The notes under the pieces: generated by a model
What the model saw: the letters and a program-made list of their open reading frames with translations, nothing else
Databases searched by the model: none
What the model was told of the DNA's origin: nothing
Assembly (NCBI GenBank): GCA_903927965.1
Contig: CAIYPA010000280.1
Coordinates: 1-34,433, forward strand
Source: an uncultured Bacteroidia bacterium
GTDB taxonomy: Bacteria; Bacteroidota; Bacteroidia; Bacteroidales; Prolixibacteraceae
DNA length: 34,433 nucleotides
Reading direction: 5' to 3'
In this document: piece after piece, positions 1 to 34,433 of the stretch
Layout: each line of letters begins with the position of its first letter
Position numbering within the stretch: position 1 is the first letter of the stretch
Made by a program: the position numbers and the translations under genes

Positions 1-651
1 CATCAAGACATTGAAGGTGTATATTTGATTTTTGAGAATAACTTTTCCAGTAAGCAAATCAAAGATTTTGACTACTTGTTAAATGCTTTAAAATTTATCA
101 AGATATTAAAAGACAATCAAATGGAAGTGCATTTGGGGTATAATAACACAGAAGCACTTTTATTTAGTATTGCAATGCCAGATTCAGTTTCAATAGGATC
201 TTATGAAAACTTACGTTCATTTGGAATCAAACGTTTTCAAGATATGGAAAAAAGTCCGATGAGGGCACCGAATGCAAGATTATACAGTACACAGCTTCTG
301 CAATGGGTAGATTACGAATACATACAGGCAATGAAAGTGTTAATGCCTGATTATGAGCACTACTTTGACAATTCGGAGTTTAAGCCGCTTATGTTTAAAC
401 CTGAGTTCAAGTGGCATTTTGCAAAACCAGAGCCATACAAGCATTATTTCTATGTTTTCGACAAGCAAATAAAAAGTTTACCTAATATCCAGGAAAATCG
501 AATCGAAGAATTGAAGCTCACAATCAAAAATGCTTTAAAATTGTTTAAGGAGATTGAAACTAAAGTTCTTTTGGATGATGATAGCAATGGTTCTCATCTA
601 CCCACTTGGTACAATGTAGTTAATGCTTTTCAAAATGAATTAACAATTTAG
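1..651 (+). CDS. Unrecognised protein, 5' end outside window
   Basis: The frame is open from the first base of the window to a TAG at 649-651, so only the C-terminal 216 codons are visible and the true start lies upstream. The TTG at base 25 is only an in-frame codon, not a convincing start. I do not recognise the family. The protein looks soluble, with no membrane segment or signal peptide, and is rich in aromatic residues. A segment near visible residue 60 (DSVSIGSYENL) faintly recalls TIM-barrel tRNA-guanine-transglycosylase-like folds, but too weakly to name it. The next gene starts 2 bases after this stop, so the two are almost certainly translated from one message and may work together. 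It sits at the upstream edge of a type I restriction-modification locus, which suggests but does not prove a defence role. Confidence 0.75.
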   Translation, partial: HQDIEGVYLIFENNFSSKQIKDFDYLLNALKFIKILKDNQMEVHLGYNNTEALLFSIAMPDSVSIGSYENLRSFGIKRFQDMEKSPMRAPNARLYSTQLLQWVDYEYIQAMKVLMPDYEHYFDNSEFKPLMFKPEFKWHFAKPEPYKHYFYVFDKQIKSLPNIQENRIEELKLTIKNALKLFKEIETKVLLDDDSNGSHLPTWYNVVNAFQNELTI

Positions 652-653
652 AA

Positions 654-1106
654 ATGTTCGCAACAGAGCAAGAGATGTCATTTCTGTTTGAAAAATTTCT
701 GAAAGCCAATTTCGGAAATTCATATCTAAAAGAATGTCAAGGATTATTTGGCGTACCGGATTTTGTGTTTTGTGCCAAACAAAAAAAAGATGTTTCCATT
801 ATTTCATTTGAGTTAAAATTGAAAAATTGGAAAAGGGCTGCTAAACAAGCATTTCGTTACAAAAGCTTCTCTCACGTTTCTTATGTGGTTCTTGCCAGCA
901 GAAGTGCAAATGCAGCATTGAACAACATTGAAATATTTGAAAAATACAATATTGGTTTGGCGAAATTTGACAACAACAGCGATTTTGAGATTCTTTTTAA
1001 GCCAGAGTCAAACCTACCTTATTCGGAAAATTTACATCAAAAAATAGTTGAATCCTTAAGCATGTGTAGCGAAAAATCAAAGAATATTCAAACCCTTGTT
1101 AGATAA
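654..1106 (+). CDS. Small PD-(D/E)XK nuclease-like protein
   Basis: This 150-residue protein has the layout of a PD-(D/E)XK nuclease core. Residues GVPDF place P35-D36 in a turn, and a beta strand carrying F-E-L-K puts E53 and K55 seventeen residues later. A basic helix with the pattern KQAFRY (64-69) follows, as is common in this fold, then a hydrophobic strand (SYVVLAS). The acid-acid-lysine triad is therefore complete, unlike many degenerate members. The gene starts 2 bases after the previous stop and ends 8 bases before hsdS, so it lies in one transcription unit with both. It could be an effector nuclease paired with the upstream unknown protein, or an accessory factor of the restriction system. 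It is far too small to be HsdR. The fold call rests on motif spacing only. Confidence 0.65.
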   Translation: MFATEQEMSFLFEKFLKANFGNSYLKECQGLFGVPDFVFCAKQKKDVSIISFELKLKNWKRAAKQAFRYKSFSHVSYVVLASRSANAALNNIEIFEKYNIGLAKFDNNSDFEILFKPESNLPYSENLHQKIVESLSMCSEKSKNIQTLVR

Positions 1107-1114
1107 GTTATTAA

Positions 1115-2371
1115 ATGGAGCAATTATTTAACGGGAAAGAAATACCAAAGCATTGGAAAATTAAAAGTATGGGTGAGGTCTTTATGATTGAAAGGGGCGG
1201 TTCACCCAGGCCAATCGAAGATTTTATCACTAATGATGATAATGGTATTAATTGGATAAAAATTGGGGATACTAAAGGGGTCGTAAAGTACATTCATCAT
1301 ACTAAAGAAAAAATCAAACCTGAAGGAGCTATAAGATCAAGAATGGTTTTTGAGGACGATTTCTTGTTATCAAACTCAATGAGTTTTGGTAAACCATTTA
1401 TTATGAAGACGAAAGGTTGCATCCATGACGGTTGGTTGGTAATAAGGAAGAATACTTTAATCGACAATAATTACCTTTACTATATACTGAGTTCATCGCT
1501 TGTATATCAACAGTTCACAAATTTGGCAAAAGGCTCTACAGTCAAAAATCTTAATATTGAGGCTGTTAAACAAGTTGTGATTCAGTTTCCTCCACTCGCC
1601 GAGCAGCTTTCCATTGTCTCCAAAATCGAAGAACTCCTCAGCGACCTCGAAAACGGCAAACAGCAATTGCTGACCGCACAACAACAATTAAAAATCTACC
1701 GGCAAAGTTTGCTGAAATGGGCATTTGAAGGAAAGCTTACCAACAAAAATGTGAAAGATGATGAGCTGCCTAAAGGTTGGAAATGGGTTAAATTAATTGA
1801 AATAACATCCGTCTTAGGAGACGGATTACACGGTACTCCAAATTACTCAGAAGACGGTGATTATTACTTTATAAATGGGAATAATTTAACCGATGGTAGA
1901 ATTGAAATTAAAGAAAACACAAAGCGTGTAGATTTTTCAGAATATGAGAAATATAAAAAACCATTAAATGAGAGTACCATATTTGTTTCAATTAATGGGA
2001 GTATTGGATATACAGCATTTTATAATAATGAAAAAGTTATTTTAGGAAAGAGTGCTTGCTATTTTAATGTATTGAAATCCACTGATAAGAAATATCTGAG
2101 ATATTGCCTATTAAGTCAGCGTTTTTTAAACTATGCAAACAAGAATGCCACTGGTAGCACAATAAAGAATGTAGGACTAAAAACAATGCGAGATTTTGAA
2201 ATTCCGTTTCCATCATTCTCAGAACAGCAACTTATTGTCGATGAACTCGAAAGCAAACTTACTTTTTGTGATAAAATAGAAGAGACCATCAGCCAAAGCT
2301 TGTTGCAGGCGGAATCGTTAAGGCAAAGTATATTGAAGAAGGCATTTGAAGGGAAATTGGTGAATTTTTAA
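1115..2371 (+). CDS. hsdS: Type I restriction-modification specificity subunit HsdS
   Basis: HsdS reads the target DNA sequence and docks HsdM (and HsdR) onto it. At 418 residues it has the usual length and two-part plan. Target recognition domain 1 occupies about residues 5-150. A conserved spacer follows with FPPLAEQ near 157-163, a glutamine-rich coiled coil and RQSLLKWAFEGKLT. A second recognition domain opens with LPKGWKW and runs to about 365. A matching second spacer starts at FPSFSEQ and ends with RQSILKKAFEGKL. The repeated EQ-coiled-coil-FEGKL block gives the pseudo-dimeric architecture of the family. The first spacer (about 1590-1760) is visibly richer in G and C than the AT-rich recognition domains, as expected if these have been swapped by recombination. 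The order is unusual: hsdS lies upstream and an unrelated cassette separates it from hsdM. Confidence 0.95.
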   Translation: MEQLFNGKEIPKHWKIKSMGEVFMIERGGSPRPIEDFITNDDNGINWIKIGDTKGVVKYIHHTKEKIKPEGAIRSRMVFEDDFLLSNSMSFGKPFIMKTKGCIHDGWLVIRKNTLIDNNYLYYILSSSLVYQQFTNLAKGSTVKNLNIEAVKQVVIQFPPLAEQLSIVSKIEELLSDLENGKQQLLTAQQQLKIYRQSLLKWAFEGKLTNKNVKDDELPKGWKWVKLIEITSVLGDGLHGTPNYSEDGDYYFINGNNLTDGRIEIKENTKRVDFSEYEKYKKPLNESTIFVSINGSIGYTAFYNNEKVILGKSACYFNVLKSTDKKYLRYCLLSQRFLNYANKNATGSTIKNVGLKTMRDFEIPFPSFSEQQLIVDELESKLTFCDKIEETISQSLLQAESLRQSILKKAFEGKLVNF

Positions 2372-2373
2372 CC

Positions 2374-2404
2374 TATGAAAAGAGTTCTGGTAATATTATC
2401 TTTG
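2374..2404 (+). promoter_or_regulatory. Bacteroidota-type promoter for the ATPase cassette
   Basis: A perfect -7 box TATCTTTG lies at 2397-2404. Exactly 19 bases upstream is TATG (2374-2377), one mismatch from the -33 consensus TTTG. The predicted transcript starts near 2410, 15 bases before the ATPase start codon. This gives the ATPase, nuclease-like gene and hsdM a promoter of their own, separate from hsdS. Predicted from consensus only. Confidence 0.6.
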
Positions 2405-2424
2405 TAAATCGTAATACTTTAAAA

Positions 2425-3591
2425 ATGGAACATTTAAAGGTAAACTCATTTGGACCTATCAGGGAAGCAGATATAAGATTTGGGGACCTCACCTTGTTCG
2501 TGGGTCCACAGGCAAGTGGTAAAAGCATTCTTCTTCAATTGGTGAAGTTGATTATGGACAGGTATAATATTCCATCCGTTCTCAAACAGAATAATTATGA
2601 ATGGGGTAAGAAGAATGAAAATTTTCTTGACCTTTTTTTTGGAGAGAGTATGTCATCTATTTGGAATTCAGAAACTAAGATTGAATTTGATGAGAAGGAA
2701 TACATTTTATCCTCTTTCCTGACAAAGCAAGGGGTAAGAGAAAGCTCAAAAACCGAGAAACTATTTTACATTCCAGCACAACGCGTTGTGACAATGAGCC
2801 AGGGATGGCCAAGGGCTTTCGGAACATTCGATATTGGAGACCCATTTGTCCTAAAACAGTTCAGTGAGTCCATCCGTGTTTTAATGGAGAAAGAGACAAT
2901 CAATGGAGATGGGAAACAAACAAACGTTTTTCCGAAATCCAACCGAATTAAAGAACCTCTCCGAAAAATATTGGATGAAAGTATTTTTCATGGTGCCAGT
3001 GTAGAATCTGACAATTCAAGTTTAAAAAGAAGGTTTCTGTTAAAGGTTGGAGAAAGTAAACTTCCCTTTATGACATGGAGCGCCGGACAAAAAGAGTTTA
3101 TGCCCCTTCTGCTTTCACTCTACTATCTGATGCCATCCTCTAAAGTAAATCTGAGAAATGATATTAAAGCGGTTATCATAGAAGAGCCCGAAATGGGATT
3201 GCACCCAAAGGCCATTCAAGCCTTAATGGTAGTTTTTCTTGAACTGATTGCCAGAGGCTACAAAATAATCATCTCGACCCATTCCCCCGTATTATTGGAG
3301 CTGCTTTGGGCAATGAATTATATTAAGAAATTCAATGGTACTCCAGCTGATCTATTTGAATTGTTCTCACTTGAAAAAAATGCTTCAATGAGCACCACTT
3401 TTAAAACGATAATTAGCAATAAAACTTTTGCAACCTACTTTTTTGAACAGAATGTTAATGGTGTTTCAATTAAAGATATTTCATCACTTGATGCCGGGAG
3501 CGATGATAAAGCAATCTCTAATTGGGGAGGGTTGACAGATTTTTCATCAAAAGCAGGTGATGTTGTTTCCAAACTTGTTGCAAATGAGTAG
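2425..3591 (+). CDS. AAA-family (ABC/SMC-like) ATPase of a defence cassette
   Basis: This 388-residue protein is a soluble ATPase of the AAA_15/AAA_21 type related to OLD, PtuA and RecF proteins. It opens with the family signature LKVNSFGPI. Walker A is GPQASGKS (27-34), an ABC-signature-like SAGQKE runs from S219, Walker B is AVIIEEPE with E253/E254, then GLHP, and the switch histidine is in THSP (H286). The C-terminal 100 residues carry no TOPRIM or HNH motif I can see, so any nuclease activity must come from a partner. The next gene overlaps this one by 8 bases (ATGAGTAG), a strong sign of coupled translation. ATPases of this class normally sense or gate a toxic effector in two-gene anti-phage systems. 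By position, between hsdS and hsdM, it resembles anticodon-nuclease guards such as PrrC, but it is not homologous to PrrC by any motif I can see. Confidence 0.88.
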   Translation: MEHLKVNSFGPIREADIRFGDLTLFVGPQASGKSILLQLVKLIMDRYNIPSVLKQNNYEWGKKNENFLDLFFGESMSSIWNSETKIEFDEKEYILSSFLTKQGVRESSKTEKLFYIPAQRVVTMSQGWPRAFGTFDIGDPFVLKQFSESIRVLMEKETINGDGKQTNVFPKSNRIKEPLRKILDESIFHGASVESDNSSLKRRFLLKVGESKLPFMTWSAGQKEFMPLLLSLYYLMPSSKVNLRNDIKAVIIEEPEMGLHPKAIQALMVVFLELIARGYKIIISTHSPVLLELLWAMNYIKKFNGTPADLFELFSLEKNASMSTTFKTIISNKTFATYFFEQNVNGVSIKDISSLDAGSDDKAISNWGGLTDFSSKAGDVVSKLVANE

Positions 3592-4066
3592 TAAACAAAA
3601 AACGAAGAAGAAAACATTCAGGCAAGCAGTTGAATCTACTCCTGAAGTTCGAATGTGTTTTCAGGAAGGAAAACTAGCCATTTTAAACAAGGAACGGAAC
3701 AAGGTTGAATTAACCGATTCACGCAAATGTGGAGGAAGTTTATTTATCGACCAATGCCTGATCGACCAAGGTATGTATCCGCAAGATAATCGTTGGGATT
3801 ATGCTGTTGATTATAGTGGTGAAGTATTCTTTATTGAGGTGCATACAGCAAGTACAGGTGAAGTAAGTACAGTTTTAAGTAAGTTGACTTGGTTAAAAGA
3901 TTGGCTTATCCATAAAGCACCTGAAATAAATAGTCTGAGAGCTAAAACCAAAACTCCATTTTACTGGGTGCAATCGAATGGCTACCATATACTTTCAAAT
4001 TCATCGCAGGAACGGCTTGTTATTCAGAAAGGGCTGAAACCAATATCTAAACTTGTATTAAAATAG
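3584..4066 (+). CDS. Small putative nuclease partner of the ATPase
   Basis: I choose ATG 3584, which overlaps the ATPase stop in ATGAGTAG. An upstream ATG at 3557 would add nine residues and lengthen the overlap. The resulting 160-residue protein has a basic N-terminus (KQKTKKK), a conserved-looking GGSLFIDQ (50-57), then RWDYAVDY with D72 followed by a strand FFIEVHTA carrying E85-V86-H87, and E93. The spacing D-x12-E-x-H resembles a PD-(D/E)XK core in which the usual lysine is replaced by histidine. I regard this as a divergent restriction-endonuclease-like fold, not a proven nuclease. Four bases separate it from hsdM, so it is co-transcribed. Its tight pairing with the ATPase suggests an effector held in check by that protein. 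It could also be a structural partner without catalysis. Confidence 0.7.
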   Translation: MSSKQKTKKKTFRQAVESTPEVRMCFQEGKLAILNKERNKVELTDSRKCGGSLFIDQCLIDQGMYPQDNRWDYAVDYSGEVFFIEVHTASTGEVSTVLSKLTWLKDWLIHKAPEINSLRAKTKTPFYWVQSNGYHILSNSSQERLVIQKGLKPISKLVLK

Positions 4067-4070
4067 AATA

Positions 4071-5585
4071 ATGAGCAACAACACCTCTTCAATAGTCTCC
4101 AAAGTATGGTCATTCTGTAACCCCCTGCGCGATGTGGGTGTGGGTTACGGCGATTATCTGGAGCAACTGACCTATCTGCTGTTTTTAAAAATGGCAGACG
4201 AATACAGCAAACCGCCCTATAACAGGCAATTGAATATTCCCAAAGAATACAACTGGGAAAGCCTCACAGGTGTCAAGGGTGCTGCCCTCGAAGTGCATTA
4301 TGTGACCGTACTTCGCGAGTTGAGCACACAGAAAGGAATTTTGGGCCAGATTTTTACAAAGAGCCAGAACAAGATCCAGGACCCTGCCATGCTTGCAAAG
4401 ATCATCGACATGATCGACAGTGAACAATGGCTCGTGATGGGTGCCGATGTGAAAGGCGATATTTATGAGAAACTGCTGGAACAGAATGCCCAGGATGTCA
4501 AAAGTGGTGCAGGACAATATTTCACCCCAAGGCCATTGATCAGGGCAATGGTGGAATGTATTCAGCCCCAACCCATGAAAACAATTGCAGACCCTGCCTG
4601 TGGTACAGGAGGGTTCTTTTTGGCAGTGTATGATTATCTGGTGGCAAACAACAAACTGGATAAAGACCAAAACAAGTTTATCAAGCTTCAAACCTTTTAT
4701 GGTAATGAGATTGTGGCAGGAACAAGAAGGCTGGCATTAATGAACATGTTCCTTCACAACATCGGCGATATCGACAGTGACAATTTTATTTCACCTGCCG
4801 ATGCCTTGATAGCTGCTTCCCCAATCACCTATGATTATGTGTTGGCCAATCCGCCATTTGGCAAAAAAAGCAGTCAGACATTTACCAACGATGAAGGTGA
4901 ACAGGAAAAGGATGATTTAACCTACAACCGTCAGGATTTTTGGGCAACCACCAGCAACAAGCAATTGAATTTTGTACAACATATCCGGTCAATGCTCAAA
5001 ACAACAGGATTGGCAGCAGTTGTAGTACCTGATAATGTGTTGTTTGAGGGTGGGGCAGGTGAAACAGTAAGAAAGAAATTGTTGGAAACAACAGACCTGC
5101 ATACGATACTAAGGTTGCCAACAGGAATTTTCTATGCTCAGGGAGTTAAAGCCAATGTAATCTTCTTCGACAACAAACCTGCAAGCAAAGACCCCTGGAC
5201 AAAAGAAGTCTGGGTTTATGATTACCGAACAAATGTCCATCACACATTAAAGAAGAACCCGTTAAAGCTGGATGACCTGAGGGATTTTATCACGTGCTAC
5301 AATCCATCAAACAGATTTAAAAGAAAGGAGACCTGGGCGCCCTTCCGCACCCTGAGCGAAGTCGAAGGGCGCGAAAGTGAAGAAGGAAGATGGAGAAAGT
5401 TCAGCTATGAGGAGATCATTGCCAGGGACAAAACCAGTCTGGACATTACCTGGTTAAAGGACAAATCATTGGCTGATCTGGATAATTTACCTGATCCTGA
5501 AACAATTGCAGAAGACATCATTGAAAATCTGGAAGCTGGGTTGGAGAGTTTCAGGGAGATCATGATTAAATTGAATATGAAATAA
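4071..5585 (+). CDS. hsdM: Type I restriction-modification DNA methyltransferase subunit HsdM
   Basis: HsdM transfers a methyl group from S-adenosylmethionine to adenine N6 at the site chosen by HsdS. The 504 residues show the HsdM N-terminal helical domain (GYGDYLEQLTYLLFLKMADE), the SGAGQYFTPR motif, the SAM-binding DPACGTGG starting at D174 and the catalytic NPPF starting at N260. The C-terminus has the typical RDKTSLDITW and NLEAGLESF segments. Codons 423-434 (APFRTLSEVEGR) interrupt a conserved stretch between RKETW and the E-G-R-W-R-K-F-S segment. They are exactly encoded by a 36-bp palindromic insertion, described separately. No matching hsdR is seen, so it must lie elsewhere, probably upstream. 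The base composition is less AT-rich than the two genes before it, suggesting the locus is a mosaic. Confidence 0.96.
   Translation: MSNNTSSIVSKVWSFCNPLRDVGVGYGDYLEQLTYLLFLKMADEYSKPPYNRQLNIPKEYNWESLTGVKGAALEVHYVTVLRELSTQKGILGQIFTKSQNKIQDPAMLAKIIDMIDSEQWLVMGADVKGDIYEKLLEQNAQDVKSGAGQYFTPRPLIRAMVECIQPQPMKTIADPACGTGGFFLAVYDYLVANNKLDKDQNKFIKLQTFYGNEIVAGTRRLALMNMFLHNIGDIDSDNFISPADALIAASPITYDYVLANPPFGKKSSQTFTNDEGEQEKDDLTYNRQDFWATTSNKQLNFVQHIRSMLKTTGLAAVVVPDNVLFEGGAGETVRKKLLETTDLHTILRLPTGIFYAQGVKANVIFFDNKPASKDPWTKEVWVYDYRTNVHHTLKKNPLKLDDLRDFITCYNPSNRFKRKETWAPFRTLSEVEGRESEEGRWRKFSYEEIIARDKTSLDITWLKDKSLADLDNLPDPETIAEDIIENLEAGLESFREIMIKLNMK
5337..5372 (+). repeat. 36-bp REP-like palindrome inserted in frame in hsdM
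   Basis: Arms GCGCCCTTC (5337-5345) and GAAGGGCGC (5364-5372) are perfect 9-bp complements around an 18-base loop. Within it CCCTGAGCGAAGTCGAAGGG matches a kind of dispersed palindrome common in Bacteroidota intergenic DNA. The element is exactly 12 codons and starts on a codon boundary, so hsdM stays open. From memory of HsdM proteins, KETW should run almost directly into the E-x-E-G-R-W segment. Confidence 0.8.
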
Positions 5586-5609
5586 TTATACAGCTATTTT
5601 TAATTTTGA

Positions 5610-5810
5610 CCCGGTGCTGGTTCCATCCATGTAAGCAATATCGAATGGGGAAGTTTGAGGTTGCAAATTGAAACCTCAAAGGGGGAACTTGAAAGCAAGT
5701 ACGATACCCATTCAGGGACGTTTACGGATGCAATCAGATATTTATTGGATAAGGCCAAAATAGACACAAACTATAAACAGCGCAACCGGATCGGGTATAA
5801 ACCAGATTGA
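5610..5810 (+). pseudogene. Probable 3' remnant of a lost gene
   Basis: An open frame of 66 codons follows a TGA at 5607-5609 and ends in TGA 5808-5810. It contains no ATG. Its translation has a protein-like composition (for example GELESKYDTHSGTFTDAIRY and LLDKAK), which suggests the tail of a gene whose front was lost. Family unknown. It also holds a 9-bp hairpin, TTTGAGGTT (5654-5662) with AACCTCAAA (5672-5680), which could help end hsdM transcription. It might be fortuitous, as the gap is only 256 bases. Confidence 0.35.
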
Positions 5811-5841
5811 CAATTGTTTTACATCAAATAGAATTTAATCC

Positions 5842-6861
5842 ATGAAAAACAACAGTGAAATACTTATCTATCAAAATCTGGATGGCAATATTAAGGTTGA
5901 CGTAACAATTGAAGATGAAACGGTCTGGTTAAGTCAATCTCAAATGGCTGAATTGTTTGGAAAAGGGCGTACTACAATCACCGAACACATTAAAAACATA
6001 TTTGAAGAAGGTGAATTAGACGAAAATGTGGTATGTCGGGATTTCCGACATACCACGCAGCACGGTGCAATTGAGGGTAAAACACAAGAAGCTACAGTAA
6101 AACATTACAATCTTGATGTGATCATTTCGGTTGGTTACCGCGTAAAATCGTTACAAGGTACTCAGTTCCGCATATGGGCTACACAACGGTTAAGGGAGCA
6201 CATCATCAAAGGATTTACCTTAAATGACGAACGTTTCAAGTCGGGCAGTTCGATGAATTACTTCCGTGAACTTCTGGAACGGATACGGGAAATCAGGATT
6301 TCCGAGAAAGTTTTTTATCAACAGGTCAAAGACATATATACCACAAGTATCGACTACGACCCATCCTTAGAAATGACCCAACAATTCTTCAAAGTTGTGC
6401 AGAACAAATTTCTATGGGCAATCAGTGGACAAACAGCGGCAGAACTGATCTATTATCGTGCCAACTCTCAAAGCCCTCAGATGGGTCTGACATCTACAAA
6501 GGTGCACGAACGATTAAGGAAAACCGATATTGAAGTGGCCAAGAACTATCTTACTGAACAAGAGGTTTCTGCACTAAAATTACTTGTTGAACAATACCTT
6601 GCATTTGCCGAATCACAAGCATTGGCGCACAAACCAATGTATATGAAAGATTGGATCGAAAAGCTGGGCATGATCCTGACAATGAATGAGAGAAACATCC
6701 TTACCCATGCCGGAAAGATAACCCATGAAATCGCAATGAAGAAAGCCGAAGATGAGTATGAAAAGTACATAGCCCAAACTAAACTGGATGAAAAGAATCA
6801 AAGTTTAAAGGAATTGGACGAGGACCTTAAACGTGTAAAACGAATAGCAAAAGGCAAATAA
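5842..6861 (+). CDS. RhuM-family protein (virulence protein / KilA-N-like)
   Basis: This 339-residue protein belongs to the RhuM family (COG3943), often found in Salmonella islands and beside type I restriction loci. The N-terminal part reads as a DNA-binding domain, with WLSQSQMAELFGKGRTTITE (about 30-49) as a helix-turn-helix-like segment. The family hallmark follows: YNLDVIISVGYRVKS, then QFRIWATQRLREHIIKGF. The C-terminal half is helical with a charged coiled-coil end. Biochemical function is not established for the family. Residues 63-72 (VVCRDFRHTT) are encoded by a perfect 29-bp palindrome. It stands 256 bases from hsdM in the same direction and probably has its own start of transcription. 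It marks the downstream end of the island. Confidence 0.9.
   Translation: MKNNSEILIYQNLDGNIKVDVTIEDETVWLSQSQMAELFGKGRTTITEHIKNIFEEGELDENVVCRDFRHTTQHGAIEGKTQEATVKHYNLDVIISVGYRVKSLQGTQFRIWATQRLREHIIKGFTLNDERFKSGSSMNYFRELLERIREIRISEKVFYQQVKDIYTTSIDYDPSLEMTQQFFKVVQNKFLWAISGQTAAELIYYRANSQSPQMGLTSTKVHERLRKTDIEVAKNYLTEQEVSALKLLVEQYLAFAESQALAHKPMYMKDWIEKLGMILTMNERNILTHAGKITHEIAMKKAEDEYEKYIAQTKLDEKNQSLKELDEDLKRVKRIAKGK
6028..6056 (+). repeat. 29-bp perfect palindrome inside the rhuM reading frame
   Basis: Arms GTGGTATGTCGG (6028-6039) and CCGACATACCAC (6045-6056) are perfect 12-bp complements around a 5-base loop GATTT. The segment begins on a codon boundary and encodes part of the linker between the DNA-binding-like region and the YNLDVIISVGYRV core. 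A hairpin this perfect is unlikely in coding sequence by chance. Confidence 0.85.
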
Positions 6862-7118
6862 ATCTCTATTTCCTAATTTATCCAGTTCCCTTTCGATTCG
6901 GTGAACCAGATAGAACGGCAGGTTGATTAGTGTGAATTCGGTCCCGGCGATTGTTCTTGCCTTCTCGACCGAATAGGGACCTTGCCAGACCCATTCGGTA
7001 AATTATTAAAATGTAGAAAAGTCAGGGTAATTTAAAGCAAACCACATAATCTGTTGTTATTCAATTCATTGAATAACAACAGAAGGTGCAGATAATTTAC
7101 ACGCATCATTTGCCCGTT
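6862..7118. other. Intergenic junction at the end of the island
   Basis: No complete gene is visible. On the minus strand a Met-less frame is open from 7002 down to 6805. Its first 43 or so codons look protein-like (FYLVHRIERELDKLG) before it runs antisense into rhuM, so it may be a remnant of a gene cut by the island. The distal part holds the 32-bp hairpin listed separately. Confidence 0.4.
7051..7082. terminator. 32-bp hairpin between convergent rhuM and ABC-F genes
   Basis: CTGTTGTTATTCAAT (7051-7065) and ATTGAATAACAACAG (7068-7082) are perfect 15-bp complements with a 2-base loop. The hairpin lies 36 bases beyond the ABC-F stop and about 190 bases beyond rhuM. It has no clear T run, so it could be a weak bidirectional terminator or an element boundary. 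Confidence 0.5.
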
Positions 7119-8759
7119 TTAGTTCGTTTTCCTCTCCAACTCCTTCAACGTGTCGAGCTTCTTCTTTTGCAGGAAGCTTTGTATATCGCCGATGTGCTCC
7201 TTGATCTGTTTGTTGCCAAATTCATAAACCTTGGAAACCAAACCCGAAAGGAAATCGCGGTCGTGGGAGACAAGGATCAAAGTGCCGTCGAAATCCTGGA
7301 GGGCACTCTTGAGGATATCTTTGGTCTTCATATCCAGATGGTTGGTCGGCTCATCGAGGATCAGGAGGTTCACAGGTTCGAGAAGCAATTTGATCATCGC
7401 GAGCCTGGTCCGTTCACCGCCCGAAAGAACTTTCACTTTTTTTGTCATGTTGTCGCCCCCAAACATAAACGCACCCAGAATGTCACGTATTTTTGTGCGG
7501 ATATCCCCTTTGGCCACATCGTCAATGGTCTGAAATACAGTCACATCTTCATCCAACAACGAAGCCTGGTTCTGTGCAAAATAGCCGATCATTGTGTTGT
7601 GGCCCAGCGAAAGCTTCCCATCGTATTCGATTTCGCCCATCAATCCTTTCACAAGCGTTGACTTTCCTTCTCCATTTTTGCCGACAAAGGCAACCCTCTC
7701 GCCACGTTGGATGGTCAACGAAACATTTGAAAAGACAAGGTGGTTGCCATAACTTTTGGTCATGCTTTCAAGAATGACAGGATAGTTACCCGAACGTGGG
7801 GATGGTGGAAATTTTAATCGTAAGGCCGAATTGTCCTCTTCGTCGATTTCGACCAGCGTGAGCTTTTCAAGCATTTTGACACGCGATTGCACCTGGTTGG
7901 TTTTGGAATAGGTCCCCTTGAACCGTTCAATAAAATCCATGTTGTCAGCAATCATCTTCTGCTGCTCGTCAAACTGCTTCATCTGCTGTTCGCGCCGTTC
8001 CTGCCTAAGGGTCAGGTATTGTGAATAATTGACCTTGTAATCGTAGATCCGTCCCATGGTTACTTCGATGGTACGGGTGGTAATGTTATCAACAAAGGCG
8101 CGGTCGTGCGAAATCAGGATTACTGCCTTTGCACTGTTGATCAGAAAATCTTCGAGCCATTGGATCGATTCGATGTCCATATGGTTGGTTGGCTCATCCA
8201 ATAAGATCAGGTCGGGCTTCTGGAGCAGGATTTTTGCCAGTTCGATCCGCATCCGCCACCCACCACTGAATTCACTGGTTGGTCTTGTGAAATCCTCGCG
8301 TTTGAAACCAAGGCCGATCAGGATTTTCTCCACTTCTGCATCATAATTGATATCTTCGATGGCATAGAACTTCTCGCTCAAGGTTGAAACCTGCTCGATT
8401 AAGGCATAATAACTTTCTGATTCATAATCTGTCCTGGTGGCCATCTCAAGGTTCAAGGCTTCGATCTCACGCTCCATTTCAAAGATTTTGGCGAATGCCT
8501 GAGCTGCCTCTTCAAAAACGGTGCGGTTGTCCTCTGTCATCAGGTGCTGTGGCAGATAAGCGATGACCGCATCTTTTGGGGCAGAAATCTTGCCCGATGA
8601 AGTGCTACGCACACCAGCAATGATTTTTAACAAGGTCGATTTTCCTGCACCATTCTTCCCCATAAGGGCGATCCGGTCCTTATCGTTGATTACAAACGAG
8701 ATATCTTTAAAAAGGGTTGTTCCGCCAAACTCCACGGTAAGTCCGTCAACTGAGATCAT
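7119..8759 (-). CDS. ABC-F family ATPase
   Basis: ABC-F proteins are soluble twin ATPases that act on the ribosome, resolving stalled translation, and do not transport. The 546 residues contain two full ABC domains. The first has Walker A GKNGAGKST (34-42), signature SGGWRMRIELAK and Walker B LILLDEPTNHMD. After a charged linker with a glutamine-rich helix (EQQMKQFDEQQKM), the second has GKNGEGKST (around 356), signature LSGGERTRLA and LLILDEPTNHLD. There are no membrane segments. The short C-terminus lacks the long coiled coil of classical Uup, so a YbiT/YkpA-like housekeeping role is more likely. Resistance-type ABC-Fs usually have a longer linker, but this cannot be excluded. It is a single-gene unit with a -7 box just upstream. 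Confidence 0.95.
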   Translation of the reverse strand: MISVDGLTVEFGGTTLFKDISFVINDKDRIALMGKNGAGKSTLLKIIAGVRSTSSGKISAPKDAVIAYLPQHLMTEDNRTVFEEAAQAFAKIFEMEREIEALNLEMATRTDYESESYYALIEQVSTLSEKFYAIEDINYDAEVEKILIGLGFKREDFTRPTSEFSGGWRMRIELAKILLQKPDLILLDEPTNHMDIESIQWLEDFLINSAKAVILISHDRAFVDNITTRTIEVTMGRIYDYKVNYSQYLTLRQERREQQMKQFDEQQKMIADNMDFIERFKGTYSKTNQVQSRVKMLEKLTLVEIDEEDNSALRLKFPPSPRSGNYPVILESMTKSYGNHLVFSNVSLTIQRGERVAFVGKNGEGKSTLVKGLMGEIEYDGKLSLGHNTMIGYFAQNQASLLDEDVTVFQTIDDVAKGDIRTKIRDILGAFMFGGDNMTKKVKVLSGGERTRLAMIKLLLEPVNLLILDEPTNHLDMKTKDILKSALQDFDGTLILVSHDRDFLSGLVSKVYEFGNKQIKEHIGDIQSFLQKKKLDTLKELERKTN

Positions 8760-8779
8760 ATCAGATTTTTAATGAGCCG

Positions 8780-8787
8780 CAAAGATA
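8780..8787 (-). promoter_or_regulatory. -7 box for the ABC-F gene
   Basis: On the minus strand this reads TATCTTTG, a perfect TAnnTTTG box, 20 bases upstream of the ABC-F ATG. No good -33 TTTG is seen at the usual distance. Confidence 0.5.
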
Positions 8788-8896
8788 CAATTTTACCAAT
8801 TTGATTTTGTGTTGCAAACTAAGCTTGTTTTTTAATGAAATACCCTACCTTGTAACGTTTAAAAATATTTGGGAATCAAACTTTAGAATATTGTTT

Positions 8897-9625
8897 ATGA
8901 GAATGTTATCTAAAATAAATTTCAGCCAGGCATTGCTTCCGGCTTTGTTGATCGGGTTTTTTCTGACCTCATGCAGCGTCAGCAAAAAATATACAAAGGA
9001 GGCAACTGAAAAATGGGAGAAGGAAATTGCCCAATTTGAGAAGCAGGACAAGACAGAAAAAGACCCCGATAATGCGATCCTTTTTACAGGCTCATCGAGC
9101 ATCCGATTGTGGACAACTTTAAAAGAAGATGTTGCTCCTTATCCGGTTGTCAGGAGGGGTTTTGGTGGGTCCAAGTTCTCCGATCTGGCAGTATATACAA
9201 AAAGGATCGTTTATCCTCACCAGTTCAGGGCATTGGTTATTTTTGAAGCCAACGACATCACGGGGAGCAAGACCGACAAAACACCCGCGGAGGTGGTGAA
9301 ACTGTTTAAGGACATTGTCCACCAGGTCAGGGCCAAATATCCCGAAAAACCGATCTTTTTGTTCGAGATCACGCCGACAAAAAGCAGGTGGGCGGTATGG
9401 CCAACAGTTAAGCAGACCAACCTTCTTCTGAAAGAGGCTTGCGCCAAAATGCACAACACCTATTTCATCGAAACAGCCGCTTCCTACCTGAATAAAGACG
9501 GAGAGCCACGTACAGAATTGTTTATCAAAGATTTGCTGCATCAAAACCACGATGGTTACATAATCTGGGGCGATCTGGTCAGGAAGAAACTGGATGAAGT
9601 TTTGCCAAAGGTTAGCAAAAATTAA
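8897..9625 (+). CDS. SGNH/GDSL-type hydrolase lipoprotein
   Basis: I start at ATG 8897 because it opens a clean lipoprotein signal: a hydrophobic stretch ending in LTSC with C26 as the lipidated residue. The frame is open further upstream, but that part is not signal-like. The 242-residue protein has the SGNH blocks: GSSSIRLW, where S67 takes the place of the GDS nucleophile; RGFGGSKFSD for the glycine block; FEANDI for the asparagine block; and DLLH with D212 and H215 as the catalytic pair. It would be an esterase or acetyl-hydrolase anchored to the periplasmic side of a membrane or at the surface. The substrate is unknown. The aspartate of GDSL is replaced by serine, as in several Bacteroidota members. 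It is probably monocistronic. Confidence 0.85.
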   Translation: MRMLSKINFSQALLPALLIGFFLTSCSVSKKYTKEATEKWEKEIAQFEKQDKTEKDPDNAILFTGSSSIRLWTTLKEDVAPYPVVRRGFGGSKFSDLAVYTKRIVYPHQFRALVIFEANDITGSKTDKTPAEVVKLFKDIVHQVRAKYPEKPIFLFEITPTKSRWAVWPTVKQTNLLLKEACAKMHNTYFIETAASYLNKDGEPRTELFIKDLLHQNHDGYIIWGDLVRKKLDEVLPKVSKN

Positions 9626-9645
9626 AATATAATTGTCAATTTTCA

Positions 9646-9664
9646 CCCCAAACGCCTAAAGGGG
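9646..9664. terminator. Hairpin-forming repeat after the SGNH gene
   Basis: CCCC (9646-9649) and GGGG (9661-9664) flank AAACGCCTAAA, twenty bases after the SGNH hydrolase stop. Sequences of this form (CCCCAAACGCCTAAAGGGG) are frequent between genes in Bacteroidota. The stem is short, so termination is only a suggestion. Confidence 0.4.
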
Positions 9665-9785
9665 CTTAGCTTCTGAATATTGATTTTCAAATAAATACAG
9701 AATATCAACTTCAAGTAAATCTGGGGTTTAAATTCAGAACAATTTAATGTTCATCTTCTCTTATCAAAATAAAAAACGAATAAAT

Positions 9786-9793
9786 TACATTTG
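9786..9793 (+). promoter_or_regulatory. -7 box for the DUF4494 gene
   Basis: TACATTTG is a perfect TAnnTTTG box ending 18 bases before the DUF4494 ATG. The -33 region is not evident. Confidence 0.5.
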
Positions 9794-9811
9794 CGATAAA
9801 AATATTAGTCT

Positions 9812-10387
9812 ATGAATACATGGTTTGAATGTACAGCGAAATACATCAAGATGGATGAAAATGGCCACGAAAAGAAGGCCAGTGAAACGTACTTGCTTGA
9901 TGCGATTTCATTTACCGAAGCTGAAAGTCGTATTTTCAAGGAATTGCAGACAATGGTCAGCGCAGAGTTTACGGTGAGCAAAATTGCAAAAACCCGTATC
10001 ACCGAAATCATCCCTTCCGATACTGGCGACCGCTGGTACAAAGCGAAGGTCACCTTCATCACAGTTGACGAGGAAAGCGGCAAGGAGAAAAGGACTTCCC
10101 AGATGGTGCTTGTTTTTTCGAATGATATCAAAGAGGCTTACGATCAGATCATTCAGGCCATGCACGGGATGATGGCCGATTTCGTGATCAGTGGGATCAA
10201 CGAAAGCACCATCCTAGATGTCTTCCCCTACTTCTCTGAGAAAAACGACCTTCCTGTCAGTAAAAACCCGGTCGAATCGTTCCTTGCATCCAAAGAATAT
10301 TTTGATGAGACACCCTTTGAAGAAGATCAGGAAGGGATTATAGAAGAAGATTTTAACGATGACCTGGATCCGATTGAGGAGGAGTAA
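9812..10387 (+). CDS. DUF4494 domain-containing protein
   Basis: The 191-residue protein begins with the family-typical pattern WFECTAKYIKMDENG, followed by YLLDAISFTEAESRI. These mark DUF4494, a small cytoplasmic family seen widely in Bacteroidota, with no established function to my knowledge. The N-terminal 140 residues appear to be two similar beta-rich halves: each has a W-F/Y-x-A/C-K start and an F-x-E-A or I-K-E-A helix (residues 3-45 and 70-115). This suggests an internal duplication. The last 40 residues are a very acidic tail (EEDQEGIIEEDFNDD). No signal peptide or membrane segment. It is followed directly by a heptad repeat element, so it is probably a single-gene transcript. Confidence 0.85.
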   Translation: MNTWFECTAKYIKMDENGHEKKASETYLLDAISFTEAESRIFKELQTMVSAEFTVSKIAKTRITEIIPSDTGDRWYKAKVTFITVDEESGKEKRTSQMVLVFSNDIKEAYDQIIQAMHGMMADFVISGINESTILDVFPYFSEKNDLPVSKNPVESFLASKEYFDETPFEEDQEGIIEEDFNDDLDPIEEE

Positions 10388-10565
10388 CTGGCGGCAGGCT
10401 GCTGGCTACTGGCTGCTGGCAGGCTTCAAATGATGTAATTCAAATAGACCGGATAATCGGGTTCAAACGAGAGGCTGAAATGCAATATTGGTTGTATTTA
10501 TCGGATTCTCGAATAGGAGGATAAATAACTTCGGAACTTGCCAGCCGCCAGTTGCCAGTAGCCAG
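10388..10565. repeat. Heptad repeat element A (two opposed arms)
   Basis: The left arm has five near-perfect 7-base units of the form CTGGCNN (10388-10422). The right arm has four units in the opposite orientation, read as NNGCCAG (10538-10565). CTGGCTACTGGC (10402-10413) is exactly complementary to GCCAGTAGCCAG (10554-10565). The 115-bp centre carries no gene. The element begins on the base after the DUF4494 stop codon and ends about 120 bases before the peroxiredoxin gene. Confidence 0.85.
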
Positions 10566-10686
10566 ATGCAAAAAAAGGTTTCTAAAAATAAAGCTGACAC
10601 TAAACCTTTTTATATTATCGTCTGTTATCTAGGCATATTATATTGACCATTTAAAAGTTTTATTTATATTATTAAAAAATTGTTTT

Positions 10687-11319
10687 ATGAGTACATTAGT
10701 TGGAAAAAAAGCCCCTGTTTTTAAGGCAAATGCAGTAATCAATGGAAACGACATCGTTGAGAACTATTCCCTCGATCAGTTTATCGGATCCAAATATGTA
10801 GTATTTTTCTTCTACCCCCTTGATTTTACATTTGTTTGTCCTACTGAACTTCTTGCTTTTCAGGCGAAACTGGCTGAATTTGAAAAACGCAACACCGCTG
10901 TTGTAGGTTGCTCTGTTGATTCACAATTCTCACATTGGGCATGGTTGAATACAGAGAAGAACCAGGGTGGCATCAAAGGCGTAACTTATCCAATCGTTGC
11001 CGATTTATCGAAGACAATTGCTGAAAATTATGGTGTACTTGCAGGCGAATACGATATCGACGAAGAAGGCAAATCGATCTTTGTAGGCGGGCCTGTTGCT
11101 TACCGTGGCCTTTTCCTGATCGATAAAAATGGTGTTGTGCGTCATCAGCTTGTAAATGACCTTCCCCTTGGCCGTAGTATTGACGAAGCGCTTCGCATGG
11201 TCGATGCATTGGCACATTTTGAAGAGTATGGCGAAGTCTGTCCTGCAAACTGGTCCGAAGGCAAGGATGCAATGACCGCCAGTGCCAATGGCGTTGCCGA
11301 TTATCTTTCAAAACACTAA
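10687..11319 (+). CDS. ahpC: Peroxiredoxin of the 2-Cys AhpC type
   Basis: It reduces hydrogen peroxide and organic peroxides in the cytoplasm through a cysteine thiol that is later recycled by thioredoxin or AhpF. The 210-residue length is normal for typical 2-Cys enzymes. The peroxidatic cysteine is C51 in DFTFVCPTE and the resolving cysteine is C185 in GEVCPANW. The C-terminal extension ends in YLSKH. There is no signal peptide. The superoxide reductase gene follows after 36 bases, so the pair would convert superoxide to peroxide and then to water. Repeat element A lies just upstream. An AT-rich leader precedes the start, but I see no perfect -7 box. AhpF is not in the window. Confidence 0.95.
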   Translation: MSTLVGKKAPVFKANAVINGNDIVENYSLDQFIGSKYVVFFFYPLDFTFVCPTELLAFQAKLAEFEKRNTAVVGCSVDSQFSHWAWLNTEKNQGGIKGVTYPIVADLSKTIAENYGVLAGEYDIDEEGKSIFVGGPVAYRGLFLIDKNGVVRHQLVNDLPLGRSIDEALRMVDALAHFEEYGEVCPANWSEGKDAMTASANGVADYLSKH

Positions 11320-11355
11320 GAATTTAGAATCAATAAACATTTAAAATTAATAAAA

Positions 11356-11736
11356 ATGAAAATCAATCGTTACGAAGATATTTCACAAATCGAACGCGAA
11401 GCAAAACGCGATTACATCGACCGTCATTCAGCTTTTGTACATTGCGAAGCCACTGCAACAAAGGGCGAGAAATTCAAAGTCAAAGTTAAAGTAGGTGATG
11501 AGTACAAGCATCCCGATGATTTTGACCATTACATCAGCTGGGTCCAATTGTGGAACGGTGAGACAATGTTGGCTCAGGCTTCCTTTCTCCCCGGAGTTCA
11601 GGGTGGCGTACCAGGCCAGTTGGAGGTTGACTTTTATGTTGTTGTTTCAAAATCGTTGAAACTTACAGCACACGCTTATTGCACCAAACATGGTTTGTGG
11701 CAAAGTGAGGAGAAAGTTGTTGAAGTTAGCGAGTAA
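11356..11736 (+). CDS. Class II superoxide reductase (neelaredoxin)
   Basis: It reduces superoxide to hydrogen peroxide without making oxygen, a defence typical of anaerobes. At 126 residues it has the single iron-site domain and lacks the N-terminal rubredoxin-like (desulforedoxin) domain of class I enzymes. Likely iron ligands are H24, H52 and H58 (in HPDDFDHY, spaced six apart as in the family), C109 and H112 in AYCTKHGLW. The position before the first ligand is D22 rather than the glutamate often seen (E-K-H), so active-site chemistry may differ slightly. It is downstream of ahpC in one probable operon, which supplies the enzyme that removes its product. Confidence 0.92.
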   Translation: MKINRYEDISQIEREAKRDYIDRHSAFVHCEATATKGEKFKVKVKVGDEYKHPDDFDHYISWVQLWNGETMLAQASFLPGVQGGVPGQLEVDFYVVVSKSLKLTAHAYCTKHGLWQSEEKVVEVSE

Positions 11737-11914
11737 GTAAATTCGTTAAAAATAGATACCGGATTCTTACATCTGAGCCTATAATGGGTCAATTTTCGAA
11801 TAGATCGTTCACAAAGTTTAGAGTCCGGGAATAATTAGTTCATTTTATCCTTGTTTATAATAAGTTTAACTAAAATTAACCTTGTTTAGTCGATATTTAA
11901 GGAGAAAAATGAGC

Positions 11915-11922
11915 TAACTTTG
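11915..11922 (+). promoter_or_regulatory. -7 box of a candidate small RNA gene
   Basis: TAACTTTG matches TAnnTTTG perfectly in a gene-free region. A transcript would start near 11928 and meet a hairpin about 55 bases later. I see no clear -33 TTTG at 19 bases. Confidence 0.45.
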
Positions 11923-11927
11923 TCCCA

Positions 11928-12007
11928 TTGCTGAAGAGCAGGTTTTTTCATAGGATTTAGGTTAGTTAGGTTAGGTTAGGAGAGGGCATCGCTAGGTGCC
12001 CTCTTTC
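11928..12007 (+). ncRNA. Candidate small RNA of about 80 nt
   Basis: A perfect -7 box lies immediately upstream and an 8-bp hairpin, AGAGGGCA (11981-11988) with TGCCCTCT (11997-12004), closes the unit, extended by G-U pairs and followed by TTC. Between them is an unusual G/T-rich run of TTAGG-like repeats (11956-11980) and no reading frame worth naming. It lies after the superoxide reductase gene and converges on hydF. I do not recognise a known RNA family. The hairpin could instead just be a terminator of the ahpC operon. Confidence 0.4.
11981..12004 (+). terminator. Hairpin between superoxide reductase and hydF
   Basis: Perfect 8-bp arms AGAGGGCA and TGCCCTCT with an 8-base loop, followed on the plus strand by a short pyrimidine run. 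It sits 20 bases beyond the hydF stop on the opposite strand. The minus-strand side has no T run, so it favours plus-strand termination. Confidence 0.6.
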
Positions 12008-12023
12008 TACATTTATGCCTTGC

Positions 12024-13298
12024 TCATTCCAAAGTCCAAGGCTTTACTACCCGGTCCAATGTTCTTTCACCCTGAATATAAGATAGGAAAATGCCGTAAT
12101 TTGTGATTGGAATCCCAGTCGCATTGAGATTGCGAAGGCGGGCAGCCATTTGCTGATTCGAAATCATACATCCGCCACAATGGACCACCAGTTTATAATT
12201 CAGGATTTCTGAACCATTGAACAATTCGCGTCCAAAAGCATGGTCCACAATGACTCCTGGGCGCAACTTTTTCAGATGGTTTGGAATTTGAACAGTCCCG
12301 ATATCTTCGGCGATCCTTGAGTGGTTACAGGCTTCTGCAATCAGAATATGGTCACCTGCTACAAGGGAATTGATAACCCTGACCCCATCAACAAACTCCT
12401 TCAACCGTCCCCGGCTCATGTAATTGATCATCATAATCGAAAATGTTGTCAGGGCCAAATCAAGAGAAACCCAGTCTTTCATGATATCCATAGCTTGTGA
12501 ATCAGTAATGACAGCTTTTGGTTTTCGTATGAAACTTCCAATAAAGTTATTCCATCTTTCCCGTTCGGCAGGATCTCCCGACCTTGCTTTCGTTAGGTTC
12601 ATCCTGTACGAAACGGGGAAAGCCCAATTTCTGGTAATGTATTCTTCGGCCATTGCCTGAGGACGAAGGTATCTCCCCGGCGGAGTCTCTTCGTCCATTG
12701 GGATATTCAGAATATAGAATTCCCCTTCTTCAACAAATGGCAATAATGGTGCTTTAAAGTTTCTGGGAATATAATAATCGATGATTGTAAGTAGCAAATT
12801 TTGCCTAAATTCATGATCTACTGCACTTAGTATAATCATTGGGAAAGCCGGTAAACTGGATACCAAAGTTTTAATATCATCAATCAGACTTATATCGTAT
12901 GGACGGAAAAGATTATAGACAATGATCAGTTGTTTCCCCAATTCCATTGTTTCGTTGATGATCTGATTCTCGGTTTCAAATTCATGGGTTGAAGGATCGA
13001 TCACCAACAATACCAGGTCACATTCTTTCAAGGTATTAAGGCTCTTCCCCCTTTTTTTTTCACCAAGCCCACCTTGCTCGTCAAAACCAGCCGTATCAAT
13101 CAGTTTCACAGGCCCCAGACCATGAATTTCTGCCAGTGTAATTTTTGTGTCGGCTGTTGTACCGGGCGTCGGATCGACAATCGAAGTCTCCTGTTGTGTT
13201 ATCAGGTTCATCAGCGAGCTCTTCCCTGAATTCATTTTTCCAAAAATCCCAATGATATCGCGTTCTGTCATAATAGGTTTACTTTTACTGATTTCCAA
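12024..13298 (-). CDS. hydF: [FeFe]-hydrogenase H-cluster maturation GTPase HydF
   Basis: HydF is the scaffold on which the di-iron part of the H-cluster is built before transfer to the hydrogenase. The 424 residues show an N-terminal GTPase domain with P-loop GKMNSGKS (20-27), G2-like TPGTT and DTAGFDE, then a dimerisation domain. The C-terminal iron-sulfur domain carries C324-x-H326, then 46 residues, then H373-C374-x-x-C377, which fits the family pattern CxHx(46-53)HCxxC. An alternative start at M10 would leave the P-loop intact. HydE, HydG and the hydrogenase are not in this window, so the maturation genes are scattered in this genome. Its presence implies fermentative or bidirectional hydrogen metabolism. 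Confidence 0.96.
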   Translation of the reverse strand: MEISKSKPIMTERDIIGIFGKMNSGKSSLMNLITQQETSIVDPTPGTTADTKITLAEIHGLGPVKLIDTAGFDEQGGLGEKKRGKSLNTLKECDLVLLVIDPSTHEFETENQIINETMELGKQLIIVYNLFRPYDISLIDDIKTLVSSLPAFPMIILSAVDHEFRQNLLLTIIDYYIPRNFKAPLLPFVEEGEFYILNIPMDEETPPGRYLRPQAMAEEYITRNWAFPVSYRMNLTKARSGDPAERERWNNFIGSFIRKPKAVITDSQAMDIMKDWVSLDLALTTFSIMMINYMSRGRLKEFVDGVRVINSLVAGDHILIAEACNHSRIAEDIGTVQIPNHLKKLRPGVIVDHAFGRELFNGSEILNYKLVVHCGGCMISNQQMAARLRNLNATGIPITNYGIFLSYIQGERTLDRVVKPWTLE

Positions 13299-13334
13299 TC
13301 GAAAAGGAAAGGTTAAAAATAAGGTTTTTCTTAT

Positions 13335-13342
13335 TAGTTTTG
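13335..13342 (+). promoter_or_regulatory. -7 box for coaD
   Basis: TAGTTTTG fits TAnnTTTG and ends 18 bases before the chosen coaD ATG at 13361. It overlaps the ATG at 13340, which argues against using that upstream start. Confidence 0.45.
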
Positions 13343-13360
13343 CAACTTAAAATCTCTGTT

Positions 13361-13837
13361 ATGGAAAGAATTGCAATTTTTCCGGGTTCCTTCGATCCTT
13401 TTACCCTTGGTCATGAATCAATCGTTAAACGGGCTTTGCCACTGTTCGACCAGATTATCATTATGATAGGTTATAATTCGAATAAAAAGCCCTATTACCC
13501 TCTTGCCAAAAGAAAAGAGTGGATCAAGCGCGTGTTTGAAAACGAACCTAAAATTAAGGTAGGGAAATTTGACGGACTGACCGTTGACTATTGCAAAAGG
13601 GTGCATGCCCAATACATATTGCGTGGATTAAGGACTGCCTCGGATTTTGAATATGAAAGGGCTATCGGACAGATCAATAAGCAAATGTACACTGATATAG
13701 AGACTGTTTTTTTATTGACCACTCCCGAAACGACAGCAATCTCCTCCACCATAGTTAGGGATATCCTTCGGCACAGAGGCGATGCAAGCCTTTTCCTCCC
13801 GGCTTGCCTTAATATTTCTGAATTCTACGAAGATTAA
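13361..13837 (+). CDS. coaD: Phosphopantetheine adenylyltransferase
   Basis: CoaD joins ATP and 4'-phosphopantetheine to form dephospho-CoA, the fourth step of coenzyme A synthesis, in the cytoplasm. The chosen ATG gives the standard N-terminus MERIAIFPGSFDPFTLGH, where the T-x-G-H motif binds ATP, and a normal length of 158 residues. The conserved ILRGLRTASDFEYE and the C-terminal ISSTIVRD, which contacts ATP, are present. An in-frame ATG seven codons earlier lies inside the predicted -7 box and is less likely. It is divergent from hydF. The next gene begins 22 bases after its stop and may be co-transcribed. Confidence 0.96.
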   Translation: MERIAIFPGSFDPFTLGHESIVKRALPLFDQIIIMIGYNSNKKPYYPLAKRKEWIKRVFENEPKIKVGKFDGLTVDYCKRVHAQYILRGLRTASDFEYERAIGQINKQMYTDIETVFLLTTPETTAISSTIVRDILRHRGDASLFLPACLNISEFYED

Positions 13838-13859
13838 AAAAGGGTTTCTGGACTATTCT

Positions 13860-15302
13860 ATGCGCAACTTTCTATATATCTGTATATTAATTATTTCATT
13901 CCTCTATACCAATCTGTTACAAGCCCAGGAAACAGTAATCGCAGGTAAAGCAACTGATTACTGCGGTAAGGAAATTTCTTTCTACACCATTCCTGATCCC
14001 TTACTTTCCCAAAGGTTAATACTCGGAACAACCAAAGTCGCAGCGGATGGAAACTTCATGCTGCGATTGCCTGTTAATCAGATTATTGAAATATATTCCG
14101 ATCTGGAAAAATACTGTGCAACAATGGTTGTCGAGCCTGGGAAAAAATATACAGTCGTATTGCCCCCTTTTTCGCTCCGTACGTTGGATGAGGCAAAAAG
14201 TGCCTTTTTCAAACCCGCACCCTATTGGTTAGGGTTGCCTGAAACAGGAAAAAGTGACCTGAATTTTTTGGTTCGCTCATTCATAACCGATTATAACGCT
14301 GAAACAGTAAAAAGCACTGCCCAGATCTATCAAATGGGATCAAAAGAAACAGTTGGTCAGATTATTGAACGTTTAGAAAAAAAATATCCTGACAGTTCGG
14401 ATGGTTATGTCCATATATTAAAACAATACGCATATGCTGAATTGGAATATGCTGTTAATCAAACTATTCCAGAGGTTGTAATCCAAAAATATTTTGCTAA
14501 AAATCCCATACGTTTGCAGCACCCTTCCTATCAGAAAGCATTCAATCTTATTTTTACCGATTATCTACGTAAACTTTCGCAGGATTCAAGATATCAGAAA
14601 TTGGTTAATATTACAAATTCAGGAGATTATAAAAGTCTTGTTGCTTTTTTTGAAAACAGGGGGTACCTAAAAGAGTTTGCCGAACTGGTCGTCTTAAAAG
14701 GTTTGGATGATGGTTATTATTCGGGGAAGTTCAGAAAAGAGGGGATCATCAAAGCATTTGAAACGGCACAAACAACATCCTCCACACCCAAACTAAACGT
14801 TTTTGCAAAACAGATCGAAGCCAAGCTTTCAATTATGTCGGTGGGAAGTGTGGCTCCAATTTTCAAACTGTCAAACACAAAAAATGAACAGGTTTCTTTC
14901 GATAAATTCAAGGGAAAGTTCATCTATCTTTCATTTGTCAATAGCAGGAGTTCGGATTCACGGACAGAACTCGACTCCCTTGTTTCTATAGAGAAAGAGC
15001 TCAGGCAGGTTTTGAGCATTGTATCGATTGCCACTGATGATGATTTCAACCGTGCTGTTCAATTGTGGAAGAGTAAGGGCTATACATGGGAATTGCTGGA
15101 CGGATCGAAGCAAAAACAGCTGATCATGGATTATAATGCGGCAGTATCACCCTCGTTTTACCTGATTGCGCCTGACCGGAAGTTGATCCTTTCTCCTGCA
15201 TTGGCACCATCGCACGGGTTTGAACCCATGTTTATAAAATTATTCAGGGATTACAATTTTAAACTTCAACGAAAACCGCCAAAAGAACCGATTAAGTTTT
15301 AA
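13860..15302 (+). CDS. Secreted thioredoxin-fold protein lacking CXXC
   Basis: I start at ATG 13860, just after coaD, because it opens a signal peptide (LYICILIISFLYTNLLQAQ) with a likely cut after QAQ. The 480-residue protein has an N-terminal beta domain resembling the DUF4369-like front of Bacteroidota thiol-disulfide proteins. A helical middle follows (about 130-340), then a C-terminal AhpC/TSA-Redoxin fold starting at VGSVAPIFKLSN. In that fold the strand FIYLSFVN should lead into the W-C-x-x-C site, but here it reads SRSSDSR (about 362-368), with serines and no cysteine. The characteristic cis-proline strand (SPSFYLIAPDRK) is kept. It therefore cannot do thiol exchange in the usual way. 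It would act in the periplasm, perhaps as a binding protein or chaperone. Confidence 0.8.
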   Translation: MRNFLYICILIISFLYTNLLQAQETVIAGKATDYCGKEISFYTIPDPLLSQRLILGTTKVAADGNFMLRLPVNQIIEIYSDLEKYCATMVVEPGKKYTVVLPPFSLRTLDEAKSAFFKPAPYWLGLPETGKSDLNFLVRSFITDYNAETVKSTAQIYQMGSKETVGQIIERLEKKYPDSSDGYVHILKQYAYAELEYAVNQTIPEVVIQKYFAKNPIRLQHPSYQKAFNLIFTDYLRKLSQDSRYQKLVNITNSGDYKSLVAFFENRGYLKEFAELVVLKGLDDGYYSGKFRKEGIIKAFETAQTTSSTPKLNVFAKQIEAKLSIMSVGSVAPIFKLSNTKNEQVSFDKFKGKFIYLSFVNSRSSDSRTELDSLVSIEKELRQVLSIVSIATDDDFNRAVQLWKSKGYTWELLDGSKQKQLIMDYNAAVSPSFYLIAPDRKLILSPALAPSHGFEPMFIKLFRDYNFKLQRKPPKEPIKF

Positions 15303-15331
15303 AATCCACCTTTTTTGTGAATCAATCTTAC

Positions 15332-15339
15332 TATTTTTG
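15332..15339 (+). promoter_or_regulatory. -7 box for the sensor kinase gene
   Basis: TATTTTTG matches TAnnTTTG perfectly, 17 bases before the kinase ATG. A TTTG lies only 14 bases upstream, closer than the normal 19. Confidence 0.45.
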
Positions 15340-15356
15340 AGCCATTAATTAAGTAA

Positions 15357-17219
15357 ATGCGAAAGGAAAAACTGTTACTTACTGTGCTGTTATTTTTCGG
15401 GTTTCTATTTGACACTTTTTCGGCAGTGGCAATTGGAAATCAGGGGAATAGCTATCTTAATACAGATACAAGTATCGTAAACAACCTAAACAAACAATGC
15501 TGGTCCCTTCGCCGCACTGATCCATCAAAAGCCATTTCAATAGGAAAAGAATCGTTGGCATTGGCGCAAAAGATTGGTTACAATCAGGGGGAAGCCCAAG
15601 CCTTGAATTTCCTGGGCAATTGTTATGTACGGCTTGAGGATCACCGGACAGCTTCATCCTTTTTTTTTAGGGCCTTGGCTTTCAGCGACAGCTTAAACAT
15701 CAATCTTGAAAAGGGATATGCCCTAAACAACATTGCAGGTGCCATGATCCGGCAGCAGGACTATAGGCAGGCTTTAAACTATGCCGATCAAGCACTAAAA
15801 CTTCAACTTCAGAACAAGGACAAAAAAGGGATCGCCTATGCCTGGATGCAGGTAAGCGATACTTATTATTTTCTCCATCAATATGATTCACTGATGATTG
15901 CAGCCAATAAAGCGCAAACGATATTTAAAGAGATTGGGATGTTGGAACATACAATGGTGGCGTTAAAAAATATAGGGCGTGGTTGGCAAGGAAAAGGGGA
16001 AAATGAGAAGGCCATAGCTTGTTTTATGGAAATTATCAACTCGCCTGTAAGTCCAAGGGAGACGATCAATGATGTCTATTTAGATCTGATTAAGGTATAT
16101 ATTCAGTTAAAACAACCCGACAATGCAATTAGCTGGAGCAACAAATGGCTAAGTGAAAAGGGTGTCAATGAACAGGTATTAAGTTATTTAGCTTTTAGTT
16201 ATGCGATGAAGGAGAATTGGATTGAGGCCTATCGGAATATAGAACTCAGTAGATTGGTAAAAGACAGTATCTTGAAACAAGAACAGTTCAGGCAGATCAA
16301 GAACCTTCAGATCCTTTATGAGACTCAGGTAACAAAGAAAGAAAATGAAGACCTGAAGGAACGGATCAGCATGAAAGACCAGCTCATGAATGCTTTCATT
16401 GTAATCATCATTCTTGTTGTTCTGCTTGTCTTCATCCTTCTCAGCAAGCGGAAACAGCAAGTCCATCTTTTGCAGATGGTGAACCAAAAGAACGAGGAGA
16501 TCAGTTCGCAACGCGACCATCTCGATGAATTGAACCAGACCAAGAACAAATTGTTTTCGATCATCGCCCATGACCTTCGTGGTCCAATCGGGAATATTTC
16601 TGTCTTGCTGGAACTTCTTACGGAAAACGGGAGCGACTTCACCAAAGAGGAACTTCATGAAAATCTGATTTTGCTCAGCGATTCTTCAAAAGCAACGTTT
16701 AAGTTGTTGGAGAATCTGTTAACCTGGGCTCTTGCGCAACGGGGTGAGCTCATTTTTGATCCAAAGCCCAACGACCTTTTCCAACTTGTTCAATTAAGTA
16801 TCGACCTTTTTGCCACAAATGCACAAAATAAGAAAATCCATATTTTGAACCAGTTGGATCACGATTTTGTTTTTGAATTCGATTATGATATGATCAACAC
16901 TGTAATCCGCAACCTCATTAACAATGCCATCAAATTCACGGAGGAAAATGGGCAGGTTATTGTTTCGGGTACGAAAATCAACAATCAGGTTGAGATCAGT
17001 ATTCAGGATACAGGCATTGGGATGGACGACAAAACGAAAAGGTCTCTGTTTGGTGCCGACCTGAAGCAAAACAGGAAAGATGGGACAATCGGTGAAAAAG
17101 GAACAGGTTTGGGATTGATCCTTTGCAAAGAATTTATTATAAAGCACAATGGCCGCATTTGGGTAGAAAGTGAAATTGGAAAAGGGAGTATCTTTAAATT
17201 TTCACTTCCACTTATTTAG
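15357..17219 (+). CDS. TPR-repeat sensor histidine kinase
   Basis: The 620-residue protein has a signal sequence, then a periplasmic region of tetratricopeptide repeats (about 40-300; for example ALNFLGNCYVRLEDHRTASS and YALNNIAGAMIRQQDYRQAL). A coiled coil and one membrane helix near 345-364 (FIVIIILVVLLVFILLS) follow. The cytoplasmic kinase has an H-box FSIIAHDLRGPIGN with H405 as the phospho-acceptor, N-box RNLINNAIKFT, G1 box DTGIGMD and G2 box GTGLGL. The catalytic set is therefore intact. No response regulator is next to it, and no receiver domain or DNA-binding domain is fused, so its partner is elsewhere. TPR domains of this type probably bind a peptide or protein ligand. The signal is unknown. 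Confidence 0.93.
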   Translation: MRKEKLLLTVLLFFGFLFDTFSAVAIGNQGNSYLNTDTSIVNNLNKQCWSLRRTDPSKAISIGKESLALAQKIGYNQGEAQALNFLGNCYVRLEDHRTASSFFFRALAFSDSLNINLEKGYALNNIAGAMIRQQDYRQALNYADQALKLQLQNKDKKGIAYAWMQVSDTYYFLHQYDSLMIAANKAQTIFKEIGMLEHTMVALKNIGRGWQGKGENEKAIACFMEIINSPVSPRETINDVYLDLIKVYIQLKQPDNAISWSNKWLSEKGVNEQVLSYLAFSYAMKENWIEAYRNIELSRLVKDSILKQEQFRQIKNLQILYETQVTKKENEDLKERISMKDQLMNAFIVIIILVVLLVFILLSKRKQQVHLLQMVNQKNEEISSQRDHLDELNQTKNKLFSIIAHDLRGPIGNISVLLELLTENGSDFTKEELHENLILLSDSSKATFKLLENLLTWALAQRGELIFDPKPNDLFQLVQLSIDLFATNAQNKKIHILNQLDHDFVFEFDYDMINTVIRNLINNAIKFTEENGQVIVSGTKINNQVEISIQDTGIGMDDKTKRSLFGADLKQNRKDGTIGEKGTGLGLILCKEFIIKHNGRIWVESEIGKGSIFKFSLPLI

Positions 17220-17282
17220 GATTGATTGTGGTCAGCTTTTTTTTTGCTGCATTTTTAATCCAGAACAGTTAAAACTAAAAAA

Positions 17283-18353
17283 TCAGATCACCTCCGTTTG
17301 AACATATGTCTGTGAGAACAACCTACTAATGATCCGGGTAAAAGCCCATGGGAAATAAATTCCTAACGTTATCACCGTCAGCAGGATCTGCCCCCAAATA
17401 AAGCGGAAAACTTCAACCTGGTCGCCTTCGTACCCTAGGGAAACCTGATGTCCATCTATTGCATTGCTTTTGGTATGGGCTGTAAAAAAACGGTAAAGCC
17501 GGATAAAAGCCATAGGTAAATAGAAGCCTGCCGTTATCACCACCATGACGAGTTCGATCACAATTTTTGCCGTTACCGGGAAATAAGGGGAATCCCATAA
17601 AATGATGTTTTCTCCCAGAAAGGTATTACTGACCATCATCAGCCATTGAAAGATAAATACAAAAATGACAGCCATCACAAGTTCAATCGCAATTTTCCAC
17701 ATGGCGGCAAAAAAACCTACATCCAGCCTGATCAGGTAATCTTTGTAGCTTATGTTCACCATCCATTTGAATATTAAATAGATAAGTGTAACAAGGATAG
17801 ACAGGACAATCAATTGATAGATCCAAAGATTAATTTCGGAATTTAAAATGCTGAACAGAACGATCCCTACTATCAGGAAAGGGATAAGAATTGTCAGAGT
17901 AAAGATCAGAAATAATTGGCTACCCTCCCCATTAAATTCAAATTTCTGGGAATGCCAGGACATTCCATGAATAAAAAAACGGTGGATATTTTTGATTAAC
18001 CAGGGTATATAAATGCCCAAAGTCAAAACAGAAAAGAATAATCCAGTAATAATAATTCCAATATACTCCCCTGTCTTATAATCATACCTCAACTTTTCGC
18101 CCCTCAACTCTATTCCCCTGATAACCAATTTGGAGAATGATAAAATGAAGATGAAATTCATCAAAAGGAGGATGGAGAGATAAAGAAAAAACATTTTTGA
18201 AGTTCCCTCTGCAGGAACCTCGGTAGCAGTCAATTCGGAGAACTCTTCCACCATAAGATAGAATGGTACGATAAAAAATAATATGAAGAAGATCCAAATC
18301 GGAAGGATCCGGATCCCGTCTAATTTGAATTTTAAATAATTTTTTGAACCCAT
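17283..18353 (-). CDS. DUF898 (YjgN-like) multi-pass membrane protein
   Basis: The 356-residue protein has about eight hydrophobic membrane segments and two copies of the family hallmark: LTLGIYIPWLIKNIHRFF (about residues 105-125) and VITLGIYFPWAFTRI near the C-terminus. A related but degenerate third version, AGFYLPMAFIRLYRFF, lies between them. The hallmark, followed by an aromatic-basic stretch, identifies DUF898/YjgN inner-membrane proteins, whose function is not established. The repeated unit suggests internal duplication. It ends 64 bases from the kinase gene on the other strand and has no operon partner. A near-match to the -7 box (CATATTTG, one mismatch) lies upstream around 18453-18460. 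Confidence 0.75.
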   Translation of the reverse strand: MGSKNYLKFKLDGIRILPIWIFFILFFIVPFYLMVEEFSELTATEVPAEGTSKMFFLYLSILLLMNFIFILSFSKLVIRGIELRGEKLRYDYKTGEYIGIIITGLFFSVLTLGIYIPWLIKNIHRFFIHGMSWHSQKFEFNGEGSQLFLIFTLTILIPFLIVGIVLFSILNSEINLWIYQLIVLSILVTLIYLIFKWMVNISYKDYLIRLDVGFFAAMWKIAIELVMAVIFVFIFQWLMMVSNTFLGENIILWDSPYFPVTAKIVIELVMVVITAGFYLPMAFIRLYRFFTAHTKSNAIDGHQVSLGYEGDQVEVFRFIWGQILLTVITLGIYFPWAFTRIISRLFSQTYVQTEVI

Positions 18354-18847
18354 GTCACGCTTTATGTTGAATCAAATCATTAAGACTACACTGAATAAAA
18401 CAGGAAATTATAAGAATTTATAACCTAATAGTCTAATAATCTGATAATTAATCAAATATGCTTTTCGGGATAAAATTACAAAGTTCTGAATACAACAAAA
18501 AGGATTAACTGTTTTTCGTGCTTAAAATGTTGTTTTTGAGGTCAGATTTAACATTCAGGAAATTTGGGGCTGGCGGCTGGCTACTGGTCACTGGCAATTG
18601 GCGGCTGGCTTCTGGCGGCTAGCTTCCTGCAACTGGCGACTGGCAATTGGCGGATGACTACTGGCAGTTGGCTACTGGCGATTGGCTGCTGGCTAAAGAG
18701 AGTATTATTCAATTAAAAATGAAAATCTATCGCAATAGGTGGCTTAATATCGGAGGAGTTGTTTTATTGAAGGTCAAATTCAGGATATCATATAAGTTTT
18801 GAAGCCGCCAGCCGCCAGTTGCCAGCCGCCAACAGCTAAAAGAATCC
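18354..18847. other. 494-bp intergenic region dominated by repeat element B
   Basis: No gene is seen. The first 200 bases are AT-rich and probably hold the promoter of the DUF898 gene. From 18570 to 18832 lies the heptad repeat element. The MFS gene on the minus strand ends at the right border, so the right repeat arm lies 15 bases after its stop. Confidence 0.7.
18570..18832. repeat. Heptad repeat element B (18 + 4 units, opposed arms)
   Basis: The left arm is 18 consecutive 7-base units (18570-18695), nearly all of the form (C/T)TGGCNN, with no loss of phase over 126 bases. The right arm is four units in the opposite orientation (18805-18832; units CCGCCAG, CCGCCAG, TTGCCAG, CCGCCAA). The 109-bp centre between them is gene-free and close in length to that of element A. 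Confidence 0.9.
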
Positions 18848-20173
18848 TCAATTCTTCGTCAACAGTCCATCTTTCAGCAACAAAAGCAAGAAGAACAGGC
18901 CGATGATAAAGAATATTGCAATTGCCAGAACGGAATAGCGCATACTGCCTGTAATCACTTCAATGATCCCGAAACTGAACGTACCGGCAACCGTGGCCAA
19001 TTTTTCCATCACATCATAGAAGCTGAAAAATGAGGTGTGATCGGTCGTTTCGGGAAGCATTTTCGAGTAGGTCGAACGGGCAAGCGATTGTGCGCCGCCC
19101 ATCACAATCCCGATAAAAACAGCCGCGATGATAAATCCGGCAGCACCCTGAATGGTGTAGGCATACACGCAGATCACGATCCAAATAATCACTGAAATGA
19201 TCAATGACTTTAAATTTCCGATTTTACCAGAAAGCCAGGCAAAAAGCCATGCCCCGAACATCCCGACCAATTGGATCACCAAAATTGTAGGGATCAAGAC
19301 ACTCTCCTTTAAGCCGAGTTCCTTCTCTCCAAATGTTGCTGCCATAAACATTGTGGTGAGCATACCCATCATCAAAAAGAAAAAGGCAATCAGATAGATA
19401 CTTAGCCGGAAAGATTTCCTGACTTCGTTGAACACCATCCTCAATTCCCTGTATCCGTTGGTTAAAATATGCCCCTTGCCGGAGCGTTTTTGGAAAACAT
19501 ATTTGGGAAGATGGCTGAATGTGATACTAGAGAAACCGATCCACCAGAAAAACACAGTAACAAATGAGATCCGCGCCGGCATATCCGACGTCTTGTCGAA
19601 ACCAAACAAGCCTGGTTGCATAATCATTAACAAATTGAACAACAAAAGGATAACACCACCCAGATAACCCATCGAATAGCCCCTGGCGCTGATCCTGTCC
19701 TGATCCTCAGGTTCGGCAATCACGGGAAGGAACGAGTTGTAAAATACGATACTCCCTCCATAACCCAAGGTTCCTAACGCAAAGGAGATCACCCCCAGTT
19801 CGATATGGTTGGCATCGAAAAAGAACAACATCCCGCAACCTGTTGCACCGATCAGCGTAAAAGCCCGCATAAAACCTTTGCGCCGCCCGGTATAATCTGC
19901 CATTGACGAGAAAAGTGGAGAACCCAATGCGACAATCAGATACGCCACAGCGATCGCCCAGGAATAAAGGGCTGTATTCACAACCTTCAGTCCAAAAAAG
20001 GAGACCATAAAATCGTTGCCGTGTCGGGTCACCGTATTGTAATAGATTGGGAAAATGGCAGAGGCAATCGTAAGCTGATAGACCGAATTCGACCAGTCGT
20101 ACATCACCCAGGCATTCACCACTTTGGGATCGCCTTTTTTGATCTCCTGAACTTCCTTTCTTTTAACCGACAT
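18848..20173 (-). CDS. MFS transporter, UMF1/Atg22-like family
   Basis: The 441-residue protein has about twelve membrane helices and the UMF1 family opening NAWVMYDWSNSVYQLTI. The intracellular loop between helices 2 and 3 has the MFS-like GSPLFSSMADYTGRRKG. A second loop near the middle carries a basic stretch (VFQKRSGKGH). Bacterial members are annotated as permeases or effluxers related to yeast vacuolar Atg22. The substrate is unknown. The C-terminus ends in a leucine-rich helix and a short tail. It is a single-gene unit, transcribed from a good promoter just upstream, and its 3' end abuts heptad repeat element B. Confidence 0.87.
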   Translation of the reverse strand: MSVKRKEVQEIKKGDPKVVNAWVMYDWSNSVYQLTIASAIFPIYYNTVTRHGNDFMVSFFGLKVVNTALYSWAIAVAYLIVALGSPLFSSMADYTGRRKGFMRAFTLIGATGCGMLFFFDANHIELGVISFALGTLGYGGSIVFYNSFLPVIAEPEDQDRISARGYSMGYLGGVILLLFNLLMIMQPGLFGFDKTSDMPARISFVTVFFWWIGFSSITFSHLPKYVFQKRSGKGHILTNGYRELRMVFNEVRKSFRLSIYLIAFFFLMMGMLTTMFMAATFGEKELGLKESVLIPTILVIQLVGMFGAWLFAWLSGKIGNLKSLIISVIIWIVICVYAYTIQGAAGFIIAAVFIGIVMGGAQSLARSTYSKMLPETTDHTSFFSFYDVMEKLATVAGTFSFGIIEVITGSMRYSVLAIAIFFIIGLFFLLLLLKDGLLTKN

Positions 20174-20196
20174 TGGCTTATTGTTTTAAGAAAGGT

Positions 20197-20226
20197 CAAA
20201 AATAGGAAATTTTACTACGATCCAAA
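20197..20226 (-). promoter_or_regulatory. Promoter for the MFS transporter gene
   Basis: On the minus strand TTTG (20223-20226) and TATTTTTG (20197-20204) are separated by 18 bases, one less than the usual 19. Both boxes match the Bacteroidota consensus. The ATG is 23 bases beyond the -7 box. Confidence 0.65.
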
Positions 20227-20264
20227 TTATTAAATCACTTATCTTTATACTCAAAATTGAAACG

Positions 20265-21671
20265 ATGGCAAAGAAAAATACCGGAAAGGTTATCCAAATG
20301 TTGACCCCTGAAAATTATATCCGCACAAAATCGCGGACATTGCCAATTTATGATTGCTGGATCAATTCGGATTGGGAGGAGGCTAAAATGGCAAGTGTGC
20401 TGATCTCACGCAACCATACAAACGGCAATATTACCTATTGTTTCTATATTGTTGATTTATTGTGCCTTGGGGTCAAGTTCTCTCAGTTTGATTTTAATAT
20501 CCCGATGTCGGAGTATTTGGAAAAGCTGGAAGAATTCAAGGAGGATGTTGAACTGGAGCCGGTCGATTATCCATTGGCGCACAACATTATCCATGCAGGC
20601 GTCGAATTTGCCGAAGTGTATGATTTCAAACCATATAAAGAGTTCACCTCCGTGACCCAGTACTTTCTTGACGAAGACAATGACGATATCGAATTGATGG
20701 AGATCGAATGTGGGGACGAGGATGGCCAGCCGGTTTACGTTTACAATAAACAGGTTGACTCGCCACGGGATATAAAAAGGGTAATAGCCCAACTTGAGCA
20801 GACTGCGGGCATTGGAAATTATTCGGTGGTCGATGAGGACGAATTGGAAGATGAGGATGATCCGGATGAAGATGAAGATGAGGAAGATATCGATGCACCT
20901 TTCGATATTTATGAAGATAAACCTTTTGAAGAGAAAAAGGAACTTTTCATCGGGTTTTATAAAACCCTTCAGATTCCATATGACCTTGATGAATTGGATC
21001 GGATTGTTGAACTTGTGGATTCGATATTCTGGGATATAACAGATGAAAAGATAGTTGGCAATTATGCTGATGAGTTACTTGATGACCATTCTATTCTTTC
21101 AAAGGAGGATTACTTTCCCAACGAACTTCTGGGCATTGGTCCTGAAGTTAAAGTTGACAGCAGCCTGAAGACGATCTTTAGTAAGGCTGTCCTGGATTTG
21201 ACTTCGGACCCTGACAAAGCACGACAGGATATTTCGCTATTGCAGCAAAATTCGGTTGGTTTACCGGCAATTGCATTTTTGGAATTGATGTTGCTCAAAA
21301 AAGAAAATTTGCCGGAGTATTTTAAGAAATTGGAAGAATATGCGATGTTGTATCCCGAATATGCTATGATCAAAATGACCCGACTTATCGAAATTTATGC
21401 CTCTCGAAATGTTCCGGGGGAAATTAAGACCCTGTCTTTAAATTTGGATACCATTTTTCCGGGACGAGATCGCCTGAGTTTCGCTGAGAAATTCCTGTAT
21501 TTGAGGCTGATCTCCTATATTGTGATCTACGATGGGAATTTGGATAAAATAGAGGCATTCTATAGCGTACTTGATGAACTGGACAACAATGAAAAACTTA
21601 CCCATGCAGTGGAAAAGTTATTCTCGCTCGAAAGAATGGAGTATTTGACTAAATACTTTAATATCAGTTAA
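20265..21671 (+). CDS. Acidic cytoplasmic protein of unknown function
   Basis: I do not recognise the family. The 468 residues have no signal peptide or membrane segment. The N-terminal 130 residues look like a compact domain with LPIYDCWINSDWEEAKMASV, HTNGNITYCFYIVDLLCLGV, then a helix-rich segment. A very acidic linker (DEDELEDEDDPDEDEDEED, about 194-212) separates this from a helical C-terminal half with TPR-like spacing (for example AIAFLELMLLKKENLPEYFK and IEIYASRN). Such a layout suggests a scaffolding or protein-binding role, but that is inference. A one-mismatch -7 box (TATCTTTA) lies just upstream. It ends before a 34-bp palindrome shared with the next two intergenic gaps. Confidence 0.8.
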   Translation: MAKKNTGKVIQMLTPENYIRTKSRTLPIYDCWINSDWEEAKMASVLISRNHTNGNITYCFYIVDLLCLGVKFSQFDFNIPMSEYLEKLEEFKEDVELEPVDYPLAHNIIHAGVEFAEVYDFKPYKEFTSVTQYFLDEDNDDIELMEIECGDEDGQPVYVYNKQVDSPRDIKRVIAQLEQTAGIGNYSVVDEDELEDEDDPDEDEDEEDIDAPFDIYEDKPFEEKKELFIGFYKTLQIPYDLDELDRIVELVDSIFWDITDEKIVGNYADELLDDHSILSKEDYFPNELLGIGPEVKVDSSLKTIFSKAVLDLTSDPDKARQDISLLQQNSVGLPAIAFLELMLLKKENLPEYFKKLEEYAMLYPEYAMIKMTRLIEIYASRNVPGEIKTLSLNLDTIFPGRDRLSFAEKFLYLRLISYIVIYDGNLDKIEAFYSVLDELDNNEKLTHAVEKLFSLERMEYLTKYFNIS

Positions 21672-21682
21672 TTAGTTGATAT

Positions 21683-21715
21683 AGACCTTCAAGGTTTTGA
21701 AAACCTTGAAGGTCT
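21683..21715. repeat. Palindrome copy 1 (CCTTCAAGG family)
   Basis: Arms of 16 bases, opening with AGACCTTCAAGG and closing with CCTTGAAGGTCT, are perfectly complementary around a single base. It lies 11 bases after the acidic-protein stop, so it would act as a terminator-like hairpin in the transcript. Confidence 0.85.
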
Positions 21716-21754
21716 TGTATATTTTGCATTTTCTTTCTAACAATAACTCCACCA

Positions 21755-23971
21755 ATGAGAAACCTGATTGTTATACTTTTAATTTTCAATACCTTCACCC
21801 TCTTTTCACAGGTGAATCCCAACTATTTCACCATCAAGGTAGTTGACCAGGAAACGATGCGGGGGGTCCCGATGGTGGAGTTCAAAACAACGAACCAACT
21901 TCGTTATTACACCGACAGCAACGGCATTCTGGCACTTAACGAACCCAGCCTGATGGGATTGTGGGTGTCATTTTCAATGTTCAGCCATGGGTATGAATGT
22001 CCAACAGAACAAGTGACATTTAATTTAATTCCAGGCACTTGCACCGAAGTAAGGATCAGGAGGGTGAATATCGCGGAGCGGCTATACCGCATAACAGGTC
22101 AGGATATTTATGGCGAAAGTGTAAAAGTCGGGGCACCTGTACCTCTCAGGTACCAGGGATTGAATGGGAAAGTTTTTGGTCAGGATACGTTTATTGAAAC
22201 ACTTTACAAAGGGAAACTCTATTGGTTTTGGGGCGATACAATGGGACCCGCAAGTTTTAACGGACATGCCTCGGGGGCAACCTCCAAATTGCCTGGAAAA
22301 GGTGGGTTGGATCCCAATGTCGGGATCGATCTCGAATACTTCACAGACTCAAATGGCTTAAACAAGGGGATGTGCGACATGCCGGGCCCTGGTTTGATCT
22401 GGATCGATTGGTTGGCCAACCTTCCAGATGAAAATGGCATAGAGCGGCTTTATGCCAAATACACCCGGACTCAAACACTTGACAAAGCTTATGAACGTGG
22501 GATAGCCCTTTTTGACGATTTTTCCCAAAGTTTTAAATCGCAGGTCAGGATTGACAAATGGCTCGATAGGGTCCACTCATCGGGCCATCCTGTCCGCATC
22601 AGCTCTGGAGGGCTTGAGTATCTGTATATATTTGACCGATATGGACTTGAAAGGGTAAGGGCCGATGCGAATCAGATAATGGATCCCGATAAATATGAAC
22701 ATTACACCTGCCTGGCAACCGGGAGCAAATACACCGACATGAATCCCAAAGTTGAGCACGACCCAAACAATCAGGTCGTTTACAATTGGAAAACCGATGC
22801 CGACGCCCTGAGCATCGACCAGCAAAACAAATTGATCAACTCAGGCAAACTTTTGGCAACCGAGGGTTGGTTCAGACCATTCGATGCCGTCACCGGGAAA
22901 AGTGTCCCGCTAAACCCGTGTTCCGTTTTTTGGAACAACTTCCGTAAACATTGGGTCATGATCGCCTATGAGTTTTGTGGTGGGATCTGGTTTCTCGAAT
23001 CGGATACCCCAACCGGACCATGGACATATGCCAGAAAGATCGTTTCGCACGACAAATACGATTTTTACAATCCTGGCCAGCACCCAATTTTCGATCAGGA
23101 ATGTGGTCGAATCATCTATTTTGAAGGGACTTATACTTTGGGATTTTCGGGAACAAAAGAGGGAACACCATTGTACGATTACAATCAGATGATGTACCGG
23201 CTGACTTTGGACGACGAAAGGCTTTCGCTTCCGGCACCGGTCTATTTAACTGAAATTCAGAGAAGTGGTTCAAAATATATGAAGTTTGGCGATATTGATT
23301 CATTGAAAATAGGAACGGATATCAGGAGTATCCCTTTCTATGCCTTGCCAGCTTCAAATCCGACCGAAGAGTCGATACCGGTTTACTCAATTCCAACAAT
23401 TCAGGGTCAGGTTCTTACGATTTCCGCACCTTCAGGATCAAATACCAAACCACTTTTTTTCGCCCTTCCAGTTGTTCCCAAACCGTTCAAACCTAAAGAT
23501 CCGGTATCAGGCACCTGGAAATGCACTGCCATCATGAAAGATACGGTAAAAGTTGATTTTGAAGTGTTGCTCTTTAAGGAGGGGAACAACATATCGGGAC
23601 CCAATGTGGTCGATGCCCATTATGAGGATGATACTTTGACCTTTACTGCCGAGATTGAGGATTATATGCTGACCGGGAAACTGGTCAAAAATAAGTTGTC
23701 GGGCACCTATTGCAATGGCGACAAAAGTGAAAAAGGAAAATGGAGCGGTACGCGTCCGGTTGTGAAACAGGAGGTTTTATCCAATCCTTTGGTGACCTAT
23801 CTTTATGAATATGTGAACAATACAAATGGCACCCATTTTTATTCGGTCGATCCCGAACTGACGGATAAATCGTTGACCCGGATGGAGCAGCCAATTTGCA
23901 AGGTTTGGAAAAATCCGTCGTCGGTGATCTCGCTGGATTATATGGCGAAACCGGTGCGGATTGTGAAATAG
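21755..23971 (+). CDS. Large secreted multidomain protein, propeller-like core
   Basis: The 738-residue protein has a signal peptide (IVILLIFNTFTLFSQ). Residues 22-115 resemble a carboxypeptidase-regulatory-like or CNA-B-type beta-sandwich (TIKVVDQETMRGVPMVEFKT). The centre (about 115-510) has repeated W/F-rich strands (KLYWFWGDTMGP, WVMIAYEFCGGIWFLESDT, GRIIYFEGTYT), as in five-bladed propellers of glycoside hydrolases or DUF4185-type proteins. Near 585-670 a small beta-barrel (SGTWKCTAIMKD, GNNISG, KLSGTYCNGDKSEKGKW) looks lipocalin-like. The C-terminus has one unit of the form LYEYVNNTNGTHFYSVDPE, recalling the DUF5648 repeat. There are no sorting or TonB motifs. It would be periplasmic or secreted, perhaps acting on glycans, but I cannot point to catalytic acids. 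It probably stands alone. Confidence 0.75.
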   Translation: MRNLIVILLIFNTFTLFSQVNPNYFTIKVVDQETMRGVPMVEFKTTNQLRYYTDSNGILALNEPSLMGLWVSFSMFSHGYECPTEQVTFNLIPGTCTEVRIRRVNIAERLYRITGQDIYGESVKVGAPVPLRYQGLNGKVFGQDTFIETLYKGKLYWFWGDTMGPASFNGHASGATSKLPGKGGLDPNVGIDLEYFTDSNGLNKGMCDMPGPGLIWIDWLANLPDENGIERLYAKYTRTQTLDKAYERGIALFDDFSQSFKSQVRIDKWLDRVHSSGHPVRISSGGLEYLYIFDRYGLERVRADANQIMDPDKYEHYTCLATGSKYTDMNPKVEHDPNNQVVYNWKTDADALSIDQQNKLINSGKLLATEGWFRPFDAVTGKSVPLNPCSVFWNNFRKHWVMIAYEFCGGIWFLESDTPTGPWTYARKIVSHDKYDFYNPGQHPIFDQECGRIIYFEGTYTLGFSGTKEGTPLYDYNQMMYRLTLDDERLSLPAPVYLTEIQRSGSKYMKFGDIDSLKIGTDIRSIPFYALPASNPTEESIPVYSIPTIQGQVLTISAPSGSNTKPLFFALPVVPKPFKPKDPVSGTWKCTAIMKDTVKVDFEVLLFKEGNNISGPNVVDAHYEDDTLTFTAEIEDYMLTGKLVKNKLSGTYCNGDKSEKGKWSGTRPVVKQEVLSNPLVTYLYEYVNNTNGTHFYSVDPELTDKSLTRMEQPICKVWKNPSSVISLDYMAKPVRIVK

Positions 23972-23981
23972 ATGTATAATT

Positions 23982-24015
23982 AGACCTTCATGGTTTTCGA
24001 AAACCTTGAAGGTCT
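23982..24015. repeat. Palindrome copy 2 (CCTTCAAGG family)
   Basis: 34 bases centred on TTTTCGAAAA, with one mismatched position (CATGG against CCTTG). It lies 10 bases after the secreted-protein stop and 17 bases before the UPF0158 start. Confidence 0.85.
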
Positions 24016-24032
24016 GCATTTTGTAATAAAAC

Positions 24033-24602
24033 ATGAAAGCAGATCAATTGTTAAACCAGATTCTTCCGATCCTTTATACTGTAAAGGAAAATGAAGAAAA
24101 ACTACAGAAAATCCTTGATTTTTTGTTGGAAGAGATTTATGAAGAACCCGATGAAACAATCGTTATCCCAGAGAAATATGCCGAATTGGTCAAACAAACA
24201 GCCGAATCCATCGACTGTGGCCATGTTTGCTACATTAATCCGGATACCCTCGCCATGGAAGATATTCCTCAGGCAGTTTTAGACGAACGTCTAGTATATA
24301 ATTTCTCCAGTGACGATGACAGCGACGATTTGAACCTTGAGCATGACAATTGGGAACGGTGTATCCGGGTCGATTTGCCAAAATCATCGGTATCTTTTGG
24401 GATTATGGAGGCATTTGTGCAGGAGGTTAATGATAAGGACCTCCAAAAGAAGTTGGTTTATGCGCTATCCAACAAGAAGCCTTTTGCTCATTTTAAAATA
24501 TTGATCGACAACTCCGACTATCGAAAGAAATGGTTTGCCTTTAAACAGCAAAAACTGGAGGAATATGTATGGCAAGTGATTGAATCCGAATTGAAAGAAT
24601 AA
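24033..24602 (+). CDS. UPF0158 family protein
   Basis: The 189-residue protein shows the UPF0158 pattern: IDCGHVCYINPDTLAMEDIP in the middle, then a basic/aromatic stretch, a helical EAFVQEVNDKDLQKKLVYAL, and KKPFAHFKILIDNS followed by a YRKKWFAFKQQKLEEYV helix. The family is small, cytoplasmic and of unknown role, and is widespread in Bacteroidota and other bacteria. An N-terminal helical extension of about 60 residues precedes the core. It lies between palindrome copies 2 and 3, so it may have its own short transcript, or arise by readthrough from the gene upstream. Confidence 0.85.
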   Translation: MKADQLLNQILPILYTVKENEEKLQKILDFLLEEIYEEPDETIVIPEKYAELVKQTAESIDCGHVCYINPDTLAMEDIPQAVLDERLVYNFSSDDDSDDLNLEHDNWERCIRVDLPKSSVSFGIMEAFVQEVNDKDLQKKLVYALSNKKPFAHFKILIDNSDYRKKWFAFKQQKLEEYVWQVIESELKE

Positions 24603-24604
24603 TA

Positions 24605-24638
24605 AAACCTTCAAGGTTTTCGAAAACCTTGAAGGTTT
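24605..24638. repeat. Palindrome copy 3, between convergent genes
   Basis: A perfect 34-bp palindrome: 17-base arms reading AAACCTTCAAGG outward from the centre TTTTCGAAAA. It lies 2 bases after the UPF0158 stop and 9 bases from the stop of the convergent cytochrome gene, the ideal place for a bidirectional terminator. Confidence 0.88.
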
Positions 24639-24647
24639 CATAATCGA

Positions 24648-27026
24648 TTATTTTTTACCGGCGTTAAACCGCTCTTCCTTTTTGTCAGCAATAAAGGCAA
24701 CAACCCCTATCAATCCAAAAACAACTACGACTACAACCGGAAACCTAAGCCCTTCACCGCTTCCATACGAATGGAGTCCCGAAAGGTAGTAGTTTACACC
24801 AAGATAGGTCATCAGGACGGAGAGCAACCCAACAACGGCGGCCAGGTTAAAGGCAAACCAGCCACGGAATCCGGGGATCAGCCGCATATGTGTGATAAAG
24901 CTGTACAATAAAATGGTTACAAGCGACCAGGTTTCCTTTGGGTCCCATCCCCAATAACGGCCCCACGATTCGTTTGCCCAAATCCCGCCAAGAAAAGTCC
25001 CGATGGTCAGGAAATAGAGTCCAAGGATCATCGCCGCTTCATTGATGGTCGTCAACTGGTCGATTGTGATGCCGATCCTCTTGCGGTTATCGACATTTTG
25101 GAAGGCTGCCATGCTGATGTTGATCAGGCCAATGATCGCGCTCACCCCGATAAATCCATAGCTCCCGGTAATAATGGCAACGTGGATGGTCAGCCAATAC
25201 GATTTGAGCACCGGCACCAGATTGGTGATCTCAGGGTTCAACCAGCTCATCTGCGCAACAAAAAGGGTCAATCCTGAAAGAATAGCCGCAGCGGCCAGTA
25301 CCATGGGATTCCGTCGGGCAAAGATCAAGCCTGCCAGCATCCCTGCCCAGGCAATGTAGATCATTGACTCATAACCATCGCTCCATGGCATATGTCCTGA
25401 AACATAGCCTCTTACAATCAATCCTGAAGTATGTGCAAGAAAACCAATGAACAAGGCCAGAACAGTATAGTTCACTGCCTTCTGGTTCAGTTTTTTTCCG
25501 GTAAACAGCGAGTAAAAGAAAAATCCCAACAAGACAAACCCAAGCAGGATATACCATCCGGTCAGGTCTTTGAATATGTTGATGTGGTTATACAGGATTT
25601 CGAGTTTCTGTTTGTTCTTAGGCGGAATCAAGGCAGCCCCATAGTTTTGCTGGTAGCTGATGATCTGGGCAGTTGCCAAAAGTGCCCCTTCGGTATTGTC
25701 TGAATTTAAAGCAGTCAAAAAATTCGCATAAGCGTTACGAATGGTGATGGAATCGCGGCCAAAAGTTGCAGGAAGTTGTGAATGGGGTGAATACCATACC
25801 TGATCTGCCGGATTGGCTGATGGGAAGAACTTGAACTGCTCGCCCTGATAGACCTGATAAATCACATTGAGCCGCTCATCGACTTTGATCACATCGTTGT
25901 CGAAACGGCTCCGCTCGGCTGGTTTCTTGTTGTAGGCGGCCTGAACTTCGGTCCCCATCTTGTAACGTCCCTGCTGATCGAAGAAGTCGCTGAATGCTGC
26001 CGTACTGCTTGATACACCCAAAGCTGTTTGAAGCTGGTCGTCAGAGATAGCGATCATTGGCACCGACTGCCATTGTTGTGCCCTGACAGTCATCCCCAAA
26101 AGCACCTGTTCGGGAGTTTGTCCGAACATCCCTTCGGTACGCGATGCTTTCATGACCACCTCATAGGCAAGCGTACTGAATGGCTTGATCCTTCCATCGT
26201 GACCTTGCACCCACACTTTGGCGAACTCTTTTGCTATGACAGGCGAAACAGGTTGAGGTTCAGCAGCATATGTTGAAAAGCTTCCCAATAAAATAAAGGA
26301 CACAACCATTGTAGTCCCCGCTGCGGCTTTTTTCATCAAACCGTAAAAGTGGCTCTTTGGATTGAAAATCGACAAGATGATCCCAAGAAAAAGGAGGAAA
26401 TATCCTACATAGGTAAGGTAAGTCCCTGCCAAGTCCTGGTTTACCGAAAGGATCGTTCCCTGTTCATCCATATCGTACGACGATTGATAAAAACGGTATC
26501 CCCTGTGTTTCAATACATTGTTCATAAATATCTTGTGATCTTCATTGAGTCCCTGTTCGGTATCGATCAGCGTAACCAGACTCTCATACGATGAAGGGCT
26601 GTTTGAGCCCGGATACCTTTGGAGCACAAAATCGTTCAGCTTTAACGAGAAGGGAAGTTGTACCTCTACATCGTTGGAAACCATCTTGTTCGTAGTTTCC
26701 CCTTCGCGGATATGGACCACCCCTTCGCTCCCGAAATAACGTGTGACACCTGCCCCGATGATGATGAGGATAAATGCGAGGTGGAAAATGCCCATGGTCA
26801 ACTTCTTGAACTGGTACATCTTGTACTTTGTGAAATTGTAAATCAGGTTGACCGAAAGGATCAGCATGATCAGTTCGAGCCACCACGAATTGTAAACCGC
26901 AGCGCGTGCCGTTTCGACACCATACGAGCTTTCGATGAACGTGGCAACACCAAGTGAAACAGCAAATACCAGCAAAAGAAAACCGGCAGTCGCAATTGAA
27001 AACAGATATTTTGTTAATTTCTCCAT
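24648..27026 (-). CDS. Cytochrome c biogenesis protein, ResB/CcsA-type fusion
   Basis: In system II cytochrome c maturation, CcsB (ResB) and CcsA move haem across the membrane and attach it to apocytochromes. Here both are one chain of 792 residues. The first 220 residues are a short ResB-like part with three membrane helices near 8-100 and another near 205-225. A periplasmic region of about 240 residues follows. The C-terminal 300 residues are CcsA, with several helices and the haem-binding tryptophan-rich motif ESWGRYWGWDPKETW (D695). Histidine-bearing loops flank it (TSGLIVRGYVSGHMPWSDG and LTIHVAIITG). The domain order fits CcsBA-type fusions. No cytochrome or Nrf genes are nearby. It implies at least one c-type cytochrome in the organism. 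Confidence 0.93.
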   Translation of the reverse strand: MEKLTKYLFSIATAGFLLLVFAVSLGVATFIESSYGVETARAAVYNSWWLELIMLILSVNLIYNFTKYKMYQFKKLTMGIFHLAFILIIIGAGVTRYFGSEGVVHIREGETTNKMVSNDVEVQLPFSLKLNDFVLQRYPGSNSPSSYESLVTLIDTEQGLNEDHKIFMNNVLKHRGYRFYQSSYDMDEQGTILSVNQDLAGTYLTYVGYFLLFLGIILSIFNPKSHFYGLMKKAAAGTTMVVSFILLGSFSTYAAEPQPVSPVIAKEFAKVWVQGHDGRIKPFSTLAYEVVMKASRTEGMFGQTPEQVLLGMTVRAQQWQSVPMIAISDDQLQTALGVSSSTAAFSDFFDQQGRYKMGTEVQAAYNKKPAERSRFDNDVIKVDERLNVIYQVYQGEQFKFFPSANPADQVWYSPHSQLPATFGRDSITIRNAYANFLTALNSDNTEGALLATAQIISYQQNYGAALIPPKNKQKLEILYNHINIFKDLTGWYILLGFVLLGFFFYSLFTGKKLNQKAVNYTVLALFIGFLAHTSGLIVRGYVSGHMPWSDGYESMIYIAWAGMLAGLIFARRNPMVLAAAAILSGLTLFVAQMSWLNPEITNLVPVLKSYWLTIHVAIITGSYGFIGVSAIIGLINISMAAFQNVDNRKRIGITIDQLTTINEAAMILGLYFLTIGTFLGGIWANESWGRYWGWDPKETWSLVTILLYSFITHMRLIPGFRGWFAFNLAAVVGLLSVLMTYLGVNYYLSGLHSYGSGEGLRFPVVVVVVFGLIGVVAFIADKKEERFNAGKK

Positions 27027-27263
27027 CTGAAAATTGTTTTAAACATACAGGTAGTCAGCCCGTATGGCAGGATTAAAAAGATATAATTCATTGCATTACA
27101 GCGAATTGTTGGGATAACCAATGCCATACCCAGCAGCCGGAAATGCAGCGTAAAGATAAAAACTCCCTTTAAACGACCATCCGACACTCCTATAAAAAAT
27201 GAAGGGGGGTAAATGTTCACGGGAATTTTGCTCGGGGGGAGGAAAGTTGGGGGATTTCGGTGG

Positions 27264-27319
27264 CTGGCGGCTTGTAACTGGCGGCTGGCAATTGGCTGGT
27301 GGCTACTTGCGGCTGTCTT
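27264..27319 (+). repeat. Heptad repeat C (single arm, 8 units)
   Basis: Eight 7-base units in phase: CTGGCGG, CTTGTAA, CTGGCGG, CTGGCAA, TTGGCTG, GTGGCTA, CTTGCGG, CTGTCTT. Several units carry substitutions but the period holds. I find no opposed arm within 200 bases on either side. Confidence 0.8.
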
Positions 27320-27384
27320 ATGCTTCCTATTTTTTGGAAGCAAGGTTGCACCGGATGGATTGTATTTCTACCATAAAATTACGG

Positions 27385-27418
27385 ATTGCACGAATTTAAT
27401 AATGAATTGTACGAATTT
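27385..27418. repeat. Two copies of ATTGyACGAATTT, 21 bases apart
   Basis: ATTGCACGAATTT (27385-27397) and ATTGTACGAATTT (27406-27418) differ at one position. It may be a remnant of a dispersed AT-rich repeat. No arms or coding function are visible. Confidence 0.5.
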
Positions 27419-27445
27419 TTAGCAGGGAAAGGAAGGGAAAGGACA

Positions 27446-27473
27446 AAAATGCCCGGTGAAAGCAGGGCATTTT
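27446..27473. terminator. Hairpin with A- and T-tracts
   Basis: AAAATGCCC (27446-27454) and GGGCATTTT (27465-27473) are perfect 9-bp complements with a 10-base loop, with A and T tracts on either side as in a bidirectional intrinsic terminator. No gene ends nearby on the plus strand. The caspase operon ends 255 bases away on the minus strand. Confidence 0.5.
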
Positions 27474-27727
27474 AAGTAAATATGTTTTAACGTCTCAGCG
27501 CCAAATTGCGTTTGGGAGCAAAGAACCGTTTCTTTATCCAGAGTTAATTAGTGAATAAAAGTACGAAAAACTTTGGCTTCTGCATATCTGCCTAAATGAC
27601 ATTTAGCGTGTGTTTCCATTCGTTTTTAGTTGTAGTGGCAGCTGATTAGGTACAAGAAATAGAATTATAAGAAAATACTCTTTGCAGTTTCATGCGAAGT
27701 AAGGTAGGGCAAGGTAAATGAAAAAAC

Positions 27728-28933
27728 TTAGAAACCATTTACAACCCACTTGTCCCAATTGTCTTGAACATATGGACTAACTATTACTTGTGGATTCTGT
27801 TCTTTATCGTTAATCATTACCGATCTTAGGCCAACCTCTGATGTTAAATATTCAGCGAGCTGCTTGTATGTTAGATTGCCCTTCGTTTCCTGAAGTTTCT
27901 TTAACAGAAAGTAGGTAAATATTCCATGATGTTTATACTTATAAGCGGATGATGATTGTTCACCGCTACTAGCTGTGAAGACAACCAAATTGCCAGTAAG
28001 TAATTCTTCTTTTGGTTTCACTTTAATACCCCTTACAGTAACTAATCCTTGATTCCTGGCACCACCGCTGAAACAAGCATCAATAAATACGGTAACTTTT
28101 TTGGTGGGAAATTCAGTAATCTTTGCATATAAATCTTTAAGATTGATAGCAAACTTCAAATCGGAACTTGAAACATCAACCGGAATAAGGTATGGCTCTT
28201 TTGTCACTTCATGAGGCAAACCATGTCCTGCATAGTAAAAAATCAGTTGTGCCTTACCATTCAAATTCTTTGCATAAAGGCTCAATTTTTCGATTGACCT
28301 ATTCATTTCAACTGTTTTGGCGTTTGCCAGGTAGATAATATTCTCGTCAGGAACGCCGAGGACCGATTTAGTGTATTCTTTGAATACTTTAGCGTCATTT
28401 ATTGCATAAGCAACATTAACTTCACTATTTAATGTAGGCTGAAAACTACTGTAATCTTCATTACCAATAATCAGGGCGAAAGTTTGGGAATTTGACTTAA
28501 CAGCACTTGGAATGTTTTCATCCACATCGGAAATTATTTCATTTTCCTTTATTTTATCCTTACTTTGAAGTTTATCATTAGAACTTTCACTTATTGATAG
28601 GTTGTTTTCATCAGATTTTTGATGATTAACCTGATCTTGTATCATAAAAGTAAAGTTCAGAGAAGCTTTTTTCCCTTCATATGGTGGCTGAATGTATGAT
28701 TCCTTCTCAGTATATCCTTCTGGGCGTGCAATTATTGTATGAGGATTTTTATCGATCATTACTGTACCCCGTTTTGCTTTTAACAACACTTTCCCATCAA
28801 CAATGAATGTTGTATTTAAAATATTGGATGATAGAAATAACTCGATATTTGATTGGGAATTAAGCTTAGGATAATACTCTTTCTGACCAAATACATTATT
28901 GGTGAAAAACAACAAAATTATTAATGCTCTCAT
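27728..28933 (-). CDS. Secreted caspase-family (C14) peptidase
   Basis: I start at ATG 28933, which opens a signal peptide (RALIILLFFTNNVFGQ). A longer frame would overlap the upstream lipoprotein gene. The 401-residue protein has an N-terminal beta domain of about 110 residues (a PEGA-like look: VDGKVLLKAKRGTV, HTIIARPEGY), a serine/asparagine-rich linker, then a caspase fold. That fold begins FALIIGNEDY, and has FYYAGHG with H237 and VFIDACFSGG with C287, the expected catalytic dyad, then a helical end. Such peptidases cut after basic or acidic residues, but specificity cannot be read here. Being secreted sets it apart from cytoplasmic caspase-like defence effectors. It closes a three-gene operon with two related lipoproteins. 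The region is AT-rich compared with its neighbours, hinting at acquisition. Confidence 0.88.
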   Translation of the reverse strand: MRALIILLFFTNNVFGQKEYYPKLNSQSNIELFLSSNILNTTFIVDGKVLLKAKRGTVMIDKNPHTIIARPEGYTEKESYIQPPYEGKKASLNFTFMIQDQVNHQKSDENNLSISESSNDKLQSKDKIKENEIISDVDENIPSAVKSNSQTFALIIGNEDYSSFQPTLNSEVNVAYAINDAKVFKEYTKSVLGVPDENIIYLANAKTVEMNRSIEKLSLYAKNLNGKAQLIFYYAGHGLPHEVTKEPYLIPVDVSSSDLKFAINLKDLYAKITEFPTKKVTVFIDACFSGGARNQGLVTVRGIKVKPKEELLTGNLVVFTASSGEQSSSAYKYKHHGIFTYFLLKKLQETKGNLTYKQLAEYLTSEVGLRSVMINDKEQNPQVIVSPYVQDNWDKWVVNGF

Positions 28934-28960
28934 AGATTTTAAGTTGTGTTCAGCATTTAT

Positions 28961-28990
28961 AAAGGGATTCCGTATTAACGGAATACCTTT
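28961..28990 (-). other. Hairpin between the lipoprotein and caspase genes
   Basis: AAAGGGATTCCGT (28961-28973) and ACGGAATACCTTT (28978-28990) pair over 13 bases with one mismatch around ATTA. In the operon transcript it lies just before the caspase start, so it could attenuate transcription or be a processing or stability element. Confidence 0.5.
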
Positions 28991-29010
28991 ATAATTTTGT
29001 ATAAATTTGC

Positions 29011-29391
29011 TTAGTGACCGATATCCTGCTTTCCAACTACCATTTTTGCCGCTTCTCCCGTTAACGAATACGTATAAAAAACCAAGTAAGGCCCAAGTAT
29101 CCAAGTTGTTGTCCAATCTGCAGATCCATTTATTAATATATCTGCGTCTGGATATGCACTCAGTGCTTTTCTTTCAGCTTTTTCATAATCCTTTTTCTTG
29201 AAACTAACCGGATTAAGAGATAAAAACTGAACTTTAGTTTTTTTAGCACTTGTAAGCCCCAAAGGTGTAACATTACTGTTTGGATAAACAAATTGTTTGT
29301 TTGTATATGTTCCTCCTATATTACTAACTGCACAACCAGTAAATAAAATTAGAGAAAAAAGCACTATTGTAATATATTTTGTAGTTTTCAT
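29011..29391 (-). CDS. Small lipoprotein, paralogue of the next gene
   Basis: The 126-residue protein begins with a lipoprotein signal ending in LFTGC, with C20 as the lipidated residue. The mature part is small and beta-rich, with a middle helix (YEKAERKALSAYPDADIL) and a C-terminal GEAAKMVVGKQDIGH. These same landmarks occur in the adjacent gene (EVINKALAQDPKADML and GESAKQVIGKQDLNH), so the two arose by duplication and diverged widely. I do not recognise a named family. It starts 3 bases after the upstream stop and is followed, after 77 bases, by the caspase gene. It could anchor or restrain the caspase at the membrane, but only position supports this. Confidence 0.85.
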   Translation of the reverse strand: MKTTKYITIVLFSLILFTGCAVSNIGGTYTNKQFVYPNSNVTPLGLTSAKKTKVQFLSLNPVSFKKKDYEKAERKALSAYPDADILINGSADWTTTWILGPYLVFYTYSLTGEAAKMVVGKQDIGH

Positions 29392-29394
29392 AGT

Positions 29395-29799
29395 TTAATG
29401 GTTTAGATCTTGTTTTCCAATTACTTGTTTTGCTGATTCACCCTCAACAGTTAATCTCCCTAAATTAAAATACCCCAATATACAAATTACCCTCCAATTG
29501 AATCCAGCATTTAAAAGCATGTCAGCTTTTGGGTCCTGAGCTAAAGCTTTATTTATTACTTCACGCTCATCTTTACCTTTCACAACAGGAGGAATCAAAA
29601 ATCCAAACTTTGCTATTTTAGCCTTTAATTGCTTATTGTTACTAACTACATTGGCATTTGGATAAGCAAAATGGGTGCTTGGCTTAACATAATAATAGCT
29701 AGTCATACAACTACTTAATGTAAATCCAAGTAAAACCACAAAAACTAAACTTAGTCTTTTAGCGGTTTTAGCTTTCGACAAAAGAATTGTTTTAATCAT
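29395..29799 (-). CDS. Small lipoprotein, first gene of the caspase operon
   Basis: The 134-residue protein has a long basic start (KAKTAKR), then a hydrophobic segment ending in LSSC, with C31 as the lipidated residue. The mature domain shares with its neighbour a YPN-aromatic strand, the N/K-A-x-x-x-P-x-A-D-x-L motif and the GxxAKQVIGKQD ending. No function is known to me. It has a clear promoter just upstream and leads the transcript of two lipoproteins plus a caspase-fold peptidase. An inner ATG (residue 1 versus a later one) would not change the lipobox. Confidence 0.85.
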   Translation of the reverse strand: MIKTILLSKAKTAKRLSLVFVVLLGFTLSSCMTSYYYVKPSTHFAYPNANVVSNNKQLKAKIAKFGFLIPPVVKGKDEREVINKALAQDPKADMLLNAGFNWRVICILGYFNLGRLTVEGESAKQVIGKQDLNH

Positions 29800-29841
29800 A
29801 CGTGTTTAATTTAAGTTTAAAAATTATTTTATGAATAAGGG

Positions 29842-29873
29842 CAAATATAAAGTTTTTATTGTTGTTTAACAAT
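29842..29873 (-). promoter_or_regulatory. Promoter of the lipoprotein-caspase operon
   Basis: On the minus strand TATATTTG (29842-29849) is a perfect -7 box and ATTG (29870-29873) lies 20 bases upstream as a one-mismatch -33 box. The first gene starts 42 bases after the -7 box, leaving a short leader. Confidence 0.65.
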
Positions 29874-29976
29874 CTAATTAAATTTTTAATTTCCTGTTAT
29901 ACAACATGTTTTTCTCCCCCACGATCAAAAATGGGAAGGTATCACTGCCCTTTTTCTTTAAAGACTGATTTGATTT

Positions 29977-30813
29977 TCAATCGTTTAAATTTAATATTTG
30001 TTTCACTTGTTCTATTGATATTTCAAAAGACAACGAAATGATATTAAGGTCAATACCATTCTTGTACAAACTAATTACCGATTTTCTTACTGTTTCACCA
30101 ATCGCTTTTTCAACAGCCCTTTTCGTTTTGGAGCTTTCATCCGCTTTGCGCATCGAAGCATAATCATACGCCAACAGCTCTTCTTTGGACCAATTGTGCT
30201 TATCTGCGTCTTCATAGGCACGTTTTAATCCTTCATCAGTTACGTTTTCAGGTATCACGTCAAGATTTGGAGCCTTTTTAATGAAATAGACCCACTTTTC
30301 AATTAGTGATTCAATTTTAATTTCATCTTCTTTAAACTTTGGCAGTTCAATAAAGTTAAATTCCAAATCGCTAAGTTCTTGTTTTCCGGTTTTCTTATTT
30401 GTAATTAAATGATGTGTCAAATAATCATCGCCATCAAAAAAATCAAAATTTAAAATGCCAATAAAAATTACCTGTTTTAATTTGGGATAATCTTCACCAA
30501 CTTCAATTTGTGATGAATATTGCTTTGCAGTATAATATTGCACCCGTTTATCAAAACCGTCAGATTCTTCAACTTGCATTTCAACAATGTACCATATATT
30601 GCGTTCGTCAGTAACCTTAACATCAAGGATCGAACTCTTTAAATCCTTAATTTCAGGTAATTGAAAGGGGTTTTTAATTTCTATTTTAACTATCTTTTTC
30701 CCTTTGGGTAATTCAAGAACAGCATTGAGAAATGAAATGAGGATTTCTTTTTTATTCTCGTTTCCAAATATTTTGCGGAAAGCTATATCGTTCTTTATAT
30801 CAACAAATTTCAT
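29977..30813 (-). CDS. Rpn-family PD-(D/E)XK nuclease/transposase-like protein
   Basis: I choose ATG 30813, giving the usual start MKFVDIKNDIAFRKIFG and 278 residues. The longer frame begins with TTG inside a predicted -7 box. Rpn proteins (recombination-promoting nucleases, PDDEXK_2) have a conserved N-terminal DPKxDxxFKxIFG-like block and a nuclease core. Here that is SSILDVKV with D64 and WYIVEMQV with E78-x-Q80, the family's variant with glutamine in place of lysine. The C-terminal part is helical (LLAYDYASMRKAD). Family members enhance RecA-independent recombination, and recent views also see them as toxin-like. It stands alone beside the caspase operon, in the same AT-rich patch. No terminal repeats or transposon ends are visible. 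Confidence 0.9.
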   Translation of the reverse strand: MKFVDIKNDIAFRKIFGNENKKEILISFLNAVLELPKGKKIVKIEIKNPFQLPEIKDLKSSILDVKVTDERNIWYIVEMQVEESDGFDKRVQYYTAKQYSSQIEVGEDYPKLKQVIFIGILNFDFFDGDDYLTHHLITNKKTGKQELSDLEFNFIELPKFKEDEIKIESLIEKWVYFIKKAPNLDVIPENVTDEGLKRAYEDADKHNWSKEELLAYDYASMRKADESSKTKRAVEKAIGETVRKSVISLYKNGIDLNIISLSFEISIEQVKQILNLND

Positions 30814-30837
30814 AACCGTGTCATCTATATTTATATA

Positions 30838-30845
30838 CAAAGATA
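30838..30845 (-). promoter_or_regulatory. -7 box for the Rpn gene
   Basis: On the minus strand this reads TATCTTTG, a perfect TAnnTTTG box, 24 bases upstream of ATG 30813. It overlaps the TTG at 30840, which excludes that codon as the start. Confidence 0.6.
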
Positions 30846-31149
30846 CAATATTTAAAGAAAAACCATATTGATCGATTCACATTTAATGTAGTGTCGCGAG
30901 TCCTTTTCATCTCGTTGATTGGATCTTCCCATCCAGGGTGAGCTTACGTGGCTTTTCCTTGATCCTGCTTTTCACTACCGTCATCACCAGAGTTGTAGCA
31001 GCTTCAACGGCAGTTTCCCCTTCAATTGGATTTTACAAAACCCCCATTCGTTCAGGCCCCCTCGTTTGGCAGTGGTTTTGCGGCGCAAGGGTCGTTTGAG
31101 CTTTTTTGTGGAACCTGATTGTGCCGCTTGTGTGGAGTGTTTGTTGGGT

Positions 31150-31221
31150 GTTACTAAGGTTAAAGAATTTAAAATAAGGTTTTTAGCCTTTGAGCAGGTT
31201 TTTACGAAAAACCTTAGTAAC
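31150..31221. repeat. 12-bp inverted repeat, 48 bases apart
   Basis: GTTACTAAGGTT (31150-31161) and AACCTTAGTAAC (31210-31221) are perfect complements. Inside, GGTTTTT and AAAAACC form a second hairpin overlapping the right arm, so two alternative foldings are possible. It may be the remnant of a small mobile element. Confidence 0.6.
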
Positions 31222-31304
31222 CAGTTATTCACAAATAGATCAAACCTTATTCCCTTATTATGAAAATAAAGTTGAATCCCCTCCGAAAAGATAAAAACAA
31301 AAAA

Positions 31305-31420
31305 TGCCACAAAGACTCTAAGACACAAAATTTTCACAAAGAATTGAAATTCAGCACCATATCCTTAGTGTATCCTTATTGTCCTTGTGTCTTTCCCGAA
31401 AGTCGGGACAAGTTGTGGCA
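31305..31420. repeat. Inverted repeat of the TGCCACAAAG type
   Basis: TGCCACAA (31305-31312) pairs with TTGTGGCA (31413-31420). Between them, left-side AAGACACAAA and right-side CCTTGTGTCTTT are also roughly complementary, and TCCCGA-AAG-TCGGGA (31394-31408) is a small perfect hairpin. Such CACAAAG-rich inverted repeats are common between genes in Bacteroidota. Confidence 0.6.
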
Positions 31421-31592
31421 GAAGAGGGCTTTTCGGAGTGGACTCAAAGTTCTTTTTGCATGGTTGTTCTTTCTGGAATTCCTTCTATCTCCGATGGGTT
31501 GGCAGTGATTCCTTTTCTGCAGGGTCTTCTCGATTTTTGATTCGAATGGAATTGGAATGGGAAAATCCTTTCAAGAGGTAAATACAATAAAT

Positions 31593-31631
31593 AAACTCAT
31601 AATACATTATCATTTAATATATTATGAGTTT
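31593..31631. repeat. 12-bp inverted repeat with 15-base loop
   Basis: AAACTCATAATA (31593-31604) and TATTATGAGTTT (31620-31631) are perfect complements. It lies 47 bases past the DUF6048 stop, so it may end that minus-strand transcript. Confidence 0.55.
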
Positions 31632-31655
31632 AAGTCGAACTACTTTTTATATTGG

Positions 31656-31676
31656 AAGCCAGTTGCCAGCAGCCAG
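31656..31676 (-). repeat. Heptad repeat D (single arm, 3 units)
   Basis: Three 7-base units in GCCAG orientation (AAGCCAG, TTGCCAG, CAGCCAG) abut the 3' end of the DUF6048 gene. No opposed arm is seen. Confidence 0.65.
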
Positions 31677-31677
31677 C

Positions 31678-32499
31678 CTAATTTTCCCCGCTTCTTAAAT
31701 TCCTAAGCGAACTTCCACCTGATGAACCCGATCTGCCAGAACCGGATCTTCCGGAACCACCCTGCTGTGAATTTGGATCTTCCTCCCCTTGATGGACCGA
31801 ACCGCCCATTTTGATCACCTTGGGCAAGGTTTTCGTCCTGAAGATTGGGAAGCGGTAGTAAACGCCAAAACTAAAATCAAATGGAACGCCATTCGATGTT
31901 TTGCCGATCCCGGGGATCATATAAGGGGTAATGTTCGGATCGTTCGTGACAGCTACTGGAAATTTGGCCCTAAGCGACCATCCAAGAAAGAAATTCCTCA
32001 CAATCTCGCCTTTCATCCCAAAAACCAACTCTGCCCAATGGGCATTCATGGTGTGGGTCGGCACCGAAGTTTCCAGCGTTCCCCAATAATTTGAATACTT
32101 TATATCGCTGGTTTCCTGATTGAACAAAGAATATCCATACCTCGCACCGATAAAAACGAAATCGTGGTCACTGAGCGATTCAAATTTAACAATGTTCACA
32201 TCGACACCCAACCTGGCATAGGTCCCACTGTTCTTGTAGCGGAAGCCATCCCTCTGATCATCAAACCATTGCATACCCAATTCAAATGTTGGGAAATAAT
32301 TACCCTTGTAAGGGACATCGGCCTGCAGTTCCCAGCCATTCCGTTTTGCAGTTTGCATCACAGGCAACAGGAACCGCGAAAGGTCGATCCCAACCCGGGG
32401 CCCTTCGTACCGCCAAACTTCGGCTTTCTTCACCTGTGCAAAACCCTGTAAACTGTTAATGAACAGCAGGATTAAAATAGATCCTAATATTTTGGTCAT
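31678..32499 (-). CDS. DUF6048 family protein, probable outer-membrane beta-barrel
   Basis: The 273-residue protein has a signal peptide (ILILLFINSLQGFAQ) and a series of alternating beta strands (RVGIDLSRFL, FPTFELGMQWFDDQ, YARLGVDVNIV, FVFIGARYGYSLF, FDFSFGVYYRFPIF) with aromatic ends, as in small outer-membrane barrels. The pattern matches DUF6048 proteins of Bacteroidota. After the last strand comes a 45-residue tail rich in glycine and serine (GSGRSGSGRSGSSGG), probably disordered and absent from some relatives. It overlaps the end of the DUF6452 gene by 44 bases, so the two are translated from one message. Function unknown, probably in the cell envelope. Confidence 0.85.
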   Translation of the reverse strand: MTKILGSILILLFINSLQGFAQVKKAEVWRYEGPRVGIDLSRFLLPVMQTAKRNGWELQADVPYKGNYFPTFELGMQWFDDQRDGFRYKNSGTYARLGVDVNIVKFESLSDHDFVFIGARYGYSLFNQETSDIKYSNYWGTLETSVPTHTMNAHWAELVFGMKGEIVRNFFLGWSLRAKFPVAVTNDPNITPYMIPGIGKTSNGVPFDFSFGVYYRFPIFRTKTLPKVIKMGGSVHQGEEDPNSQQGGSGRSGSGRSGSSGGSSLRNLRSGEN

Positions 32500-32944
32500 T
32501 CGTTGTTTTCTCTGTTGATTTTGTATTTACCACTTTGTCGGTTATTTTCACCGAATCGATGCCGGCTGTGAACCTGAAACCTGTAAGGCTATAATTTGGC
32601 GCGAAACCGCAATTCTCCGAGATCAGCTTGATGATCATGGTGTGCCGTACAAAGAGCGTATCTTTTTTGCCATTGGCAATGATCACAAATCCGGTCGAAT
32701 CGGCGTTCAGCGAAAGTGGCAACGTTGCTTTCATGGTCAGGGCAGCGGTCACGTCACTGACCAATGTATCGCCAACCAAGTTCCGGTTAATACCTTTGAT
32801 GGTCAATGAATTGATGGTCTTTGTCGCACTGATTGAAAACGAACCCATCATCAGGGTATCCACCGATTCGTAGCAACGGTTCCCATCGTTGCACGAGGTA
32901 AAAAGGAACAAAAAAAAGGGTATCAAAATCTGAAAATATCTCAT
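32456..32944 (-). CDS. DUF6452 family lipoprotein
   Basis: The 162-residue protein starts with a lipoprotein signal ending in LFTSC, followed by a short charged linker and a beta-rich domain (LMMGSFSISATKTINSLTIK, LPLSLNADSTGFVI, LFVRHTMIIKLISENCGF). This is the layout of DUF6452, a Bacteroidota family usually found just before DUF6048 genes. The mature protein has two further cysteines, C24 near the start and one in ENCGFAP. Its role is not known. The pair order and the overlap suggest they form one envelope complex. A perfect -7 box precedes it. Confidence 0.85.
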   Translation of the reverse strand: MRYFQILIPFFLFLFTSCNDGNRCYESVDTLMMGSFSISATKTINSLTIKGINRNLVGDTLVSDVTAALTMKATLPLSLNADSTGFVIIANGKKDTLFVRHTMIIKLISENCGFAPNYSLTGFRFTAGIDSVKITDKVVNTKSTEKTTNDQNIRIYFNPAVH

Positions 32945-32978
32945 CCGATTGTAATGAATCTGATTTTAAAAAGTCAGA

Positions 32979-32986
32979 CAAAGATA
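32979..32986 (-). promoter_or_regulatory. -7 box for the DUF6452-DUF6048 operon
   Basis: On the minus strand this reads TATCTTTG, a perfect TAnnTTTG box, 34 bases upstream of the DUF6452 ATG. The -33 box is not evident. Confidence 0.55.
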
Positions 32987-33071
32987 AGTAAATTGAACCG
33001 ATTGCATTTAGCCCTGAACAAAGTTAAATCTGCGAATGTAATATAAGGTATTAAGATTGCTTTGAATTCAT

Positions 33072-33079
33072 TATTTTTG
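33072..33079 (+). promoter_or_regulatory. -7 box for the metallophosphoesterase gene
   Basis: TATTTTTG is a perfect TAnnTTTG box, 18 bases before ATG 33098. It makes the upstream TTG at 33062 unlikely as a start. Confidence 0.5.
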
Positions 33080-33097
33080 AACAAAATATTACTTCTT

Positions 33098-34264
33098 ATG
33101 CGTGCCACATCGTTTCTGATTTTTTTTGGAATTGTTTTTCTGGTCTATTTTTCGATCAATTACCTGATCTTTACAAGGGGGCTGATCGCCTTCTCGGTTA
33201 CCCCTGCCATGAGAAAGGGCTATATCATCAGCTTTTGGATCCTGGTTTCGTGCTTTATTGTCGGTGAAGTACTTGAGCATACCCACTCTTCCTTGCCCGG
33301 TGAATGGATTTACCGCATCGGGGCTTTCTGGTTGGCGTTTATGCTTTACTTCTCGCTTGTATTGTTCGTGATCGACATTGTCCGCGTGTTCAACTTTTTC
33401 TTCCATTTCCTGCCGGTTTTTTCGCAGACTTTCTTGTTCCGCTTCGGACTTGTCACGGTGGCTGTTGTTTCGGTTGTTGTGATTGCCGGACATATCAATG
33501 CCTTGAATACCCGTGTGAGGCAGATTTCGCTCGATATTCCCAAGAAAGTCAATGGAAATAATCATATGAAGATCCTGATGGCCTCCGATATCCACCTTGG
33601 GGCTTTGATCGGCGAAAACCGCGAACTTCGGTTGGTGGAAATCATCAACAACCAAAAGCCCGATTTGGTGCTGCTTTGTGGCGACCTTGTCGATGGCGAC
33701 ATTGCCTCGGTGCTGCGTAAAAACCTGGGGCGCCACCTGCAGGAGATCAGAACGCCGATGGGTGTTTATGCGATTCCCGGAAACCATGAATACATTGGCG
33801 GCATACAGAAAACGCTTCCTTATCTTGAGAGCATCAATATCAAGGAGTTGCGCGACCAGACTCTCGTTTTGCCAAATGGTATCCAGCTTGTTGGGCGTGA
33901 CGACCGCGACAACCGCAGGATGGGCGACGCAAATGGCCGCAAATCGCTGAAGGAACTCACTTCGGGTCTCGATCCTGCTTATCCGATCATCGTGATGAAC
34001 CATCAGCCGTTCGATCTTGATGAAGCGGTGAAGGAAAAAGTTGACCTCCACCTTTCGGGACATACCCACAACGGTCAGCTCTGGCCTTTCAATTACGTGA
34101 CGAATGCGATTTTTGAATTGAGCTGGGGTAATTTGAAAAAAGGGACAACCAATTTCTATGTCTCCTCGGGATTTGGTACATGGGGACCACCAGTCCGAAC
34201 TGGCAACAGTCCCGAAGTCGCAGTGTTCAACATTACATTCAGCGATCCTTCGTTAACCAAATGA
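33098..34264 (+). CDS. Membrane-anchored metallophosphoesterase
   Basis: The 388-residue protein has about four membrane helices in the first 140 residues (FLIFFGIVFLVYFSI; GYIISFWILVSCFIVG; FWLAFMLYFSLVLFV; LVTVAVVSVVVIAG), then a calcineurin-like phosphoesterase domain. Its dinuclear metal ligands are in SDIHLG (D164, H166), GDLVDGD (D196), PGNHE (N229, H230), MNHQP and SGHTHNGQ (H322, H324), the complete set. This matches the YkuE/YaeI-like membrane phosphodiesterase group, some of which act on lipid-linked or cell-wall intermediates. The substrate cannot be read. The next gene starts within this stop codon (ATGA), so the two are translationally coupled. Confidence 0.93.
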   Translation: MRATSFLIFFGIVFLVYFSINYLIFTRGLIAFSVTPAMRKGYIISFWILVSCFIVGEVLEHTHSSLPGEWIYRIGAFWLAFMLYFSLVLFVIDIVRVFNFFFHFLPVFSQTFLFRFGLVTVAVVSVVVIAGHINALNTRVRQISLDIPKKVNGNNHMKILMASDIHLGALIGENRELRLVEIINNQKPDLVLLCGDLVDGDIASVLRKNLGRHLQEIRTPMGVYAIPGNHEYIGGIQKTLPYLESINIKELRDQTLVLPNGIQLVGRDDRDNRRMGDANGRKSLKELTSGLDPAYPIIVMNHQPFDLDEAVKEKVDLHLSGHTHNGQLWPFNYVTNAIFELSWGNLKKGTTNFYVSSGFGTWGPPVRTGNSPEVAVFNITFSDPSLTK

Positions 34265-34433
34265 ACCAGAAGCGATTGGTTTGCCTTTGCAACCATGTGT
34301 CGGCAATTGAGATCAGAAAGATTTTGAAAGCCGGAGCATTGACGGTCGCGGATGTCCAACAGTTCACTGCTGCCGGCACAGGATGTGGCCGTTGCATTCA
34401 GGAGATTGCTGCCATTGTGGAAAAGCACAAGAC
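34261..34433 (+). CDS. BFD-like [2Fe-2S] protein, 3' end outside window
   Basis: The frame starts at ATG 34261, overlapping the upstream stop in ATGA, and runs off the window after 57 codons. Its pattern is C8-x-C10-N ... G-T-G-C42-G-R-C45, the cysteine layout of bacterioferritin-associated ferredoxin-like [2Fe-2S] domains, with a short helix between. Stand-alone BFD proteins release iron from ferritin, and the same domain is found at the ends of nitrite reductase and other oxidoreductases. The visible length is close to a complete small BFD protein. Coupling to the phosphoesterase suggests co-regulation only. Confidence 0.88.
   Translation, partial: MNQKRLVCLCNHVSAIEIRKILKAGALTVADVQQFTAAGTGCGRCIQEIAAIVEKHK

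Follow-up and report, generated by a model that had tools for sequence, protein, structure and literature searches.

The pair of genes lodged between hsdS and hsdM in this DNA of an uncultured Bacteroidia bacterium is real, conserved and already catalogued as a candidate defence system, PDC-M56, and we judge it moderately likely that it constitutes an independent two-gene anti-phage module, in which an ABC-ATPase sensor (M56A) would control a PD-(D/E)XK-like nuclease (M56B), housed in a swappable cargo slot of a type I restriction (hsd) operon. What is new here is the fold assignment of M56B together with its variant site, the recurrent position of a promoter ahead of the cassette, and an embedding in hsd operons that is both recurrent and incidental.

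The window, that is, the whole stretch of 34,433 nucleotides analysed, carries in its first 7 kb, all on the + strand, two unassigned open reading frames (ORFs), hsdS, the ATPase gene, the partner gene, hsdM and a RhuM-family gene (Table 1). The nesting of the pair between hsdS and hsdM, proposed in an initial annotation of this DNA, is borne out by the ORF coordinates, with hsdM starting 4 bases past the partner's stop. GTG at 3557 is the first in-frame start of the partner, and with the ATG at 3584 the 8-base overlap with the ATPase stop described in that annotation holds, giving a protein of 160 residues and the same residue numbering. For hsdR, the window's own genome has its best matches on two contigs other than this one, C146 (covering query residues 1-238) and C289 (residues 200-938), and no 20-mer is shared between the stretches L114/L115 of these hsdR contigs and the window. 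In L114 (contig C289), an AAA ATPase gene at 202-1212 follows the hsdR fragment, which is most like the hsdR of locus L009. The ORF directly upstream of hsdS displays, by eye, a classical PD-(D/E)XK-like motif, PDF-x(n)-ELK; it has no Pfam, NCBIfam or PADLOC match up to E 1 and a weak one in PHROGs (E 0.074). This ORF and the one at 1-651 may represent a second cargo in the window's hsd operon.

Table 1. Features of the hsd operon and its cargo (coordinates of the window).
Feature	Position	Strand	Evidence or remark
ORF	1-651	+	
ORF, 150 aa	654-1106	+	5' of hsdS
hsdS, type I specificity subunit, 5' side of slot	1115-2371	+	Pfam Methylase_S E 1.4e-38; PADLOC Specificity_I
Bacteroidota-type -7 box TATCTTTG	2397-2404	+	28 bases before ATPase start; likely cassette promoter
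PDC-M56A: OLD/PtuA/Rad50-type ABC ATPase, 388 aa	2425-3591	+	PADLOC E 6.6e-161; Pfam AAA_21, AAA_15
PDC-M56B: PD-(D/E)XK-like protein (predicted), 160 aa	3584-4066	+	PADLOC E 1.7e-53; conserved residues; AF2; Foldseek
hsdM, type I N6-adenine methyltransferase, 3' side of slot	4071-5585	+	Pfam N6_Mtase E 3.4e-69, HsdM_N
RhuM-family gene, PADLOC PDC-S05, candidate defence gene after hsdM	5842-6861	+	Pfam Virulence_RhuM E 1.1e-102

In PADLOC-DB 2.0.0 the ATPase matches the PDC-M56A model over residues 1-386 of 388 and the partner matches PDC-M56B over profile positions 3-150 of 151, with the two genes adjacent and both models lacking a description. The pair is therefore already catalogued, and the idea that it is new to the catalogues, or an uncatalogued system, has to be given up. 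It is the same as PDC-M56 in both models and in gene order (an order found in 78/81 loci), with no difference found. The runner-up PADLOC ATPase model for M56A is AriA (E 3.4e-24), while PDC-M56B is the sole PADLOC match of the partner, for which Pfam, NCBIfam and PHROGs return nothing. The guilt-by-embedding set of candidates reportedly goes back to a preprint, Payne et al. 2024. A full-text literature search for PDC-M56 returned no paper naming it and no experiment on it, and the available sections of one further article contain nothing on M56 (PMC11514479). PDC denotes a phage (or putative) defence candidate. Excerpts of PMC12988326 describe such candidates as derived by guilt-by-embedding and unvalidated.

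M56A, an ABC-type ATPase, bears the four motifs with which the initial annotation had credited it: Walker A is GPQASGKS (27-34), the signature WSAGQKEF (218-225), Walker B VIIEEPEMGLHP (E253, E254), and the switch His H286. Across 75 aligned sequences, among them the window's, these motifs with the catalytic Glu are invariant or nearly so, residues G27, G32, K33, G221, Q222, E224, E253, E254 and H286 being strictly invariant, and a C-terminal WGG motif (W367-G368-G369) is also conserved, with G368 invariant. Pfam finds neither a TOPRIM nor an HNH domain, as had been asserted. Its AF2 model (pLDDT 90.8) has 19 residues in its longest helix and no long helical arm, and in Foldseek it is matched by retron IA, Septu PtuA and the heads of Rad50, SMC and RecN (E 1e-8 to 1e-6, query-normalised TM 0.33-0.46).

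The site of M56B is a conserved variant rather than a product of decay, judging by an alignment of 72 sequences, the window's included, that left out fragments, ORFs outside 135-195 aa, and loci L014 and L050, whose B frame had escaped the script. Nine of the 160 positions are invariant in it (G29, S52, P66, W71, D72, Y73, E85, H87 and K100), and position 56 is acidic throughout (71 D, 1 E). Most loci had been fetched by two peptide patterns, containing RWDY or E-x-H; E85/H87 are nonetheless present in 59/59 sequences that match the RWDY pattern only and D72 in 6/6 that match the E-x-H pattern only (6 further sequences match both patterns and 1 neither), and hence the conservation of E-x-H is no search artefact, while K100 and D56 fall outside both patterns. 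Compared with the D-x(n)-(D/E)-x-K site, D72-x12-E85 is present, the Lys position is taken by the invariant His87, and an invariant Lys100 lies in the next helix. The D72-x12-E85-x-H87 motif noticed at the outset thus stands in 72/72 sequences, whereas its description as degenerate does not, the variant being fixed and K100 likewise kept in 72/72.

Structure prediction makes it quite likely that M56B has a PD-(D/E)XK-like fold. Its AF2 model has a mean pLDDT of 95.8 and places D72 just before strand 73-77, E85 and H87 in strand 80-90, and K100 in helix 91-110. Foldseek matches to the PDB are individually weak (best E 0.024, none at E 0.001, and query-normalised TM <= 0.35 among the 50 matches listed), and those listed include FokI, Cdn1, Can2/Card1, Hjc, RecU, BspD6I, BamHI and cap-snatching endonucleases; we take 39 of the 50 to be PD-(D/E)XK nucleases, 2 to be ambiguous and 9 not to belong. 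Matches to a viral structure library are weak as well (best E 0.021), several of them being named endonuclease, restriction endonuclease or Holliday junction resolvase, and a profile search against solved structures gave 0 matches at E 10. The earlier suggestion of a restriction-endonuclease-like partner is supported by the model and the residues, with single fold matches that remain weak.

The pair spans several phyla but is patchy. M56B occurs in 6/395 genomes of the phylum, one of them being the window's, and a scan with the B alignment of contigs from 84,980 species gave 77 loci, which disposes of the notion that the pair is confined to the window's genome; the phyla represented are Bacteroidota, Ignavibacteriota, Cyanobacteria, Poribacteria, Planctomycetota, Chloroflexota and Pseudomonadota. 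Our tally of 81 loci consists of these 77, the window and three further loci, L001, L003 and L004 having been removed because they seem to duplicate the window, L049 and L044. In 78/81 of them A is immediately followed by B: a script scored 76 (among them a few in which one of the two genes is broken or cut by a contig end, e.g., L006, L037, L062), to which L014 and L050 are added; the three others comprise two contig edges (L020, L083) and an orphan partner gene (L005, 1489-1842) that has no adjoining ATPase gene in the 3.4 kb fetched. Searching from the ATPase side found M56A in 4/395 genomes of the class, and in the three other than the window's (L119, L120 and L117, the last probably identical in location with L035) the adjacent B keeps, by eye, the D, the E-x-H and the K. 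The pair in L120 (1408-3117) is very divergent, its partner having FDY for RWDY with D, E-x-H and K retained by eye, and one Poribacteria genome has two tandem A-B pairs (L051, 7119-10456).

Carriage by phages or plasmids found no backing: of 45 pattern matches in viral contigs none was confirmed as a relative, phages yielded no relative either, and the single plasmid match is distant (28.6% identity). Among 62 upstream and 62 downstream neighbours, chosen from 98 and 113, respectively, with 16 Poribacteria loci, duplicates, the window, and ORFs <100 aa and >1300 aa left out, the 25 commonest families listed include PbeA (4), Methylase_S (3) and type I methyltransferase (5), so that defence families recurring next to the pair are few, and many others are metabolic. 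In Poribacteria L057-L061, L066, L068 and L074 the pair sits, by ORF sizes, in a repeated chromosomal neighbourhood, which in L061 has a NUDIX gene before the pair and, behind it, genes for a MocA-type oxidoreductase and PhyH, a setting untypical of mobile defence genes. In L002 (1-1480) and L003 (1961-3436) a large gene directly follows the pair, with an N-terminus RelE/ParE-like by eye; in L002 it is a UvrD-type helicase by Pfam.

Scanning the loci with HsdS and HsdM profiles, and considering nearest neighbours of >= 100 aa, places the pair between hsdS and hsdM in 4/81 loci (the window, L009, L010 and L018), so that its recurrence at this junction in other genomes, raised by the initial annotation, is confirmed. 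An hsd gene stands on one side only in 2/81 (L032, L079), both neighbours are non-hsd in 62/81, and 12/81 have one visible side, which is non-hsd; because of these 12 and of L006, which could not be judged, the four embedded loci are a lower bound. In some further loci, e.g., L023 and L045, hsd genes lie a few kb off, and hsdS of L009 and L018 directly adjoins a gene whose protein has an HsdR-type helicase motif. On an ATPase tree built by a quick method, with SH-aLRT as its sole branch support, embedding takes 4 changes to explain, at least 3 of them imposed by well-supported branches; since shuffled labels also take 4.0, the embedded loci are not clustered on the tree. Read most simply, these sequences point to at least three separate insertions of the pair into the hsdS/hsdM junction, one old insertion with many losses since being the formal alternative. 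The closest relative of the window pair, L007 (90% identity), is preceded by HTH/peptidase and HigB-like genes and followed by a SWIM protein, with no hsd gene beside it.

The junction itself accepts other genes. Its sampling covered 29 HsdM relatives of the window (67-80% identical), the best-scoring of 41/395 genomes with a match (the window's among the 41), and M56 lies between hsdS and hsdM in 0/29 of the relatives examined. In 15/29, hsdS directly precedes hsdM; in the other 14 another ORF does, with a piece of hsdS further upstream in 8/14 (1.5 kb fetched) and no hsdS seen within the 1.5 kb fetched in L086, L088, L089, L107, L108 and L111. Ten of these 14 ORFs were scanned (9 by PADLOC, 9 by Pfam), and they comprise three Fic proteins (L087, L089, L108; the first two are SoFic by PADLOC), one each of YhcG/PDC-S02, RhuM-Fic/PDC-S23, PDDEXK_3 and a RecG-C/HTH protein, two IS200-transposase-like ORFs, and one without a match. 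In a related hsd operon (L102), a HEC-02A-like ATPase gene (173-1264, E 1.6e-105) comes just after hsdM. In one Bacteroidota type I lineage, the sampled sequences suggest, the hsdS/hsdM junction serves as a slot for cargo, which is this pair in some genomes and other candidate defence genes in others. That type I operons carry other genes is already described, in the available excerpts, for rloA/rloB, darTG2 and prrC: Campylobacter rloA and rloB overlap slightly within a type I hsd operon, with no function inferred for them (PMC2928727), and darTG2 of EPEC, a toxin-antitoxin pair, as well as a pair encoding an ATPase and an RNA-binding protein lie between hsdS and hsdR (PMC12255303). Like M56, rloA-rloB and darTG2 are pairs lodged in hsd operons, but by their description they belong to other families.

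The cassette was initially assigned a TATG-N19-TATCTTTG promoter. The string is literally present, with TATG at 2374-2377 followed by 19 bases and the -7 box, and the idea of a promoter of its own is supported; TATG as a -33 box is not, since it is not conserved among the upstream sequences of ATPase gene copies that were printed. Over the whole window TAnnTTTG occurs at chance level (38 versus 35.4 expected). At 20-36 bases before the ATPase start, by contrast, it is found in 16/43 Bacteroidota copies (taken broadly, with Ignavibacteria and three further same-phylum genomes) where 500 shuffles average 0.61 and reach 5 at most, including 4/4 of the hsd-embedded copies, and in 1/32 non-Bacteroidota copies against 0.27 expected; the interval -36..-20 was picked after the box positions had been seen, and the contrast is therefore somewhat flattered, though the excess is still large. 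A sigma-70 consensus scan of 1-7100 gave 22 sites versus 20.3 expected, too close to chance to be informative. The excess before the ATPase gene makes it probable that the cassette brings its own promoter, which would also read into hsdM.

Several known systems share the plan of an ATPase joined to a nuclease. Septu pairs its ATPase PtuA with an HNH nuclease, PtuB; the AriB of PARIS is a TOPRIM nuclease, PrrC and RloC are single fused proteins, and in Lamassu an SMC-type ATPase is coupled to a PD-(D/E)XK effector. Septu PtuA-PtuB and the PtuAB of retron Ec78/IA, like M56, consist of an ABC ATPase and a small nuclease, and are among the best structural matches of M56A, but the retron PtuAB nuclease is HNH by its structure titles, whereas M56B matches no HNH family, its site is PD-(D/E)XK-like and its model resembles PD-(D/E)XK. 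NsnB, presumably Menshen (E 2.2e-22), and the HEC-01 and HEC-02 ATPases (HEC-01A, 1.3e-16) belong to the same superfamily as M56A, at scores far below that of PDC-M56A; the Lamassu ATPase probably belongs there too. PARIS joins an ABC ATPase to a nuclease effector and senses Ocr, and PrrC is embedded in a type IC restriction locus and activated by T4 Stp, as described in excerpts of PMC12707154. M56 shares the ATPase-nuclease plan with AriA-AriB, and it is the AriA profile that is its runner-up, but no TOPRIM protein appears among the 50 structural matches of M56B listed and the protein has no family match that would indicate one; with PrrC it shares the tie of a nuclease to a type I locus, but M56 consists of two separate genes with a PD-(D/E)XK-like partner, and no PrrC or RloC model is found among the best 25 of 114 M56A matches. 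The initial statement that the pair matches none of Septu, PARIS and PrrC/RloC thus stands.

How the pair might act has several possible answers, and the one that its position first suggested, a guard that keeps quiet as long as the type I enzyme is active and kills the cell once a phage anti-restriction protein blocks that enzyme, now appears quite improbable. Its place inside an hsd operon, immediately before hsdM, and the precedents of PrrC and PARIS (excerpts of PMC12707154) speak for it, but with most copies of the pair found outside hsd loci its chief argument falls away; the nearest relative lives elsewhere, the embedded copies are scattered over the ATPase tree instead of forming one clade, and in the HsdM relatives the slot holds unrelated cargo and, in 0/29, the pair. 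The loci thus show no stable association with a restriction system that the pair would guard, and an obligate guard is unsupported by tally, tree and slot alike; nothing here favours anti-restriction proteins as the trigger, although they could still serve as one. A housekeeping pair for DNA repair or processing, akin to SbcCD or RecN, is also unlikely: the resemblance of M56A to Rad50, SMC and RecN heads, the repeated neighbourhood in many Poribacteria and the metabolic neighbours at many loci would fit it, but the pair is patchily present in both genome sets, enters hsd operons at scattered tree positions, and has an ATPase model devoid of the long helical arm.

Two further readings, together with one variant, concern what M56B does. 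It is unlikely to be a catalytically dead restriction-endonuclease-fold protein that serves A as a DNA-binding or structural subunit, for although the Lys of E-x-K has become His in 72/72 sequences, the retention of D56, D72, E85, H87 and K100 extends across phyla to divergent members, which a dead site would not require. There is also precedent for a displaced catalytic lysine in the influenza PA protein, where it lies about 15 residues after the Glu. Direct restriction in the manner of Septu or Gabija, a sub-case of the reading that we prefer in which A would recognise phage DNA ends or intermediates and B would cut phage DNA without suicide, is possible but doubtful: M56A is closest to PtuA (retron IA and Septu complexes) and to Rad50/SMC heads, which handle DNA, and the best matches of M56B include the DNA nucleases FokI and Hjc, but the same folds serve systems that harm the host (Can2 nucleases, a PARIS-type ATPase), and sequence is silent on the substrate. 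By analogy with cap-snatching nucleases of the influenza PA type, one may tentatively imagine, on a similarly modest footing, PDC-M56 as a functional anti-phage system of uncharacterised type, its ABC ATPase in control of a separate PD-(D/E)XK nuclease that has shifted its catalytic lysine out of E-x-K (now E-x-H) into the next helix and that possibly acts on RNA rather than DNA.

The reading that we prefer, an ATPase sensor controlling a nuclease in an independent module, would work as follows. M56A, an ATPase of the OLD/PtuA/AriA kind, would be sensor and scaffold, holding or positioning M56B. The latter would be a small nuclease that depends on metal and has a PD-(D/E)XK-like core; His87 occupies the place where Lys is usual, and the catalytic lysine is probably Lys100 of the next helix. 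A phage-linked signal would lead M56A, through ATP binding or hydrolysis, to activate or release M56B, which would then cut nucleic acid, either that of the phage (DNA) or that of the host (DNA or RNA), in the latter case causing growth arrest. The complex, the nuclease activity, the trigger and the antiviral function are what we infer for M56; both folds are backed by prediction, and sequence comparison establishes the conserved pairing and motifs, the promoter position and the repeated embedding. The module, with its own -7 promoter, would have lodged in the hsdS/hsdM junction of one type I lineage, in which the slot elsewhere holds other cargo. On this account nesting inside an hsd operon is poor ground for inferring functional coupling, and a defence candidate that had no mechanism would gain a concrete one, with five mutable residues.
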